From positions 258,612 through 322,611 of the forward strand of contig CANIVT010000001.1 of assembly GCA_947471565.1 (NCBI GenBank): a stretch of DNA of 64,000 nucleotides. Direction: 5' to 3'. The translations under genes were made by a program, and so were the position numbers. This stretch comes from Spartobacteria bacterium. GTDB taxonomy: Bacteria; Verrucomicrobiota; Verrucomicrobiia; Chthoniobacterales; UBA6821. Positions 1 to 64,000 of this stretch are shown here, one piece after another; the stretch's first letter is position 1, and every line of letters starts with the position of its first letter. The notes under the pieces were generated by a model. It saw only the letters and a program-made list of their open reading frames with translations, searched no databases and was not told the DNA's origin.

Positions 1-1
1 T

Positions 2-454
2 GCCCTAGGTTCCAATCTGGGTGATAAATCCGCTCTTTTGAATCAGGGAATCGGCCATCTTAGGAAGATCCATGAGTCCGGGGATTTTCTTCTCTCTGGC
101 TTTCATGAGACGGCACCAATGGACTGCTCTCCAGGCACCCCCTCCTTTCTCAATGCCGTAGCCGAAATCGGGACATCACTGACTCCCATGGAGCTGCTTC
201 AACGACTCCAGGAGGAAGAGACCCGATCAGGCCGCCCCAAGGACCATGCCCGCAACACTTCCCGCACCCTGGATCTCGATCTCCTTTACTGCGACGAAAT
301 GACCCTGCATGAGTCGGAGCTTGAGATTCCCCATCCCCGAATGACTGAGCGCTCCTTTGTGCTTGCCCCACTGGCCGAGATCCGCCCCGATCTCAAGCTC
401 CCCGGATGGGAGATGACCTGCTCTGAATACCTCTTAAGAATTCATAAGAACTAG
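2..454 (+). CDS. folK: 2-amino-4-hydroxy-6-hydroxymethyldihydropteridine diphosphokinase (HPPK), 5' end missing
   Basis: HPPK moves pyrophosphate from ATP to 6-hydroxymethyl-7,8-dihydropterin, the step before dihydropteroate synthase in folate synthesis. The gene enters from the left edge. The frame is open from base 2 and its first residues read ALGSNLGDK, the family's N-terminal GSNLGD signature, so only a few codons are lost. Further in, RNTSRTLDLDLLY and PHPRMTERSFVLAPL are the two classic active-site blocks. About 150 residues are visible, near the usual size. The TTG at 38 is internal and is not the start. panB follows 20 bases downstream on the same strand, so the two cofactor genes may be cotranscribed (inference). 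Confidence 0.95.
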   Translation, partial: ALGSNLGDKSALLNQGIGHLRKIHESGDFLLSGFHETAPMDCSPGTPSFLNAVAEIGTSLTPMELLQRLQEEETRSGRPKDHARNTSRTLDLDLLYCDEMTLHESELEIPHPRMTERSFVLAPLAEIRPDLKLPGWEMTCSEYLLRIHKN

Positions 455-474
455 TATTTATTATCTGATTATCA

Positions 475-1239
475 ATGGTTAATATTCTTAAAGACTCTTG
501 GATATCCAGGAAGGCATCCGGGGAGAGACAGGGATGGTTGACTGCCTACGACTACCCATCCGCTCGCCTCCTTGATGAGTCTGGGATTGACTTGATCCTC
601 GTCGGGGATTCCCTGGGAATGGTCGTTTTGGGACAAAAGGATACAGTTGATGTGACCTTGGGAGAGATGATCCACCACCTCAAGGCGGTCCGCCGGGGTG
701 TTTCCCGTGCCCCGGTGGCAGTCGACCTTCCATCGCACACCTATGATACTCCTGCCCAGGCCCTTGCGAGCGCAAGACTACTAGTTGAAGCCGGTGCCGA
801 TGCCGTGAAGTTGGAGGGCCCTCTTCCCGAGATTATTGCCACCCTGACCAAGGAATCCATTCAGGTGATCGGACATCTCGGCATGCTTCCCCAGCACGTC
901 CGAGAGGAGGGTGGCTACCATCGGAAGGGGAAATCCGAGGAAGAGGCCAGCCGACTCCTGCAGGCCGCCCTCGATCTGCAGGCGGCTGGATGCTGCGCCA
1001 TTGTTTTGGAACTTGTAGAGGCTACTCTTACAGAGACAATTAGTAATAAACTGGCCATTCCAACTATCGGAATCGGTAGTGGCACGGGGTGTGATGGACA
1101 GATTCTGGTGACGACAGACCTGCTGGGACTCCAACCGTGGTTCCGTCCTTCCTTTGTGACCCCCAAAGCCGACCTCGCCACCCCCTTTAAGACCGCAGTA
1201 AAGGAATTCATTCAGGAAACTAAGGGTGCAGAGAAGTGA
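475..1239 (+). CDS. panB: 3-methyl-2-oxobutanoate hydroxymethyltransferase
   Basis: PanB makes ketopantoate from 2-oxoisovalerate and methylene-tetrahydrofolate, the first committed step of pantothenate and CoA synthesis. The protein has 254 residues, close to the family norm of about 265. The N-terminal half shows TAYDYPSARLLDESGID and VGDSLGMVVLG, which carry the Mg-binding Asp, followed by the ketoacid-binding segment and IGIGSG near residue 195. The usual MPF-x-S-Y segment reads LPSHTY here. The ATG at 475 has no clear Shine-Dalgarno sequence. It sits next to folK, which serves the folate pathway that supplies its one-carbon cosubstrate. The stop codon falls at the edge of a repeat arm (1235-1270). 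Confidence 0.95.
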   Translation: MVNILKDSWISRKASGERQGWLTAYDYPSARLLDESGIDLILVGDSLGMVVLGQKDTVDVTLGEMIHHLKAVRRGVSRAPVAVDLPSHTYDTPAQALASARLLVEAGADAVKLEGPLPEIIATLTKESIQVIGHLGMLPQHVREEGGYHRKGKSEEEASRLLQAALDLQAAGCCAIVLELVEATLTETISNKLAIPTIGIGSGTGCDGQILVTTDLLGLQPWFRPSFVTPKADLATPFKTAVKEFIQETKGAEK

Positions 1240-1362
1240 AAAAGTTAAAAATGTTAGAAAGTTAAAATAGATTGCTGATTTAATAGATTTTTAAAAACTG
1301 CCTTTTTTAACTATTCCACGTTTGCACCCCCCTTTAACCCTTTCACCTTTTAACTTTTCCCC
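1235..1362. repeat. Inverted pair of degenerate octamer repeats (GTTARAAN family), copy 1
   Basis: The left arm at 1235-1270 is a loose tandem of octamers such as GTTAAAAA, GTTAGAAA and GTTAAAAT. The right arm at 1331-1362 is pyrimidine-rich and is the same repeat on the opposite strand (GTTAAAAG, GTGAAAGG, GTTAAAG when reverse-complemented). The left arm overlaps the panB stop and the right arm touches the ATG of the next gene, so the element fills the whole gap. Related pairs occur at 15747-15880 and 20380-20500, and a single arm at 39461-39490. Confidence 0.7.
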
Positions 1363-2268
1363 ATGTCCAACGGTGATCTCCAGTTGAAGGCCGCTCAGGG
1401 GCGGAGTGCTGTCCTGACAGGGGTTCTTCTGAATCTCGTCCTCTCCACCGGGAAGATCGCCGGAGGCTTGATCGGTAGATCCAATGCCCTGATCGCAGAC
1501 GGGATCGAGTCCCTGCTCGACCTCTTCAGCTCGCTCCTGATCTGGGGTGCCCTCAAGTATGCGGCCAAGCCCGCTGATGCGGAGCACCCGTACGGTCACG
1601 GAAAGGCCGAGTCCCTTGCCTCCATCGTGGGTGCCCTCGTCCTCGCGGTGGCCGGCGCTCTCATTGCCCATAACAGCATCAGCCAGCTTATCGCCGCCGC
1701 ACACGGCGCCGTCATCGACCTCCCCTCCCCCTGGACCCTCCTTCTGCTTGTAGTCGTCATCGGTCTGAAGGAGCTGCTCTTCCGGATTATGGCCAGCAAG
1801 GCCCGCCGCATCGGGAGCAACGCCCTGCTGGCCGACGCCTGGCATCACCGTTCGGACGCCGTCACCTCGATCGCCGCCTTTATCGGCATCACCATCAGCC
1901 TTGTCGGGGGGAAAGGTTTCGAGGTCGCCGACGACTGGGCTGCCCTCTTTGCCTGCGTGGTCATCTTCTATAGCTCCTACTCCATGCTGCGCCTCTCCCT
2001 CGGTGACGTCATGGATGCGAAGGTCTCGGACGAGGCCGAGGAGACCATCATGCGGACCACCTGCTCCGTCCCCGGGGTCATCAGCGCCGAAAAATGCCGT
2101 GTTCGCAAAAGCGGCCTCTCCTACCTTGCGGATCTCCACATCCGAGTGAAGGGTGAACTCACTGTCCGCGAAGGACACCGCATTTCCCACGAGGTAAAAG
2201 ACAGGTTGCTGGCCTCTGAGTTACCTCTGGAAGATGTGACCGTCCACCTCGAACCCGAAGAAGGTTAA
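1363..2268 (+). CDS. Cation diffusion facilitator (CDF) family efflux transporter
   Basis: CDF proteins export divalent metals such as Zn, Fe, Mn or Co across the inner membrane by proton exchange. The 301 residues include about six membrane segments. The paired metal-site regions are both present: SNALIADGIESLLD in TM2 (residues 40-53, Asp46) and DAWHHRSDA in TM5 (residues 158-166, Asp158, His162). HPYGHGKAE (75-83) is the conserved loop after TM2. The C-terminal 90 residues form the soluble dimerisation domain, with HISHEVKDR-type and VHLEP features. The metal cannot be told from sequence. No SD is seen because the gene is preceded directly by a pyrimidine-rich repeat arm. Confidence 0.92.
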   Translation: MSNGDLQLKAAQGRSAVLTGVLLNLVLSTGKIAGGLIGRSNALIADGIESLLDLFSSLLIWGALKYAAKPADAEHPYGHGKAESLASIVGALVLAVAGALIAHNSISQLIAAAHGAVIDLPSPWTLLLLVVVIGLKELLFRIMASKARRIGSNALLADAWHHRSDAVTSIAAFIGITISLVGGKGFEVADDWAALFACVVIFYSSYSMLRLSLGDVMDAKVSDEAEETIMRTTCSVPGVISAEKCRVRKSGLSYLADLHIRVKGELTVREGHRISHEVKDRLLASELPLEDVTVHLEPEEG

Positions 2269-2328
2269 ACGGGGGCTTTTGAGTTCTGGCGGTGGGACGA
2301 TCTCGTTTGAGATCCATCTGCCCTTGTT

Positions 2329-2350
2329 CTTTGCGCCTCTGCGGGAGAAT
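2329..2350. repeat. Solo copy of the GCAGAGGC repeat family
   Basis: The bases TTGCGCCTCTGCGGGA lie in the gap between the convergent CDF and SulP genes. They match, on the minus strand, the arms that bracket the GxxExxY gene at 28.2-28.7 kb. No partner arm is seen nearby. A 6-bp hairpin (GATCTC-GTTT-GAGATC, 2299-2314) sits just upstream but lacks a T-run, so I do not call it a terminator. Confidence 0.6.
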
Positions 2351-2353
2351 TTC

Positions 2354-4027
2354 CTACACCTGCCGGAAAGCAGCCAGTGATTGCTTGCGGGAGCGGAAGA
2401 GATGACTCTCCCCAATCTCACCGGCGAGACACTGGTGATCCAGATCCTTGCGTAGACCCGCAGTCACCCGAGTCAGGGCTAGGGCGACACCCCTCCCTGC
2501 CAGATCGGAGCATAGTTCCGCGAGGGCTTTACCCGCCGTGAAGTCCATCGAGGTAATCGGCCCGCAGTCGACAATCACAGCCTTCACGTCAGGCGAACCG
2601 TCGACGAGGCGGCGGATCTCGGAGCAAAAGTGAGGGGCATTGGCGTAATAGAGATCGGTGCCAAACCAATACAGAATCACGCCCGGTTCGACGAAGATTC
2701 CTGGCTCGGTTTTCTCCATACGCCAGTGGATCTCGGGATCCCTCACCACGACGGCGGTCCGTGGTTGGTATCCCCGACGGACATGGTCCAGGAGTGAAAC
2801 GACGAGGGCGAGGACGATGCCGTATTCCACCCCGAGGAAGACGACGCAGGAGGCCGTGAAAAGAGCTACATAAAACTCCTTCCGCCCGCAGTTCCAGAGT
2901 TCAAGAAATCCGGAGAGATCGACCATGCGAAGAGCCACCAGGAAAACAATTGCCCCCAGGACACAAAGAGGCAGGAACTTCAGCGGACCGGTCAGCAGAA
3001 GCAAGATGACGCCGACGGTCGTAGCCGTGGCCAGATTCGCAAGCTGGGAGCGTCCGCCGCACGACTCAAGCATGGCGGTCTGGGTGGGGCTTCCATTGAC
3101 GACAAAGGTACCGCTGAATCCCGCCATGACATTGGCCACGCCGAGGCCGAGCAGGTCGCGATTTTCGTCGGGCTCCATGCGGTGTTTGATCCCGAAGGCA
3201 CGCGAGGTGGCCGAACTCTGAGTGATGATCATGACGAAGCAGGCAGCGGCAATAGGCATGAGCTCGCGTACATGATCCCAGGAAATCTCGGGCAAGGTGA
3301 GAGGTGGCAGCCCCCCCTTGACGGGACCTATGAGGAGAATGCCGTGATCACCGAATCTCAGAAGGGCGCTCAGGGCGATCGTCCCCAGGACGGCAAGCAA
3401 GGCTCCAGGAAAACGGGGAAACCAGCGACGGGCTCCCAGGATGATCGCCATCACCCCTATTGAAACGAACAGTGTCGGGACATGAAGGCTTCCGAGCTGC
3501 GTCGCTACGGTCCAGAGCTGAAAGAGGCTCGAAGAGCCGTTGACCTGGATGCCCAGCATCTGGCCGAGTACCGCGATCGCTACCTGCACCCCCACCCCGG
3601 AAAGAAAACCGATCAGCACGGTCCGCGACAGAAAGTCCGCTAGGAACCCGAGCTTCATGATCCGGGCGAGCAGGAGGAGCCCACCGGTCATGAGCGCAAC
3701 CACAGAAGCATGAGCGAGGAAAAGCTCCGTACCCCGCTGAGCCATGGGAGAGATGCCGGTAGAGAGTATCACTGCCGTGGCCGAGTCAGCCGCGACGAAG
3801 AGGTAGCGCGCCCCACCGAAAAGGGCGAAGGCGATCACTGGAAAGAGCAGCGTGTAGAGTCCGGTGATGACGGGAACTCCAGCGATGCGGGCATAGCCCA
3901 TCGCCTGGGGAATGTTCATCGCGGCCAGGGAAATCCCGGCGAAGATCTCCGGAAGGATCCGTGCGCGCTCCAGGGGAAAGATCCCCGGAATCAGGCGGGA
4001 GAGACGGTTGCTAAGAGAGGGGGGCAT
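2354..4027 (-). CDS. SulP family inorganic anion transporter with C-terminal STAS domain
   Basis: SulP proteins carry sulfate, bicarbonate or other anions across the inner membrane. From the ATG at 4027 the product is 557 residues. A hydrophobic core of 10-14 membrane segments begins with the family signature FAGISLAAMNIPQAMGYARIAG. The C-terminal 110 residues form a STAS domain, with VIVDCGPITSMDFTAGKAL carrying the conserved Asp/Ser loop. The frame stays open to a start at 4120, but that would overlap the upstream methyltransferase by 55 bases and lacks homology-like sequence, so I prefer 4027. The methyltransferase ends 38 bases upstream on the same strand. Substrate is not predictable: sulfate and bicarbonate are both possible. 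Confidence 0.92.
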   Translation of the reverse strand: MPPSLSNRLSRLIPGIFPLERARILPEIFAGISLAAMNIPQAMGYARIAGVPVITGLYTLLFPVIAFALFGGARYLFVAADSATAVILSTGISPMAQRGTELFLAHASVVALMTGGLLLLARIMKLGFLADFLSRTVLIGFLSGVGVQVAIAVLGQMLGIQVNGSSSLFQLWTVATQLGSLHVPTLFVSIGVMAIILGARRWFPRFPGALLAVLGTIALSALLRFGDHGILLIGPVKGGLPPLTLPEISWDHVRELMPIAAACFVMIITQSSATSRAFGIKHRMEPDENRDLLGLGVANVMAGFSGTFVVNGSPTQTAMLESCGGRSQLANLATATTVGVILLLLTGPLKFLPLCVLGAIVFLVALRMVDLSGFLELWNCGRKEFYVALFTASCVVFLGVEYGIVLALVVSLLDHVRRGYQPRTAVVVRDPEIHWRMEKTEPGIFVEPGVILYWFGTDLYYANAPHFCSEIRRLVDGSPDVKAVIVDCGPITSMDFTAGKALAELCSDLAGRGVALALTRVTAGLRKDLDHQCLAGEIGESHLFRSRKQSLAAFRQV

Positions 4028-4065
4028 TTCTTGGGAAGAGAAGTGTGAGATTTCCCATGACAATT

Positions 4066-4677
4066 CTAAGAGCCTTCCATTTCCATCGCCATGCCGTGGA
4101 GTTCCGGACCTAGGTAGCAATGGGAGCCGACCGCAAGGAAACCATGACTTCGAAGAAGAGTACGGTAGTAGGAAGAGGATTGGAGACCCTTCTTGGGAAA
4201 GTCTCCCGTGAGAGAATCCTGCGCCGTGTAAAGTTCGAGAAAGGCGACTCCTGCGCAGCGAGGTGCCAGTGAGGCGAGGCCTAGTTTCAGTTCCGACAGA
4301 TCGAGGTAGAAGAGCGTGTCACTGCAGACAATCAGATCGTAGGAATCGGCGAGTCGGAGTTCCTCCAGCGAGGCAAAGGAGCCGAGGAGAATGTTGCGCG
4401 ACTTGCCATAACGTTCGACCGCATAACGGCTGGAATCGATCCCGGTGTAGCGGATTCCCTTCCGCAGGGAGCGCAAGGCCGGAAACCAATTCCCCTCCCC
4501 GCATCCGACGTCCAAGACAGTGCGGACGGGACGCTCAAGGTAATACTCCGCCACCGAGAGGGCCAGGGCAGCCTTCCTCCGGATCGCGGCAGAGGATTTC
4601 ACCCTTGTCTTGGGATCTCGATACCACCGGTCGAAATACGCCCGGTCATAGCGCTCTGTATCGGATTTTTTTGTCAT
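4066..4677 (-). CDS. Class I SAM-dependent methyltransferase
   Basis: The 203-residue protein has a Rossmann SAM-binding fold: motif I is TVLDVGCGEGNWFPAL (about residues 53-68), followed by YTGIDSSRYAVERYG for the acidic loop that holds the SAM ribose, and YDLIVCSDTLFYLDLSEL for motif IV. It resembles small-molecule type methyltransferases (Methyltransf_11/23 type) more than rRNA enzymes, but the substrate cannot be named. A TTG one codon upstream (4680) is possible; the ATG at 4677 is the simpler choice. SulP follows on the same strand after 38 bases. The upstream gap is an inverted repeat pair (4683-4765). Confidence 0.85.
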   Translation of the reverse strand: MTKKSDTERYDRAYFDRWYRDPKTRVKSSAAIRRKAALALSVAEYYLERPVRTVLDVGCGEGNWFPALRSLRKGIRYTGIDSSRYAVERYGKSRNILLGSFASLEELRLADSYDLIVCSDTLFYLDLSELKLGLASLAPRCAGVAFLELYTAQDSLTGDFPKKGLQSSSYYRTLLRSHGFLAVGSHCYLGPELHGMAMEMEGS

Positions 4678-4682
4678 CAAAA

Positions 4683-4765
4683 AAATCGGTCATTGGGTGA
4701 TAGGGAACAGGTGATCGGAAAGAGTGTCCAATACCCGATTCCCCATCCCCTATTGCCCATTCCCG
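4683..4765. repeat. Inverted pair of short repeats (CCCATTCCC / GGGTGATAGGG type)
   Basis: The right arm (4733-4765) runs as a loose 7-9 base tandem: CCCGATT, CCCCATC, CCCTATTG, CCCATTCCC. The left arm (about 4690-4712) reads TCATTGGGTGATAGGGAAC, roughly its reverse complement. It resembles the heptanucleotide short tandemly repeated repeats of cyanobacteria in style. It fills the gap between the methyltransferase start and the ppnP stop. Confidence 0.6.
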
Positions 4766-4770
4766 ACGCC

Positions 4771-5085
4771 TTAGCCGAGGAACGAGCAGACATAGTGACA
4801 GGGATCTCCTGCCACGGTGATCGTGAATCCGGAATTGGCAGGAACCTCGAAGGACTGGCCCGACGCGTATTCGGAGGTCGTGTTGGTGCCGTCGAGCACC
4901 ACGGAGGCTGCTCCCTCGACGAGTTCCATGAGCTCCGCCTTTCCGGTGCCGAAGTGATAGCTCCCCGGCAGGATGACGCCGACAGTCTTGTGCTCGCCGG
5001 CAGACGTGATGAGAGTGTGGGAGATGACGCGGCCCTCAAAGTAGACGTTGGCCTTGGCGTGGACGGTGGCGTTGGTGAATTCCAT
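4771..5085 (-). CDS. ppnP: Pyrimidine/purine nucleoside phosphorylase (PpnP, DUF1255)
   Basis: PpnP is a small cupin that splits a wide range of nucleosides with phosphate to give ribose-1-phosphate and base. The 104-residue product contains the family marks: NVYFEGRVISHT near the N terminus, KTVGVILPGSYHFGTGKAELMELVEG in the middle and SGQSFEVPANSGFTI plus YVCSFLG at the end. The E. coli protein has 94 residues. The frame is open further upstream, but homology starts at the ATG at 5085. The gene is divergent from the secreted protein at 5159, with only 73 bases between their starts. Confidence 0.92.
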   Translation of the reverse strand: MEFTNATVHAKANVYFEGRVISHTLITSAGEHKTVGVILPGSYHFGTGKAELMELVEGAASVVLDGTNTTSEYASGQSFEVPANSGFTITVAGDPCHYVCSFLG

Positions 5086-5158
5086 GGAAGGGTGATCGTT
5101 GTCCGGCGCCTTCTTTGCAAGTGGAAAGATCCCCTGTCTCCTTTCAAGATGCCCGCCA

Positions 5159-5617
5159 ATGAGAGTCCTTCTCGTGATCCTTGCCCTGGTGGGAACCCTC
5201 CCCCGACTCAACGCCGCGCTGGGGGAAACGACTGCCCAGTCGATCACTCGCTACGGAAAACCGGAGCGTGATGCCCTGCAGCAGAGCGGCCTACTCTTCT
5301 TTCGTAAGGGGGATCTCTGCGCTATTGCCCATTTTCAGCAGGGAAAATGCGATGTCCTCAGTCTTTTCAGCACGGAGAATGACATGGGGCTTCCGAAAGA
5401 TCTTGGCGAAGAGAGGATCAAGTCACTGCTTAAAAGCGAGGGAGGTCATTCCGGATGGACTCACCTGCCGGGGTTCACCATCAATGGTGTCTGGGATTCC
5501 GCCGACGGGAAAAGCTTCGCCATCTACGACACGATGCGGCACAAGCTCGTGATCATGACCCGGGAGGCCTATCACCGGGAAAAGATGGAGAAGAAGAAAG
5601 CTCTCTCGGGGAGGTAA
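5159..5617 (+). CDS. Small secreted protein of unknown function
   Basis: A 152-residue protein. The first 20 or so residues (MRVLLVILALVGTLPRLNAA) look like a signal peptide, so it is probably periplasmic. The mature part has no cysteine cluster or catalytic motif that I recognise. It contains one Cys-bearing stretch (LCAIAHFQQGKCDVLSLF) and ends in a basic tail with three consecutive Lys residues. The ATG at 5159 was chosen because it starts the signal peptide exactly; a longer frame reaches back to 5099. The gene at 5675 follows 57 bases later on the same strand. I could not assign a family. Confidence 0.7.
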   Translation: MRVLLVILALVGTLPRLNAALGETTAQSITRYGKPERDALQQSGLLFFRKGDLCAIAHFQQGKCDVLSLFSTENDMGLPKDLGEERIKSLLKSEGGHSGWTHLPGFTINGVWDSADGKSFAIYDTMRHKLVIMTREAYHREKMEKKKALSGR

Positions 5618-5674
5618 GAGTCTGTCGTAGGACGTGTCGTTTGACACGATCCTACCGGCGGATAAACTCCACCC

Positions 5675-7891
5675 ATGAAGACTTGGATCCGCTCCCTTTT
5701 CGTCCTTCTGGCGGCGATCGCCTTCGTTCCGGCCCACGGACAGGACTCCGCCACCTCAGCGCCCCAGGGATGGCCGAGGAGCTTCACCAACAACGGGACC
5801 TCTTTCACCGTCTACCAGCCCCAAGCAACCTCTCTCGATAACGGCGTCCTCTCCTTCCGGATGGCCGTTTCGGCGACTCCTCAAGGCGCAGCCGCACCGG
5901 GATTCGGCACAGTCAAGCTGACGGGCATCATCACTTCCAATCCTGACGGCATGACCGTGGCCCTCAACGAGGTGGCCGTCGTCAAATCCTCCTTCCCCTC
6001 CTTCCCCGATCAGGCAATGAACTATGCGCAGGCGGTTGCCGCACAGGCTCAGGTCTGGGGGCAGAGCCTCTCCCAGCAAGCCATTCAGGCCAATCTTGCC
6101 GTGACGCAGGCCGAGTCCAAGAAACCGAAGGCCGTCGCCGTGCAAAATCCCGTTCCCAAGATCATCCTGAGCCAGAGCCCGGCGATCCTCGTCCTGGTAG
6201 ACGGGCAACCCGCGCTTCGCCCCGTCCCTGGATCATCCGTGCTGCGCGTGATCAACACGCAGGCCCTGATCGCCCTCGATCAGTCGAGTGGAACGTTCTA
6301 TCTCCGGGTCAACGGTGGCTGGGTCCAGTCATCCCAAATCACAGGAACCTGGACCCCGGCGGCTAATCCCCCCGATGCCTTGACTCCTCTCCTCCAGCAG
6401 GCGACCACGGCCGGGAATGTCCAGCTCTACAACCCCCAGCAGGGAGCCTCTTCCTCCGCCACTCCGACCGTTTATGTGAGCACAGTACCCGCGGAACTGA
6501 TCGTGACGCAGGGAGCACCCAACTTCCAACCCGTCAGCGGCACCCAACTCCTTCATGCCGCCAATACCTCCTCCTCCCTGTTCATGGATGTCGCCAAGCA
6601 GACCTATTACCTCGTGATTTCCGGCCGCTGGTTCTCGACCCAAAATCTCTCGGGTGCCTGGCAGTTTGTCCCGGCCAACCAACTCCCGGCTGATTTCGCG
6701 AACATTCCGGAGAACGCCCCTGCAGGAACGGTGCTGGCCTCCGTCTCGGGAACCAAACAGGCCCAGGAGGCCTCGATCTCCTCCTCGGTGCCTCAGACCG
6801 CTCGCATTGCGCGCAGTTCATCCGGTTCGGTGACCTATGACGGTGCCCCACAGTTCTCAAAGATCAGCGGCACGGAACTCTCCTATGCGGTCAACACCGC
6901 CACACCGGTCGTGAAAGTTTCTTCCTCACGCTACTATGCCGTGATCAACGGCGTCTGGTTCAAGGCCCCTTCCCCGACCGGCCCCTGGACTGTTGCCGAC
7001 AAGGTGCCCACCTCGGTCTACACGATTCCACCGAGTTGCCCGATTTACTACGCAACCAGCGTCTCTGTCTACGGATCGACCCCCGACTATGTGACCGTGG
7101 GTTACACTCCGGGTTATTACGGCACCTGCCTCTCCCCGGAGGGTGTGGTTGTCTTCGGCACCGGCTATAATTATGTCCCCTACATTGGCTCGACCTGGAT
7201 CGCGCCACCGCTCACCTACGGGTTTGGAGCCGGGATCGCCTGCGGTCTGGCCACGGGATTCGCCGTCGGCCTGGCATTCGATCATGGGTGGGGCTGCGCT
7301 CCAGGCTGGGGCGGTGGATGGAACGGATCGCCCAACAACAGCTTCAACGGCAACACGATCAACAGGAGCTACAGCATCCAGAACAATGTCTACAACCGCT
7401 GGGGTAACAACAACCTCTCCAACGTGAACCGTCAGCAACTCCAGCAGGATCGACAGAACTTCGATCAGAATCATCCCCAGGCGGCGAGCGACATGAACCG
7501 CGCCGAGCAGAACTTCAAGACCGAGCATCCCCAGGCATCGCAGGATCTCCATCAGAATGCACGGCGCGCCGCGGACAACGGTGATTTCTCGAGGGATTCC
7601 CTCTCCCATGACTCCTCGCACCTCGGTGGCAACAACGTCTTCGCAGGGCGCGATGGCAACGCCTACCGCAGCGCCTCCGACGGCGCTTGGCAGCAGCACA
7701 ACAACTCGGGTTGGCATAATACCGACAACTCCTTCTCCCACGGAGACATCGGCCGTGATCTCGACAACCAGCGCTTCGCCCGCAATGCAGGCGGATTCCG
7801 GGACTCGGGATTCGGCGGCAGTCACTCCTACGGAGGAGGGCGTTCCTTCGGTGGAGGCGGATTCAGGGGTGGCGGCGGTTTCCGCCGCTGA
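5675..7891 (+). CDS. Large secreted protein resembling proteins annotated carbohydrate-binding family V/XII
   Basis: The 738 residues start with a clear signal peptide (MKTWIRSLFVLLAAIAFVPAHG). The core repeats a module three times in which a PAELIVTQGAPNFQPVSGT-like line is followed by a short tract ending in WF or W and GPW (near residues 165-225, 265-335 and 385-440). This layout matches database proteins labelled carbohydrate-binding family V/XII, though sugar binding is unproven. Residues 455-545 are Gly/Tyr-rich and could insert into a membrane. The last 190 residues are Asn/Gln/Ser-rich, rich in NNN and QQ runs, and end in an RGGGGFRR Gly-Arg tail. Probably an envelope or matrix protein (inference). 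No similar gene lies nearby. Confidence 0.7.
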   Translation: MKTWIRSLFVLLAAIAFVPAHGQDSATSAPQGWPRSFTNNGTSFTVYQPQATSLDNGVLSFRMAVSATPQGAAAPGFGTVKLTGIITSNPDGMTVALNEVAVVKSSFPSFPDQAMNYAQAVAAQAQVWGQSLSQQAIQANLAVTQAESKKPKAVAVQNPVPKIILSQSPAILVLVDGQPALRPVPGSSVLRVINTQALIALDQSSGTFYLRVNGGWVQSSQITGTWTPAANPPDALTPLLQQATTAGNVQLYNPQQGASSSATPTVYVSTVPAELIVTQGAPNFQPVSGTQLLHAANTSSSLFMDVAKQTYYLVISGRWFSTQNLSGAWQFVPANQLPADFANIPENAPAGTVLASVSGTKQAQEASISSSVPQTARIARSSSGSVTYDGAPQFSKISGTELSYAVNTATPVVKVSSSRYYAVINGVWFKAPSPTGPWTVADKVPTSVYTIPPSCPIYYATSVSVYGSTPDYVTVGYTPGYYGTCLSPEGVVVFGTGYNYVPYIGSTWIAPPLTYGFGAGIACGLATGFAVGLAFDHGWGCAPGWGGGWNGSPNNSFNGNTINRSYSIQNNVYNRWGNNNLSNVNRQQLQQDRQNFDQNHPQAASDMNRAEQNFKTEHPQASQDLHQNARRAADNGDFSRDSLSHDSSHLGGNNVFAGRDGNAYRSASDGAWQQHNNSGWHNTDNSFSHGDIGRDLDNQRFARNAGGFRDSGFGGSHSYGGGRSFGGGGFRGGGGFRR

Positions 7892-8017
7892 GCTAAGATT
7901 CATACTCAGGCGCTAAAACCCCTCGTTTCTTCACCAAGCGCGCAGAAATCGATTCTCATGGCGGGTGTCTTTACCATTACTCTTGAGAGTTAATTCCAAG
8001 GGAGTTTGCATGGACAG

Positions 8018-8932
8018 ATGCAACTTGATGTGAAGAAGAACCTTTGGGGTATCGATCTCGGGGGAACCAAGATCGAGGGAGCCATCCTTGATCCGGGCCA
8101 TCCCGAGAAGGCGATCCAGCGACTCCGTGTCCCCACAGAATCAGCCAATGGTTATGACCATATTCTCAGTCAGTTCGCCAAGCTAATCTCTCTTCTCGAG
8201 GAAGCCTCCGGAACCAAACGCCCCGAGCGTATCGGGATCGGCACCCCCGGAGTAACCACGCCCAGAACCGGACTGCTCAAGAATTCCAACACCCTCTGCC
8301 TGAACGGAAAGCCCCTGGCCGCTGATCTCTCCCGCGTACTCGGTTGCGAGGCGATCCTCGCCAATGACGCCAACTGCTGCGCCCTCGCCGAGGCCACGCT
8401 TGGTGCTGCCAAGGGTCACAAGACCGTCTTCGGGATCATTCTGGGAACCGGAGTGGGAGGAGGCATCGTGGTCGACGGCCATGTTCTCTCGGGAACCCAC
8501 GGCATCTGCGGAGAGTGGGGTCACAACCCCCTCAGCGACGAGGATGCACCCTGCTACTGCGGCCGGAAGGGATGCGTGGAGATGGTCTGCGCGGGCCCCT
8601 CCCTCGAGCGGTACTATGCTGCCAAGAGCGGCACATCGTTGAGACTCCCGCAGATCGTCAAACTCGCATCGGCAGGCGACCCCAATGCCCTCGCAACGCT
8701 GGAACGACTCCGTTCGAAATTCGCCGAGGCACTCGGCGCCGTGGTGAACATCCTCGATCCGGATGCCATCGTCATCGGCGGCGGGGTCGGAAATCTCGAT
8801 CTCCTCTACACCCAGGAAACCCGCGACGCCGTCTGCGCACACCTCTTCAACGACCGTTTCGACACACCTCTGCTGAAACCCTCCCTTGGAGATAGCGCCG
8901 GGGTCTTCGGGGCAGCTATGCTGGCTACTTAA
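8018..8932 (+). CDS. ROK family sugar kinase
   Basis: ROK kinases phosphorylate glucose, fructose, N-acetylmannosamine or related sugars with ATP. The 304-residue protein has the N-terminal ATP motif GIDLGGTKIEGA, a GTGVGGGIVVDG phosphate loop in the centre, and the ROK zinc motif CYCGRKGCVEMVCAGPSLE, with conserved Glu and Cys residues. An AHLF...GAAMLAT end closes the fold. Glucose is the likeliest substrate but not certain. It has no repressor-type helix-turn-helix domain, so it is an enzyme. The start is ambiguous: ATG at 8018, or an in-frame TTG at 8006 next to the purine-rich AAGGGAG (7998-8004). Confidence 0.92.
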   Translation: MQLDVKKNLWGIDLGGTKIEGAILDPGHPEKAIQRLRVPTESANGYDHILSQFAKLISLLEEASGTKRPERIGIGTPGVTTPRTGLLKNSNTLCLNGKPLAADLSRVLGCEAILANDANCCALAEATLGAAKGHKTVFGIILGTGVGGGIVVDGHVLSGTHGICGEWGHNPLSDEDAPCYCGRKGCVEMVCAGPSLERYYAAKSGTSLRLPQIVKLASAGDPNALATLERLRSKFAEALGAVVNILDPDAIVIGGGVGNLDLLYTQETRDAVCAHLFNDRFDTPLLKPSLGDSAGVFGAAMLAT

Positions 8933-9444
8933 GAGCTAGGACTGCTGGATTCACCTTCTTAGGAAATCACCGGAGAGCGAAGCACTGCAGGCAGACGGGA
9001 AGGAAACCAAGGAACAGCGTGATGCCCACATGGAGTGGTGGGGGGAGGCACGTCACGTGAGAAGATGAAAAAATCTTCTTCCTTCAGGAACTCGGCATCA
9101 TACGCCTACACTCCGGATCCCAGGCTTTGGAATTCCGCTCCGAGATGAACGATACCCGACCGCCCAGGGTCAGGCGCTTCATCCTGACCCCGCTCCAGGA
9201 AAGTACTGCACTTTCTTAGGTTCGGGATCACATAAAGGAACCTTCGTGATCTTGATTTGAGATTGATCCGCTCTTAACGGAGTTTTAGTTTTTAACTAAC
9301 GCAAAGATTGAAGTTCCCGCTTCCAATCGCGGTTGAGTCCATAGTGATCGCTCTGAGCCCTTAGGTTCCTGGTGATCGTTCCGGTGGCAACTCGCATTTA
9401 ACGGGGGCTCCTTTCTTGGCCACAATATGTCAGAAAACACCTTG
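8933..9444. other. Gene-free 512-base stretch with several hairpins
   Basis: No frame here looks coding. The middle part is rich in potential RNA structure: an 8-bp hairpin GGGTCAGG/CCTGACCC (9167-9190), a small GAAAG/CTTTC hairpin (9199-9215), GGTTC/GAACC (9219-9242) interleaved with GATCAC/GTGATC (9226-9251), and TCCG/CGGA followed by T-runs near 9270-9296. It leads straight into the tRNA-Ala gene. I compared it by eye with tmRNA, RNase P RNA, SRP RNA and 6S RNA and could not assign it. Confidence 0.4.
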
Positions 9445-9520
9445 GGGGGTATAGCTCAGTTGGTAGAGCGTCTCGTTCGCAATGAGAAGGTCAGGGGTTC
9501 GACTCCCCTTACCTCCACCA
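9445..9520 (+). tRNA. tRNA-Ala, anticodon CGC
   Basis: A complete 76-base cloverleaf with encoded CCA. The acceptor stem is GGGGGTA/TACCTCC with one G-U pair; the D arm is GCTC...GAGC; the anticodon loop TTCGCAA gives anticodon CGC (GCG codons, Ala); the variable loop is five bases; the T arm is AGGGG-TTCGACT-CCCCT. It reads the rarer Ala codon in a GC-rich genome. Confidence 0.95.
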
Positions 9521-9563
9521 AGGAAGCCTCATCCTCCATTTTAACTCTTCACCCAACCATCCG

Positions 9564-10262
9564 ATGAGGTTCCTGATTTCCGGAGTATTGCTTTTGCTGG
9601 TCAGCCTCCCTCTGGAGGCCCAAGAATCGCCCAAGACCCCCTACTGGAACTCACTCGGCGAGGGGCACCATGCCCGATTGAACTCGGGCAAACCGGTGAT
9701 CCTCGAGGAAGAAATCCCGGGAAACCCTTGGCCACGGTTCACGATCTACCAACTCGTCAAGGCATCGCCGGCCCAGGTGGCGGCTGTTTTCTGGGACTGC
9801 GAAAAGGATCCCGAATACATCCCGAACTGCACCAAGGTAAGCATTCTCTCCCGTCCCTCCCGTAACATCGTGGAGGCGGAATACACCCTCAGGATGCCCT
9901 TTCTGATCCCGGACGAGATCTATGTGTCGCGCAATGAGATCCGCCGCGGGGCTGACGGGAACTATGAGGTGAATTGGAAAGTCCTGAATTCACGCTACAC
10001 GAAGTCATGCTCCGGCTCGCTGCGCCTTGAAAGCCACGATCAGGGAACCCTGATCCGCTATACCAACCTGGTCGAACCGGGCAGCCGCATTGCCAAACTG
10101 CTCCGCGCAAGCGCCTCACGTCAGGTGGTCGAGAGTGTTCAGTCCCTGGTCGACCGTATCGGGGAGTTGCTCATCCGCCCCGGAAACTCTCTGGAAAAGC
10201 AGATCCGATTGATGGAGGAAACGCTCGGCCCGGCACCTGGCAGCCGTTCCTCCACGCCGTGA
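9564..10262 (+). CDS. Secreted SRPBCC/START-like domain protein
   Basis: The 232-residue product starts with a signal peptide (MRFLISGVLLLLVSLPLEA). Residues about 55-200 resemble the SRPBCC (START/polyketide cyclase) fold: a first helix after VKASPAQVAAVFWD, WDCEKDPEYIPNCTKV, then long amphipathic strands ending in a C-terminal helix SRQVVESVQSLVDRIGELL. Such domains bind hydrophobic ligands; none can be named here. It overlaps the downstream TauE/SafE gene by four bases, so the two are translationally coupled. Confidence 0.75.
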   Translation: MRFLISGVLLLLVSLPLEAQESPKTPYWNSLGEGHHARLNSGKPVILEEEIPGNPWPRFTIYQLVKASPAQVAAVFWDCEKDPEYIPNCTKVSILSRPSRNIVEAEYTLRMPFLIPDEIYVSRNEIRRGADGNYEVNWKVLNSRYTKSCSGSLRLESHDQGTLIRYTNLVEPGSRIAKLLRASASRQVVESVQSLVDRIGELLIRPGNSLEKQIRLMEETLGPAPGSRSSTP

Positions 10263-11014
10263 TCACGGCGCTCCCCTTCCTAACCCCGTTTCAATGGAGC
10301 ATTGCCGCCTGTGCGGCCCTCTGCATTGGCCTCACAAAATCAGGGTTCGCGGGCTTCGGCCTCCTGATCGTCTCCCTCATGGCAATGATCCTTCCCGCAA
10401 AGGAATCGACGGGTGCTGTCCTGCCGCTACTGATCGTCGCCGACCTCATGGCCGTTTCGGGCTTCCGTCATCACGTGGATTGGAAGGAAATACGGGCTCT
10501 GCTTCCGGCGACGCTTCCGGGGCTGATCGCCGGATGGTGGCTTCTCGATATGATCCCCGGACGGATTTTCGGCCATGTCCTTGGCTGGATGATTCTCGCA
10601 ATGATGGCGCTGATCGTCTGGCAGCGAGTCGACCGCAGGGTTCTTGTCACCATCATGAATCATCCTGCTTTGGCCTCCTTTTCCGGATTCCTGGCTGGGC
10701 TCTCCACAATGATGGCCAACGCAGGCGGCCCGGCGATGACGTTCCATCTGCTGGCAAGACGCTTTGACAAGATGGCCTTTGTGGGAACCTGCGGGTGGTT
10801 TTTCTTCATCACGAACCTGATCAAGGTTCCCTTCAGCATCTCACTGGGACTGATCTCACCCTCCTCGCTCCTACTGGATCTCTGCTTGATCCCTGCCGTC
10901 GCGACGGGATTCCTGCTGGGCAAGGCGGTGCTGGGAAGGATTCCGCAGGGCCCGTTCGACCTGATGCTCCTGATCATGTCACTGGCCGCCTCGCTGAAAC
11001 TGGTGCTTTCCTAA
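10259..11014 (+). CDS. TauE/SafE family (DUF81) sulfite or organic anion exporter
   Basis: The 251-residue integral membrane protein has about seven or eight membrane segments. The opening CIGLTKSGFAGFG and the central ASFSGFLAGLSTMMANAGGPAMTFHLL are the two inverted-repeat family signatures. TauE/SafE members move sulfite, sulfoacetate or other C2-C3 anions out of the cell; the substrate is not predictable here. It starts with GTG at 10259 inside the stop of the upstream secreted gene. Its stop codon TAA (11012-11014) lies inside the left CTAA target duplication of a small transposable element. Confidence 0.88.
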   Translation: MITALPFLTPFQWSIAACAALCIGLTKSGFAGFGLLIVSLMAMILPAKESTGAVLPLLIVADLMAVSGFRHHVDWKEIRALLPATLPGLIAGWWLLDMIPGRIFGHVLGWMILAMMALIVWQRVDRRVLVTIMNHPALASFSGFLAGLSTMMANAGGPAMTFHLLARRFDKMAFVGTCGWFFFITNLIKVPFSISLGLISPSSLLLDLCLIPAVATGFLLGKAVLGRIPQGPFDLMLLIMSLAASLKLVLS

Positions 11015-11288
11015 GGAAGCGCTGATTCAATCGCATAGGGGCAGTTGCGGGAAGAATGGGCCGCGGGCAAGGCGGCTTTGCACGAGCATCCCCGAAGTGG
11101 GCTGTAAGTACCAAGCCAACACAGCCCCCGGCCTGTTATCTCCGTAACCCTATGGGCTGAAGCAAGTTGTCGATTTTTGTGGCGTTGCTCGCTCAGGCGA
11201 GACCGCTGCGGGTATCGCCCAGCACTCGCGCCTTCAAAAATCAGCAACTGATCTTCAGCGGCCACCATGGGATTTAATCAGCGCTTCC
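11015..11288. mobile_element. 274-bp MITE-like element with IS5-type CTAA target duplication
   Basis: The ends are inverted repeats: GGAAGCGCTGATTCAATC at 11015-11032 and, on the other strand, GGAAGCGCTGATTAAATC at 11288-11271 (17 of 18 match, with weaker matching inward). Both ends are flanked by CTAA (11011-11014 and 11289-11292). CTAA fits the YTAR target rule of the IS5 family. A second inverted repeat lies inside (AGTTGTCGATTTTTG at 11165-11179 against 11235-11249, 13 of 15). No transposase is encoded, so any movement would need one elsewhere. The insertion sits exactly at the stop of the TauE/SafE gene. Confidence 0.8.
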
Positions 11289-11296
11289 CTAAGCAC

Positions 11297-11337
11297 CTTT
11301 TTCCTTCAGCCTTCGGCCCTCAGCCTTCAGTCTTTTC
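11297..11337. repeat. Pyrimidine-rich CTTCAGCC repeat arm before dnaG
   Basis: The bases CCTTCAGCCTTCGGCCCTC and CAGCCTTCAGTC form a degenerate tandem on the edge of the dnaG ATG. Related arms are at 15676-15705 (opposite strand), 49757-49924 and 50552-50592. There is no Shine-Dalgarno sequence between it and the start codon. Confidence 0.55.
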
Positions 11338-11340
11338 TCC

Positions 11341-13160
11341 ATGCCCCGCATCGCCGAAGAGAGTATCCGCAAGGTCGCCGATGCCAGTGACATCGTGGAG
11401 ATCATTCAGGGGTATTTTCCGCTGAAGCGAGCGGGAACCAGTTGGAGGGCCATTTGTCCCTTCCACAAGGAGAAGAGCCCCTCCTTCCATGTGAACCCGT
11501 CGCGTCAGTCGTTTCACTGCTTCGGATGCGGTGCGGGCGGCGGGGTCTTTAAATTCGTCATGGACTATGAGCATCTTGATTATCCATCAGCCATACGGAA
11601 ACTGGCCCAGCGTGCTGGAATCGTGCTTGAGGAGGATAACGACCCCGCCGAGCAGCATCGTCGCGACCTGCGCGGACGCCTCATGGAACTTCACCGGGAA
11701 ACGTCTGCCTGGTTCCATCTCAATCTCCTCCGCAACCGCGACGCAGACCATGCGCGCGAGTATCTGAAAAAGCGCGGGATTCCCAAGGAGACCGCCGTCA
11801 CCTGGCAGATCGGCTACGCGCCCGCTGGTTGGGAGACCTTGAGGAACTGGGCTCTCGAGAAAGGCTTCACCCGCGAGGAGCTTCTGCAGGGAGGACTCCT
11901 CACTATTCGGGAGGATGATGATCGTGGAGGCTACGACCGCTTCCGCGACCGGCTTATGTTCCCGATCCGCAACGACTATGGCGAGGTGATCGCCTTCAGC
12001 GGCAGGATTCTCACCGACTCGCAGAAAGAAGCCAAATACGTCAATTCACCCGAGACGCCGATTTTCTCCAAAGGCCGGATCCTCTTCGGCTTGGATAAAA
12101 CCAAGCGTCCAATGATCGAAGCAGACGAGGCGGTCGTCATGGAGGGGCAGATCGACCTGATCTCCGCGTTTGAGAAGGGAGTGACCAACGTTGTCGCCCC
12201 GCAGGGAACTGCGTTCACCCCCGAGCAGGCTCGACTACTCAAGCGCTTTGTGGAGCGGGTGATCCTCTGCTTTGACTCCGACACGGCCGGCCAGAATGCG
12301 GTTGAGAAATCCCTTTCGTCCCTTCTGTCAGCTGGGATTGGGGTGAAGGTGGCCTCCCTTCCCAAGGGCGAGGATCCCGACTCACTGATCCGCAGGCAGG
12401 GGGTGGAGGCCTTCCGGGAGTTGCTGCGGGGATCCGTCGATTTCTTTGACCATGCGATAGACCGTGCAGAACGGGAGGCAATCGAACGTTCCGGATCCTT
12501 TGACCCCAGGGAAAAGGCAAATATTGGGGCGCGCCTTGCTGGATATCTTCAATTACTTCCAGAAGCAGTTCTCAGAGAGACTACATCTTATCGTGTTGGC
12601 TCCCGACTAGGACTCTCCGAAGCGGCTCTAAAGGAAGCTGCGGCCAAGAACCCTATAGTGTTTTCTGAGCGTGAAGAAATAGGCGCACAAGAAGCCCTCG
12701 TGTCTGCTCCCTTGAAGGTTTCGGCATCGACCGAGTTAATCTGCCGCCTTGCCCTGCTCTCAAGTGAGGTCAGGGACTGGCTCTCCCAACAGAACGCCCC
12801 CTCGCCTGAGAAGCTTGATCCCGAACTGGCTCTGCTCCCAGATCTTCTGGATCCCCTGCGCGGAGTTGAGAACCCCTCCCTCTCGACGGTGCTGGCGCTG
12901 ATTCCAGAGCGATTCCAGCCCTTAATCAGCTCCTGGGAACTCGAGAAGATGCCCGGATCCCCTCTGGCAGCCGTTCAGGACGCTTTCCGGAATCTTCACC
13001 TCCAACTGCTCAAGAAAGAGCAGCAATACGCCGGACTTCTTCTGCGAACCCCGGGCCTCAGCAGTGATAAAATGCTCTCTGTCCAGAAAGAGATCCTTGA
13101 CCTGCAGGCAAAGATCAACGATCTTTCCGCGCCCGCGACTTCGGCTTCACCAGCTCTCCG

Positions 13161-13164
<4 letters not shown>
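11341..13164 (+). CDS. dnaG: DNA primase
   Basis: DnaG makes the RNA primers for replication. The 607-residue protein has the three family domains in order. The N-terminal zinc ribbon uses Cys39, His42, Cys60 and Cys63 (CPFH...CFGC). The catalytic core has the Toprim motifs [16 protein letters not shown] (Glu near 268) and [13 protein letters not shown] (Asp near 312). The variable C-terminal 150 residues form the helicase-binding domain. Upstream lies a pyrimidine repeat arm with no SD. Its stop TGA (13162-13164) is overlapped by the TTG start of rpoD, giving the classic dnaG-rpoD operon without the rpsU gene usually found upstream in enterobacteria. Confidence 0.97.
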
Positions 13165-15266
<2,102 letters not shown>

Positions 15267-15343
15267 CCTCCCTCTCGAGCCCAGTCGCTGGATTGCAAAA
15301 AAAACTTTGCAACCGGATCGCATGACCGGTGTTCATTCTAGTG

Positions 15344-15661
15344 ATGAGAGAGCCCACGCCTGACATGAAGAACGCTCCCGAGGAAAGCGATCCCGTCTGG
15401 GATCTACTTGCCCGGGATGCTCGGGGGCATCAGGTCACCGTTTCGCCTTGGTTTCCGACCCGCGTTTCCGCAAAGGCTCTTGCAACACCCCAGGATGGCC
15501 GCCGCTCCTCATCATCTTTCCTCCGCTGGCTGATCCCGATTCCCCTGGCCTGCTCGGCCCTGCTTGCCGTGGCCGCATGGAATCACTCCCGTATTTCCGA
15601 GGACCGCTTCGAGCAGAACATGGAACTCCTAGCCTCGTCTGGTTACGAGTACGAGGTCTAG
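15344..15661 (+). CDS. Small single-pass membrane protein of unknown function
   Basis: A 105-residue product with an N-terminal cytosolic part (EESDPVWDLLARDARGHQVTVSPWF) and one membrane helix near residues 59-80 (SFLRWLIPIPLACSALLAVAAW), with an Asp/Glu-rich tail ending SSGYEYEV. The gene follows rpoD after 77 bases, which contain a 7-bp TTGCAAA/TTTGCAA hairpin (15293-15312). The compact cytosolic head plus one helix resembles anti-sigma-type layouts, but there is no zinc motif and no ECF sigma gene nearby. The ATG at 15365 is an alternative start. Confidence 0.6.
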   Translation: MREPTPDMKNAPEESDPVWDLLARDARGHQVTVSPWFPTRVSAKALATPQDGRRSSSSFLRWLIPIPLACSALLAVAAWNHSRISEDRFEQNMELLASSGYEYEV

Positions 15662-15675
15662 GGGGCGGAAGAGGG

Positions 15676-15885
15676 GTTGAGACTGAAGGCTGAAGACCGT
15701 TAGGTGCAATGATTGAGGCGGATGACCAAAAGGCTTTGGGCTAGAAGCGTTGAAAGGTTGAAGCGTTACAAAGAAGAAACGAGGAGCCCATGAGCTATCG
15801 AGTTTTTTGCAGCAAGATTTCCTGTTCAGAACGATTCCTAACCTTTTGTAACTTTTTCACCTTCTAACATTTTCACTCACCCCAC
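15676..15885. repeat. Compound repeat region: CTGAAGAC arm and GTTARAAN octamer pair, copy 2
   Basis: Between the convergent small membrane gene and the L,D-transpeptidase, bases 15676-15705 carry a CTGAAGGCTGAAGACCGTTAGG-like arm of the dnaG-leader family. Bases 15747-15773 (GTTGAAAG, GTTGAAGC, GTTACAAA) and 15837-15880 form an inverted pair of the octamer family. The right arm reads up to the transpeptidase stop region. Confidence 0.6.
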
Positions 15886-16521
15886 TCAGTCCGTCACCAG
15901 CACGGGGGTCCCAGTGGTGACGATTTTGAAGAGCTTTTCTGCAACTTCCTTGGGGAGGCGGATGCAGCCATGCGAGGCGGGGTAACCCGGCAGGTTGCCG
16001 GCGTGCATTCCGATACCTTCCCAGGTAAGCCTTAGGAAATATTTCATCGGCGCCCCGCGGAAGGAGCCTCCTGAGGCCCCGTAGGTGACATTCTTGCGGA
16101 CAACCCGTCCCTCGGCATCGACGAGGTCACCATAACGGTTCGACTGATGGTTGAGATCCTTTTCGAGTACCGTGAAGGAACCTTTCGGTGTCCATCCTTC
16201 CTTCCGTCCGGAAGCAATCGGTGAATCGATGGCCAATTCACCCCCCAACAGGAGGCAGACCCTCTGCTTGGAGAGTGAGATCGTGATTTCCGGGGGTTTT
16301 CCGACGGACCCGCCGAGTACTTTCTCGTAAATCACGGCATTCCCCTGGCGTTCATTGACCGGAATAAGGGTCGTTTTTCCCTGAGGCAGAGGCACCGTTT
16401 GCTTAATCCCCGGATCGCCTGATCCCAATGCCATTGATTCACACGGATCCGCAACAAACATTGTCGCAAGGCAGAAAATGAATGCCGCGCTGCCACCTAG
16501 TGGAATCCGATGCCGTTTCAT
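15886..16521 (-). CDS. L,D-transpeptidase (YkuD family)
   Basis: L,D-transpeptidases crosslink peptidoglycan or attach proteins to it in the periplasm. The 211-residue protein starts with a signal peptide or anchor (IPLGGSAAFIFCLATMFVA). The YkuD domain is at about residues 75-211: EITISLSKQRVCLLLGGELAIDSPIASGR, then GSFTVLEKD, GAPMKYFLRLTW and the catalytic motif ASHGCIRLP with the nucleophilic Cys. The frame stays open to 17040, but the ATG at 16521 fits the signal peptide. It overlaps the divergent hemW start region by 12 bases if hemW begins at 16510. Confidence 0.9.
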   Translation of the reverse strand: MKRHRIPLGGSAAFIFCLATMFVADPCESMALGSGDPGIKQTVPLPQGKTTLIPVNERQGNAVIYEKVLGGSVGKPPEITISLSKQRVCLLLGGELAIDSPIASGRKEGWTPKGSFTVLEKDLNHQSNRYGDLVDAEGRVVRKNVTYGASGGSFRGAPMKYFLRLTWEGIGMHAGNLPGYPASHGCIRLPKEVAEKLFKIVTTGTPVLVTD

Positions 16522-17736
16522 GAGAGGAGAATTTCTCCGAGGCAAAGCTATCATCCTCTGCAAGCATCCGCGGTCAGTATTTTCCAAAAGCCTCACACCT
16601 TTCAGCTTTCCAAGGCTCATGGAGCCCTCTTCGATGATCCGGTCTTGATCGAGCATCTCTACATTCACATCCCGTTCTGTCCGAACATTTGCCCCTACTG
16701 CGCCTTCTACAAGGAGTCTGCTGGGCGGGAGCGTGTGGAGACGTTCCTCGATGCCTTGCTCAGGGAGACAGAGGCATGGAAGGAGTTGGTCAGGCCGAGG
16801 ACAATCTTCTTCGGAGGAGGCACTCCCAGCGCACTCTCGATTCCCCAGTTTGAAAAACTCCTGGGAGGCCTCCATTCCCGCCTCGATCTTTCGGGACTCG
16901 AGGAATGGACGATCGAGATGAATCCCGCGACCGTCGCCGCTGACAAGGCAGCCCTTCTGCGGGAAGCCGGCATCAACCGTGTTAGCATGGGCGTCCAGTC
17001 CTGGGACGACGACGTGCTGAAATCCCTCGGACGCACCCACGACGCTGAGAAAGCTGAGGAATCATTCCACACCCTGCGTCAGGCCGGTTTTGACAATCTC
17101 TCCATCGACCTGATCTTTGGTGTGCCGGGACAGTCGCTTGGGTCATGGAGAGAGTCTCTCGAGCGCTCCCTCCGCCTGGCCCCGGAACATCTCTCCGCAT
17201 ACGGCCTCACCTACGAGGAGGACACCGAGTTCTTCCGTAAACTCGGCCGGGGTGAGATGGCCCCTGACGAGGGACTCGAGGCCGACCAATTTGAACTCAC
17301 GGCCACCCTACTCGGGAAGTCAGGCTATCTTCAGTACGAGGTCTCCAACTATGCCCTGCCGGGGCGGGAATCCCTGCACAACTCCGCCTACTGGTCCGGA
17401 AAGGATTATCTGGGCCTGGGACCCAGCGCCTTCTCGACCGTGGGATCACGCCGCTGGCGCAACATCCGCGAGACCGGGATCTACAGTGAGACAACCCTTG
17501 CTGGAAAAACCGCAGTTGATTTCGAGGAAGTGGTGACCGAGGAACTCAAGTCCAAGGAACGCGCCGCTTTCGGCATGAGGACACTCCTGGGCGTCCCAGA
17601 GGAAGAGGCGGCACCTTGGGAACGCGATCTCGTTGGGATGGAAAACAAGGGCTTGGTCACCCTTTCTGACGGGCGCTGGGTCTTGACTGCCCGCGGTCGA
17701 TTGTTGGCAGACACCGTGGCCGAGGTTTTTATTTAG
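16510..17736 (+). CDS. hemW: Radical SAM heme chaperone HemW
   Basis: HemW is a radical SAM protein related to HemN; it binds heme and delivers it to respiratory enzymes rather than oxidising coproporphyrinogen. The CNICPYC iron-sulfur motif follows LYIHIPFC near residues 55-65, and GGGTPS, the HDAEKAEESFHTLRQAGFDNLSIDLIFGVPGQ segment and the C-terminal HemN domain (GLGPSAFSTVGSRRWRN) are all present. The start is uncertain. From ATG 16510 the protein has 408 residues, longer than the usual 380. A TTG at 16645 right before the first motif would give 363. cydAB, which need heme, follow on the same strand. Confidence 0.9.
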   Translation: MPFHERRISPRQSYHPLQASAVSIFQKPHTFQLSKAHGALFDDPVLIEHLYIHIPFCPNICPYCAFYKESAGRERVETFLDALLRETEAWKELVRPRTIFFGGGTPSALSIPQFEKLLGGLHSRLDLSGLEEWTIEMNPATVAADKAALLREAGINRVSMGVQSWDDDVLKSLGRTHDAEKAEESFHTLRQAGFDNLSIDLIFGVPGQSLGSWRESLERSLRLAPEHLSAYGLTYEEDTEFFRKLGRGEMAPDEGLEADQFELTATLLGKSGYLQYEVSNYALPGRESLHNSAYWSGKDYLGLGPSAFSTVGSRRWRNIRETGIYSETTLAGKTAVDFEEVVTEELKSKERAAFGMRTLLGVPEEEAAPWERDLVGMENKGLVTLSDGRWVLTARGRLLADTVAEVFI

Positions 17737-17804
17737 AATCACTCCAATTCCAGAGGGTATTTTCGTGTTGTAGCACCCACGCCTTTCCGTTTGGGTTGCT
17801 CTTG

Positions 17805-19331
17805 ATGTCCGTCGAAATCCTCTCCCGTATCCAGTTTGCCCTCACGGTATCATTTCATTTCCTCTACCCGCCGATGTCGATCGGATTGGGTTGCCTTTTG
17901 GTGCTGATGGAAGGGCTCTATCTCAAGACCAAGAATCCCCTCTATCATCACCTAGCCCACTTCTGGACCAAGATCTTCGGGCTGATCTTTGCGATCGGTG
18001 TCGCAACCGGCATCGTGATGGAGTTCGAGTTCGGGACGAACTGGGCTGCCTATTCCCGCTTTGTGGGAGACATTTTCGGCAGTGCCCTTGCCGCCGAAGG
18101 GATCTTTGCCTTCTTTCTCGAGTCCGGCTTCCTTGCCCTGTTGCTTTTCGGTTGGGACAAGGTCGGGCCGAAACTTCACTTCTTCGCCACCTGCATGGTG
18201 GCGCTCGGAGCCCACTTCAGCGCCCTCTGGATCGTCGTTGCCAATTCCTGGATGCAGACCCCTGCCGGATATCATCTCGAGAAGATCGGGGTCAACGGTG
18301 CACCCGGCACACCTCTTCCCGCCGATTACATTGTCCAGGCTGCGGACATGGGCCATGTCCGTGCGGTTGTGGAGAACTTCTGGCAGATGGTCTTCAATCC
18401 CTCGTCCCTAGAGCGTCTCTCGCATGTCCTGCTGGGTGCGTGGATGACCGGCGCCTTCCTGGTCATCAGCATCAGCGCCTGGTACCTGCTCAAGGGGGTC
18501 CATCTGAAGTTTGCCAAGGCCTCGATGACCATCGCCCTGTGCTTTGCCGCCGTCACCACGATCCTCCAGTCGGTAAGCGCCGATGCCACTGCGCGAGGCG
18601 TGGTCGTGAATCAACCGATCAAGCTCGCCTCGATGGAGGGAGTCTACTCGACCCAGGACTACACCCCGATGACCGCCTTCGGGTATGTCGATACTAAGAA
18701 CCAGACCGTGCACGGACTCAAAATCCCGGCCCTCCTGAGCTTCCTCTGCTTTCATGACTTCAAGACCGCTGTCCCGGGACTCCTCACCCTGCCGAGCGAT
18801 GAGTTTCTCGCCGCCCGTCATCCCGGACTCTCACCCGATGAGTTGGCCAAGATCCGTCCCAAGTATTGGCCCAAAGTCGGGGCCGTTTTTCAGACCTACC
18901 ACATCATGATCATTGTGGGATCGGCGCTGTTCGGGCTCTCTTTTCTCGGCTTTAGCCTCCTTTGGAAGGGATGGCTTTTCCGGACCGATATCCCGGCCAT
19001 CAGGGGCCTCCTCTGGATCTTCGTCTTTTCCGTCGTCGGTCCGCAGATCTGCAATCAGGCGGGATGGTTCACCGCCGAACTCGGGCGCCAGCCCTGGATC
19101 GTTTACAACCTGCTCCGCACCTCCGAGGGACTCTCCCGTTCTGTGCAGGCCCAGCAGGTCGTCTTCTCGATCATCATGTTCCTGCTCATTTACCTTCTGC
19201 TCTTCATCACCTTCCTCTACCTGCTCAACGAGAAGATTCAGCATGGTCCCGAGGATGACGAGGGCCACCACGTCAAGGCGCCCGGTGTCTCCGGCGATCC
19301 CTTTCTCCAAAAAGGCCGCGCGTCCAACTGA
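17805..19331 (+). CDS. cydA: Cytochrome bd ubiquinol oxidase subunit I
   Basis: CydA carries hemes b558, b595 and d, and oxidises quinol to reduce oxygen to water at low oxygen levels. The 508 residues have about nine membrane segments. [20 protein letters not shown] contains His18, the heme b595 ligand. The conserved [24 protein letters not shown] block lies near the quinol site. The Q-loop is shorter than in E. coli, as in many non-enteric enzymes. The ATG at 17805 is preferred over the TTG at 17796. cydB follows after 15 bases. No cydX or cydDC is nearby. Confidence 0.95.
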
Positions 19332-19346
19332 TCAAACTCCCGTCCC

Positions 19347-20372
19347 ATGACCGCCCAAGAACTCAACACCATCTGGTTCCTCCTCGTCGGGATCCTCTTC
19401 ACCGGCTACGCGATTCTCGACGGATTCGACTTTGGCGTCGGCATTCTCCACCTCTTTGTCAAAAAGGATGAGGACCGCCGTATCCTGCTGAACTCCATCG
19501 GGCCTGTCTGGGACGGTAACGAGGTCTGGCTCGTCACGGGTGGAGGCGCCCTGTTCGCAGCCTTCCCCGGGGCCTACGCCACCGTTTTTTCCGGATTCTA
19601 CAACGCCTTCATGCTCCTGCTCGCGGCGCTTATCTTCCGGGCGGTCTCCATCGAGTTCCGCAGCAAGCGCCCCTCCCGTGTCTGGCGCCAAGGCTGGGAC
19701 ATCGCCTTTGCGGCCGGTAGCTTCACCGCCGCCCTGCTCATCGGTGTGGCCATGGGGAACATCACGCGCGGCATCCCGCTAGACAAGCAGGGTGACTTTG
19801 TCGGCACCTTCCTCGGACTCCTGAATCCCTACTCTCTCCTGCTCGGTGTGACCGTGGTGGCCCTTTTTGCGATGCACGGGGCCATCTTCCTGGTGATGAA
19901 GACCGAGGGGGAACTCCAGGCCACGATCAAAGGGTGGGTCCCCCGGCTGATCGGACTCTTTTTGATTCTCTTCCTCTCATTCAATGTCGCCACCTTCTTT
20001 GAGTGTCCGAATCTCGTCGCGGTCATGGTGACCCGTCCTTACGGATTTGCTGTCCTGGCACTCGACATCGTGGCCGCACTTTCGATCGGTTACCTCACGG
20101 CTAGGGGAAGAGAGTTCCCCGCATTCCTGATTTCCTCGCTGACCATGGTGCTGCTGATGGCCGTTCTGGGAATCTCCTACTTCCCTCATCTGGTGATGTC
20201 GATGCCCGACCCGGGAAACAGCCTGACCGTCAGCAACTGCTCCTCCACCGCCAAAACCCACGGCATCATGCTCATCATTGCCGCCATAGGCGTCCCGATC
20301 GTGCTTGCCTATACCGCCAGCATCTACTGGATCTTCAGGGGCAAGACCAAGCTCGGTCACGTCGGGTATTGA
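19347..20372 (+). CDS. cydB: Cytochrome bd ubiquinol oxidase subunit II
   Basis: CydB pairs with CydA and forms the second half of the bd-type oxidase in the inner membrane. The 341-residue product has eight or nine membrane helices. The N-terminal FTGYAILDGFDFGVGILHLF and SIGPVWDGNEVWLVTGGGALFAAFP are the family's best-known segments. The gene follows cydA on the same strand with a 15-base gap. The gap after it, to 20513, holds a repeat pair and a tRNA. Confidence 0.96.
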   Translation: MTAQELNTIWFLLVGILFTGYAILDGFDFGVGILHLFVKKDEDRRILLNSIGPVWDGNEVWLVTGGGALFAAFPGAYATVFSGFYNAFMLLLAALIFRAVSIEFRSKRPSRVWRQGWDIAFAAGSFTAALLIGVAMGNITRGIPLDKQGDFVGTFLGLLNPYSLLLGVTVVALFAMHGAIFLVMKTEGELQATIKGWVPRLIGLFLILFLSFNVATFFECPNLVAVMVTRPYGFAVLALDIVAALSIGYLTARGREFPAFLISSLTMVLLMAVLGISYFPHLVMSMPDPGNSLTVSNCSSTAKTHGIMLIIAAIGVPIVLAYTASIYWIFRGKTKLGHVGY

Positions 20373-20379
20373 GGCTGAT

Positions 20380-20500
20380 CGTTAGAAAGGTTAAATCGTT
20401 AAAAAGTTAGAATAGTGAGTGCGGATGGTATGAAGCTCTGCGCGTGAACAGGAACTTTCATACTTTTTAACGTTTCACATTTTCACCTTTTTAACTCTCA
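20380..20500. repeat. Inverted pair of GTTARAAN octamer repeats, copy 3
   Basis: The left arm at 20380-20415 reads GTTAGAAAG, GTTAAATC, GTTAAAAA, GTTAGAAT. The right arm at 20459-20500 reads, on the other strand, GTTAAAAAG, GTGAAAAT, GTGAAAC, GTTAAAAA. This is the clearest copy of the octamer family and lies between cydB and the tRNA gene. Confidence 0.7.
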
Positions 20501-20513
20501 TACCAATTTCCTA

Positions 20514-20586
20514 GGCGGTGTAGTCCAATGGCAGAGACAGGCGACTTAAAATCGCTCCAGTGTGGGTTCGAGTCCCACCACCGCTA
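20514..20586 (+). tRNA. tRNA with UAA anticodon but a type I body
   Basis: The cloverleaf has acceptor GGCGGTG/CACCGCT (G1-U72), D stem GTCC/AGAC (one mismatch) with an AATGGCAG loop, anticodon stem GGCGA/TCGCT, loop CTTAAAA (anticodon TAA at 20547-20549), a five-base variable loop CCAGT, T arm GTGGG-TTCGAGT-CCCAC, and discriminator A. No CCA is encoded. The UAA anticodon decodes the Leu codon UUA, but bacterial tRNA-Leu normally has a long variable arm, which this lacks. The identity of the amino acid is therefore open. Confidence 0.75.
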
Positions 20587-20643
20587 CTTCTTATATCCGA
20601 TATTTTTCTTGCAAGATGACAGTGTTTAGATCAATCAAAGTCT

Positions 20644-20657
20644 AACCGTTAACGGTT
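20644..20657. promoter_or_regulatory. 14-bp perfect palindrome upstream of the LuxR-type regulator
   Basis: AACCGTTAACGGTT is a perfect dyad ending eight bases before the GTG start of the regulator at 20666. Its place just before the start codon suggests an operator, perhaps for autoregulation. This is inference from position only. Confidence 0.4.
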
Positions 20658-20665
20658 CCCCCACC

Positions 20666-21385
20666 GTGCGAAACTCCAAAATCAAAAAAACCGTTGCAAC
20701 CAAGTCCGTTGCAAAACCACGGCAGCGAATAGCGATTGTGGACTCTCAACCCACATGCCGTATCGGCCTCTCCCATTACATTAAAAAGCTCGGCCGCTGG
20801 GAGATTGCCTGGGCCAGTTCCACCGCCGAGGAGGCCATGGACAAGATGTCCAAGGAGCAACCCGACCTTCTGATTCTGGAAATCGAGCTGCACGGAAAAG
20901 ATGGCCTTGAGTTCATCAAGCACCTCCGCCCTCTTTATCCCGAGCTGCGCATCCTCGTCCATTCCTCCCACCATGAGGAATTCTACGCCGAGCGATGCAT
21001 TCGGGCAGGAGCCACGGGGTATTTCCACAAGATGGAGCCGATGGGGCGCTTTGAGAAAGCCGTCGAGACGGTTCTGGCCGGTGAACTCTTCCTCAATTCC
21101 CGGATCACGCGACAGGCGATCGAGACGTTGGCAGGACGCAACGCAAAGAACGGTTTCGATTCTTCCCACGTTCACGGTCTCACCGACCGCGAACTCGAGA
21201 TTCTCCAGCTCATCGCCAAGGGGCACTCCTGTCAGGATACAGCCGACAAGCTCCACATCAGCCCGCGTACGGTGCAAGTACACCGCAACAACATCCGTCT
21301 GAAGATCGGGCTCGATTCGGCACTCCAGCTCCACGCTTACGCCATGAGGTTCTGCCAGGATGAGGATTGCGGTCATTGCGGGTAG
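20666..21385 (+). CDS. Receiver-LuxR transcription regulator with Glu at the phosphorylation site
   Basis: This 239-residue NarL/FixJ-type protein has a receiver domain (residues 21-130) and a LuxR/GerE helix-turn-helix (about 171-226, GLTDRELEILQLIAKGHSCQDTADKLHISPRTVQVHRNNI). The usual phosphoacceptor Asp is Glu72 (LLILEIEL), and the acidic pair before it is Asp26-Ser27 instead of Asp-Asp. The switch Ser and Lys122 remain. It may therefore act constitutively or without phosphorylation (inference). The N terminus is basic (KIKKTVATKSVAKPRQR), and the C terminus ends in CQDEDCGHCG. GTG start. A perfect palindrome lies just upstream. It stands at the head of the polysaccharide island and is its likely regulator. 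Confidence 0.85.
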   Translation: MRNSKIKKTVATKSVAKPRQRIAIVDSQPTCRIGLSHYIKKLGRWEIAWASSTAEEAMDKMSKEQPDLLILEIELHGKDGLEFIKHLRPLYPELRILVHSSHHEEFYAERCIRAGATGYFHKMEPMGRFEKAVETVLAGELFLNSRITRQAIETLAGRNAKNGFDSSHVHGLTDRELEILQLIAKGHSCQDTADKLHISPRTVQVHRNNIRLKIGLDSALQLHAYAMRFCQDEDCGHCG

Positions 21386-21417
21386 TAAGCGTTCTGCTTA
21401 GGGCGGAATAAGCGTTC
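21386..21417. promoter_or_regulatory. Two TAAGCGTTC-containing small hairpins
   Basis: TAAGC-GTTCT-GCTTA (21386-21400) is a short hairpin right after the regulator stop, followed by a second TAAGCGTTC at 21409-21417 within CGGAATAAGCGTTCCG. The same TAAGC-RTTCT-GCTTA hairpin is at 28707-28721 and TAAGCGTTC is at 35118-35126. None has a strong T-run, so they could be operators or weak terminators. Confidence 0.35.
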
Positions 21418-21461
21418 CGACATCTACCGCGAAACATTCGTCAACCCGATGATGGTTGACG

Positions 21462-22031
21462 ATGAAGACCAGCCAACGACCCACTTATCGTTCCCGTCGA
21501 GTTATCCTCGACCATCAGGAGCAAGCAACCGGACTGTCCTCCGAGTCCGGATCCCTGTTCCGCAGAGAAATCAAGATCATCTGTCTCTACCCGACGGTCG
21601 AGGCAGGGAAACTCGCCCGCCAATGGGTCGAATCGGCTCTCGGCAACGCCTCGGCAGAGATCTTACCAAGGATCGAGTTCTTCAACTACACGGTCCTCGG
21701 ACTTGATGCCATCCGCTGGGATCATGCCATCGGAAGCCACGAACCGGACATCATCCTGATGCTGGGGGACGGCAATCACACGCTCGGAGGAGGGTTGAGA
21801 AACTCCCTCAGGGAATTGTTTGCTCACAGCGGCAACGGACGCAAACCGCTTGTCGTCTTCCGCGATCTGGAACCGGAACCGACCCTGAACACGCGCGTCC
21901 TCCTTGATTACGTTTCCGCCCTCTCCCAGCGCAACCACTGCGAGTTGAATGCCATCAACGGCAACGGCACGCCGATCAGCTGTTTTCGCCATCCCCGTCT
22001 CCTACTTACCGCCCGTCGTCGCCTCGAATAA
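21462..22031 (+). CDS. Unassigned protein between the regulator and the polysaccharide genes
   Basis: The 189-residue product has no signal peptide or membrane segment that I can see. The N-terminal 30 residues are basic (MKTSQRPTYRSRRVILDHQ). The middle carries alternating hydrophobic strands (REIKIICLYPTVEAGKLARQW, PDIILMLGDGNHTLGGGLR, KPLVVFRDLEPEPTL) that suggest an alpha/beta fold, possibly a degenerate receiver. It ends in an Arg-rich tail (HPRLLLTARRRLE). ATG 21462 is preferred over TTG 21456. It ends 22 bases before the epimerase start, so it may be cotranscribed with it. I recognise no family. Confidence 0.6.
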   Translation: MKTSQRPTYRSRRVILDHQEQATGLSSESGSLFRREIKIICLYPTVEAGKLARQWVESALGNASAEILPRIEFFNYTVLGLDAIRWDHAIGSHEPDIILMLGDGNHTLGGGLRNSLRELFAHSGNGRKPLVVFRDLEPEPTLNTRVLLDYVSALSQRNHCELNAINGNGTPISCFRHPRLLLTARRRLE

Positions 22032-22053
22032 CAAGAAATCCCATATCACGCCC

Positions 22054-23061
22054 ATGAACACCACCACGCCATCCCGAATCCTGATCACCGGAGGAGCCGG
22101 ATTCATCGGGTCGCATCTGGTCTCCATGCACTTGGAGCGTGGTGATCATGTCACGGTTGTCGATGATCTGAGCACCGGCGACAGGGAGCTTCTCCATGAC
22201 GGCGATCCGAATCGATTCCGCTTTGCGGAGGCTGACATCCTCGAATGGCCCGATCTGGAGAAGGAAGCGGGTCAAGCCGACAGGATCTATCATCTGGCGG
22301 CGGTGGTCGGCATGTTCCGGGTTCTTCGGGAACCGATCGCTGTGACTCGGGTGAACGTGATGGGGACCGAGCGTGTCCTTGAGGCCGCCACACGCTCGGG
22401 ACATCTCCCCGAGATCGTGATCGCCTCCAGTTCCTCGGTTTACAGCCATGCCCATACGGAGATACTCACCGAGGAAACCGAGTTGGTGTACTCCCCTGAG
22501 AAAGGAGGGCTCACCGGATACGCCCTGAGCAAACTCACCAACGAGATCCAGGCCTCGGCCTACCGGAGTGAGTACGGACTCCCGGTCACCATCCCCCGTT
22601 TCTTCAATGCGATCGGCCCAGGCCAATCCGGAACCTACGGGTTCGTCCTACCGCGCTTCATCTCCAGAGCCCTCGCGGGAAAACCCCTCGTTGTCTATGG
22701 CGACGGCAGCCAGACCCGGTCCTTCTGTGATGTCCGCGACACGGTTCGTGCCATCGACCTCCTTGCCTCCAATTCCGATGGATGGGGAATCCCGGTGAAT
22801 ATCGGCACCCCCCGGGAAATCTCGATCCTCGATCTGGCAAAGCTTGTGATCGAACGTACGGGCAGCTCCTCCGTCATCAAGTTCCAGAGCTTTGAGCAGG
22901 GATATGGAGGGAAGTTCTGGCAGGTACCGCAGCGCAAGCCCTCCCTGGAGCGCCTCCAGAACCTAACGGGCTTCCAACACGCATGGAGCCTCGAGCAAAG
23001 CATCGACGACCTGATTGCCAGGAACAGGAAGAGCAAACCGGGCAGTGAACGACTCCAATAA
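22054..23061 (+). CDS. NAD-dependent sugar-nucleotide epimerase/dehydratase (extended SDR)
   Basis: This 335-residue enzyme belongs to the GalE/WbpP-like short-chain dehydrogenases, which convert UDP-sugars, most often by 4-epimerisation. The NAD loop is TGGAGFIGSHLV (residues about 13-24), then VVDDLSTGDRELL, the catalytic Ser/Tyr pair (SSSSVY and GYALSKL with the YxxxK motif) and IPRFFNAIGPGQ. ATG at 22054 fits the N terminus. With the UDP-sugar dehydrogenase at 26885 it could make a UDP-uronic acid such as UDP-GalNAcA (inference from the pairing in Vi-type loci). The OM barrel gene begins two bases after its stop. Confidence 0.9.
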   Translation: MNTTTPSRILITGGAGFIGSHLVSMHLERGDHVTVVDDLSTGDRELLHDGDPNRFRFAEADILEWPDLEKEAGQADRIYHLAAVVGMFRVLREPIAVTRVNVMGTERVLEAATRSGHLPEIVIASSSSVYSHAHTEILTEETELVYSPEKGGLTGYALSKLTNEIQASAYRSEYGLPVTIPRFFNAIGPGQSGTYGFVLPRFISRALAGKPLVVYGDGSQTRSFCDVRDTVRAIDLLASNSDGWGIPVNIGTPREISILDLAKLVIERTGSSSVIKFQSFEQGYGGKFWQVPQRKPSLERLQNLTGFQHAWSLEQSIDDLIARNRKSKPGSERLQ

Positions 23062-23063
23062 CC

Positions 23064-24407
23064 ATGAACAAGACACCTCTTCTCATTCTCACCGCTGCAA
23101 TATCTCTTCTCTCGTTGCGTGCAGAGGGAAATCCGGGTTTTGCGGCACCCATCGGCACGGCAGAAGTGGATCCCGCTCCCCTCTCCCGTCTTCCAATCCC
23201 GCTCGAGTTGATCCCGCCGGATACAACTGAAAGCACTGAGAACGACCTCTCGTCTACCAATGCACTGACTGATCAGACCAAAACACTCACCCAAAGGGAC
23301 AAGGGGGAACTCTCGCTGGAACGTCAGGAAATCCTTTCGGCAAGGGAAGAACTGAGATCCGCCTTCCGCGAGAATCCCGGCGACGCTCCCCTGCGTGCGC
23401 GCTATGCGTGGTTTTTGTACTCCAACGGATTCCACGATCGGGAGTGCCTCTCCCTGTTGGAAGAGAGTCTGCGAAACGGTTCAACTGCTGATCCTGCGGG
23501 GGTCTTCAATGCCATCGTCGAGGTCCGTGCCGAACTCCGCATGCCAGCAAGCCCACTCCGCAACCCCGAGCCTGTTCCATCCCGGAAAAAGGCGATTGCA
23601 AAACACTCATCATCCGCGATGGGCGTGAAGAAACATTCCGACGGCAAGACCGTCGCGGAACCCATCGCTGAAGAGCGTTTCAAGCGCTGGATCGTCACTC
23701 CCTACTACTCCTACAGCGCCTTCAATCATGGCCGTCAGGCGTGGCAGGAGGAATATGCCCAGATTCTCTACCGGGTGAACAAACGCCTGATCCTGGGAGG
23801 CGAGGTTGACGTGATGGAGCGTCCACCCTCGGGAACCAATATCTACTACAGCGCCCTCTTCTCCTGGTACCTGCTCAAGACCCTCGAACTTCACGGTAAG
23901 ATCTCCATCTGTCCCGCCCCGACCTTTGCCGCGACCCAGATCTACTCCGGGGGCGCTGCGTGGCAGGCCCTTCCACGACTCGGCGTCCTTCTGGACTACC
24001 AGCACTACAACTTCCTCTGGGGGCCGATCGATCAGGTCAATCCCGGGCTTGTCTGGTCCTTTAATGACAAGAGCTGGCTGACCGTCCGCTACGTGCGCGG
24101 CTGGGCCTTTTACAACCTCGAGTACAACTACTACTCCGCCGCTCTGAACTTCGGCCTCCCGGGCAATAGACGCCTCTCCATGGCCTTTGCCTACGGTACG
24201 GATCCTGATGCCCAGATTGGTGCTGACGGCACGACCAATACGAACCTGAGTCCTGCCTATACCTATTCGCTGTTTTTAACACAACCCCTCACCCGCGACC
24301 TGAATCTCTTTGCGGGCATCCAGTACTGCTACCGACTCACCCAATACGGTGGCGGCGAACTCTACGAACAGATCACCCCGACACTTGGCTGTTCACTCCA
24401 ATTCTAA
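23064..24407 (+). CDS. YaiO-like outer-membrane beta-barrel protein
   Basis: A 447-residue secreted protein. It begins with a signal peptide (MNKTPLLILTAAISLLSLRAEG). Residues 85-165 look like an alpha-helical TPR-type segment (AREELRSAFRENPGDAPLRARYAWFLYSNGF). From about residue 210 to the end it is rich in alternating Tyr/Trp/Leu strands with Pro-Tyr turns, ending in Phe (TPTLGCSLQF), the sign of a C-terminal beta-barrel. This order matches YaiO-type outer-membrane proteins. It is probably the export pore or anchor for the polymer made by the glycosyltransferase downstream (inference). The HEAT protein starts five bases later. Confidence 0.8.
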   Translation: MNKTPLLILTAAISLLSLRAEGNPGFAAPIGTAEVDPAPLSRLPIPLELIPPDTTESTENDLSSTNALTDQTKTLTQRDKGELSLERQEILSAREELRSAFRENPGDAPLRARYAWFLYSNGFHDRECLSLLEESLRNGSTADPAGVFNAIVEVRAELRMPASPLRNPEPVPSRKKAIAKHSSSAMGVKKHSDGKTVAEPIAEERFKRWIVTPYYSYSAFNHGRQAWQEEYAQILYRVNKRLILGGEVDVMERPPSGTNIYYSALFSWYLLKTLELHGKISICPAPTFAATQIYSGGAAWQALPRLGVLLDYQHYNFLWGPIDQVNPGLVWSFNDKSWLTVRYVRGWAFYNLEYNYYSAALNFGLPGNRRLSMAFAYGTDPDAQIGADGTTNTNLSPAYTYSLFLTQPLTRDLNLFAGIQYCYRLTQYGGGELYEQITPTLGCSLQF

Positions 24408-24411
24408 TCCC

Positions 24412-25482
24412 ATGCACCTCCTCGAACTCGTTCAGATCACCGCGATCACCTTCAGCGTCTTGAGCATCTTCCTCCTGGCGGGAGTCGTGATCATTCGCGC
24501 CGACTACTCGCGCCGGATTGCCGAGCAGACGGAATTTCGTAAATCCGCTCTTCCTCACCTCTGTGCCTACCTTGGGGGACAGGAAGGGCGCGAAGCCGTG
24601 CTCGGCATTTTCGGCCGGAGGCGCTTCCCGGCACTCGACTTGCTGATGGAGCAATCCGAGCAGATGGATCCCGAGGCCCGGAAAAAACTTGCCCCACTCT
24701 ACACAGGACTCTCCTACACGCAGGGAATCCTCCGTGATCTGGAGAGTCGGCACTGGCCGCAACGCCTCAGGGCTGCCGAGAGGCTCGGCTACCTCGGGGA
24801 GGAATCCACCATCCCCCCGCTGATGAGGGCTCTGGATGACGATATCCTTGATGTAAGGCTAGCCGCTGCACTCTCTCTGGCACGCCTAGGATGCGGCGGC
24901 GCCGTGATCCCGATCATTCGCTCACTCGACCTGCCAGGCGAAATCTCCCAGAGACGCATCGCGGAGATCCTTGCCGTTCTGGGAGATCAGGCTGAGGAAC
25001 CCCTTCTCAAGATCCTCAAGGACCGCAGTCTCGGTCCCGGAGCACTATCGATCGCGATCAGAGCCTCAGCACTGCTGAACCTGCGCAAGGCGGCTCCCAC
25101 GATAGAAACCCTGCTCGATCACACAGACGAGAACGTCCGGATCAATGCAGTCCGAGCCCTCGGATCGCTGGGAGAACCCTCCTGTATTCCCAAACTCACC
25201 GCCCTAGGGGAGGATTCCTCATGGGGTGTCCGCAGCACTGTCATGGATGCCCTTGGGAGGCTGAATGACCATTCCTCGATTCCGCTCCTGACCGAGTCAC
25301 TGGGAGATCCCGAATGGTGGGTGCGCTATCGAGCAGGCGTCTCGCTTCACAGGCTTGGCAGTGAGGGTATCGACGCCCTGAGAAAGGCTTCCACCGCTCA
25401 TGTCGACGCTTATGGCCGCGACATGAGCCGTCAGATTCTTCAGCAGAACGGTAACCTGAATACCCCGGAGGCACTCTCATGA
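24412..25482 (+). CDS. Membrane-anchored HEAT-repeat protein
   Basis: The 356 residues start with one membrane helix (LVQITAITFSVLSIFLLAGVVII, about residues 5-27). From about residue 100 to the end there are six or so HEAT/PBS-lyase-type repeats, each about 31 residues (for example LGYLGEESTIPPLMRALDDD and ALGSLGEPSCIPKLTALGED). HEAT arrays are protein-binding scaffolds. It ends with ATGA overlapping the glycosyltransferase start, so the two are coupled and probably work in one complex. In comparable loci a HEAT protein stands beside a family 2 transferase. It could be a tether or regulator of synthase activity (inference). Confidence 0.85.
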   Translation: MHLLELVQITAITFSVLSIFLLAGVVIIRADYSRRIAEQTEFRKSALPHLCAYLGGQEGREAVLGIFGRRRFPALDLLMEQSEQMDPEARKKLAPLYTGLSYTQGILRDLESRHWPQRLRAAERLGYLGEESTIPPLMRALDDDILDVRLAAALSLARLGCGGAVIPIIRSLDLPGEISQRRIAEILAVLGDQAEEPLLKILKDRSLGPGALSIAIRASALLNLRKAAPTIETLLDHTDENVRINAVRALGSLGEPSCIPKLTALGEDSSWGVRSTVMDALGRLNDHSSIPLLTESLGDPEWWVRYRAGVSLHRLGSEGIDALRKASTAHVDAYGRDMSRQILQQNGNLNTPEALS

Positions 25483-26888
25483 ACACAATCCGCATCCTGA
25501 TTTGGCTGATCCTCGCCTACTATCTGCTCCTGCACTTCGTCTATCTGGTGCTCATGGCCCTGGGCGCCCTGCAGACGAGACGCTATCGCAAGGGAATCAG
25601 CTTCACGGAGTTCCAGCGCATTGGGGAATCGAACCTGACCATGCCGGTCTCGCTGATCATCCCCTGCTACAACGAGGCGCCGATCATCGGCACCACCATT
25701 CGTAACCTTCTCCGACTCCACTATCCGCAGTTCGAGATCATCGTTGTCAGCGATGGATCCACCGACGGAACCATAGGAGTCCTGTCCGAGAGCTTTGGTC
25801 TGCGCAGGGTCGAGCGGTCGGGCAGAAGAATTCTCCCCTCATCTGAGATTATCGCGGTCCATGAGTCGGAAAAATTCCCGAACCTCGTTGTCGTGGAAAA
25901 AACCAACGGACGCAGGGCCGACGCGATCAATGCCGGGGTAGCCCTCGCCCGCTACCCCCTTCTTTGTGTGATCGACGCGGACTGCCTGCTTGAGCCCGAG
26001 ACGCTGATCCGACTTGCCCGCCCCTTCCTCAGAGATAGCCGGACGGCCGCCGTGGCGGGGGTCGTGCGACCCTCCAACGGGCTCGTGCTTGAGAAGGGCG
26101 AGATTACCGATCGACGCATTCCCCGCACGATCCTCGGGATCAATCAGGAGATTGAGTATGCACGCTCCTTCCAGTGGGCCCGCATCGGACTCTCTCGGCT
26201 TCGCAGCATGCTCTGCATCTCGGGAGCCCTGATCCTGATTCGCAAGAGCCTCTTCCTCGAAGTTGGAGGCCCCTGGCCCGATGCCATCACCGATGACATC
26301 GAGTTCACGATGCGACTCAACCGCAAGATCCATGACCACCGCAACCGCCGCAACGAGCGCCTGGTCTTCGCCCCAGATGCCGTGTGCTACACGGAAGTGC
26401 CGGAAACCGCGCGGCTTTACGCCTCCCAGCGCAATCGCTGGCAGCGCGGCACCCTCCAGGCAATCTGGAGGAACCGAGGCATGATTCTCAATCCCCGCTA
26501 TGGCCTGACCGGCCTTTTCGGAATGCCCTTCTTCCTGATCTTCGAGGGATTGGCGGCGATCGTCGAACTCTCAGCCTGGATTCTGATGGTCGTCTCCCTG
26601 GTTCTCGGGATTGCCTCGGGAGCGGAGATCCTCTGGATGATCTTCCTGGCCTACATCCTGGGTGTCTTTCTCTCCCTATGTGCTGTCCTGATGACGGAGA
26701 CAAGCCTGCTGAGGAGCGCCACGTGGGGTGATTTCTGGCGCATGATTGTCGCCCTCCTGATCGACAACCTCGGCATCCATCAGTTTCACCTCATCTGCCG
26801 GGTCATTGGCACCATCCAATATCTCTTCGGAAGAAGGGACCTTGGAATGGCCATGACTCGCAAAGAATACACCCCACTCACTGCATGA
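25479..26888 (+). CDS. Family 2 glycosyltransferase, processive polysaccharide synthase type
   Basis: This 469-residue inner-membrane enzyme probably polymerises a surface polysaccharide. One or two membrane helices open the protein (residues 3-30). The catalytic domain has PCYNEA, SDGSTDG (near 91), the DAD metal site (IDADCLLEP) and the QxxRW motif as QRNRWQRG, the mark of processive enzymes such as PgaC, hyaluronan synthase and YaiP. Four or five further helices occupy residues 345-440. No PilZ domain is fused. It overlaps both the HEAT gene and the dehydrogenase by four bases, so the three are translationally coupled. Confidence 0.9.
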   Translation: MNTIRILIWLILAYYLLLHFVYLVLMALGALQTRRYRKGISFTEFQRIGESNLTMPVSLIIPCYNEAPIIGTTIRNLLRLHYPQFEIIVVSDGSTDGTIGVLSESFGLRRVERSGRRILPSSEIIAVHESEKFPNLVVVEKTNGRRADAINAGVALARYPLLCVIDADCLLEPETLIRLARPFLRDSRTAAVAGVVRPSNGLVLEKGEITDRRIPRTILGINQEIEYARSFQWARIGLSRLRSMLCISGALILIRKSLFLEVGGPWPDAITDDIEFTMRLNRKIHDHRNRRNERLVFAPDAVCYTEVPETARLYASQRNRWQRGTLQAIWRNRGMILNPRYGLTGLFGMPFFLIFEGLAAIVELSAWILMVVSLVLGIASGAEILWMIFLAYILGVFLSLCAVLMTETSLLRSATWGDFWRMIVALLIDNLGIHQFHLICRVIGTIQYLFGRRDLGMAMTRKEYTPLTA

Positions 26889-28195
26889 GCACACAAACCA
26901 CCACTGCATTCCACTACGACGTCGCTGTCCTCGGCCTAGGCTATGTCGGCATTCCCCTGGCCGTCGGATTTGCCGAAGGAGGGTGCCGCACCCTCGGCTT
27001 TGATGTGGATACCGAGAGAGTCGCCTCTCTCCGGTCGGGAATCTCCCCCCTGACCACGGTCCCCTCCGAGAGAATCACCCCACTGGCTGCCCAGGGCCTT
27101 CTTTCCTTCACCACAGAGAAGGATGAACTCTCCCGGAGCGCTGCGATCATTATCTGCGTCCCGACTCCGCTCCGGACGCATCTCGATCCGGACATCGGCT
27201 TCATCCTCGATGCAGGGCGCGAAATAGCCCCCTACCTTCGACCCGGGATGCTCGTCTCACTGGAGTCGAGCACCTATCCCGGCACCACGCGGCAGGATCT
27301 GTGCAAAGTCCTCGAGGAGGGATCCGGACTCAAAGCCGGGATCGACTTCTGCCTCGCCTTCTCTCCGGAGCGGGAGGATCCCGGTAATCCCAAGAGCCTG
27401 CTCAGCGAGATGCCCAAGGTCGTTGGCGGCCTCACCCCGGAATGCCTCGCTCGTGCCGTGGCACTCTACTCCATGGCTGTCAAAAAGGTCGTTCCGGTCA
27501 GCACCTGCGACACCGCCGAGGCTGTGAAACTGACTGAGAACATCTTCCGCTTCATTAACATCGCCCTCGTTAATGAGCTGAAGCGCATCTACACCGCCAT
27601 GGGCATCGATATCTGGGAGGTGATCGATGCCGCCAAGACCAAGCCCTTTGGCTTCATGCCCTTCTATCCCGGCGTCGGCGTCGGCGGACACTGCATCCCT
27701 ATTGATCCGTACTACCTCACCTGGAAGGCTCGGGAATACAACATCGACACCCGCTTTATCCAACTGGCCGGACAGATCAACCGAGGCATGCCCTACTTCG
27801 CGGTAAGTCGCCTCGTTGATGCGTTGAACACCCAGGGGAAGTCCGCCCAAGGGAGCCGTATCCTCATTCTCGGCGTCGCCTACAAGCCCGACATCCCCGA
27901 TGACCGGGAGTCCCCCTCCTACGAGGTGATGGATCTCCTGCGTGATAAGGGAGCCGTGATCGACTACCATGACCCGAATATCCCGGAGATCACGGCCCAT
28001 GGCGGCGGACGCGAATGGGCGGGGAAAACATCCGTCGCCCTGAATGCCGAAATGCTCGCGGAGTATGACGCGGCGATCATCTGCACCCCTCATCACGGGG
28101 TGGATTACAGCCTCCTTGCCGAGTATCTTCCTCTGGTCGTCGACGCCTGCAATATCGTACCAAAAGATGGCAAAGCCCGTGTCATCCCTGCCTAA
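26885..28195 (+). CDS. Nucleotide-sugar dehydrogenase (UDP-N-acetylhexosamine or UDP-glucose 6-dehydrogenase)
   Basis: The enzyme oxidises the C6 hydroxyl of a UDP-sugar to a carboxylate with two NAD. The 436 residues begin with the NAD fold VAVLGLGYVGIPLAVGFAEGG (about 13-33). The catalytic Cys270 is in GVGVGGHCIPIDPYYLTWKA, and the C-terminal UDP-binding domain shows GVAYKPDIPDDRESP. The NxxxxxxEPH-type sequence of UDP-glucose dehydrogenases differs here, which leans toward the WecC/WbpO/TviB branch. That would supply a UDP-HexNAcA precursor. Substrate remains to be shown. It is the last gene of the coupled series from 22054. Confidence 0.9.
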   Translation: MSTQTTTAFHYDVAVLGLGYVGIPLAVGFAEGGCRTLGFDVDTERVASLRSGISPLTTVPSERITPLAAQGLLSFTTEKDELSRSAAIIICVPTPLRTHLDPDIGFILDAGREIAPYLRPGMLVSLESSTYPGTTRQDLCKVLEEGSGLKAGIDFCLAFSPEREDPGNPKSLLSEMPKVVGGLTPECLARAVALYSMAVKKVVPVSTCDTAEAVKLTENIFRFINIALVNELKRIYTAMGIDIWEVIDAAKTKPFGFMPFYPGVGVGGHCIPIDPYYLTWKAREYNIDTRFIQLAGQINRGMPYFAVSRLVDALNTQGKSAQGSRILILGVAYKPDIPDDRESPSYEVMDLLRDKGAVIDYHDPNIPEITAHGGGREWAGKTSVALNAEMLAEYDAAIICTPHHGVDYSLLAEYLPLVVDACNIVPKDGKARVIPA

Positions 28196-28220
28196 GAAAA
28201 CTTTGTTCGAAAAAATTATT

Positions 28221-28250
28221 CGCGCAGAGGCGCAGAGGCGCGGAGGTTCC
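28221..28250. repeat. Left arm of GCAGAGGCGC inverted repeat around the GxxExxY gene
   Basis: GCAGAGGCGCAGAGGCGC (28224-28241) is an exact inverted match to 28664-28681. Together they bracket one 127-codon gene. Solo relatives are at 2329-2350 and 53204-53231. Confidence 0.75.
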
Positions 28251-28257
28251 CTATGGA

Positions 28258-28641
28258 ATGAACGAAAATGACATCGGAACACTAGTGATTGAAACAGCGA
28301 TCACCATTCATCGGGAGCTTGGCCCAGGGCTGCTCGAGACTGTTTATGAAGTCATTCTGGCCCGTGAGTTAACCAATCTTGGTTTCGAGGTAAAAAGGCA
28401 GATTCCGGTACCGATTGTTTACAAGGGAATCTCTTTTGACGAAGGATTCCGTGCCGACATCATCGTGAATCAAAAAGTTCTCATTGAACTTAAGTCCGTG
28501 GAAAGAATCTCTCCAGCACACAAGAAGCAGGTGCAGACGTATTTTAAACTTACCCGCCTAAAGCTCGGATACCTCCTCAATTTCGGGCAGGATGTTCTTA
28601 AGAGTGGCATCACCCGATGCGTGAATAGACTAGAAGAATAA
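28258..28641 (+). CDS. GxxExxY protein (PD-(D/E)XK nuclease-like fold, PF13366)
   Basis: A 127-residue protein with the family name motif at Gly24-x-x-Glu27-x-x-Tyr30 (ELGPGLLETVYE). The nuclease-like core has Asp67 (FRADIIV), Glu77 and Lys79 (VLIELKS), in the spacing of PD-(D/E)XK enzymes. The fold is assigned from family knowledge; its role is unknown, and no activity is established that I can cite. It starts with ATG eight bases after a GC-rich repeat arm and stands alone between the polysaccharide and cyclic-di-GMP genes. The repeats on both sides point to a mobile cassette (inference). Confidence 0.85.
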   Translation: MNENDIGTLVIETAITIHRELGPGLLETVYEVILARELTNLGFEVKRQIPVPIVYKGISFDEGFRADIIVNQKVLIELKSVERISPAHKKQVQTYFKLTRLKLGYLLNFGQDVLKSGITRCVNRLEE

Positions 28642-28659
28642 ACCCCTCCTGCTGCTTTT

Positions 28660-28689
28660 CTCAGCGCCTCTGCGCCTCTGCGGGAAAAT
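28660..28689. repeat. Right arm of GCAGAGGCGC inverted repeat around the GxxExxY gene
   Basis: GCGCCTCTGCGCCTCTGC (28664-28681) is the perfect reverse complement of the left arm at 28224-28241. The bracketed unit is 458 bases long. Confidence 0.75.
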
Positions 28690-28706
28690 CTTAAGCAGTC
28701 ACAGGA

Positions 28707-28721
28707 TAAGCATTCTGCTTA
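28707..28721. promoter_or_regulatory. TAAGC-ATTCT-GCTTA hairpin upstream of the first GGDEF-EAL gene
   Basis: A 5-bp stem with a five-base loop, 46 bases before the ATG at 28768. It matches 21386-21400 in 14 of 15 bases. It could be an operator shared by the island (inference). Confidence 0.35.
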
Positions 28722-28767
28722 ATCCCATTCCTTTCCCTTCGGAAGTTAACGGAGGTATCTTGGGTCC

Positions 28768-31152
28768 ATGGACAAGATGCAACGGGTACCCGGCTCGCGT
28801 TCGGTTCCCCCGCCGCTCCACCCGCACGAAGAAGAGCGGATCGCCCGCCTCCTCGGGTACGACATCCTTGATACCGGCCCCGACATCATCTTTGACCGCC
28901 TGACCAAGATGGCCGCCACGCTCACGGGGGCGCCAATCGCACTCGTCTCACTGGTCGACCGGAAACGTCAGTGGGTGAAGTCCCGCTACGGAACCGATCT
29001 ACGGGAATCTTCCCGCGAGGATTCTTTCTGCGGCCACACCATCCTCAACTCCGAGGAGATGATGATTGTCCCCGACTCACTTGAGGATCTCCGATTCCAG
29101 AGTAATCCCTTCGTGACGGGTGAACCGCACATCCGTTTCTATGCCGGAGTCCCCCTCCACAACGGCGACGGACTCCCGATCGGCAGCTTCTGCGTTATCG
29201 ACCGAAAACCCCGGGAACTGACTCTGGAGCAAAAGAGGTCGTTGGAAGATCTAGCACAGATCGCCATGGATTATATCGAGGTCCATCGATCGAACCGGGA
29301 TCTGACCCGACTCCTCAAACGAGAAAAAGAAGTCTACAACCGTCTCCTAAAGATATCCGCAGAGATGACCACGGAGGAACCAACCTTTGAGTCAGCACTT
29401 GGAAAGATCACCCAGTATCTGGATCCCGATCTCGGATGGCTCTCCTGCCGGATCACCAATGTATTGAACAGCGGATCCGCCATCACCCGAACCAATCCCC
29501 TTCTCCCCGCCGATCCGGAACTCGATCGTCTCTGGCAGGAAATTGATTTGCATTCCAGAGAGAGGAATCAGGCACTCACCAGGACCGAGTTCATCACCTG
29601 CGGAATGACTCGACCCGACTACACCTACCTTGTGGTTCCGATCAGCGTGAACGGGAGGCAGGCAGCCCTGATTGAGATGATTTATCCGGATTACCGCAGG
29701 ATGGATGAGAGGATCAAGGAGGTGTTCGACCTGATGGCGGTGAATCTCGGCATCATTGCAGAGCGAGAACTGATCAATCTTGATCTCCAGTACCGGGCTA
29801 ACCATGACGCCCTCACAGGAGTGGTTAACCGGAACTTCTTTCTAGACAGGTTAAGCAAGGCCATCGCCGAGGTCGATCAACTCCATCCCGATTCAGCCCT
29901 GCTCTTCCTAGATCTCGACGGATTCAAGGAGGTCAATGACAACTTCGGCCACCAGATCGGCGACCGTCTGCTCATTGAGGTCACCGAGCGTCTCCGGGCT
30001 ATCTGCCGAGAGGACGATGTCTTGGGACGCCTTAGCGGCGATGAATTCGTTCTCCTGATCCGCAATATGCGTCTCTCAGACGACCTGGAGCCACTCCTCA
30101 TGAGAATCCAGAGAAACCTCATCCAGGCTTTCATGCTCGGTGACCTGGAAATCCGCATCGGTTGCAGCATCGGCGCGGCGATTATCGACTGCCGCAACCT
30201 CGCCTCCACGGAACTCATCCGCCGCTCCGAGGAGGCGATGTATCTCGTGAAGGAGGGGGAACGGAAAGGATACTGCATCGCGGATGAAGAGGTTATCAAG
30301 GGATTCAATAATCGCCTGAGTCTCGATCACAAAATCCACGAGGCGGTTTTTGACCGGCGCCTCCTGCTCTATTTCCAACCGATCATTGATTTGACGACCG
30401 GGGAGATCTGCTCCGCCGAAGCACTCCTACGCGTGCATGAAAAAGATGGCACCATCCTCAACGCCGCAGACTTCATCCCCTCTCTCGAGCGGATCCGTCT
30501 GATGCCGGATGTCGACGAGTGGGTCTTTGCCGAGGCTCTCAGGATACTGAACCAGTATCTCGCGGTTTTTTCAGCGATTCCCCGCTTCCGTCTCTCCCTC
30601 AATGTCAGTCCCGCAATCCTCTGCACCCACGATTATGCGGCGGTTTCGCTACGCAGGATCAAGTCAGCCGGTGTTCCTCCCTCAATACTCCGGCTTGAGA
30701 TCATCGAGAATCACCTCGATACGGCCAACAAGTCACTTCTTGAGAACATCAATCTTTTCCGATCCGAGGGAGTCATGATCGCCATCGATGACTTTGGTAC
30801 AGGATACAGCAATCTCCAGCACCTCAGCTCCATCCCCTGCGACACCCTCAAGATCGATCGGATGTTCCTTGCCGGCCACCCGTTGGGAGATGTCAGAAAC
30901 AACGAGCTTCTGGCCGCGATGATCAATCTTGGGAAAAACCTCGGCTACACGCTGATTGCCGAGGGGATCGAGAATATGGCCCAGGTCGAGCAACTCCTCT
31001 CCCTGGGTTGCACCATGGGTCAGGGGCACTTCTACGGTAAACCGATGCCGATCGACGAGTTCATCGACTACGCGAGGAAGCACACTCCCCATGAACTCCC
31101 TCTTGCATCCACCTCCGCTCGATCCACCACCCCCGAAGCATCCCTTCTATGA
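28768..31152 (+). CDS. GAF-GGDEF-EAL cyclic-di-GMP turnover protein 1
   Basis: A 794-residue soluble protein that makes and/or breaks cyclic-di-GMP. The N-terminal GAF domain spans about residues 20-175 (FDRLTKMAATLTGAPIALVSLVD). A second region of 200 residues precedes the GGDEF domain (about 345-510; the active site reads SGDEF near 422, FLDLDGFKEVND intact, so cyclase activity is plausible). The EAL domain (about 530-780) keeps AEALLR, DDFGTGYSNL and IAEGIEN, as in active phosphodiesterases. A GGAGG box (28751-28755) lies 12 bases before the ATG. It overlaps the next gene by four bases, so the pair is coupled. Confidence 0.9.
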   Translation: MDKMQRVPGSRSVPPPLHPHEEERIARLLGYDILDTGPDIIFDRLTKMAATLTGAPIALVSLVDRKRQWVKSRYGTDLRESSREDSFCGHTILNSEEMMIVPDSLEDLRFQSNPFVTGEPHIRFYAGVPLHNGDGLPIGSFCVIDRKPRELTLEQKRSLEDLAQIAMDYIEVHRSNRDLTRLLKREKEVYNRLLKISAEMTTEEPTFESALGKITQYLDPDLGWLSCRITNVLNSGSAITRTNPLLPADPELDRLWQEIDLHSRERNQALTRTEFITCGMTRPDYTYLVVPISVNGRQAALIEMIYPDYRRMDERIKEVFDLMAVNLGIIAERELINLDLQYRANHDALTGVVNRNFFLDRLSKAIAEVDQLHPDSALLFLDLDGFKEVNDNFGHQIGDRLLIEVTERLRAICREDDVLGRLSGDEFVLLIRNMRLSDDLEPLLMRIQRNLIQAFMLGDLEIRIGCSIGAAIIDCRNLASTELIRRSEEAMYLVKEGERKGYCIADEEVIKGFNNRLSLDHKIHEAVFDRRLLLYFQPIIDLTTGEICSAEALLRVHEKDGTILNAADFIPSLERIRLMPDVDEWVFAEALRILNQYLAVFSAIPRFRLSLNVSPAILCTHDYAAVSLRRIKSAGVPPSILRLEIIENHLDTANKSLLENINLFRSEGVMIAIDDFGTGYSNLQHLSSIPCDTLKIDRMFLAGHPLGDVRNNELLAAMINLGKNLGYTLIAEGIENMAQVEQLLSLGCTMGQGHFYGKPMPIDEFIDYARKHTPHELPLASTSARSTTPEASLL

Positions 31153-33560
31153 GCAACACATCGACTTCCGAGACCACAGGAAAAAGCCTCCCTGTCACGG
31201 ATCCCACTCCGGATAAAGCGCATGTCCCTCCTCCTCTTCCCCACTTTGAAGAGGAGAGGTTGTATATCCTCCAGAGCTTCGGAATCCTCAACAAGGAACC
31301 GATCCCGATTCTGGATATCCTTTGCAGGTATGCTGCCGATTTCTGCAACGTTCCGATCGCAGGCATCTCCCTTGTTGATCGTGATCAGCTAGTCTTCAAG
31401 TCGATCACCGGCAATGTCACCCCCCCGGAGAGCGGACGGAGCACTTCGTTCTGCGCCCATGCCTTGGTGGGTCCCGAGGAGCTTTTTGTCGTTCCGGATA
31501 CAACACTAGACCCCCGGTTTCTCGCCAACGAAGAGGTGACAGGAAAAGCCTCCATCCATTTCTATGCAGGCGCACGGCTGATAACCTCGACTGGTCACGC
31601 ACTTGGATGCTTCTTTCTGATGGACACCAAGCCGCGAACCCTCAGCGGTGAAGAGGCTGCGTTCCTTGCAGGGATGGCACGGGAGGCCATGAACTACCTG
31701 GAAGGGGAAAAGTCGAAGAAAGATCTCGCCCGGTTGCTTCATCTCGAGAAGGAGGTCTACAACAAGCTCCTCATTGCCACGGCTAACCTTGCTACCTCCG
31801 CCCCGACCTTCGACGAGGCCCTCCACAACATGATCACCAATCTCGATCCGAAGTTGGGCTGGCTCTCGGCGCGCATCCGCAACATGCAGACCGGCGGAAC
31901 CACAGGGATCTATTACAACCCCACACTGCCTGAGGACACGGAACTTCCCCTGATCTGGAAACGGCTCGACACGGAGCCGAGTCGTCCCCGCTCGGACATT
32001 CCCCATACCGACTTTATCAATTCCGCCCCGCTCCGCCCCGAATACTCCCATCTGGTCGTCCCGGTACGGGTCCGCGAACGCCTCATCGGCGTGATGGAAT
32101 TCCTCTACCCCGACCATCGTAATTCCAATCCCAGGATCCGTGATGTTTTCAACCTCATCGCGGCGAACCTCTCGATCGTGGCCGAGCGAGAACTCCTCAA
32201 TCTGGACCTCAAGTACAAATCGGAGCACGACACCATTTCGGGTGCTCCGAACCGCGAACTTTTTGTCCAACGACTCAACCGGATCCTCCATGAAGGGAGC
32301 ACCCTGACGAACCGCAAGATCATTCTCTTCTGCTTCGACATCAACGGGTTCCAGTCGATCAATGACGACTATGGCTACGAGACCGGCGTGCAGATTCTCC
32401 GCGACCTCACCAAGAGATCCCAACACCTCTGCAAGGAAGATGACATGATCGGTCGTCTGGTGGGTGGGGAGTTTCTTCTGCTCATTCATGAAAAGGAGCC
32501 TTTCAATGATCTGGATACCACCATCGAAAGAGTCCGAACGTCCCTGAGCGGCCCCTATCGTCAGGATGATCTCCAAATTGATATCACCTTGAGCGTCGGT
32601 TGCGTGGTCCTGGGGGCCATGGAGGGGTCCTCTGATGAACTGATCCGCCGGGCCGAGGAAGCGATGCATCTCGTCAAGGATGGAACCTACCGGGATGTCT
32701 GCATCGCCGATGAGGCGGTGACCAGGGAATCCCTCGAGAGGAAGTCAATGAACCGTAAGGTAAAGGACGCCGTGAGGAACAACCAGCTCACCCTCTTCTA
32801 CCAACCGATCGTCGAGATGCCTTACGGACGGATTGTCGGCGCTGAGGCCCTCCTGCGCGTAGTCAAAGAGGACGGCTCCCTCATGGAGGCCAAACAATTC
32901 ATCTCCGCCATGGAGAGAATGCATCTGCTGGAGCAGGTCGACGCCTGGGTGATCTCCGAGATCCTCCTCATCCTCAAGAACAACCCGAGCATCCTGGAAA
33001 AAATCCCCGACTTCTATTTCTCACACAACGTTACCCCGGGTGTCATCGGCAGACCGGATTTCCATGAGCACTTCATCTCTCAGATCATTCACTCCGGAGT
33101 AAATCCCAACTCCATACAGATTGAGATTACCGAAAGGGCCCTGATCCCAGACAATCTGTATATCCTCAAGAATATCGAGATGCTCCGAACCCATGGAATC
33201 GGCGTCGCACTGGATGACTTTGGCACGGGGTACAGTAACCTGCAGATCGTCGCGAGATACCCGATCCAGACCATCAAGATCGACAGATCGTTCCTAGCGG
33301 GAATCATTCCCGGAAACAGTCAGGTTAATGCTCTCCTGCACTCCATCACCGACATCGCCCGGAACTTGGGATGCTCCATGATCGCGGAGGGGATCGAACA
33401 TCTCGCTCAAGCCGAGCATCTCCTCTCCCTTGGTTGCACCTACGGGCAGGGATATTTCTACGGGAAGCCGATGCCGCTCAAGGAACTCCAGGCCATGATC
33501 ACAAGGTCTCAAATCGGGGGTGGGAAGTTTAATCCAACGGAGAACCGGCGGGAATCCTGA
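31149..33560 (+). CDS. GAF-GGDEF-EAL cyclic-di-GMP protein 2, degenerate GGDEF
   Basis: An 803-residue paralogue of the preceding protein, with the same GAF, linker, GGDEF and EAL order; the two are clearly a tandem duplication (shared lines include LLSLGCT-x-GQG-x-FYGKPMP). Here the GGDEF site reads VGGEF (near 437), losing the Asp, and HDTISGAPNRE replaces HDALTGVVNRN, so it is probably not a cyclase. The EAL residues (AEALLR, DDFGTGYSNL, IAEGIEH) are intact. It is best read as a phosphodiesterase with a regulatory GGDEF, or a GTP sensor (inference). Confidence 0.9.
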   Translation: MSNTSTSETTGKSLPVTDPTPDKAHVPPPLPHFEEERLYILQSFGILNKEPIPILDILCRYAADFCNVPIAGISLVDRDQLVFKSITGNVTPPESGRSTSFCAHALVGPEELFVVPDTTLDPRFLANEEVTGKASIHFYAGARLITSTGHALGCFFLMDTKPRTLSGEEAAFLAGMAREAMNYLEGEKSKKDLARLLHLEKEVYNKLLIATANLATSAPTFDEALHNMITNLDPKLGWLSARIRNMQTGGTTGIYYNPTLPEDTELPLIWKRLDTEPSRPRSDIPHTDFINSAPLRPEYSHLVVPVRVRERLIGVMEFLYPDHRNSNPRIRDVFNLIAANLSIVAERELLNLDLKYKSEHDTISGAPNRELFVQRLNRILHEGSTLTNRKIILFCFDINGFQSINDDYGYETGVQILRDLTKRSQHLCKEDDMIGRLVGGEFLLLIHEKEPFNDLDTTIERVRTSLSGPYRQDDLQIDITLSVGCVVLGAMEGSSDELIRRAEEAMHLVKDGTYRDVCIADEAVTRESLERKSMNRKVKDAVRNNQLTLFYQPIVEMPYGRIVGAEALLRVVKEDGSLMEAKQFISAMERMHLLEQVDAWVISEILLILKNNPSILEKIPDFYFSHNVTPGVIGRPDFHEHFISQIIHSGVNPNSIQIEITERALIPDNLYILKNIEMLRTHGIGVALDDFGTGYSNLQIVARYPIQTIKIDRSFLAGIIPGNSQVNALLHSITDIARNLGCSMIAEGIEHLAQAEHLLSLGCTYGQGYFYGKPMPLKELQAMITRSQIGGGKFNPTENRRES

Positions 33561-33596
33561 CACCCTTGAGAGCCTTCAGCGGCATTCCCTGAGACG

Positions 33597-35120
33597 ATGC
33601 GACATCAGCCTAAGAATCTGCGGTCCAGGATCCTGATCCTCAGTGGAGTGACCCTTGCGCTGATCCTCCTGACCTTCGTGTTCATGCTCCGCTTCTTCTG
33701 GCGGGATTTTCTGGAGAACACCCAGCGGGCGAATGCTCGCGAGGCGGTCACTGCCTCGATGCTGATCCAGGGGGCCCTTGTCGATGCCAGCAAGATTCTC
33801 GACGTGGCGAAAACCGAACTTGAGAGGTCGCTCGAACACGGATCGATCGATCCGAAAAGAAGCCATGAGATCCTTCGTGATTCTCTCGAGAACTTCAGTA
33901 TCTACAACACCCAGGATGTCTTCGGTCTCCTCCTGTTTCTGGATGAGCGAGGGCAACTGCTGGCCAGAAGCGGGGAATACCCTGCCCAGCGGATCGACCT
34001 CTCCAACCGCAACTACTTCCTGGACCTGAGGGATGATCCCTCCAAAGAGTTCGCATTGGGAAGGCTCCGCAAGGCGGCCACAACCGGGAAGATCGTCTTC
34101 CATCTTTCCATGCCTGTGCACGGCCCGGGACAAACCTTCACCGGGGTCGTGGTCATCCAACTCGACGAGGCTGAACTCGCCTCCAAACTCACCGAGATGC
34201 TGGAAGTGAATCCTGCCAGGAAGATTCATCTCGTCACCACCGATGGTCACACACTCTTGCTCTATCCGAATCCGGGCCAATCCCTGGGTGACGTCGATCC
34301 GATGAATCCCATCTTGCAGACTCTCTCCCGAAAGTCTCCCTCCCCTCGAGGTTCCTTGAAGATCCGTGGGGGAACACCTGGATTCCCGAGCAGCTACTAC
34401 GCATCCTTTCACCGGGATTCTCTCTTCGGATTCACGAGTTGGTCCTGTGTTCCGGAATCGGAAATCCGAAGCCTGTTCCTGAAGCGGAGCCAGCACATGA
34501 TCCTCCTGTTCGGCCTTGCCACCCTAGGCATCACCGCACTCTTTATCCGTCTTTACAGGCAGGCCAGACGCCTCGAATCGGCTCTCCACCAAGCCACCAC
34601 TGATCAGGCGACAGGCCTTCCTAACCGAAGGGCTCTGGAGATCCAGTCAGGCACCCTGTGGAGTGATGCCTCGCGACATGGCAGAACGATCACGGCCGTC
34701 TTTTTCGACATCGACCGGTTCAAGGATTTCAACGACACCTGGGGACATCATACTGGGGACCGGGTGATCAGGCTCCTTGCGGGACTCCTCAGGAAGTGCT
34801 CGGACAGGCCCTTGGACTTCTTCTGCCGATGGGGCGGTGAGGAGTTCCTGATCCTACTGCCGGAGACGGGTATCCAGGGTGGTGTTACCCTGGCCCGGAG
34901 GATCCGTAAGGCGCTCAACTCCGTGCACCTTGAAAATGGTGGCGGAAAACTTCCCTCCGTCACGATCAGTGTCGGGGTTGCCTCCTCGGAGTATCAACCG
35001 GCCGCCTCGGTGCAGGAACTGATCGAGCGCGCGGACCTCAGGATGCTTGAGGCGAAGTCCTCGGGACGCGACCGGATCGTCGCCGAGGGAATCGATTCTC
35101 AGGACGTGGTCGCGGGATAA
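33597..35120 (+). CDS. Membrane GGDEF diguanylate cyclase with periplasmic sensor
   Basis: A 507-residue inner-membrane protein that should make cyclic-di-GMP from two GTP. A first membrane helix (ILSGVTLALILLTFVFML, about 13-30) is followed by a periplasmic dCache/CHASE-type sensor of about 260 residues, a second helix (MILLFGLATLGITALFIRLY, near 303-322) and a C-terminal GGDEF domain. The active site is GGEEF (WGGEEFLIL near 411), a functional variant, with FFDIDRFKDFND intact. It comes 36 bases after the tandem EAL genes. A 7-bp hairpin, GCGTTCC/GGAACGC (35121-35141), follows the stop. Confidence 0.93.
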   Translation: MRHQPKNLRSRILILSGVTLALILLTFVFMLRFFWRDFLENTQRANAREAVTASMLIQGALVDASKILDVAKTELERSLEHGSIDPKRSHEILRDSLENFSIYNTQDVFGLLLFLDERGQLLARSGEYPAQRIDLSNRNYFLDLRDDPSKEFALGRLRKAATTGKIVFHLSMPVHGPGQTFTGVVVIQLDEAELASKLTEMLEVNPARKIHLVTTDGHTLLLYPNPGQSLGDVDPMNPILQTLSRKSPSPRGSLKIRGGTPGFPSSYYASFHRDSLFGFTSWSCVPESEIRSLFLKRSQHMILLFGLATLGITALFIRLYRQARRLESALHQATTDQATGLPNRRALEIQSGTLWSDASRHGRTITAVFFDIDRFKDFNDTWGHHTGDRVIRLLAGLLRKCSDRPLDFFCRWGGEEFLILLPETGIQGGVTLARRIRKALNSVHLENGGGKLPSVTISVGVASSEYQPAASVQELIERADLRMLEAKSSGRDRIVAEGIDSQDVVAG

Positions 35121-35141
35121 GCGTTCCCACCAATGGAACGC
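35121..35141 (+). terminator. Short hairpin after the cyclic-di-GMP genes
   Basis: GCGTTCC-CACCAAT-GGAACGC is a perfect 7-bp stem directly after the GGDEF stop codon. There is no T-run, so it may be a weak terminator or an mRNA end protector rather than a full Rho-independent terminator. Confidence 0.4.
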
Positions 35142-35168
35142 GGGGTGTGATGGGCCGATACTTCACAC

Positions 35169-35882
35169 ATGAAGACGGCAGTCAGTGTGCCAACAACCGA
35201 GGGCTTCACCCGGACCGTGCAGATCCGCAGCGGAAACAACTGCATGATCGCGGATTGGGTGATGCCACCGGATGCCACGGGAGTCGTCCTCTTTGCCCAC
35301 GGCAGCGGGAGTGGACGCCACAGCACCAGAAACCGGGCGGTTGCCCTCTATCTGCAGAGCCGTGGGATGGGAACATTGCTTCTGGATCTGCTGACTGCGG
35401 ATGAGGAGCGCGTCGACATGGAGACGGCTCAGTATCGATTCGACATCCCTCTACTGACGTGTCGTCTCGTGGAGGCCACGCGCTGGATCCAATCGCGCCA
35501 GGAGTCTTTCGATCTTCCTCTGGGTTACTTCGGGGCGAGCACAGGCGCTGCAGCTGCCTTGGCTGCAGCGGCGGAACTACCGGGGGAAATCGCTTCCGTT
35601 GTTTCCCGAGGGGGACGTCCGGATCTGGCCGGTGATGCCCTGCCCCATGTCACGGCCCCCACCCTGCTGCTGGTTGGGGGAGAGGATGAGGTCGTGATCG
35701 ATCTGAACCGCAGGGCGATGCATTCGCTGCGGTGCCGCAACCAGTTGAAGATCATTCCGGGAGCGACCCACCTCTTTAAAGAACCAGGCAAGCTCGAACA
35801 AGTGGCGCTCAAGGCGGCCGACTGGTTTCTGGCCCACGGGATGGAAGGACTCCACCACACCAAGGAAGGATCGCGATCATGA
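35169..35882 (+). CDS. Alpha/beta hydrolase, dienelactone-hydrolase-like
   Basis: A 237-residue cytosolic hydrolase. The nucleophile elbow is GASTGAA (GYFGASTGA), the oxyanion part reads VLFAHGSGSGRHSTRN, the acid is in LLLVGGEDEVVI and the catalytic His in PGATHLF. Such proteins are often placed next to a phosphoribosyltransferase and an erythromycin-esterase family protein, as here. The substrate is unknown. The gene overlaps the next by four bases. It starts 48 bases after the GGDEF gene, but the intervening hairpin suggests a separate unit. Confidence 0.85.
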   Translation: MKTAVSVPTTEGFTRTVQIRSGNNCMIADWVMPPDATGVVLFAHGSGSGRHSTRNRAVALYLQSRGMGTLLLDLLTADEERVDMETAQYRFDIPLLTCRLVEATRWIQSRQESFDLPLGYFGASTGAAAALAAAAELPGEIASVVSRGGRPDLAGDALPHVTAPTLLLVGGEDEVVIDLNRRAMHSLRCRNQLKIIPGATHLFKEPGKLEQVALKAADWFLAHGMEGLHHTKEGSRS

Positions 35883-36607
35883 GACGTTTTCACAACCGAC
35901 GGGAGGCCGGTGAACTTCTGGCCCTGGAACTCGCCCACTTGGCAGGAAAGCCTGACTGCGTGATCCTCGCCCTGCCAAGGGGAGGTGTGCCGGTGGGGTA
36001 TGAACTTTCCTGCATTCTACACGTCCCGATCGATGTCCTGATCGTCCGGAAGCTGGGAGTTCCCGGACATGAGGAACTGGCCATGGGAGCAATCGCCACG
36101 GGAGGCGTGAAGATCCTGAACGGAAGCGTTGTCTCGGCATTTGGAATCGATCGGGAGGTGATCGCAACGGTCGAGAAACGGGAGTTGGAAGAACTGGGGC
36201 GCCGTGAAAAAATTTACAGGGGCGATCGCCCGCCGCTCTCGGTCACGGGAAAGAGCGTGATCCTCGTCGATGACGGCATCGCCACCGGATCCACAGTGCT
36301 GGCTGCGATCGAGGCTGTGCGTCGACGGGGTGCGGACATGATCGTTGTCGCCTCCCCCGTGGCCCCACCCTCCGTGGCATCGATGCTGCGTCGCCATGCA
36401 GACGAGGTGCACTGTGTGATCTCGCCGGAAGATTTCGGAGGAGTTGGACAGTGGTATGACGATTTTTCGCAGACGGAGGATGAGGAAGTCCGTCGCCTTC
36501 TGGAAGCAGCCAACCCCACCGGCAAGAGCATTGGTTCGGGAGATCCGGAACCTCTTTTCCTGCGCCCCGTGTCAAGCATCTCTCGCTACTCACGCTATGA
36601 ATCCTGA
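35879..36607 (+). CDS. Phosphoribosyltransferase family protein
   Basis: A 242-residue type I PRTase-fold protein. It opens with RFHNRREAGELLALELAHL and LALPRGGVPVGYELS, and the PRPP-binding loop is VILVDDGIATGST (about 127-139). Enzymes of this group sit in the same operon with erythromycin-esterase-like proteins and hydrolases in many bacteria; their substrate is not known. The C-terminal 30 residues are variable. It overlaps the next gene by 11 bases and the previous one by four, so all three are coupled. Confidence 0.9.
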   Translation: MRRFHNRREAGELLALELAHLAGKPDCVILALPRGGVPVGYELSCILHVPIDVLIVRKLGVPGHEELAMGAIATGGVKILNGSVVSAFGIDREVIATVEKRELEELGRREKIYRGDRPPLSVTGKSVILVDDGIATGSTVLAAIEAVRRRGADMIVVASPVAPPSVASMLRRHADEVHCVISPEDFGGVGQWYDDFSQTEDEEVRRLLEAANPTGKSIGSGDPEPLFLRPVSSISRYSRYES

Positions 36608-37952
36608 AACCGACCTCCTTCAACACGCGCTGAAACCACTCAAAGGATCCCCCTCCGACTTCGATGAGATCATCACCCTCAGCCACGACAAACGGATCGT
36701 TCTTCTTGGGGAGGCCTCCCACGGGACGCACGAGTTCTACAGGGTGCGCGCCGAGATCACCAAGCGTCTGATCCGGGAGGAGGGCTTCCATGCCGTGGCA
36801 GTCGAAGCCGACTGGCCCGACGCCCACCGCGTGAACGAGTTTGTCCAGGGACGGGGAAGCGACGCCGAGGCTGTTGAGGCGCTCGGAGGATTCCGGCGAT
36901 TCCCCCAGTGGATGTGGCGTAACACCGACGTGCTCGACTTCCTGGGATGGCTCCGGAACCGTAACGACTCCCTGAGACGCGGTCCTGACGGCACCCCGGA
37001 TGGAGGGGTGATCGCCGGGTTCTACGGACTCGATCTCTACAGTCTTAACTCCTCGCGCGAGGCCGTCCTGCGTTATGTCCGTGATCATGATCCCTCTTTG
37101 GCTGCAAAAATCGGGGAGCGCTACGACTGCTTCGAGCGCTACGGCGGCGACACCCAGCGCTACGGCCTGCTGGCCGGATCGGGCATTGCCGAGGATTGCG
37201 AGAAGGAGGTGGTCTCCGTCCTGACCGAACTGCACCGCGGCAGGCCGGCCTTTCTGGGGAGGGACGGCAATCAGGCCGAGGATGCCTTCTTCGATGCAGA
37301 GCAGAACGCGCGCGTCGTGAAGGATGCGGAGGAATACTACCGGACAATGTTCCGGAGCGACGTCTCCTCATGGAATCTCCGCGATCACCACATGATGAGG
37401 TCGCTTCTGCAACTCATCACCCATCTTGAAAAGCGCAACGGCGTCAGCGCCCGCGTTGTTGTCTGGGCTCACAATTCCCATCTTGGAAATGCCAGAGCCA
37501 CCTCCATGGGAGCCCGAGGGGAACTCAATATCGGGCAACTCGTGCGGGATCATTTCGGCAAGGAAGCCCTCTCCGTGGGATTCACGACCTACCACGGAAC
37601 GGTCACGGCCGCCTCGGACTGGGATGGCCCTGCGGAGCGGAAGCGGGTCCGCCACGGAATGGAGGGAAGTTATGAGGAACTCTTTCACGAAACGGGCATC
37701 CCCTCCTTCTGGCTCGACTGCCACCGTGAACAGGAAGTGTGCGCCATGCTACGCCATCCGCGCCTCGAGCGGGCAATCGGCGTGATTTACCGGCCGGACT
37801 CGGAACGACAGAGCCACTACTTCATGGCCTCACTGCCTGACCAGTTTGACGGGATCCTTCACTACGACAGGACCCGTGCCGTGGAACCGTTGGAGCGGAC
37901 AATCGAATGGGAGGCCGGAGAGGTCGCCGAGACCTACCCCAGCGGAATCTGA
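36597..37952 (+). CDS. Erythromycin esterase family protein
   Basis: A 451-residue enzyme-like protein of the Ere family (PF05139). The catalytic-type motif GEASHGTHEFYRVRAEI is near residue 40 and HNSHLGNAR lies near residue 297, both with family histidines. The name reflects macrolide esterases, but most chromosomal members have other, unknown substrates. The ATG at 36597 was chosen because it starts just before the conserved domain; the frame stays open upstream inside the PRTase gene. It is the last member of the three-gene operon. Confidence 0.85.
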   Translation: MNPETDLLQHALKPLKGSPSDFDEIITLSHDKRIVLLGEASHGTHEFYRVRAEITKRLIREEGFHAVAVEADWPDAHRVNEFVQGRGSDAEAVEALGGFRRFPQWMWRNTDVLDFLGWLRNRNDSLRRGPDGTPDGGVIAGFYGLDLYSLNSSREAVLRYVRDHDPSLAAKIGERYDCFERYGGDTQRYGLLAGSGIAEDCEKEVVSVLTELHRGRPAFLGRDGNQAEDAFFDAEQNARVVKDAEEYYRTMFRSDVSSWNLRDHHMMRSLLQLITHLEKRNGVSARVVVWAHNSHLGNARATSMGARGELNIGQLVRDHFGKEALSVGFTTYHGTVTAASDWDGPAERKRVRHGMEGSYEELFHETGIPSFWLDCHREQEVCAMLRHPRLERAIGVIYRPDSERQSHYFMASLPDQFDGILHYDRTRAVEPLERTIEWEAGEVAETYPSGI

Positions 37953-38015
37953 TCCGGATGGTTCGATTTTTCCCCACTACCCCAGAAAGAGTTTAGTGAA
38001 GTCGGTGGTTTATCC

Positions 38016-39269
38016 TTAGATCCTCTCCCTCAACTTTTCCGCACTGAGTTCACCTTCCCAGCGGCTGATAGCAACGGTTGCGACGGCGTTGCCAATGAAA
38101 TTGGTGACGGCACGGCCGACGCTCATGAAGTGGTCGATGCCGACGATGAGTCCGAGGGAGGCGATAGGAATCGACGGGATTGCTTCGAGGGTGGCCGCCA
38201 GCACAATGAAACCCGATCCCGCCACACCGGTTGCTCCCTGCGAGGTGATGATTGCCACGATCAGAAGGCCAAGTTGCTGGGAGAGATCCATGGGCGTTCC
38301 TGTGGCCTGGGCAAGGAACACGACGGCCATCGTCATATAGATGTTGGTTCCATCAAGGTTGAAGCTGTACCCCGTCGGGATAACCAGCCCCACTGTGGAT
38401 TCACGGCAGCCGAGCCGCTCCAGTTTCTCCATCACTCCGGGCATAGCGGTTTCCGAGGAGCTCGTACCAAGCACCAGAAGGAGTTCCTCCCGGAGGTAGT
38501 AGAGTAAAGCCCAGATTCCCGCTCCGCAGAACCTTAGGATACCGCCCAACACCAGCATCACAAACAGGATAGCCGTTCCATAGAAGCAAAGGATCAGCTT
38601 CAAAAGTCCGAACAGGGCTCCCGTCCCGTGGCTAGCCGCCATGAAGGCCATCGCGCCAAAGACTCCAAAGGGTGCAAAACGGACAATCAAACCAAGCATC
38701 GCGAAGAGAAGAGCGGAGATCCCCCTGATCACGTGCAGGATCTGCCGTCCGCCGTGGGGCAAGCGAGGTATGGCGAGTGCCGCAATCAGTGAAACAACAA
38801 GGATCTGGAGAAGGTTCGGGGAGATAAAGGCCCCGACAAGCGAGTCGGGAATAGACTCGCGAAGCATCCCGAGCAAGTTAGCCGGATGGAAGGGAGGCGA
38901 TACACTCTGGGCAATGGGCTCCGCATGGCCGTGAAACCCCGCACCTGGCTTGACAAGGTTGACCATCACGAGGCCGAGGAGGAGTGCGATGTTGGAAACG
39001 CTCTCGAAATAGAAGGCAGTCTTGAGCCCAAGTCGTCCCAACTTCCGCAGATCACCCATGGAAGCCATGCCGTGCACCAGGGTACAGAAAATGATCGGGG
39101 CGATCATCATCCGCACCATCGCAATGAAGGTGTCACCCAGAGGCTTCAGGGAGCCCCCAAAGCGGGGGAAGAGCAGGCCGGTTGAGATCCCCAAAACCAT
39201 TCCTGCAACGACTTGCACATACAGCCTCCCATACCACGGGGTGCAGGGCGAAGCGGGGGAAGGCTTCAT
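38016..39269 (-). CDS. Dicarboxylate/amino acid:cation symporter (DctA/GltP family)
   Basis: This 417-residue inner-membrane symporter has about eight membrane segments and two re-entrant loops. It carries the family motifs TSSSETAMP, GYSFNLDGTNIYMTMA and SQGATGVAGSGFIVLAATL, which match C4-dicarboxylate carriers of the DctA type. Substrates are probably succinate, fumarate or malate, with aspartate or glutamate as alternatives. It is convergent with the esterase gene; the 63-base gap shows no clear terminator. The 203-base gap upstream holds no gene. Confidence 0.92.
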   Translation of the reverse strand: MKPSPASPCTPWYGRLYVQVVAGMVLGISTGLLFPRFGGSLKPLGDTFIAMVRMMIAPIIFCTLVHGMASMGDLRKLGRLGLKTAFYFESVSNIALLLGLVMVNLVKPGAGFHGHAEPIAQSVSPPFHPANLLGMLRESIPDSLVGAFISPNLLQILVVSLIAALAIPRLPHGGRQILHVIRGISALLFAMLGLIVRFAPFGVFGAMAFMAASHGTGALFGLLKLILCFYGTAILFVMLVLGGILRFCGAGIWALLYYLREELLLVLGTSSSETAMPGVMEKLERLGCRESTVGLVIPTGYSFNLDGTNIYMTMAVVFLAQATGTPMDLSQQLGLLIVAIITSQGATGVAGSGFIVLAATLEAIPSIPIASLGLIVGIDHFMSVGRAVTNFIGNAVATVAISRWEGELSAEKLRERI

Positions 39270-39460
39270 GCTGTCATTAGCATACAGCCGAATTCATTCT
39301 AGGGCAGGCCTTTTTGATCCCTCGCTCCAAGGACCCGCTGATGAAATCCAAACATGAACACTGAATGGCAGTCGCTGAGGTTTGAAGACGCGAGAACATG
39401 CTTGCAGTCATGACACTTTTGACTGGTGGGTAAGAAAGCTAGGGAGAGCCACCTCGGAAC

Positions 39461-39490
39461 CCTTTTAACACTTTAACTCTTCGACTTTTC
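39461..39490. repeat. Single arm of the GTTARAAN octamer family
   Basis: CTTTTAACACTTTAACTC and CGACTTTTCC form a degenerate octamer arm that overlaps the stop of the TIGR03790 gene (stop at 39473-39475 on the minus strand). No clear partner arm is seen to the left, although GTAAGAAAGC at 39430 is a weak candidate. Confidence 0.5.
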
Positions 39491-41044
39491 CACTGCCGGT
39501 TTGATCGGATCGAGTCGTGAGATCCAGGCGAGAAGAAGCCCCCTCTGGGCGGAGCTGTTGAATCGGATCAGACCCTGGCGCAACAGGGCGGCACCTTTGT
39601 CCGCACTTCCTTCCTTTTCCAAGCATCGGGACGTTTCCAGGAGCAGGCGGAACTGGACAACTTGTTGTTTTGAAAGTTCCGAGGCCCTGCGGAACGAGGC
39701 TTCGGCATCCGTCAGCTTTCCCTCGTCCATCTGGGCATTACCAAGAGCTTCCAGATAGAGGCTTTGTCCACCCTGCTCCGCCCTCGCCTTCAGGTCGTCC
39801 GCCGCATCGAGGACATTCCCACCGTGGGCCAGCACGATGCGCCGGTAGTCGGTCCAAACACTCTTGCTGGGCGAGGTGCTATCCTCCGAGACAAAGCAGG
39901 CGTAGGGCCGGTAGAGGGGATCCCCGACAAGGATGCTCATCCAGGAAAGAACCGGCTGGGCTGCGTAGTAGCTCTCGGCAAGGTTGGCGCCGGAGAGAAG
40001 CGTCGACGCCATGGTGCCGAAGTCGGTTGTGAAGGCCAGAAAGGGCTCGTAGACATTCCCGACGGAGGCCGAGGCTCCGTGCAGAATCAGGGGACCCGCC
40101 CATCCCTTGTTCGGTTCATGCAGTGTCGTGGCACTGAAGGAGTGGAGATGAGCGGCCACGGCACCCGGGACAAACCGGAAGAAAGGATCGGCAAACGGTC
40201 CGTCGATGCTTTCGGCATACCAGCCGTAGTAGGCGGCGGCATCGGTGATAGGGAAGCCCGTCTGGTAAGTGTCCGGCAAGTCATCGGTGATGACCGGAAT
40301 TCCATAACGCCGCATCGCCGCTCCGGCTGACTTGATCCATCGATCCCCTTGCACATATCCGGCGTCGGAGATCGAGCGCAGGTCGATGTAACCCCAGCCC
40401 CAAAGGCCCTCCTTCTCGGCCTGGATGCCGTTGAGGACCATGGTTTTCACGGCATCGACCGTAGGAGCGTCGAGTCTTCCCACAAAAAGCAGCGAGGGGG
40501 GCGGCTGGGGATTGAAAACGGAGCGGGCCGCATTGTTGCAGACGGGGTTGTTCAGGACACCAGAGATCTGCGGGGTGAAGAGGCCCAGCACGGAGAGTTC
40601 GGAATCGACCGAGGCGGCGTTGCAACTTCCCACCGGCGCCGGCTGGATCTTCGCATCGCCGGGATAGTCGCCGCATTCCTTGATCTTGAGCGGAATCCCC
40701 CGGATCAGGGCCACATAGCGGACCGAGGAGGCCACGATGATGGGACGATTCATCATGTCCCGGGTAACGCTCCAGTATCCCTTGGAAACAAAAAGATCCC
40801 TGAGCGGCCCCGCCAGCGTTAAGTCGTAATCAGAACGGGTGATCTCCTCGTTGGTGGAAGTCAGCAGGGGAATCTGGTGGGATGGGTCGATTCCCCTCGC
40901 CTTGCAATAAAAGTCCGCGAGCCCCTTCCCGTCGGGGCTGTTCACGTTGTAGACCACCACGGTGGAGGCGCATTCCTCGGGAGTAGCCGCATGAAGCGCC
41001 ACAGAGGCAAGGGCGCCGATCAGCAGGAAGGGAAGTCGTTTCAT
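39473..41044 (-). CDS. TIGR03790 family secreted protein with C-terminal TPR-like part
   Basis: A 523-residue protein with a signal peptide (MKRLPFLLIGALASVALHA). The long N-terminal domain matches the TIGR03790 family, whose members often occur in PVC and acidobacterial genomes with no known activity. Marks seen are VVVYNVNSPDGKGLADFYCKARGI near the start and YVALIRGIPLKIKECGDYPGDAKI. The last 90 residues are helical, in TPR style (LEALGNAQMDEGKLTDAEASFRRASELSKQQVVQFRLLLETSRCLEKEG). Four-base overlap with the MBL-fold gene upstream suggests a shared role. Confidence 0.8.
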   Translation of the reverse strand: MKRLPFLLIGALASVALHAATPEECASTVVVYNVNSPDGKGLADFYCKARGIDPSHQIPLLTSTNEEITRSDYDLTLAGPLRDLFVSKGYWSVTRDMMNRPIIVASSVRYVALIRGIPLKIKECGDYPGDAKIQPAPVGSCNAASVDSELSVLGLFTPQISGVLNNPVCNNAARSVFNPQPPPSLLFVGRLDAPTVDAVKTMVLNGIQAEKEGLWGWGYIDLRSISDAGYVQGDRWIKSAGAAMRRYGIPVITDDLPDTYQTGFPITDAAAYYGWYAESIDGPFADPFFRFVPGAVAAHLHSFSATTLHEPNKGWAGPLILHGASASVGNVYEPFLAFTTDFGTMASTLLSGANLAESYYAAQPVLSWMSILVGDPLYRPYACFVSEDSTSPSKSVWTDYRRIVLAHGGNVLDAADDLKARAEQGGQSLYLEALGNAQMDEGKLTDAEASFRRASELSKQQVVQFRLLLETSRCLEKEGSADKGAALLRQGLIRFNSSAQRGLLLAWISRLDPIKPAVEKSKS

Positions 41045-41835
41045 CGGGAAGCTCCTGCAGTCACATGGAGGCCGTCATGGGCCACATGGCGGGAGGTGGG
41101 CAGTGCCGCCTCCAAGGCCGCATGGGAAACATCGTGACAGAGATGGGTGAAGTAGGAAACACCCGGAGCGATCACCTCAGCCGCCTCCAGGGCCTGATCG
41201 ATCGTCATGTGGGTGGGATGCGGCCGTTCCCTCAGTGCGTCCAGAACGAGGACCTCGACTCCACGGGCCGCCTCGACGGCCTCCGGAGGCACCTCGGCGC
41301 AGTCGGTGAAATAGGCCAGCAGTTTGCGGCCCCCGCGGAGGAAGACATAGCCGGTCGTGGTGAATTTCCCATGGGGAAGGTCGACCGGGATGATCTCGGT
41401 CTCTCCAAGGCGGAACGGGCCGTTGATCACCTCGGGGGCGAGGCGCAGGTAATTCTTCCAGGGCTGCGGCTCGTCAAAGGCGTAGCGGAAGGTATTCCGG
41501 AGGCCCTCCATCGTGGCAACCGAGGCAAAGACGGGCATCTTCAGATCCTGGATCTCACAGAAGCGCCTCACGTCATCGAACCCCATGATGTGATCCGTAT
41601 GGGGATGGGTGAACAGGGCCGCATCCAGACGGGAGACCCCTTCCCTAAGGCACTGGACACGGAAATCGGGGGAGGTATCGATGACGAAGTGGAGATCGGG
41701 GGCCTTCACCAGAAGGGAGGTCCGGGTCCGGTGATCGCGTGGGTCGGTCGACCTGCAGACCGGGCAATCGCACCCGATGACCGGGATGCCGTGGGAGGTC
41801 CCGGTTCCGAGAAAGGTGAGATCGAGCGACGGCAT
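41041..41835 (-). CDS. MBL-fold metallohydrolase, PhnP/lipoate-associated type
   Basis: A 264-residue metallo-beta-lactamase-fold hydrolase with the zinc motif THPHTDHIMGFDD and an N-terminal Cys pair (GCDCPVCRSTDPRD), which is the PhnP-type mark. PhnP acts on cyclic ribose phosphates in phosphonate breakdown, but no other phn gene is here. Other members of this group hydrolyse cyclic nucleotides. So I leave the symbol blank. It overlaps the TIGR03790 start by four bases and is divergent from recN with a 39-base gap. Confidence 0.88.
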   Translation of the reverse strand: MPSLDLTFLGTGTSHGIPVIGCDCPVCRSTDPRDHRTRTSLLVKAPDLHFVIDTSPDFRVQCLREGVSRLDAALFTHPHTDHIMGFDDVRRFCEIQDLKMPVFASVATMEGLRNTFRYAFDEPQPWKNYLRLAPEVINGPFRLGETEIIPVDLPHGKFTTTGYVFLRGGRKLLAYFTDCAEVPPEAVEAARGVEVLVLDALRERPHPTHMTIDQALEAAEVIAPGVSYFTHLCHDVSHAALEAALPTSRHVAHDGLHVTAGASR

Positions 41836-41874
41836 GGCTTTTCCGAGAGGACCAAGGCTGTCATACTCCGCACC

Positions 41875-43572
41875 ATGCCGGCAATGCTCCGATCCCTGCG
41901 CATTCGCAATCTAGCCCTCGTCGAGGTGCTGGAATGGGAACTTTCGCCCGGATTCACCGCCGTGACGGGCGAGACCGGCGCCGGGAAATCGGTGATCTTG
42001 GGAGCGCTGAAGTTCCTGCTCGGGGAACGAGCTGACCGCGGCGTCGTCCGTGCCGGTGCCGCAACTGCCGGGATCGAGGCGGTCTTCACACTGGATGACA
42101 CCGCTTCGATCGACGCCCTGCTGGAGGAATCGGGAGTGGATCCCTGCCAGGACGGGGAACTGATCCTTAAAAGAACGATTGCGGCCGAGGGGAACGGACG
42201 GCAATTCGTGAATGGCAGTGCCTGCAATCTCTCCGTCCTGAAGGATCTCGGCACGCACCTTGTCGATCTTCACGGCCCGCACGATCACCAATCGCTTTTC
42301 TCCAGACCGGAGCAGACCCTCCTTCTTGACCGCTTCTCAGAGGCCCTATCCGAGCGAGAGGAGTACCTCTCGCGCCGCACTGAGGTCGCCAAGGCACACC
42401 GGGAGTTGGAGGAACTGCTCTCCACGAGTGGCGGTGAGGAGCGGGAGAACAGACTCCGCGAGGAAGTCGCGGAAATCCAATCCGCCAATCTGAGCGAAGG
42501 TGAGGAAGAGACCCTGCAATCCCGATACCGGGCCGCAAGCGATGGTTGTCGCTTGATCGAACTCGCAGCCGCCGGGGTGGCACGACTCGAGGATGAGGAG
42601 CATGGGGTTCAGACGGGCATCGCCGAGACGGCAAGATTGCTCAAGGACCTCGGCCGACTCGATGAGCGGGCCCAACCCTATCTCGATCGTCTGGAGAAGA
42701 TCTCCGCCGATCTCGATGCCCTGATCTCGGACCTTCGCGATCACGCCGAAGCGATCGAACTCGACGCCTCCGAACTCCGGAATCTCGAGGAACGCGTCAA
42801 CCTCCTGGCCACCCTGAGGAGAAAATACGGCCCCTCCCTCTCCGAGGTCATCTCCAGAGGCGAACGCTCCGCGCTTGAACTCCAGCGGCTTTCCAGTCTC
42901 TCGGAGGAGACGGAGAAGGCCCGGGCAAAGGTCGAGAAGGCCAAGGAACTCCTCGGGACAGCGGCTGCCGCTCTCGGAGCAAAAAGGAGAAAAGGAGTCA
43001 AAAAACTCTCCTCGCAGGTAGCAGGGGAACTTTCTGATCTCGGATTCCGTCAGGCAGGGTTTGAAATCTCGCTGGAAGAACTGCCTGAACCGGGACCCGA
43101 TGGGGCAGAGATCGCCGAGTTTCTTTTCTCCCCCAACCCCGGCGAACCTTCTCGCCCCCTGCGCTCCATCGCCTCAAGCGGAGAAATTTCCCGCGTCATG
43201 CTGGCGCTCAAGACGGCACTGGCGGGCCAGGACAAGATCCCGCTGCTGGTTTTCGACGAGATCGACGCGAATGTCGGCGGTGAGATCGCGACTCGAGTGG
43301 CGGTGAAGATGGCCGAACTCGGCAGGGGTCATCAGGTCCTGTGCATCACCCATCTGCCGCAGGTGGCCGCCTCTGCATCGGCCCAGTTCCTTGTCAGCAA
43401 GGAGATCAGGAATTCGCGCACTGAGACCACGCTCCTCCCTGTCGAGGGTGAGGCCCGTGTTGCCGAGATCGCCCGGATGCTCGGCGGGGCAACCGACTCG
43501 GCCCTTGCGCATGCCAAGACCCTCCTCTTGGGAGGTACACCGGCCAAGACGCCCAAGCGCCCGCAGTCCTGA
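41875..43572 (+). CDS. recN: DNA repair protein RecN
   Basis: RecN is an SMC-like ATPase that helps repair double-strand breaks by tethering DNA. The product is 565 residues from ATG 41875 (or 562 from 41884, which starts MLRSLRIRNLALVE). Walker A is GETGAGKS near residue 34. A coiled-coil middle section (about 140-400) holds many Glu/Arg/Leu heptads. The C-terminal half has SSGEISRVMLALKTAL (signature) and LLVFDEIDANVGGEIA (Walker B), then ITHLPQVAASA. The frame is open upstream to 41065, but that part is antisense to the MBL gene and not RecN. Confidence 0.95.
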   Translation: MPAMLRSLRIRNLALVEVLEWELSPGFTAVTGETGAGKSVILGALKFLLGERADRGVVRAGAATAGIEAVFTLDDTASIDALLEESGVDPCQDGELILKRTIAAEGNGRQFVNGSACNLSVLKDLGTHLVDLHGPHDHQSLFSRPEQTLLLDRFSEALSEREEYLSRRTEVAKAHRELEELLSTSGGEERENRLREEVAEIQSANLSEGEEETLQSRYRAASDGCRLIELAAAGVARLEDEEHGVQTGIAETARLLKDLGRLDERAQPYLDRLEKISADLDALISDLRDHAEAIELDASELRNLEERVNLLATLRRKYGPSLSEVISRGERSALELQRLSSLSEETEKARAKVEKAKELLGTAAAALGAKRRKGVKKLSSQVAGELSDLGFRQAGFEISLEELPEPGPDGAEIAEFLFSPNPGEPSRPLRSIASSGEISRVMLALKTALAGQDKIPLLVFDEIDANVGGEIATRVAVKMAELGRGHQVLCITHLPQVAASASAQFLVSKEIRNSRTETTLLPVEGEARVAEIARMLGGATDSALAHAKTLLLGGTPAKTPKRPQS

Positions 43573-43578
43573 CCACAG

Positions 43579-44772
43579 ATGGCGATCTATTTCCTTAAGG
43601 GAGATCAGCAGCTGGGAGATCAGCATCTCCCTGAAAAAAAATCCGTCGCCGTCTCGGAAGAGAAACCATGGCAAGTCGCGCGGGCTTGCGTCCTGATCGC
43701 GGGAATGCTCGCCATCGTGCTGGCTACCACGATCGAGGCCACGGGGTTCTTGCGACCTTGGGAAAGCCACCTTCCCAATCTGATTGGGATCCCCTCCCCA
43801 GTTCAGGACCAGACTGTGTTTCTCTCCCTAGGTAACGGCACAGAGGAAGGATCCGATTCCATGGATGTGGCTCTGGTCCTCCGCGGACTTTCCATGCTGC
43901 ATCCCGCCCTGATTCTGCTCGCCACGGAGCATCCGGCATCTGGTGAGACGGCCCAGCTGCTCCAAGGAGTGAAGGACCAACTCCGTGAAAAAGGAATCCC
44001 TCTCAGCGAGGCCTTTTCACCTTCATCGGAAAGACTCTGGCATCCGGTTCCGGTCTGCCGCTATCTCCTTCCAGGCTCCGCCGACCGGAAAGAATCGCTC
44101 CCATCCGTTGTCGGATCCGCGCCTGCGGAGGGAATATCCCGTGTTCTTGCTTCCACCTCCCAGGATCCCGAAATCCTTCCCCTGCTCTCAGCCACCGCCT
44201 CGGGGGAAATCGCCGGATCGCTCTGGTGGGAAGGACTATTGAAAGGGCAGCCGAATGCCCCGGTCTGGCTGCTGGGAGATCATCTGCTGCTACTCCCTAA
44301 CCATGCGGCCCTGCCATTTGTCCGGGGCGGTGTCCTTGTTCCGCACGACCTTGCCATTCCACGATCCGTCACGAGTGATGATTTTCTCCTCAAGATGGAG
44401 GAACGGGAACGGGGGAGTCTGAGTCCCGATTTCGATTCCCTCTGGGATCGTACGATCGTGGTGGTCGGCCCACCCTCTCTGCTACCGATGACCTCAGCGC
44501 TGGCCTCGCTGCGCGAGATGACGCCACTCGGATCCCTAACTCTGGCTACTCAGACAGGCATCATGATGCTCTTGGCCATCATCGTTCTTGCCGTCTTTTC
44601 CCTGCGGCGACGTGAATCATTACTCCTGACAGCAGCGCTCCTGATCGGTGGTTGCGTGGTGTGCTGGTGGTGCCTGCGGCAGGGAATTCTTCCACCCGTC
44701 ATCCCTTGGTGTGTGGCGCTGGTCGTTTCAGTTACCGGCGTCCTGATCAAGCAGCGCTCGATCATCCTCTAA
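43579..44772 (+). CDS. Membrane protein of unknown function, CHASE2-like layout
   Basis: The 397-residue protein has one membrane helix near residues 35-55 (ACVLIAGMLAIVLATTIEA), a periplasmic stretch of about 260 residues, and three helices at the C terminus (from about 320). The order of one helix, a large domain and a three-helix bundle resembles CHASE2 sensor parts, but no output domain follows and identity to CHASE2 is uncertain. It starts six bases after recN. DUF885 is convergent 13 bases downstream. I do not recognise a family. Confidence 0.55.
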   Translation: MAIYFLKGDQQLGDQHLPEKKSVAVSEEKPWQVARACVLIAGMLAIVLATTIEATGFLRPWESHLPNLIGIPSPVQDQTVFLSLGNGTEEGSDSMDVALVLRGLSMLHPALILLATEHPASGETAQLLQGVKDQLREKGIPLSEAFSPSSERLWHPVPVCRYLLPGSADRKESLPSVVGSAPAEGISRVLASTSQDPEILPLLSATASGEIAGSLWWEGLLKGQPNAPVWLLGDHLLLLPNHAALPFVRGGVLVPHDLAIPRSVTSDDFLLKMEERERGSLSPDFDSLWDRTIVVVGPPSLLPMTSALASLREMTPLGSLTLATQTGIMMLLAIIVLAVFSLRRRESLLLTAALLIGGCVVCWWCLRQGILPPVIPWCVALVVSVTGVLIKQRSIIL

Positions 44773-44784
44773 GGAATTGGAACC

Positions 44785-46395
44785 TCAGCGGTCGGCTGCC
44801 TGCTCGATCCAGGCCCAGGGAACGGCCCCGTGGGAAAGGATCCAGTCATGGAATCTGCGGAGAGACCATCCGTCACGGTCGACCAGACGTTCCTTGACCC
44901 GCTCCAACTCGAGGCGTCCCAAAAGATAACTCATCGGGACCGTCGGTTGGGAGGTGTACCAGTTCACATCCGCACGGGCACGGGCAGGTGTGAAGCCGAC
45001 CCCCTCGACCAGCATCCGTGCGGCCGAGGCATGAGTAAGCTTTCCGGAATGGAGGCCACAGTCGATGACAATGCGGTGGGCACGCCAAAGTGCATCGTGG
45101 AGCTGCTGGAGGCGTGCATGGGAGCCTTTGACCCAACCTTTCTCCACGGCGAGCTTCTCACACCACATCGTCCATCCCTCGTAAAAGATGGCATGGGAGC
45201 AGAGCCGGCGGATCCGGCTGGGCAGACGATTCTGAACGGCGAACTGCAAATGATGGCCGGGGTATCCCTCATGAGCACTGGTCAACTCGAGTCCGAAATG
45301 CTGGCGCGCCTCGCGCAGGGCATCCACAGGATCCTTTTTGGTGGCCCCGAGGTCATTCACCCAGAAGATCCCTTTCTGCCGCTTCTCAAAGGGTCCCGAG
45401 GCACTGTAGGCGGCGGTCGGGAAGTGTTCCCTCATGAAGTCTGGTACCGGTGTCACCTCGAGAGATTCCCCCTCGGGAAGAGGGAAAAGTCCGCTGCGGA
45501 TCACCCTATCGCGCCAGGTAAGGGAGGAGCGGCGGTAGAGTTCCAGAAGCGGCGCCTCGGGAACCCATGAGTCCCGCATCCGGGTCAGGATCACGTCGGC
45601 GCTACCCCGTCCATGCTTGGCCGCCTCGCGCGCTATCTCCTTGCGGAGCGAGGCGATCAGACGCCATCCCTCGGCCTCGATCTCGGGTAGACTCCAATCG
45701 AGTCCGGTCCTTTCACGGACCAACCACTCAAAATGTTCGCGCCCAAGCGAAAAGCCGTTGGACTTGCCGGGGCGTTTGGCCGAAATGACCTTGGCATAGC
45801 GATCAAAGGCGGCCGAGGCAGCGGAAACAAGGCGGCGTGTTTTCTCCGGGTGCGGGGAAAGAGTGCCCAGCGTCTCACCCAAACTGACGACAAACTCACC
45901 AGCGCCCTTGCAGGAATGAACGGCAAGACGGGTCCAGAGCGGGACGGGATGCCTGACAGCGGCTCCACCAGCAGCCAGAAAGCCCGTGATCGCGGCAAGG
46001 CGTGACTCGATCGCAGGCAAAGCCTTGCGAAGGTTTTTGGAATGGCGGATGACCAGTTCAAACACCGCGCCGACGGCCCCGTCACAGCACTCCTGCGGAT
46101 TGGTCCGCCAGCGCTCCAGATCGCGGGACTGGAACAACTCCGTGCGCAGCAGGGAGAGGAAGCAGCGGCGATCGAGCCAGTCATCACCCTTGAGATCAGA
46201 GGCAGGAAGTTTCTCGACATCACCGAGGAGCTCCTCAAGAAAGCGATTCCGATCCAGGCGCGTCGACTCGTCGCTTCCGGAGAGTCCCGGTTCGTCTCGG
46301 TGAAAACCAACCGCACTCCCCCACTGGGGAAAATCGGAACAGGTGCGGCGGATATAGCGCTCGCCGAGGGAACGGAGACGATCAGCCGTGGTCAT
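44785..46395 (-). CDS. DUF885 family metallopeptidase-like protein
   Basis: The 536-residue protein belongs to DUF885 (PF05960). The conserved HExxPGHHLQ motif is present as HEGYPGHHLQ, followed later by FYEGWTMWCEKLA, the typical zinc-binding arrangement. Members are thought to be peptidases, but substrates are unknown. It overlaps the secreted protein gene upstream by four bases. No signal peptide is seen, so it is probably cytosolic. Confidence 0.85.
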   Translation of the reverse strand: MTTADRLRSLGERYIRRTCSDFPQWGSAVGFHRDEPGLSGSDESTRLDRNRFLEELLGDVEKLPASDLKGDDWLDRRCFLSLLRTELFQSRDLERWRTNPQECCDGAVGAVFELVIRHSKNLRKALPAIESRLAAITGFLAAGGAAVRHPVPLWTRLAVHSCKGAGEFVVSLGETLGTLSPHPEKTRRLVSAASAAFDRYAKVISAKRPGKSNGFSLGREHFEWLVRERTGLDWSLPEIEAEGWRLIASLRKEIAREAAKHGRGSADVILTRMRDSWVPEAPLLELYRRSSLTWRDRVIRSGLFPLPEGESLEVTPVPDFMREHFPTAAYSASGPFEKRQKGIFWVNDLGATKKDPVDALREARQHFGLELTSAHEGYPGHHLQFAVQNRLPSRIRRLCSHAIFYEGWTMWCEKLAVEKGWVKGSHARLQQLHDALWRAHRIVIDCGLHSGKLTHASAARMLVEGVGFTPARARADVNWYTSQPTVPMSYLLGRLELERVKERLVDRDGWSLRRFHDWILSHGAVPWAWIEQAADR

Positions 46396-47246
46396 CGCGC
46401 GGGGACCGATCGAATCTCCAACTGCCGGGCAAGTGCGGTGGACATCGCCTCGTCGGCCAGATCACGCATCCGTTCCACCTCACCCTGCGTGGGGGGATGA
46501 CCGGTTGAGGCCAACGCGCGGATCGCCTTGAGATTGGCGGAGATCGAGATGACGGCGGGGCGTTTCTTCATGGAGGGGCTGAGGCAGTCCATCCGGGCGA
46601 TGAAGTAGTCCAAGAGTGCCGGACGGACGAGGGCCGCTGCCTTGGCCTCGGTGTAATGATCAGCGGTCACGTGGGAGGCCAGTTGAAAACCGCGAAGCCA
46701 TCCCCCGAGACTGATCAGATCCGCCAGTTCGCCATCCTTCAGGGCGAGCATCGATTCCTCGATATCTTCCTGTGTGGCATTGAGCTCTTCGCGCAGCCCC
46801 TGCCAGTCGTTCCTCTCACTGAGTTGGAAAAGACTCCTACTGCGGGCGGTGAGGCGCTGGCCAGCGGAGAGGGTATTGGCCTCCCGGATCAGGGCCCTCC
46901 CGGTGTCGAGGACGAGCTGTTTCTGACGGGCAATGGTGGCGACGAAGCCGTTGGCAACCAAAGCCCCGAACTGGATGGCCGTCTGGAAACGGTCCGGATA
47001 GCTCTTCTTCAAATCAAAGGAACGGACCATTCCGAGAGGAGGCGGCTGGAAGAGTTCTAGATCGGTGAACACCTTGCCGACCAGAGGGGTGGTCAGTTCG
47101 TTGACCCCGAGTTCCTCCCGGAAATGCTGCTCCGCACTCTGTCCGACTGTTTCGGACTCCTGGTTGGTCGCCTCCCGGATTTCCGCCCTGAGCAAAAGAG
47201 GCGATAACAGTCCCGCAATCACGATGAGCAGGGAGAAACGTGTCAC
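46392..47246 (-). CDS. Secreted protein of unknown function, coupled to DUF885
   Basis: The 284-residue product starts (GTG at 47246) with a signal peptide MTRFSLLIVIAGLLSPLLLRA. The rest is mainly alpha-helical, with Arg/Glu/Ala-rich segments (LIREANTLSAGQRLTARSRSLFQLSERNDWQGLREELNATQEDIEE) and no recognised motif. Its ATGA overlap with the DUF885 gene suggests they belong to one transcription unit. It is divergent from proA across 90 bases. I cannot name a family. Confidence 0.6.
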   Translation of the reverse strand: MTRFSLLIVIAGLLSPLLLRAEIREATNQESETVGQSAEQHFREELGVNELTTPLVGKVFTDLELFQPPPLGMVRSFDLKKSYPDRFQTAIQFGALVANGFVATIARQKQLVLDTGRALIREANTLSAGQRLTARSRSLFQLSERNDWQGLREELNATQEDIEESMLALKDGELADLISLGGWLRGFQLASHVTADHYTEAKAAALVRPALLDYFIARMDCLSPSMKKRPAVISISANLKAIRALASTGHPPTQGEVERMRDLADEAMSTALARQLEIRSVPAR

Positions 47247-47336
47247 AACTCCCTTTTATCCCCGGAAGGATCTCCTGTCGATGCTCGGCGTGGTTGCCCG
47301 GAGAGGCTCTCTTGTCTAGAAGTAAGGATACATCTC

Positions 47337-48620
47337 ATGTCCGACGAACTGACTAGTCTGATCCATGCCATCGGCACCAAGGCCAGAGAGGCCGCGCGCC
47401 TCCTTGCCGTCATCCCGTCGGCGACGAAGGACGCAGCCCTGCTGGCAATGGCCGATCGTCTTCAGGCTGATGAGGCGTCGATTCTCGCGGCCAACACCCT
47501 CGATCTGGAGGCCGGTCGCAAAAATGGTCTTTCCGATGCCATGCTCGACCGCCTCCGACTCGATGGCAAACGCCTCGCTGCCATGGCGGAGGGCATCAGG
47601 ACAGCTGCTTCCCTCCCCGATCCCGTGGGCAGGACCCTGCGGGAGTGGACCAATGAAAACGGCCTCTCCTTCCGCAAAGTCAGCGTGCCGATCGGCGTGA
47701 TCGGGATCATCTACGAGTCGCGTCCGAATGTGACGAGCGATGCCGCCGTTCTCTGCCTGAAGGCGGGCAACGCCGTCATCCTCCGGGGTGGGAGCGAGGC
47801 CCTTCACTCCAACAAGGCCATCGCCGCCTCCCTACAGGCGGGTGCGGCATCCGCCGGGCTCCCCGAGGCGGCTATCCAGCTCATTCCTGTGACCGACCGA
47901 GAGGCTGTCCGCATCCTCTGCGAGATGGACTCCTTCCTGGACTGCATCGTCCCGCGCGGAGGAAAGGGTCTGATCGAGACCGTCACCCGCCATGCCCGCA
48001 TGCCCGTCATCAAACACTATGACGGCATCTGCTCCGTCTATGTTGATCGGGCTGCTGACCTCGCCATGGCCCGGGAGATCATTCTCAATGCCAAGTGCCA
48101 GCGCCCCGGTGTCTGCAACGCCGCCGAGACCCTGCTCCTCCACCAAGACATTGCGGCGGCCTTCCTCGCCGAGGGAGGAAAGGCCTTGCTGGATCACGGG
48201 GTGGAACTGCGATGCGATACGGAAACCCTCTCGCTGTTCCCTGCGGAACTCCGATCACACGGCCTGATCAAGGAGGCCTCGGAGGAGGATTTCCGGACGG
48301 AATTCCTGGCGCTGATTCTCGCTGTGAAGATTGTCGGATCGGTTGCCGAGGCGATTACCCACATCGAGGGGCACGGATCCCATCACAGCGACGCGATCAT
48401 TACCGAGGATGCCGCTACCGCGGAAACCTTCCTGAACGGAGTCGACAGTGCGACCGTCTACTGGAACGCCTCCACGCGATTCACCGACGGCGGCGAGTTC
48501 GGCTTCGGATGCGAGATCGGCATCAGCACCGACAAGCTGCATGCACGGGGACCCATGGCCCTTGAGGAACTCACCAGCTACAAGTACCGGATCCAGGGTT
48601 CCGGACAGGTGCGTCCATGA
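47337..48620 (+). CDS. proA: Glutamate-5-semialdehyde dehydrogenase
   Basis: ProA reduces glutamyl-5-phosphate to glutamate-5-semialdehyde with NADPH, the second step of proline synthesis. The 427 residues include the aldehyde dehydrogenase core. The catalytic Cys lies in NAKCQRPGVCNAAETLLL. Other marks are VPIGVIGIIYESRPNVTSDA, LRGGSEALHSN and the closing EFGFGCEIGISTDKLHARGPM. An AAGGA box (47323-47327) lies nine bases before the ATG. It overlaps acyP by four bases. proB is not in this window. Confidence 0.96.
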   Translation: MSDELTSLIHAIGTKAREAARLLAVIPSATKDAALLAMADRLQADEASILAANTLDLEAGRKNGLSDAMLDRLRLDGKRLAAMAEGIRTAASLPDPVGRTLREWTNENGLSFRKVSVPIGVIGIIYESRPNVTSDAAVLCLKAGNAVILRGGSEALHSNKAIAASLQAGAASAGLPEAAIQLIPVTDREAVRILCEMDSFLDCIVPRGGKGLIETVTRHARMPVIKHYDGICSVYVDRAADLAMAREIILNAKCQRPGVCNAAETLLLHQDIAAAFLAEGGKALLDHGVELRCDTETLSLFPAELRSHGLIKEASEEDFRTEFLALILAVKIVGSVAEAITHIEGHGSHHSDAIITEDAATAETFLNGVDSATVYWNASTRFTDGGEFGFGCEIGISTDKLHARGPMALEELTSYKYRIQGSGQVRP

Positions 48621-48889
48621 TCTCGATCAGCGCGATCTACGAGGGGAAGGTGCAGGGCGTCGGCTTCCGCGCCTCCGTGATCTCGCTTGCCAAGGGCTAC
48701 GAGGTGACCGGCTGGGTGAAGAATTTGCCCGACGGGCGCGTCGAGGTCTATGCCTCGGGAGATCCCGGCGAGATCGAGGATTTCCTCCTAGGGATCCGCG
48801 AGAGCCATCTGGCGGGACATATCGATCATGTCAACGTGACACCCGTGGACCCGGAACCGTCAACACGCGGATTCCGCATCATCGACTGA
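48617..48889 (+). CDS. acyP: Acylphosphatase
   Basis: A 90-residue enzyme that hydrolyses acyl phosphates such as carbamoyl or acetyl phosphate. The catalytic Arg is in GKVQGVGFRASV and the active-site Asn in WVKNLPDGRVEVYASG, both in the standard positions. It overlaps proA by four bases and precedes the ABC ATPase by one base, giving a three-gene run. Next to ProA, it might act on a phosphorylated glutamate intermediate, but there is no direct evidence. Confidence 0.93.
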   Translation: MISISAIYEGKVQGVGFRASVISLAKGYEVTGWVKNLPDGRVEVYASGDPGEIEDFLLGIRESHLAGHIDHVNVTPVDPEPSTRGFRIID

Positions 48890-48890
48890 C

Positions 48891-49757
48891 ATGGAGCAGA
48901 TCGCCGTCCGCATCCGTGATCTCCGGAAAGTTTTTCCCGTTCCCCTGCGTCGCCGACAGGTCACGGCACTCAAGGGGATCTCCCTCGATATCCCGGCAGG
49001 CCATGTCTACGGACTCTTGGGTCCCAACGGCTCCGGCAAAAGCACCACGCTCAAGATCCTGCTCGGACTGGTCAGCCCCACCTCGGGAACCTCGGAAATC
49101 TTCGGCATCCCGAGCCATGAGGTCCGCAGCCGTGCCGATGTCGGATTCCTTCCGGAGAACCCCTACTTCTACAAGTTTCTCACAGGATCGGAGACGATCG
49201 CTTTCCATGGCCGCCTCTGCGGACTGAAGGGGAAGGCCTTGCAACACAGGATCGCGGAGCTTCTCGATCTCACGGGCCTCGGTGAGGCAGGTGATCGTCG
49301 TGTCGGCACCTACTCCAAGGGCATGCTCCAGCGCATCGGCCTGGCTCAGGCCATGGTCCACGATCCACGCCTCCTGATCCTCGACGAACCGACGGCGGGT
49401 GTGGACCCGGCCGGATCTCGTCAGATCCGCGACCTGATCCTGAGACTGAAAGAACGTGGCAAGACGGTGCTCCTCACCTCGCATCTCCTCGAGCAGGTAC
49501 AGGATGTCTGCGACCGCGTCGGCATCCTCTCCAAGGGGGAGTTGGTCCGGGAGGGATCGCTCGATCTGCTCACAGGCGTCTCAGGTCAGACGGAATACAT
49601 CCTCGAAAACGCCGGACCGGAACTCCGTGCTGAGATCGAACGCCTCGCCGCTTCGCACGGAGCCCGACTCGTGGAAGAACGCCCGGCCAAACTCGATCTC
49701 GAAACCGTGTTTCTCAAGGCCACGGAAGCTGCGGCGGCAAAACCGCCAGGGGTTTAG
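48891..49757 (+). CDS. ABC transporter ATP-binding protein
   Basis: A 288-residue ATPase in the style of drug or Na/lipid exporters (NatA/CcmA-like). Walker A is GPNGSGKST, the Q-loop follows, the signature reads YSKGMLQRIGLAQ and Walker B is LLILDEPTAGVDP. The 60-residue C-terminal tail is typical of this family. No permease lies next to it: upstream is acyP and downstream is a repeat tract and bioD, so its membrane partner must be encoded elsewhere. Confidence 0.92.
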   Translation: MEQIAVRIRDLRKVFPVPLRRRQVTALKGISLDIPAGHVYGLLGPNGSGKSTTLKILLGLVSPTSGTSEIFGIPSHEVRSRADVGFLPENPYFYKFLTGSETIAFHGRLCGLKGKALQHRIAELLDLTGLGEAGDRRVGTYSKGMLQRIGLAQAMVHDPRLLILDEPTAGVDPAGSRQIRDLILRLKERGKTVLLTSHLLEQVQDVCDRVGILSKGELVREGSLDLLTGVSGQTEYILENAGPELRAEIERLAASHGARLVEERPAKLDLETVFLKATEAAAAKPPGV

Positions 49758-49924
49758 ACTGAAGACAGTTAGACTATTAGGATCAGAGTCTCATTCTCTT
49801 CATCCGGCTCTTCATTCTTCTGTTCTTCAGCGTCTACCTAACAATCTATCCCGCTCTCATCCCTCAGTTCCTCTGCCTCTACCTAACAGTCTCACAGCCT
49901 TCAGCCTAATCACCTATTTCCCCC
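49757..49924. repeat. CTGAAGAC/CCTAACAG repeat region before bioD
   Basis: The left arm (about 49757-49782) reads ACTGAAGACAGTTAGACTAT. Three right-arm-like blocks follow (CTACCTAACAATC, CTACCTAACAGTCTC, CAGCCTTCAGCCTAATC) up to the bioD ATG. All resemble the dnaG-leader and 15676-15705 arms. No SD precedes bioD. Confidence 0.55.
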
Positions 49925-50551
49925 ATGAACTTCTTCATCACCGGCACCGACACCGACGCGGGAAAGACTTTTGTCACGGCACTTCTGACCCGATCCCTCA
50001 GAAAAGCAGGTTTTGATACGGTCGCTATGAAACCGGTCTCCTGCGGGGAACCGGGGGACACGGATGAAATCCGTGCCGCAGCAGAGAACGAACTTTCCCC
50101 CGGGGAAGTGACACCAGTTTCCTACAAGGCTCCCCTCGCCCCGATCGAAGCCGCACGCCTTGAAGGCCGCACCTTCGATCCCGAGGAGGTCCTCACCGTT
50201 TTCCACCGGTTAAAAAACTCCCACCGCTCATTGCTCGTGGAGGGAGTCGGAGGATGGTTGGTTCCCCTGGCCCCCGGATACTCGACCGCTGACCTGGCCA
50301 AGGCGATGGACCTGCCGGTCCTGCTCGTTGTCCGTAACCGCCTTGGAGTGCTCAATCACACCCTACTGACTCTCGAATCGATCCGGAACCATGGCCTGAC
50401 CTGCGGCGGCATCGTCCTCAACAACCACCCTGCCGATGATGGCGACGGGGCTCGTGACGGCAACCGCCGCCTTCTGCCCACCCTCACCGATGTCCCGATC
50501 CTCTTTGAGATCGGCTCAGGACAGACCACGCTGGAGTTGGGAGTCGCCTGA
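49925..50551 (+). CDS. bioD: ATP-dependent dethiobiotin synthetase
   Basis: BioD closes the ureido ring of dethiobiotin from 7,8-diaminopelargonate, CO2 and ATP. The 208-residue product begins MNFFITGTDTDAGKTFVTALL with the P-loop of this family. Later marks are TVAMKPVSCGEP, LLVEGVGGWLVPLAPG (with the Glu that binds the second substrate) and VVRNRLGVLNHTLLT. No other bio gene is in the window. A bidirectional terminator (50771-50810) separates it from the convergent TA pair. Confidence 0.95.
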   Translation: MNFFITGTDTDAGKTFVTALLTRSLRKAGFDTVAMKPVSCGEPGDTDEIRAAAENELSPGEVTPVSYKAPLAPIEAARLEGRTFDPEEVLTVFHRLKNSHRSLLVEGVGGWLVPLAPGYSTADLAKAMDLPVLLVVRNRLGVLNHTLLTLESIRNHGLTCGGIVLNNHPADDGDGARDGNRRLLPTLTDVPILFEIGSGQTTLELGVA

Positions 50552-50592
50552 AATCAGACTGTTAGCCTGAAGACTGAGAGGCTGTTAGGAAA
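50552..50592. repeat. CTGAAGAC-type repeat arm after bioD
   Basis: The bases after the bioD stop read GACTGTTAGCCTGAAGACTG and GAGGCTGTTAGG, the same family as 49757-49782 and 15676-15705. bioD therefore lies between two such tracts. Confidence 0.5.
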
Positions 50593-50617
50593 ATGCAGCG
50601 GAGCGGATGGGAAATCC

Positions 50618-50746
50618 GTGAACCACGAACGGCACGAACAACACGAAAGGATGCATTAGCAATCAATCTTCAGAACTCCCCGTTCGTGCTTTAGCTTGCC
50701 CGGCCGTTGCTACGCATACGTTACGGCGTGTCTTTCGTGGTTCTTT
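50618..50746. repeat. CACGAACRNCACGAAC repeat element, copy 1
   Basis: The left arm at 50618-50650 repeats CACGAAC units. The right arms are at 50681-50693 and 50726-50746 (TTTCGTGGTTCTTT). Bases 50623-50666 match 51602-51645 in 42 of 44 positions, in direct orientation. The right arm is split by a block of about 35 bases not seen in copy 2. Together the copies flank the DUF5615/DUF433 genes. Confidence 0.7.
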
Positions 50747-50770
50747 GCGCTCTCTCCTATCCAATAAGTA

Positions 50771-50810
50771 AAAAGCCCGCTTCCCCTTTTTCAGGAAGAC
50801 GGGTTTTGTT
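50771..50810. terminator. Bidirectional Rho-independent terminator between bioD and the DUF5615 gene
   Basis: GCCCGCTTCC pairs with GGAAGACGGG (one bulged A) around a CCTTTTTCA loop, with an A-run on the left side and TTTTGTT on the right. It can serve both convergent genes. Confidence 0.7.
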
Positions 50811-50840
50811 GAGTGATAGGATATAGGCTATGAGCAGATA

Positions 50841-51185
50841 TTACGTGAACGAGATGCCCTCGATACTATCGATGAAGAGTTCCACCAAGTCGCTTGTCTC
50901 AAGGAGTTGAGCGATCTTGGGCCATCGTTCAGAGAAGACTAGTTCGAGTTCCCTCCGACGCATATTTCCTAATCGGATCCAAATGACTTTTGGTGGTGGA
51001 CCAATCAACGACATGCGATCAAAAAAATCAGCATCCTTGGTCACCAAGACAGATTCTTGCGCAATGGCTTCATCCCAAAGCTCAAGATCTGTCAGTCGTT
51101 TACCAAGCTCCGTTGCATGGACTGTCCTGAGCCCCAATTTCCGGCCCAGCGCGATCGGTAGATTTTCGTCAATGAGAAGCTTCAA
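50841..51185 (-). CDS. DUF5615 PIN-like toxin
   Basis: A 114-residue protein of the DUF5615 (PF18480, PIN-like) family. The N-terminal MKLLIDENLPIAL has the first Asp/Glu of the PIN site, and the second acidic cluster is VTKDADFFDRM. PIN-like proteins are RNases, and this one is paired with DUF433, its usual partner; toxicity is inferred from the family. It overlaps the DUF433 stop by four bases. The pair lies between two directly repeated elements (copies at 50623 and 51602). Confidence 0.88.
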   Translation of the reverse strand: MKLLIDENLPIALGRKLGLRTVHATELGKRLTDLELWDEAIAQESVLVTKDADFFDRMSLIGPPPKVIWIRLGNMRRRELELVFSERWPKIAQLLETSDLVELFIDSIEGISFT

Positions 51186-51406
51186 GCCGCTGCGAGTGCT
51201 ACGGAGTGCGTGGCACTGAGACGACGGGCAAATTCCAGACAGGCCAGCACATCGTCACGTGTCAGGTTGGGGTGCCCCTCAAGAACATCCTCCATACCGT
51301 CCCCAGCACTGAGATACCCGAGTACCGTATCCACAGTGATGCGAGTCCCACGGATCACGGGACGACCACCGCAAACTTCTGGAGCGAGTTCAATTCTCTG
51401 ATTCAT
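51182..51406 (-). CDS. DUF433 antitoxin
   Basis: A 74-residue DUF433 (PF04255) protein, the usual partner of DUF5615 PIN-like toxins. The domain shows APEVCGGRPVIRGTRITVDTVLGYLSAGDGMEDVLEGHPNLTRDDVLACLEFA, a helix-turn-helix arrangement. It probably neutralises the toxin and represses the operon (inference). It is transcribed first, overlapping the toxin gene by four bases. Confidence 0.9.
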   Translation of the reverse strand: MNQRIELAPEVCGGRPVIRGTRITVDTVLGYLSAGDGMEDVLEGHPNLTRDDVLACLEFARRLSATHSVALAAA

Positions 51407-51600
51407 AATTTAATGATCGCTTTGGAGCTTCATTTGTCTAGAGCAATTCCTTGCCTCAACCATCCCTTGCATCCCTGTGAGTTCAGGTTCGTTGCTCCCT
51501 CACCTGCTCAAAAAACCCCACCTTCCCTTTGGGGAATGGATGGAATGACAGTGATGAAGGAAGATCCCGCGAAGCGTGACTTCGAAACAGGAAAACCCTT

Positions 51601-51701
51601 ACCACGAACGCCACGAACAACACGAAAGGATGCATCAGCAATCAACTCCCAGCTCTCCCAGCTCTCCCAGTTCGTGCTTTTCGTGTCTTTCGTGGTTCTT
51701 T
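51601..51701. repeat. CACGAACRNCACGAAC repeat element, copy 2
   Basis: The left arm (51601-51629) repeats CACGAAC. The right arm (51671-51701) reads TTCGTGCTTTTCGTGTCTTT and continues CGTGG, its inverted partner. A short CTCCCAGCTCTCCCAG duplication sits between the arms. Bases 51602-51645 are a near-perfect direct repeat of 50623-50666. Confidence 0.7.
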
Positions 51702-51937
51702 ACTCCCTTTCCCGGACAGCAAAAAACCCACCTTCCTTTTCAGGAGAACCTGAAATCAGATTATCAGACTACGACTCCTTCGCTGGAGAGGTAGCTGGAG
51801 GGTTCTGGGGTTGCTCCTGCAGAGTTTCTTTTGGGAGAAGAATTTTTTGGATCACTTTACCCAGAGACGGATTCGGTTTGTCCCTTGGCATCCGCCAATC
51901 GACCTGATCCCTCTTAAGATTTACGTTGAGTATCCAT

Positions 51938-51965
51938 TTGACATCCATATTGGATCTTTTATGGT
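51938..51965 (+). promoter_or_regulatory. Sigma-70 promoter with overlapping palindrome, second TA module
   Basis: TTGACA (51938-51943) is a consensus -35 box. The palindrome ATCCA-TAT-TGGAT (51943-51955) sits between the boxes. TATGGT (51960-51965) is a candidate -10, 16 bases from the -35. The ATG of the antitoxin is at 51972, so the transcript may be leaderless or nearly so. A repressor bound to the palindrome would block the promoter, as is usual for TA operons. Confidence 0.5.
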
Positions 51966-51971
51966 TTCACT

Positions 51972-52211
51972 ATGTCAACGATCACCCTGAAGGATGTCCC
52001 TGAGGAGTTGCGCACGGCCCTCAAGCAACGCGCGACGCGCAACAGGCGCTCTCTGAATCAGGAACTGCTGTTTTGTCTCGAACAAGTTGCCGGGATCATC
52101 CCTTCCTCTGCCAAGGAGAATGGTGAGTGGGTGGAGTCCTCAAAGAAGGGCCTATTGCAGGTTTGGGATCACTCTGAGGACAACGTCTACAATGAACTGC
52201 TCACGCAATGA
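51972..52211 (+). CDS. Ribbon-helix-helix antitoxin (FitA/Arc type)
   Basis: A 79-residue protein. Residues 1-40 (STITLKDVPEELRTALKQRATRNRRSLNQELLFCLEQ) match the FitA-like ribbon-helix-helix DNA-binding family, and the C-terminal part would bind the toxin. It overlaps the MazF-like toxin gene by 20 bases. The promoter with a palindromic operator lies immediately upstream. It probably neutralises the toxin and represses its own operon (family knowledge). Confidence 0.85.
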   Translation: MSTITLKDVPEELRTALKQRATRNRRSLNQELLFCLEQVAGIIPSSAKENGEWVESSKKGLLQVWDHSEDNVYNELLTQ

Positions 52212-52509
52212 TGTGGTTCTCCTGCCGATCCCGTTCTCGGATCTGAGCAGCACTAAAGTACGCCCGGCCATCGTCATCGGCCATGGAACGTCAGGTGATG
52301 ATTTGTTTTTGGTTCCCATCACCTCACGACTCAATAATGGGGACTTCACCCTCCGAGGGTGGCAGTCCTGCGGCCTGAATGTACCCAGTGCGGTGAAGGG
52401 GCAACTGGCAACCGTGGAATCTCAACTCGTGCGCAAAATCGTGGGACGCTTATCCCCGGAGGATATCAAAACACTGAACGAAAAACTGCGTGAGTGGTTG
52501 GAACTGTAA
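52192..52509 (+). CDS. MazF/PemK-type mRNA endoribonuclease toxin
   Basis: A 105-residue protein with the MazF/PemK signature DVVLLPIPFSDLSSTKVRPAIVIG near the N terminus and FLVPITSR afterwards, and a C-terminal GRLSPEDIKTLNEKLREWL helix. MazF toxins cut mRNA at short sites; the cut site cannot be read from sequence. The ATG at 52192 lies inside the antitoxin gene. An in-frame GTG at 52213 would remove seven residues and is also possible. It pairs with a FitA-type antitoxin, a mixed pairing that does occur. Confidence 0.88.
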   Translation: MNCSRNDVVLLPIPFSDLSSTKVRPAIVIGHGTSGDDLFLVPITSRLNNGDFTLRGWQSCGLNVPSAVKGQLATVESQLVRKIVGRLSPEDIKTLNEKLREWLEL

Positions 52510-52540
52510 TCGATTAAACGAATTCAACTCGTCTTCGTTC

Positions 52541-52602
52541 TTTTCAGGTCTCAAGTTTCAGGTTTCATCCCTCATCATTCATTCTTCATCATTTCTCCCA
52601 CC
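52541..52602. repeat. TTCATCATTC pyrimidine-rich repeat tract before the histidine phosphatase
   Basis: Tandem-like TTTCAGG, TTTCATCC, CTCATCATTC and ATTCTTCATC units run up to the start codon at 52603. A related TTCATCC, CTCATACTTCATCCTTCATA tract precedes the gene at 53418. No SD is seen in either. Confidence 0.5.
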
Positions 52603-53202
52603 ATGCGCTCCTCCGGCCCCCAGATCGTCCTTGTCCGTCACGGTGAAACCGAATGGAGCAAGAACGGCAAGCACACTTCCTTTTCCGACATTCCTCTGAC
52701 TCTGGAGGGAGAGCGTCAGGCTGCGGCACTGAAGGGCGAACTCTCCGGATGGGATTTCAAACTCGTGCTCTGTAGTCCCCGTCAACGGGCGAGGCGCACC
52801 TGCGAGCTGGCGGGTTACCTTGACCATGCCGAGATCACCGACGACCTCACCGAGTGGAACTACGGTGAGTACGAGGGGATCACTACCAAGGAGATCCGCC
52901 AAGCGGAACCGGGATGGACGGTCTTTGACTCTCCCACCCCCGGCGGCGAGACCCCCGACCAGGTGGCGGCCCGCTGTGACAGCGTGATCGCACGCCTGCG
53001 CGCCCTGCACGAGGATGCCGTGCTCTTTGCCCACAGCCATGTCCTGCGTGTGCTCATCGCCCGCTGGCTGAATCTCCCCGCAAAGTCGGGCCGACACTTC
53101 GTCCTCCAGACGGGAACGCTCAATATCCTGAGCTATGAGCACGAGTCCCCGGTCCTGATCTCGCTCAATGCCGAGACCTTCCGCAACGATCCCCGGAGGT
53201 GA
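52603..53202 (+). CDS. Histidine phosphatase superfamily protein (phosphoglycerate mutase-like)
   Basis: A 199-residue protein with the RHG motif VRHGETEWS (catalytic His), a second Arg/His set in SPRQRARRTCEL, and FAHSHVLRVLIARWL with the second active His. The size and pattern match acid phosphatase/phosphoglycerate-mutase-like phosphatases such as those acting on sugar phosphates or alpha-ribazole phosphate. The substrate is unknown. It follows the MazF gene after 93 bases of repeat tract. Confidence 0.9.
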   Translation: MRSSGPQIVLVRHGETEWSKNGKHTSFSDIPLTLEGERQAAALKGELSGWDFKLVLCSPRQRARRTCELAGYLDHAEITDDLTEWNYGEYEGITTKEIRQAEPGWTVFDSPTPGGETPDQVAARCDSVIARLRALHEDAVLFAHSHVLRVLIARWLNLPAKSGRHFVLQTGTLNILSYEHESPVLISLNAETFRNDPRR

Positions 53203-53203
53203 T

Positions 53204-53231
53204 TTCCTCCCGCAGAGGCGCAGAGCTGTTT
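53204..53231. repeat. Solo GCAGAGGC family arm
   Basis: CCCGCAGAGGCGCAGAGC directly follows the phosphatase stop. It matches the GxxExxY bracket arms, but no reverse partner lies before the gene at 53418. Confidence 0.55.
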
Positions 53232-53278
53232 AAGTACCTGGTTATCGTTTAGGAACCCTCCGGATTCTTTATTTTTGA

Positions 53279-53333
53279 CGCCACTTTCCTCCCGGAAAGC
53301 GGTGGCGCCCTTCGGGCTACGACTCCGTCGTAG
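53279..53333. other. Hairpin-rich intergenic block
   Basis: Two strong stems sit side by side: CGCCAC-TTTC with GAAA-GC-GGTGGCG (53279-53307) and CTACGAC-TCC-GTCGTAG (53317-53333), followed by a TCATCC repeat tract. The layout is REP-like. No gene is seen in 53203-53417. Confidence 0.45.
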
Positions 53334-53417
53334 TCTTCCGCGCCCGTCCCCCGGGCTTGGTTCATCCCTCATACTTCATCCTTCATAATTCCCTCCTCTC
53401 CCCCTACCCTCTCCATC

Positions 53418-53783
53418 GTGTTCCAAGTCATCTTCAATCCCGTCAGCGCCGCCGAGATGAGCGCTCTCCCTAAGGATCTCCAACTCGACCTCCTAGCAGA
53501 GTTCCAGATCCTTCCCTCCGACCTGGACTCTCTCGACGGAGCCGACTTCGGGACAATCCGGCGCGACGGAAGGACCCTGCACCGCTACCGCTGCCGCGAT
53601 CATCGCATCTACTTTGAGAAGCATCCGGACGGGATCCTCATCCACCGCGTCCTTCACAAGAACACGATCCGTGACTTTCTGTTCCGCTCCAAACTGCCGA
53701 TGACCGATGATCATGACCAGGCTGAGGGGACGGATCAGTTCTGGAAGATGATTCACGACACTCCATCGCAGGGGCAGGCCTGA
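53418..53783 (+). CDS. RelE/ParE-like small protein
   Basis: A 121-residue protein (GTG start). The middle (GTIRRDGRTLHRYRCRDHRIYFEKHPDGILIHRVLHKNTIRDFL) resembles RelE/ParE-fold toxins, with the Arg/Tyr-rich strands and the C-terminal basic helix, but the N-terminal LDLLAEFQILPSDLD is unusual. There is no antitoxin gene beside it, so it may be a solitary or housekeeping member. It overlaps the aminotransferase by one base. Confidence 0.65.
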   Translation: MFQVIFNPVSAAEMSALPKDLQLDLLAEFQILPSDLDSLDGADFGTIRRDGRTLHRYRCRDHRIYFEKHPDGILIHRVLHKNTIRDFLFRSKLPMTDDHDQAEGTDQFWKMIHDTPSQGQA

Positions 53784-54958
53784 TGCCCTTCCAACCGCGT
53801 CTTCCTTTTTCCTCAGAGGAGGAGCGCCTGAGGGCTTTCCCTGTCGCCCGAAAGCGGATCTTTCTGGCCCATGCCGGAGTCACCTCCCTGCCGGCCTGCG
53901 CCGCGGAGGCGATGGCAGCCTATGTCACCGAGAGCAGTCTGGATCAGCAGGAGTTCGGCGGTGTGCTCAAGGAAGTTGCCGAGTCACGCCGTGATGCGGC
54001 CACTCTCATCGGAGCGGATGCCTCGGAGATTTCCCTGCTCGGCCCCACCTCGCTGGGCCTGAGTCTCTTTGCCAACGGAATCGACTGGAAGCCAGGAGAT
54101 GAGGTGGTGATCTACGGAGAGGATTATCCGGCCAATGTCTACCCCTGGCTGAACCTTCGCTGTCAGGGGGTTGTGATCCGCTACCTCCAGACCGAGAGTC
54201 TTGGCCGGATCACCCTGGAGTGTGTCGAGGCCGCCCTCACGCCCTCCACCCGTCTGGTGGCGCTGGCATCCGCCCATTTCCAGACAGGATGGCGCATCGA
54301 TATTCCTAAAATCGGCGCACTCTTGCGGAAAAAGGACATCCTCTTCTCCTTGGACGCCATTCAGACCCTCGGTGCCTTCCCTACACCGTCCTCCGAAGTC
54401 GACTTCCTCTCGGCCGATGCTCACAAGTGGCTCCTAGGCCCTCTGGCCATGGGGATCGTCTATGTCGCCAAGGATCGGGCAGAACTCTGCCGACCGACCC
54501 TGCTTGGCTCCTGGAACGTAAAGTCGCCCGATTTTCAGGCTCAGACGGAGATCGAGTTTGAGGAAGGGGGGCGTCGCTACGAACCCGGGGTACTCAATAT
54601 TGCGGGGATTTACGGGATGAGAGCAGCGATCAACCTGATCCGTGAGACAGGCCTTGAAACGGTTTCCTCGCTGATTCTGGAGCGAAGAGATCAACTCGAA
54701 CGGGGACTTTCCTCGCTTGGTTTCCAGTTTCTCGGACCCGATCTCTCCCAGCCTCTCCGTTCCGGCATCGTGACCGCCCGCCATCCCGGAAAGGATCCGG
54801 CCCTTCTCTTTCAATCACTGGAGCAGGGGGGCATTTCAGCCTCCTGCCGCAAGACCCGCAATCACGGGGCCTGGCTCCGCTTCAGCCCTCATTTCTACAA
54901 TACTGTCGAGGAGATCGAGCGGGTCTTGGACGTCCTTTCAGAGGCAACCAAATCGTAA
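53783..54958 (+). CDS. Aminotransferase class V family protein
   Basis: A 391-residue PLP enzyme of the class V group (cysteine desulfurase, kynureninase and serine-glyoxylate aminotransferase relatives). The PLP Lys is in SADAHKWLLGP. Other marks are HAGVTSLP at the N terminus, GPTSLGLSLFANGI in the ligand loop and RFSPHFYNT at the C terminus. The exact reaction is unclear. The gene starts on the last base of the RelE-like gene. Confidence 0.88.
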   Translation: MPFQPRLPFSSEEERLRAFPVARKRIFLAHAGVTSLPACAAEAMAAYVTESSLDQQEFGGVLKEVAESRRDAATLIGADASEISLLGPTSLGLSLFANGIDWKPGDEVVIYGEDYPANVYPWLNLRCQGVVIRYLQTESLGRITLECVEAALTPSTRLVALASAHFQTGWRIDIPKIGALLRKKDILFSLDAIQTLGAFPTPSSEVDFLSADAHKWLLGPLAMGIVYVAKDRAELCRPTLLGSWNVKSPDFQAQTEIEFEEGGRRYEPGVLNIAGIYGMRAAINLIRETGLETVSSLILERRDQLERGLSSLGFQFLGPDLSQPLRSGIVTARHPGKDPALLFQSLEQGGISASCRKTRNHGAWLRFSPHFYNTVEEIERVLDVLSEATKS

Positions 54959-55025
54959 TCTCAATTTTCCCTTTGCCAAACAGTGTCCCTTCGGGCAATC
55001 TTCTTGGCTCTCTTACCAATTTTTT

Positions 55026-55268
55026 ATGAAAGCCGGCGTCCATCCCGATTATAACGACACGACCATCATCTGCGCCTGCGGAGCCGCCTACAAGACGCGC
55101 TCCACCAAGGACAACATCAAGATCGGTATCTGTGCCGCCTGCCACCCCTACTTCACCGGGGAGCAGAAGTTCATCGACACCGCAGGCCGAATCGAGAAGT
55201 TCACCCGCCGTTACGGCAATGTCCGCGCAACCCGCGCGACCAAGCCGAAGCTCGCCTCGCAGGCCTAG
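55026..55268 (+). CDS. rpmE: 50S ribosomal protein L31
   Basis: An 80-residue protein of the large ribosomal subunit. It has the zinc-type Cys set CACG...CAACHPYFTGEQKFIDTAGRIEKFTRRYG, typical of the zinc-binding L31 paralogue. A C-terminal Lys/Ala tail extends it slightly. It lies 67 bases after the aminotransferase. The 100-base gap to prfA is packed with hairpins. Confidence 0.96.
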   Translation: MKAGVHPDYNDTTIICACGAAYKTRSTKDNIKIGICAACHPYFTGEQKFIDTAGRIEKFTRRYGNVRATRATKPKLASQA

Positions 55269-55275
55269 CTTCCAC

Positions 55276-55359
55276 CTCCCGACCAAAAAGGTCGGGAGAC
55301 CCCCAAGGCTGCGGAGTTTTCCGCACCCTGGCTCTTCCCGATCCCCTTGATCGGGAAGA
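55276..55359 (+). promoter_or_regulatory. Three-hairpin leader between rpmE and prfA, SD inside the last stem
   Basis: Three perfect stems follow one another: CTCCCGACC/GGTCGGGAG with an A5 loop (55276-55298, 9 bp), TGCGGA/TCCGCA with a GTTT loop (55310-55325, 6 bp), and TCTTCCCGATC/GATCGGGAAGA with a CCCTT loop (55333-55359, 11 bp). The right arm of the third holds GGGAAG, ten bases before the prfA ATG, so the Shine-Dalgarno site would be hidden when it folds. A role in control of RF1 translation is inference. Confidence 0.6.
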
Positions 55360-55368
55360 CAAGACGTC

Positions 55369-56457
55369 ATGAACCTCGATTTCGCCCCGCTCATCGCCAA
55401 GCGCCGTGAGAGGTTTGCCGAGATGGAGAAGGCAGTCGCCGATCCGTCGCTTTTCGACGATGCCAAGAAGGCCCGGGAAGTTCTGCGTGAGCACGCCCGC
55501 CTGAAAGAGCTGCTCACGACCTGGGATGATCTGGCCCGTACCCGGACCCAGTTGGAGGAGAACCGGGAACTCGCCTCAGGCAACGATCCCGAGATGGCCG
55601 AACTCGCGTCGGCCGAGGTCCCGGAACTGGAGGCCAAAATCCCGAAACTCGAGCAGGCAGTCCTGGTCACGCTCCTCCCTCCCCAACCCGATGACGACCG
55701 CGATGCCATTGTGGAAATCCGTGCTGGCACCGGTGGCTCCGAGGCCGCGATTTTTGCCGGAGACCTCTACCGGATGTACACCCGCTACGCCGAGGCCGAG
55801 GGTCTGCGAACCGAATTGATTGAGGCCAGCCCCAGCGATGCCGGCGGCTACAAGGAAGTGATCTTTCAGGTCTTCGGCGAGGATGTCTTCCGCAGACTCC
55901 GCTACGAGAGCGGCGTGCACCGCGTCCAGCGGGTTCCCGCCACCGAGGCACAGGGACGCATCCACACCTCCACGGCAACGGTAGCCGTGCTCCCCGAGGC
56001 CGAGGAGGTCGATATCGAACTCCGCCCCCAGGATCTCCGTATCGAGGTCTGCCGCGCGGGCGGTCCCGGAGGCCAGGGCGTCAACACCACCGACTCCGCC
56101 GTCCAGGTGATGCACATCCCGACGGGAAAGATCGTCCGCTGTCAGGACGGCCGCAGTCAGCAAAAGAACAAGGAGAAGGCCCTCACGATTCTTCGTTCCC
56201 GACTCCTTGAGGAGAAGCGCGAGGAGGAGGCTGCCAAATACGCAGCCCATCGAAAGAGCCAGATCGGATCCGGCGGACGGGAGGAGAAGATCCGCACCTA
56301 TAACTTTCCCCAGAACCGCCTCACCGATCACCGCATCGGCCTGACCCTCTATAATCTGGACCGCGTCATGGAGGGGGAGATCGTCGACCTCATCGCTGCC
56401 ATCGAGGCAGCCGACACCCAGGAACGCCTGGAACATTCCGTCTCGGGGGGCAACTGA
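55369..56457 (+). CDS. prfA: Peptide chain release factor 1
   Basis: RF1 ends translation at UAA and UAG. The 362-residue protein has the stop-codon-reading P-A-T tripeptide (RVQRVPATEAQGRIHTSTATVAVLPE) and the GGQ motif (GGPGGQGVNTTDSAVQVMHIPTG) that triggers peptide release. It is followed after three bases by prmC, which methylates that Gln. The leader upstream hides the Shine-Dalgarno site in a hairpin. Confidence 0.97.
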   Translation: MNLDFAPLIAKRRERFAEMEKAVADPSLFDDAKKAREVLREHARLKELLTTWDDLARTRTQLEENRELASGNDPEMAELASAEVPELEAKIPKLEQAVLVTLLPPQPDDDRDAIVEIRAGTGGSEAAIFAGDLYRMYTRYAEAEGLRTELIEASPSDAGGYKEVIFQVFGEDVFRRLRYESGVHRVQRVPATEAQGRIHTSTATVAVLPEAEEVDIELRPQDLRIEVCRAGGPGGQGVNTTDSAVQVMHIPTGKIVRCQDGRSQQKNKEKALTILRSRLLEEKREEEAAKYAAHRKSQIGSGGREEKIRTYNFPQNRLTDHRIGLTLYNLDRVMEGEIVDLIAAIEAADTQERLEHSVSGGN

Positions 56458-56460
56458 TCC

Positions 56461-57303
56461 ATGGCAACGGCCATGATGCCCCTGCTGGATGTGCTCAAGG
56501 GAGCCTCGGAGTTCCTTGCCAAGCAGGGTGTGGAATCCCCGCGACTCAATGCCGAGCATCTGCTGGCCTATGTCCTGGGGATGAAACGTCTTGAGCTTTA
56601 TCTTCAGTTTGACCGCCCGCTCGGCGAGATGGAGCGCGCCCCTCTTCGGGACCTGATCCGCAAACGCGGCACGGGAATCCCTCTCCAGCATCTGCTGGGG
56701 ACGGTCGAGTTTTGCGGGCGGACGTTCCAAAGCGATGCCAGGGCCCTGATCCCGCGTCCCGAAACCGAACAACTCGTGGAGCGAGCCCTGACCTATGCGC
56801 CCCTCACCTCGATCCTCGATGTGGCAACCGGCAGCGGCGTGATCTCACTCTCCCTGTCCCTGGAGCGTCCCGAGGCCTCCGTCACGGCCACCGATATTTC
56901 ACCGGATGCTTTAGCACTGGCCCGAGGCAACGCCTTGTCGCTCGGAGCGGAGAGGGTCATTTTTCACGAGGTGGATCTCATGCCCCCCGGCGAGGAACGT
57001 TTTGATCTGATCACCGCCAATCTCCCCTACATCCCGAGCGCCGAGATCCCGACGCTCAGCAGGGAGGTGCAACATGATCCCCTGCTGGCACTGGACGGAG
57101 GAACCGACGGTCTCGACCTTGTCCGCCGCCTCGCCCCCCTGGCCGCCGCACGGTTGAATCCGGGGGGGCATCTTCTTCTCGAGATCGGCATGGGCCAGGC
57201 GGAGGCCGTCACCGAGTGCCTCGCGAGCCATAATTATCGCGACATCGCAGCCCTCCCCGATTACCAAGGAACCCTCAGATTCATCGAAGCAGTCCATGGA
57301 TAA
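56461..57303 (+). CDS. prmC: Peptide chain release factor N5-glutamine methyltransferase
   Basis: PrmC methylates the GGQ Gln of RF1 and RF2 with SAM, which raises release efficiency. The 280-residue product has the N-terminal helical domain, then the SAM fold (ILDVATGSGVISLSLSLERP). The substrate motif NPPY appears as NLPY in LITANLPYIPSAEIPTLSREV. It starts three bases after prfA and ends eight bases inside murA, so prfA-prmC-murA is one operon. Confidence 0.94.
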   Translation: MATAMMPLLDVLKGASEFLAKQGVESPRLNAEHLLAYVLGMKRLELYLQFDRPLGEMERAPLRDLIRKRGTGIPLQHLLGTVEFCGRTFQSDARALIPRPETEQLVERALTYAPLTSILDVATGSGVISLSLSLERPEASVTATDISPDALALARGNALSLGAERVIFHEVDLMPPGEERFDLITANLPYIPSAEIPTLSREVQHDPLLALDGGTDGLDLVRRLAPLAAARLNPGGHLLLEIGMGQAEAVTECLASHNYRDIAALPDYQGTLRFIEAVHG

Positions 57304-58555
57304 GATTCTCGTACACGGCGGCCGCTCCCTCGAGGGCGAAGTCCGCATCGGCGGTTCCAAAAACTCCGCCCTCCCGATCCTAGCCGCCACACTCCTGACC
57401 AAGGAGAAGTGCGTCATCGACCGCGTTCCCGACCTGAGCGACATCCATTACATGCTCACCATCCTTGGCCGTCTCGGGGCCGAAGTGGAACGCGCCAGCG
57501 GCGTCGTGCAGATCCGTGCCGAGAAGATCATCACCGAGGCACCCTATGAGATCGTCCGCAAGATGCGCGCCTCGGTCTGCGTCCTCGGCCCGCTGCTCGG
57601 CCGTGAGAAATCCGCCAAGGTCTCCCTGCCGGGCGGCTGCGTGATCGGAGACCGCCCGATCGACCTTCATCTGAAGGGATTCGAAGCACTCGGAGCCAAG
57701 GTCACGGTCAAGGGAGGAGATATCATCCTATCCGCCGATAAGCTGACCGGCGCCCGCATCAACCTGCGCGGCCGTCACGGCCCAACCGTTCTGGGCACAG
57801 GAAACGTCATGATGGCCGCCGTCCTCGCCGAAGGAACGACCATCATCGAAGGCGCCGCCGAGGAACCCGAGGTGATCGATCTGGCAGCCTTTCTCACAGC
57901 CATGGGGGCTCGGATCTCCGGAGCGGGCACCCAGCGCATCGAAATCGAGGGTGTCAAGGAACTCCATGGTGCCAAGCACTCTGTGATTCCAGACCGCATC
58001 GAGGCGGGCACCTTCCTCGTGGCCGGAGCCATCGCCGGAAAGCGCGTCACCATCACTCGGACCGAACCACGCCACCTGGAGGCGGTCCTCAAGGCGCTCA
58101 AAACCGCCGGATTCGACCTCTCGCTCACCTCGGACAGCGTGACAATCTCACCGAACGGTGCTCGCCGCCCCCTTCATCTGGAGACCCTCCCCTACCCCGG
58201 TTTCCCCACCGACATGCAGGCCCAGTTCTGTGCCATGCTTGCCACCATGGAGGGAACCAGCGTGGTGACCGAAACCGTTTTTCCCCAGCGCTTCATGCAC
58301 GTGGCCGAACTCAAGCGCATGGGAGCCACCATCGAACTGGATGACCACCGTGCTACCATCCATGGCGTGGAACGGCTCAGCGGAGCTCCCGTCATGGCGA
58401 GCGACCTGCGTGCTTCCGCAGCCCTCGTGTTGGCCGCCCTACCTGCCGACGGGATCACCGAGATCAACCGCGTCTACCACATCGATCGAGGCTATGAAGC
58501 GATCGACGAGAAGTTGAATGCCCTAGGCGCTCATATCGAGCGCGTCAAAGCGTAG
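57296..58555 (+). CDS. murA: UDP-N-acetylglucosamine 1-carboxyvinyltransferase
   Basis: MurA adds enolpyruvate from PEP to UDP-GlcNAc, the first committed step of peptidoglycan synthesis. The 419-residue enzyme has GGSKNSALPILAATLLT at the N terminus and the catalytic Cys loop LPGGCVIGDRPIDLHL. Because Cys is present (not Asp), fosfomycin sensitivity is expected from family knowledge. The start lies inside prmC. A strong bidirectional terminator (58705-58741) follows. Confidence 0.97.
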   Translation: MDKILVHGGRSLEGEVRIGGSKNSALPILAATLLTKEKCVIDRVPDLSDIHYMLTILGRLGAEVERASGVVQIRAEKIITEAPYEIVRKMRASVCVLGPLLGREKSAKVSLPGGCVIGDRPIDLHLKGFEALGAKVTVKGGDIILSADKLTGARINLRGRHGPTVLGTGNVMMAAVLAEGTTIIEGAAEEPEVIDLAAFLTAMGARISGAGTQRIEIEGVKELHGAKHSVIPDRIEAGTFLVAGAIAGKRVTITRTEPRHLEAVLKALKTAGFDLSLTSDSVTISPNGARRPLHLETLPYPGFPTDMQAQFCAMLATMEGTSVVTETVFPQRFMHVAELKRMGATIELDDHRATIHGVERLSGAPVMASDLRASAALVLAALPADGITEINRVYHIDRGYEAIDEKLNALGAHIERVKA

Positions 58556-58577
58556 TCTTGGAATTTTGGCGCCGCAG

Positions 58578-58688
58578 GGTGTTCTCTTGCGCTCGCAGTA
58601 GCTCTACTACAGCTTCGCTTGGCGGCCTACTGCTGCATCCAAACCTCCAAGCCCTAAGAATTTCATCAATTGCCCCGAAGAGAACACC
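58578..58688. other. Inverted-repeat block between murA and tkt
   Basis: GGTGTTCTCTT (58578-58588) and AAGAGAACACC (58678-58688) are a perfect 11-bp inverted pair around a 111-base block. An inner pair GCAGTAG/CTACTGC (58595-58601, 58627-58633) lies inside. The block sits just before the terminator. An open frame from 58558 runs into the terminator and is not counted as a gene. Confidence 0.45.
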
Positions 58689-58704
58689 AATTGCAGCAAA
58701 TATA

Positions 58705-58741
58705 AAAAAGCCCTCACGGATTTACTCCGTGAGGGCTTTTT
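58705..58741. terminator. Bidirectional Rho-independent terminator between murA and tkt
   Basis: A 16-bp perfect stem, AAAAAGCCCTCACGGA against TCCGTGAGGGCTTTTT, with a TTTAC loop. The A and T runs at either side make it work for both convergent genes. Confidence 0.9.
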
Positions 58742-58758
58742 GATGAAGGGGTGAAACC

Positions 58759-60732
58759 TTAGAGAGACTTGGCAGCGGCCACCACGTTCTCAACGGTCAT
58801 GCCGAGTTCCTTAAGGACAGTCGAACCGGGAGCGCTCAGGCCGAAGCGGTCGATCGCCACGGTCTTGCCATCAAGGCCGACATAGCGGAACCAGGGATCG
58901 GAAATACCGGCCTCGATGGAGACGCGCTTGCGGCACTTGGCAGGAAGTACGTCCTCGCGGTAGGCCGCGTCCTGGCGCTCGAACTGCTCCATGCAGGGCA
59001 TGGAGACGACGCGGGTGCCGGCACCGAGTTGCTTGGCAGCCTCGAGGGCCACGGAGAGCTCGCTGCCGCAGGAAAGGATGATGAGTTCGAGGGTGGCGGT
59101 CTCCTTGCGGGCGACATAACCACCACGCAGGACACCCTGACGGCGAGTCTCTACGGGAATCTCGTTGAGGTTCGGCAGGTTCTGGCGGCAGAGCGATAGG
59201 AGGGTCGGCCCATCGGTGTGGGTCATCGCGGCGACAAAGGCGCCGGTGGTCTCCTCGGGATCAGCCGGGCGAATCACATCAAGACCGGGGATCGCACGAA
59301 GGGCAGCGACCGTTTCCACCGGTTCGTGGGTCGGTCCGTCCTCACCGACGGCGACCGAATCGTGGGTGAAGATGTAGGTGGTCGGGAGCTTTGAGAGCGC
59401 GGCGACGCGGATCGAGGGACGGCCGTAATCGCTGAAGACCAGGAAGGTGGCGCCTGCGATACGGAAGATGCCGTCGTAGGCGTAGCCGTTCATGATGGCG
59501 CACATGGCGTGCTCACGGATACCGAAGTGGATGTTGCGTCCCTCGCGGTTCTGGTCGGTGAAATCGCCACCTCCCTCGATGTAGTTGAGGGTGGAGCCAA
59601 AGAGGTCAGCGCTGCCGCTGACGAGCAGGGGCATGGCCTTAGCGATGGGCTGGAGGACAATGCTGCCAGCCTTGCGGGTAGCGATCGTCTCCTCGGGCTT
59701 GAAGGCAGGGATCGCGGCGAAGAGATCGGGAACCTTCTGTTCGATACCCGAGTCGAGAAGGGCGGCGAGTTCCGCGTTGGCGGAGCGCCATGCGGCGAAT
59801 TCCTTCTGCCATGCGGCGTGGGCCTCGGAGCGCTTCTTCTTGAGATCAGCGAAGTAAGCGGTGACCTCGGGAGAGATGAAGAATTTTTCGTCAGGGAGAC
59901 CAAGCCCCTTGCGGGACTCGTCGGAGAACTTCACACCGGCCTCACCATGGGCCTTGTTGGTGCCTTCGACCTGAGGGATACCCTTTCCGATGATGGTCTT
60001 GCAGATGATAATGTGGGGCTTGCCCTTGGTGGCCTTGGCCTTGTTAAAGGCCGTAAGGATCTCCTCGAGATTGTGGCCGTCGATCATCTGGACGTGCCAG
60101 CCATAGGCGGCATAGCGTGCGCCCACATCCTCGCTCTGGCTGACATTCAGCATCGCGTCGAGGGTGACGTTGTTGGAATCGAAGAAAACAATCAGGTTGT
60201 CGAGGCCGAGGTGACCCGCCAGCGAGGAGGCCTCCGCGGAGACGCCTTCCTGGAGACAGCCATCACCGCAAAGAGCGACGACATGGTTGTCCAAGATGGT
60301 GTGCTGGGGCGTGTTGAACCGGGCTGCTGCCATTTTCTGAGACATGGCGTAGCCGACGGCGTTGGCAACTCCCTGACCGAGGGGGCCGGTGGTCGCCTCA
60401 ACACCCGGGGTCTCGTGGAACTCGGGATGGCCGGGGGTGATGCTGTGGAGCTGACGGAACTTCTTCACCTGATCCAGGCTGAGATCAAAGCCCGAAAGGT
60501 GGAGCCAGGAGTAAAGGAACATGCTGCCGTGGCCGGCGGAGAGGATGAAGCGGTCTCGGTTGATCCAGCGCGGATTGGCCGGATCGATCTGCAGGGCCTG
60601 ACCGAAAAGGACGGCACCGATGTCGGCCGAACCGAGGGGGAGGCCGAGGTGACCGGATTTGCAGGCGGAAACGGCGTCAATGGCGAGGCCGCGCGCGTCG
60701 CGGGCGGCGAGTTCAAGGATCTGGGTATTCAT
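58759..60732 (-). CDS. tkt: Transketolase
   Basis: This thiamine-diphosphate enzyme moves two-carbon units between sugar phosphates in the pentose phosphate pathway. The 657 residues have the N-terminal TPP domain ([54 protein letters not shown]), the middle domain ([18 protein letters not shown], and [37 protein letters not shown]) and the C-terminal regulatory domain. The ATG at 60732 is chosen; a longer frame to 60783 lacks homology. The terminator between it and murA serves both. Confidence 0.95.
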
Positions 60733-60823
60733 AAAATAGGCCCTCCAGAACAAACGGAGCGCCCCTCTTTGGCAAGCCTCCAAGAGGCACTTTTTCGCCT
60801 TCTTTTTCGCCTTGTGGAGGCTC

Positions 60824-61873
60824 TTAGGCCGCCGGCTGCTGCTGGGTCAGGCAGTGGAAAGCCCCTAATCCCCAGATCAGTTCCCGGCAATCGATCGGGC
60901 GGATCATCCTTGTGGGAAAGAGTCCCGCCAGTAAATCGGCGGCCACGGCATCGGACTCCCCTCCGAATGCGGGCATCAGGACCGACTCGTTGGCGATGTA
61001 GAAATTGGCATGGCTGGCCGGGAGCCTCAGCCCCTCACGGTCGATCCGCGGTGGCATCGGCATTTCCAGAACATTGAGCGGGGTTCCATCGGCAAGAGTC
61101 ATCTCCAAAAGACGCTCCAGATTCTCCCTGAGGGGAAGGTGATTGGGGTCGCCGTGATGAGGTTCGACCACAGTGACGACAGTATCGCGGGACACAAAAC
61201 GTGTGATGTCATCCACATGTCCGTCGGTATCGTCTCCCTCGATGCCGTCACCGAGCCAGAGGATCTTTTCCACACCGAGATAGTCGCTAAGTCCCTGCTC
61301 GATCTGCTCGCGGGACATGGAGGGATTCCGGTTGGGATTGAGGAGGCAGGACTCGGTGGTCAGGAGGGTGCCCTCCCCGTTTGGATCCACGGATCCTCCC
61401 TCAAGAATGAATCCGGGGTTAAAGAGCGGGAGTCCAAGATCCCGGGCGATCCTTGTCGGAACAATATCATCCGAGTCATAGGGGGGATACTTTCCACCCC
61501 AGGCATTGTAGCCAAAATCATTGATGGCCAGCGAGGGATTCCCCGACCTCTTCACAAAAATCGGGCCATGGTCACGGCACCACGGCTCATTGGTCGGATG
61601 ATGATGAAACTCGATCCGTTCCATCGGCGCAGCCTTGGAGAGATACCCGCTCACCTCGCGCTCCTGCTCAACGGAAGAGATATTGATTCGGAGAATTTCC
61701 GACTCGGCCAGCGCGGCCGCCATCTTCACCAACGTGGGAACAACACGATCATAGCTTTCGGGAAAACTCTGTCCCGCGGCATGAGGCCAGGAAATCCAGG
61801 TCGCCTCGTGGAGATCCCACTCAGCCGGCATGCGATAGCCGAGCGAACGTGGCGTGGCGGCGCGATCCGTCAC
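60824..61873 (-). CDS. Agmatine deiminase family protein
   Basis: Members hydrolyse agmatine to N-carbamoylputrescine, in a route to putrescine, or act on peptidyl-arginine. The catalytic Cys near the C terminus is in [13 protein letters not shown]. Other family residues are in [44 protein letters not shown] and [17 protein letters not shown]. Start uncertain: GTG 61873 (349 residues) is used here, but TTG 61885 and ATG 61831 ([17 protein letters not shown]) are also possible. It lies between tkt and trxA. No partner aguB is nearby. Confidence 0.88.
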
Positions 61874-61906
61874 AACCGGAAACAACTTCTCGGGATTAAC
61901 CGGAAA

Positions 61907-62230
61907 TCAGAGTGCCTGGAGCTTGGCAAGCAAGGCGGCCTTGGATGCCAGTCCGGTGGAACGGTCAACCAACTGGCCGTTCTTGAAAATGATCAGTGTG
62001 GGGATCGAGGTCACGTTATGGGCGGCGGCGATGCCGGGGGCCTCGTCCACATTCACCTTCGCGACGGTCACCTTGCCTGCAAGCTCCTTGCCGAGTTCCT
62101 CGATCACGGGTGCGATCATGCGGCAAGGACCGCACCAGGGAGCCCAAAAATCGACGAGAAGCGCCGCCGAGGAAGTCACGGCGGAGTCGAAATTGGAATC
62201 GTTCAGTTCAAGGACGTGTTCGGAAGCCAT
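61907..62230 (-). CDS. trxA: Thioredoxin
   Basis: A 107-residue thiol-disulfide oxidoreductase. The active site is WAPWCGPCRMIAPVIEEL with the CGPC pair. TSIPTLIIFKNGQ holds the cis-Pro. It reduces cytosolic disulfides and feeds ribonucleotide reductase and peroxidases. It lies just downstream of the Pro-rich gene, 30 bases away, and 33 bases upstream of the agmatine deiminase, on the same strand. Confidence 0.96.
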   Translation of the reverse strand: MASEHVLELNDSNFDSAVTSSAALLVDFWAPWCGPCRMIAPVIEELGKELAGKVTVAKVNVDEAPGIAAAHNVTSIPTLIIFKNGQLVDRSTGLASKAALLAKLQAL

Positions 62231-62260
62231 GATAGGTGCTGGTGTGTTGGGATGTTCGGT

Positions 62261-62992
62261 TCAGGAAATAAATGTCCAAATCTGGATCCCGAGTGCAGCG
62301 AGTGCGAGCACTGCAGCGGCGATCAGGAAAGGCAACGGAATCCCGGAGGAATCGTCGCCGGCATCAACCTCGTCGACACCCTCCGTCAGGGTGGCTTCGG
62401 CGATCCTGGAGGCCGAAGCGGCAGGTTTAGCATCGACGGGCTTGCCATCGTTGTCAGCCTTCGGGGCATCGGAACCGACGGCAGCAGCAGGCTTGCGCAC
62501 CGCGGTGGCGGGGGCAGGCGCCTGTTGCAGCTTGATCGTGGCCTGAGGCATCGGCTTGGCGGGAGCGGCCGGGGCAACATGTTCCGGCTTCAATGCCGTA
62601 GCGGGAGCCGCAGGAGCGGAAGCAGGAGTGGGTGGTTTGGCCACAGGAGGCACCGAGGCAGGTGGTACCGCGCCAAGCGGCTTGGGTACGGGAGTACCCC
62701 CACCCACTGCGGCAACAGCGGGAACAACAGAGCCGGCCGGAGCAGGTGGCTTGGGAGCGGAAGGGGCAGGCGGTGCTGAAGGAATCGCGGCGGGAGGCTT
62801 GAGAGGTCCGGGAGGCACGGGAGCTCCTCCAGCGGGAGCAGAAGTCGGGGGCTTGATCGGCCCCGGAGGCACAGGGGCACCACCCGTGGGCGCGGGCGCG
62901 GGAATAGGCTTGGGAGGAAGCTTCAGCGGAGGAAGCTTCACGGGGCCTCCCGGGGAAGGCGGTGGATTGGAAGATGGGGGGGTATCGCTCAC
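62261..62992 (-). CDS. Pro/Ala-rich protein with one C-terminal membrane helix
   Basis: A 243-residue protein. Residues 1-165 are almost wholly Pro/Ala/Gly/Lys (for example PPLKLPPKPIPAPAPTGG, with GGAPVPPGPIKPP repeated), a likely extended linker. Residues 170-210 are polar and acidic. A membrane helix (PLPFLIAAAVLALAALGIQIW) lies at the very end, with its C terminus at FIS. The linker should hang in the cytosol with a tail anchor in the membrane. Its compositional bias makes it homology-poor. Function unknown. Confidence 0.65.
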   Translation of the reverse strand: MSDTPPSSNPPPSPGGPVKLPPLKLPPKPIPAPAPTGGAPVPPGPIKPPTSAPAGGAPVPPGPLKPPAAIPSAPPAPSAPKPPAPAGSVVPAVAAVGGGTPVPKPLGAVPPASVPPVAKPPTPASAPAAPATALKPEHVAPAAPAKPMPQATIKLQQAPAPATAVRKPAAAVGSDAPKADNDGKPVDAKPAASASRIAEATLTEGVDEVDAGDDSSGIPLPFLIAAAVLALAALGIQIWTFIS

Positions 62993-63072
62993 GTTGAAAA
63001 AAAGAGTGATGAATTAAAAAAGGAACAGGGTTTCTCTGTCAATGCACATGAGGAAATATCACGAAACGGGAA

Positions 63073-64000
63073 TCACTCCCGATCCATGATCCTGGCGGTC
63101 CTTGTCCCTTGGATCTGATTGGCCAGATCATTCAGGATATTGAGGGCCTCGGCCTTGATCGGGTCGGGTGCGGGACCTTCGTCTTCCTTCTCATCGTCGC
63201 CATCAGCTCCGTCCGCGGCTTTAGCCGCTTTTTCGGCCTTCAGCTTTCCTTTGACCGTGACCCTGGGCAACTTTTCCTTCTCGACCGTATCGAGAGTCAC
63301 TTCATAGGCAACGGGTTCGGGGCGAGGCGTTTTTTTGCGGTCGGCCAGTCGCGACTTCTTCATCTGCTTGTCCTTTGCCATTTCATCCCGACGTTGCTTC
63401 TCATTGAGGGAAAGCTGGTTCAGGGAGAGCTTCTCGCGAAAGCGTTTCATGTCCTCGTTGATGTAGGCGAACTCGGCATCTTGGGAGACACGCTCGGAGG
63501 AACGGTTTTTCAACTCCTCGATCAGCGGGCTGGTGAAGGTGAAATGACGAACGGGCTGGGGATCCACCTCATCGTAGGCCAGCGGATTGGGCAACGAACT
63601 CTCGCCGATCTCCGCGGTGTCGGTGGTGGAGGGAAGCACGATGTCGGAAAGCACCCCGCGGTGCTGCGTTGATCCCCCGGAAACCCGGTAAAACTTCTGG
63701 ATGGTGAGTTTGAGCGATCCGGCCTTGGCTCCCTGGTCGTGGAAGAGCGGCATGAACTTGCCGACATCGAGCAGGGTCTGCACCGTTCCCTTGCCGAAAC
63801 TCCGCTCGTCCCCGACGATCACCGCCCTCCCGTAATCCTGAAGGGCGGCGGCGAAGATTTCGCTGGCGGAGGCGCTGAGTCGGTTGACCAAGACGATCAC
63901 CGGACCGGTGTAAAAGGGTTCTTTCTCGTCGTCGCGAGCGACGCTGACCCTTCCCGTGGCATCCTTGGCCTGGACAACAGGGCCAGCCCCGACAAAAAGC
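63073..64000 (-). CDS. Tail-specific S41 (Prc-type) protease, C-terminal part, 5' end outside the window
   Basis: The frame continues through the right edge (upstream residues FVGAGPVVQAKDATGRVSVARDDEKEPFYTGP). The S41 catalytic Ser is in VNRLSASASEIFAAALQD, and the Lys is in ERSFGKGTVQTL. The final 150 residues have a long basic coiled helix (LSLNEKQRRDEMAKDKQMKK) and an acidic linker, like the DUF3340 domain of Prc. Prc-like enzymes cut periplasmic proteins after nonpolar tails. Upstream PDZ domain not visible. It is 80 bases from the Pro-rich gene. Confidence 0.9.
   Translation of the reverse strand, partial: LFVGAGPVVQAKDATGRVSVARDDEKEPFYTGPVIVLVNRLSASASEIFAAALQDYGRAVIVGDERSFGKGTVQTLLDVGKFMPLFHDQGAKAGSLKLTIQKFYRVSGGSTQHRGVLSDIVLPSTTDTAEIGESSLPNPLAYDEVDPQPVRHFTFTSPLIEELKNRSSERVSQDAEFAYINEDMKRFREKLSLNQLSLNEKQRRDEMAKDKQMKKSRLADRKKTPRPEPVAYEVTLDTVEKEKLPRVTVKGKLKAEKAAKAADGADGDDEKEDEGPAPDPIKAEALNILNDLANQIQGTRTARIMDRE

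Follow-up and report, generated by a model that had tools for sequence, protein, structure and literature searches.

Bacterial leucine tRNAs are, in textbooks and reviews, always long-armed. tRNA-Leu is listed as class II in PMC7609411, and tRNA-sequencing reads have been sorted with bacterial leucine tRNAs as long-armed molecules (PMC6297222). Leucine tRNAs of more compact form are found in metazoan mitochondria, where LeuRS charges tRNA-Leu(UUR) chiefly by way of A73 and A14, and where the human tRNA is charged without a long variable arm (PMC9976931). A class I tRNA-Leu(UAA) is carried by phages (Prochlorococcus phage P-SSM7, Streptomyces phage Comrade and the phages of IMG/VR contigs), and a short-loop tRNA-Leu(TAG) is present in a mycobacterial tRNA cluster (PMC6582537). 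The reverse case, a class II arm on tRNAs with Gly or Ile anticodons that are charged with leucine, is represented by the nematode nev-tRNAs (PMC4033280).

The tRNA gene analysed here, which lies within a window of 64,000 nucleotides (the whole stretch of DNA under study), has points in common with each of these systems. With the class II tRNA-Leu(UAA) of bacteria (E. coli leuZ, Streptomyces bldA) it shares the UAA anticodon, the A36A37A38 loop, A14, A15:U48, the GG+7 D loop, A73 and the meaning of UUA as leucine, but its variable loop has five bases in place of the long arm (13-16 nt in the leucine tRNAs of its own genome). It resembles the mitochondrial tRNA-Leu(UUR) in its anticodon and in the missing arm, whereas it folds as a stable bacterial cloverleaf and the mitochondrial molecule has a relaxed structure and a mitochondrial LeuRS. 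Fold and leucine marks are those of the phage class I tRNAs, with 92% identity over 64 nt to the P-SSM7 copy; the phage genes, however, are virus-borne and exist in CAA and UAG anticodon versions too. The mycobacterial tRNA-Leu(TAG) also joins a bacterial leucine anticodon to a short variable loop, but differs in its anticodon, in being an extra copy beside the normal isoacceptor and in its clustering with an HNH endonuclease gene, while the nev-tRNAs share the mismatch between arm class and anticodon. No publication reporting a class I tRNA-Leu(UAA) in bacteria was found in the literature searched (subscription papers and GtRNAdb lay outside the search), and this form appears to be undescribed for bacteria, though database records label such genes tRNA-Leu.

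The gene was called as a tRNA at 20514-20586/7 of the plus strand by both ARAGORN and Rfam (RF00005; 58.1 bits against a gathering score of 29, E 5.7e-10), and the cloverleaf is recovered by a thermodynamic fold of 20514-20586 (Table 1). All four stems are complete (acceptor 7 bp, D 3 bp, anticodon 5 bp, T 5 bp), with the arms reading GGCGGTG/CACCGCT (acceptor), GGCGA-CTTAAAA-TCGCT (anticodon) and GTGGG-TTCGAGT-CCCAC (T), and the variable arm, CCAGT, is shorter than the 10 or more bases of a class II tRNA. Since CTT stands directly 3' of A73 (20586), CCA is not encoded. An earlier note on this DNA had described the class I body, UAA anticodon, five-base variable loop, G1-U72 pair and missing CCA correctly (ARAGORN, Rfam and the sequence agree), but the last two, which it had taken for oddities, are ordinary in this genome: an encoded CCA is also missing from several other tRNAs (e.g. 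Leu-CAA, Leu-CAG, Trp and His), and G1-U72 recurs in the class II tRNA-Leu(CAA) as well as in the class II tRNA-Leu(UAA) of a sister species. Taken together with the comparisons below, the gene very probably encodes a functional tRNA-Leu(UAA) of class I, which substitutes for the customary class II form and is the sole reader of UUA.

Table 1. Coordinates of the class I tRNA-Leu(UAA) gene, its parts and its neighbours in the 64-kb window.
Feature	Position	Strand	Basis
Class I tRNA-Leu(UAA), mature body without CCA	20514..20586	+	ARAGORN; Rfam 58.1 bits; kept across genus
Anticodon TAA (UAA, reads UUA)	20547..20549	+	Sequence; ARAGORN; loop CTTAAAA 20545-20551
Variable loop CCAGT, 5 bases; final base is U48, pairs with A15	20557..20561	+	Sequence; 15-48 covariation
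Leucine-type D loop	20527..20537	+	A14 A15 20527-20528; G18G19 20530-20531; then CAGA, shared with the genome's class II Leu tRNAs
U72 and discriminator A73	20585..20586	+	Sequence; U72 partner is G1 at 20514
cydB, upstream neighbour fixing the locus	19347..20372	+	NCBIfam TIGR00203; synteny
LuxR/FimZ-type response regulator, downstream neighbour	20666..21385	+	NCBIfam matches; synteny

In the 2.28-Mb draft genome, a tRNA scan finds 41 tRNAs, among them class II leucine tRNAs with the anticodons CAA, TAG, CAG and GAG, and the only UAA anticodon found by ARAGORN is that of the class I gene. The search for a type II tRNA-Leu(UAA) elsewhere in the genome, which the earlier note had proposed as a check, returned none by pattern or BLAST in the 46-contig draft assembly; in fact, the class II tRNA-Leu(UAA) of a sister species used as a BLAST query matched only the shared T-arm stretch of the class I gene. 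A scan of candidate loci in relatives for a group I intron-bearing tRNA-Leu(UAA) was likewise empty, the window's own genome being covered by Rfam, pattern and DNA queries. The draft (G000) also lacks tRNAs for Ala-UGC, Ile-GAU and Val-UAC, a gap that probably reflects missing assembly around the rRNA operon. Because these other expected tRNAs are absent as well, a class II gene missing from a single genome does not amount to proof, and a class II tRNA-Leu(UAA) might sit in the unassembled part, leaving the class I gene as an accessory, partly redundant leucine tRNA; a few genomes do carry both types. The distribution of the two forms across related and distant genomes makes this arrangement unlikely. 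The class I UAA tRNA occurs in 13 of 197 genomes of the order, 12 of them in the window's genus and one (G091) in another family, and most of the remaining genomes carry the class II UAA pattern. Both scans took in 13 members of the genus: class I alone is present in nine, both forms in one (G003), class II alone in one (G015) and neither in two, so that nine genus members, and also G091, in which class I is the only UAA tRNA, show the class I gene without its class II counterpart. The class II copies of G003 lie on small contigs, one of them with a phage-like tRNA array, and in G015 the class II tRNA-Leu(UAA) is found ca. 1.1 kb downstream of cydB, the same neighbourhood in which its sisters hold the class I gene. 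The phage-like array in the G003 MAG (G003:C158, L388) comprises seven tRNAs. A stray 5' half resembling class II tRNA-Leu(UAA) is present in a further genus member (G011:C142:30276-30306, L415), in which no full gene of either type was found.

The same division is seen well beyond the genus. A scan of bacterial genome contigs yielded at least 118 stretches with a class I UAA tRNA; among the matches listed, most are from Actinobacteria (Mycobacterium, Nocardia, Gordonia, Corynebacterium, Arthrobacter-like genera, Microbacterium and Nocardioides) and a few from Christensenellaceae, Planctomycetota, Rokubacteria, Flavobacteriaceae and Chthonomonadales. The gene in the window has the cloverleaf, CTTAAAA loop, five-base variable loop and leucine marks of the actinobacterial and phage versions of class I tRNA-Leu(UAA), and the form is common in both groups. 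Of 35 genomes chosen because they carry class I, 32 gave no class II UAA match. In a sample of 120 Actinomycetota genomes, typed from match lengths, 25 have class I only, 60 class II only and 35 neither, and none of the 85 typed genomes has both (Fisher p 1.2e-9, ignoring shared ancestry). Genomes hold either the class I or the class II tRNA-Leu(UAA), almost never both.

A short variable loop is typical of tRNAs other than those for Leu, Ser and Tyr, and G1-U72 is unusual in bacteria at large, both of which could point to a tRNA charged with another amino acid and to a recoded or ambiguous UUA. Against this very improbable reading, the identity nucleotides are of the leucine type, G1-U72 being present in Leu-CAA also, and UUA sites align with leucine. 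A14, A15, the GG+7 D loop, U48 and A73 are identical to those of the four class II leucine tRNAs of the same genome, as is the extra D-loop base after position 20. Every cellular class I UAA tRNA but one has the full set of leucine marks (92 of 93; A73 in all 93), compared with 10 of the 194 remaining class I tRNAs at the fetched loci, and positions 15 and 48 covary (A-U 185, G-C 14, G-G 6, others 3; n=208). In codon alignments of filtered ORFs from five genus genomes bearing the class I UAA tRNA, to which one outside genome was added as a further partner, UUA faces a different codon at 184 sites, and at 114 of these the facing codon is one for leucine. When the partner distributions were trained on the remaining codons, leucine came out as the best reading of UUA by 279 log units. 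(A smaller filtered test, with less of the window's own genome, held 14 sites only.) UUA means leucine in genomes in which the class I gene is the sole UAA-anticodon tRNA.

Because the gene carries the leucine marks, UUA aligns with leucine and a single LeuRS is encoded, a full-length bacterial enzyme, we strongly infer that the class I UAA tRNA is charged with leucine by LeuRS. The earlier note had taken the long arm to be needed by LeuRS in most cases, which is mistaken for the enzyme of E. coli type, where A73, A15-U48, G18G19 and A20a matter in leucylation and the variable arm does not (review, PMC9976931). The single ordinary LeuRS would recognize A73 together with the corner formed by the D and T loops (A14, A15:U48, G18G19 and the additional D-loop base), and not the variable arm, CCA would be added post-transcriptionally, and the mature tRNA would read UUA, taking the place of the usual class II tRNA-Leu(UAA). 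Of the three identities between which the earlier note had hesitated, that of a divergent tRNA-Leu(UAA) is borne out, and neither a tRNA for another amino acid nor a tRNA-like gene of other function finds support.

The class I gene is found in 12 species of the genus at 97-100% identity, and is therefore not a chance match. In most genus members it occupies a fixed site, between cydAB and the response regulator gene, where the tRNA is 97-99% identical between species, compared with 68-83% for the flanking genes, and the intergenic DNA is mostly unalignable. These comparisons show an intact gene that keeps its locus and, as judged by its conservation, is subject to strong purifying selection. 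Some tRNAs function outside translation, and a tRNA-like RNA in a non-decoding role, e.g. as an aminoacyl donor or regulator, would follow that precedent, but it is scarcely to be expected of a gene that is flanked by cydAB and a response regulator and that provides the only UAA anticodon found, while UUA, though rare (1.2 per thousand codons in the window), is used in the essential genes dnaG and leuS. A decayed tRNA gene, as the earlier note had also allowed, is equally improbable, since all stems are intact and the conservation across the genus contrasts with a 17-32% difference in the neighbouring coding DNA, even though no sigma-70-like promoter was found upstream.

The locus also bears marks of integration. 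In G004, a 7.5-kb element with a tyrosine integrase (G004:C19:23169-30816; L390:9170-16817) lies between a displaced 5' half of the tRNA (1-38) and an intact copy, and the tRNA gene is therefore an integration site, with the crossover near the anticodon loop and the 5' half restored by the element. Two more isolated 5' halves, covering positions 1-39, are present at G001:C133:16512-16550 and G014:C17:25610-25648, the latter contig ending there. Five actinobacterial loci (L102, L109, L120, L138 and L158) contain the 3' half only, in two copies 3 kb apart in L102, and these are probably displaced attachment-site halves.

With regard to its source, the tRNA body (positions 8-65) is identical to a copy in a Mycetocola MAG, and a viral sequence (L290) is identical to the window's tRNA outside the acceptor and anticodon stems. 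The class I UAA tRNA is matched by 48 annotated phage records (labelled tRNA-Leu among the matches listed) and by 115 distinct sequences in IMG/VR, and class I leucine tRNAs that bear these leucine marks but have a CAA or UAG anticodon are common in viral contigs (IMG/VR L463-L580, L581 onward). In a midpoint-rooted tree of 196 class I UAA tRNAs (75 columns), the copies from the genus and from G091 cluster together (local support 0.99), and this group joins four viral sequences (0.81) within a mostly viral clade (0.87-0.94); the cell/virus label changes 18 times on the tree, compared with a mean of 66 in shuffles. This placement suggests a phage origin for the class I tRNA of the window, and the compact form may have been gained horizontally, probably from a phage pool of tRNA-Leu genes of the same type. 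More tentatively, and with the balance tilting slightly against it, phages could keep a family of arm-less leucine tRNAs (UAA, CAA and UAG), with the UAA member captured more than once by bacteria of several phyla at the expense of their class II gene, so that a phage-derived tRNA would now be the only reader of a sense codon.

The long-arm rule is broken at one codon in many genomes, including those of mycobacteria, nocardiae and corynebacteria, which makes natural arm-less leucine tRNAs available for probing recognition by LeuRS. The class I/class II swaps between sister species form a natural replacement series. Whether a tRNA from a phage can assume an essential function of its host also becomes open to test with this form. 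Automated isotype calls would be disturbed by a misassigned class I tRNA-Leu. A second kind of class I UAA tRNA is present at five viral loci (L267, L279, L287, L307 and L332), with a D arm like TGATGGAA..GGTATAC and a variable loop that is mostly GTTTT, and is apparently of separate origin.
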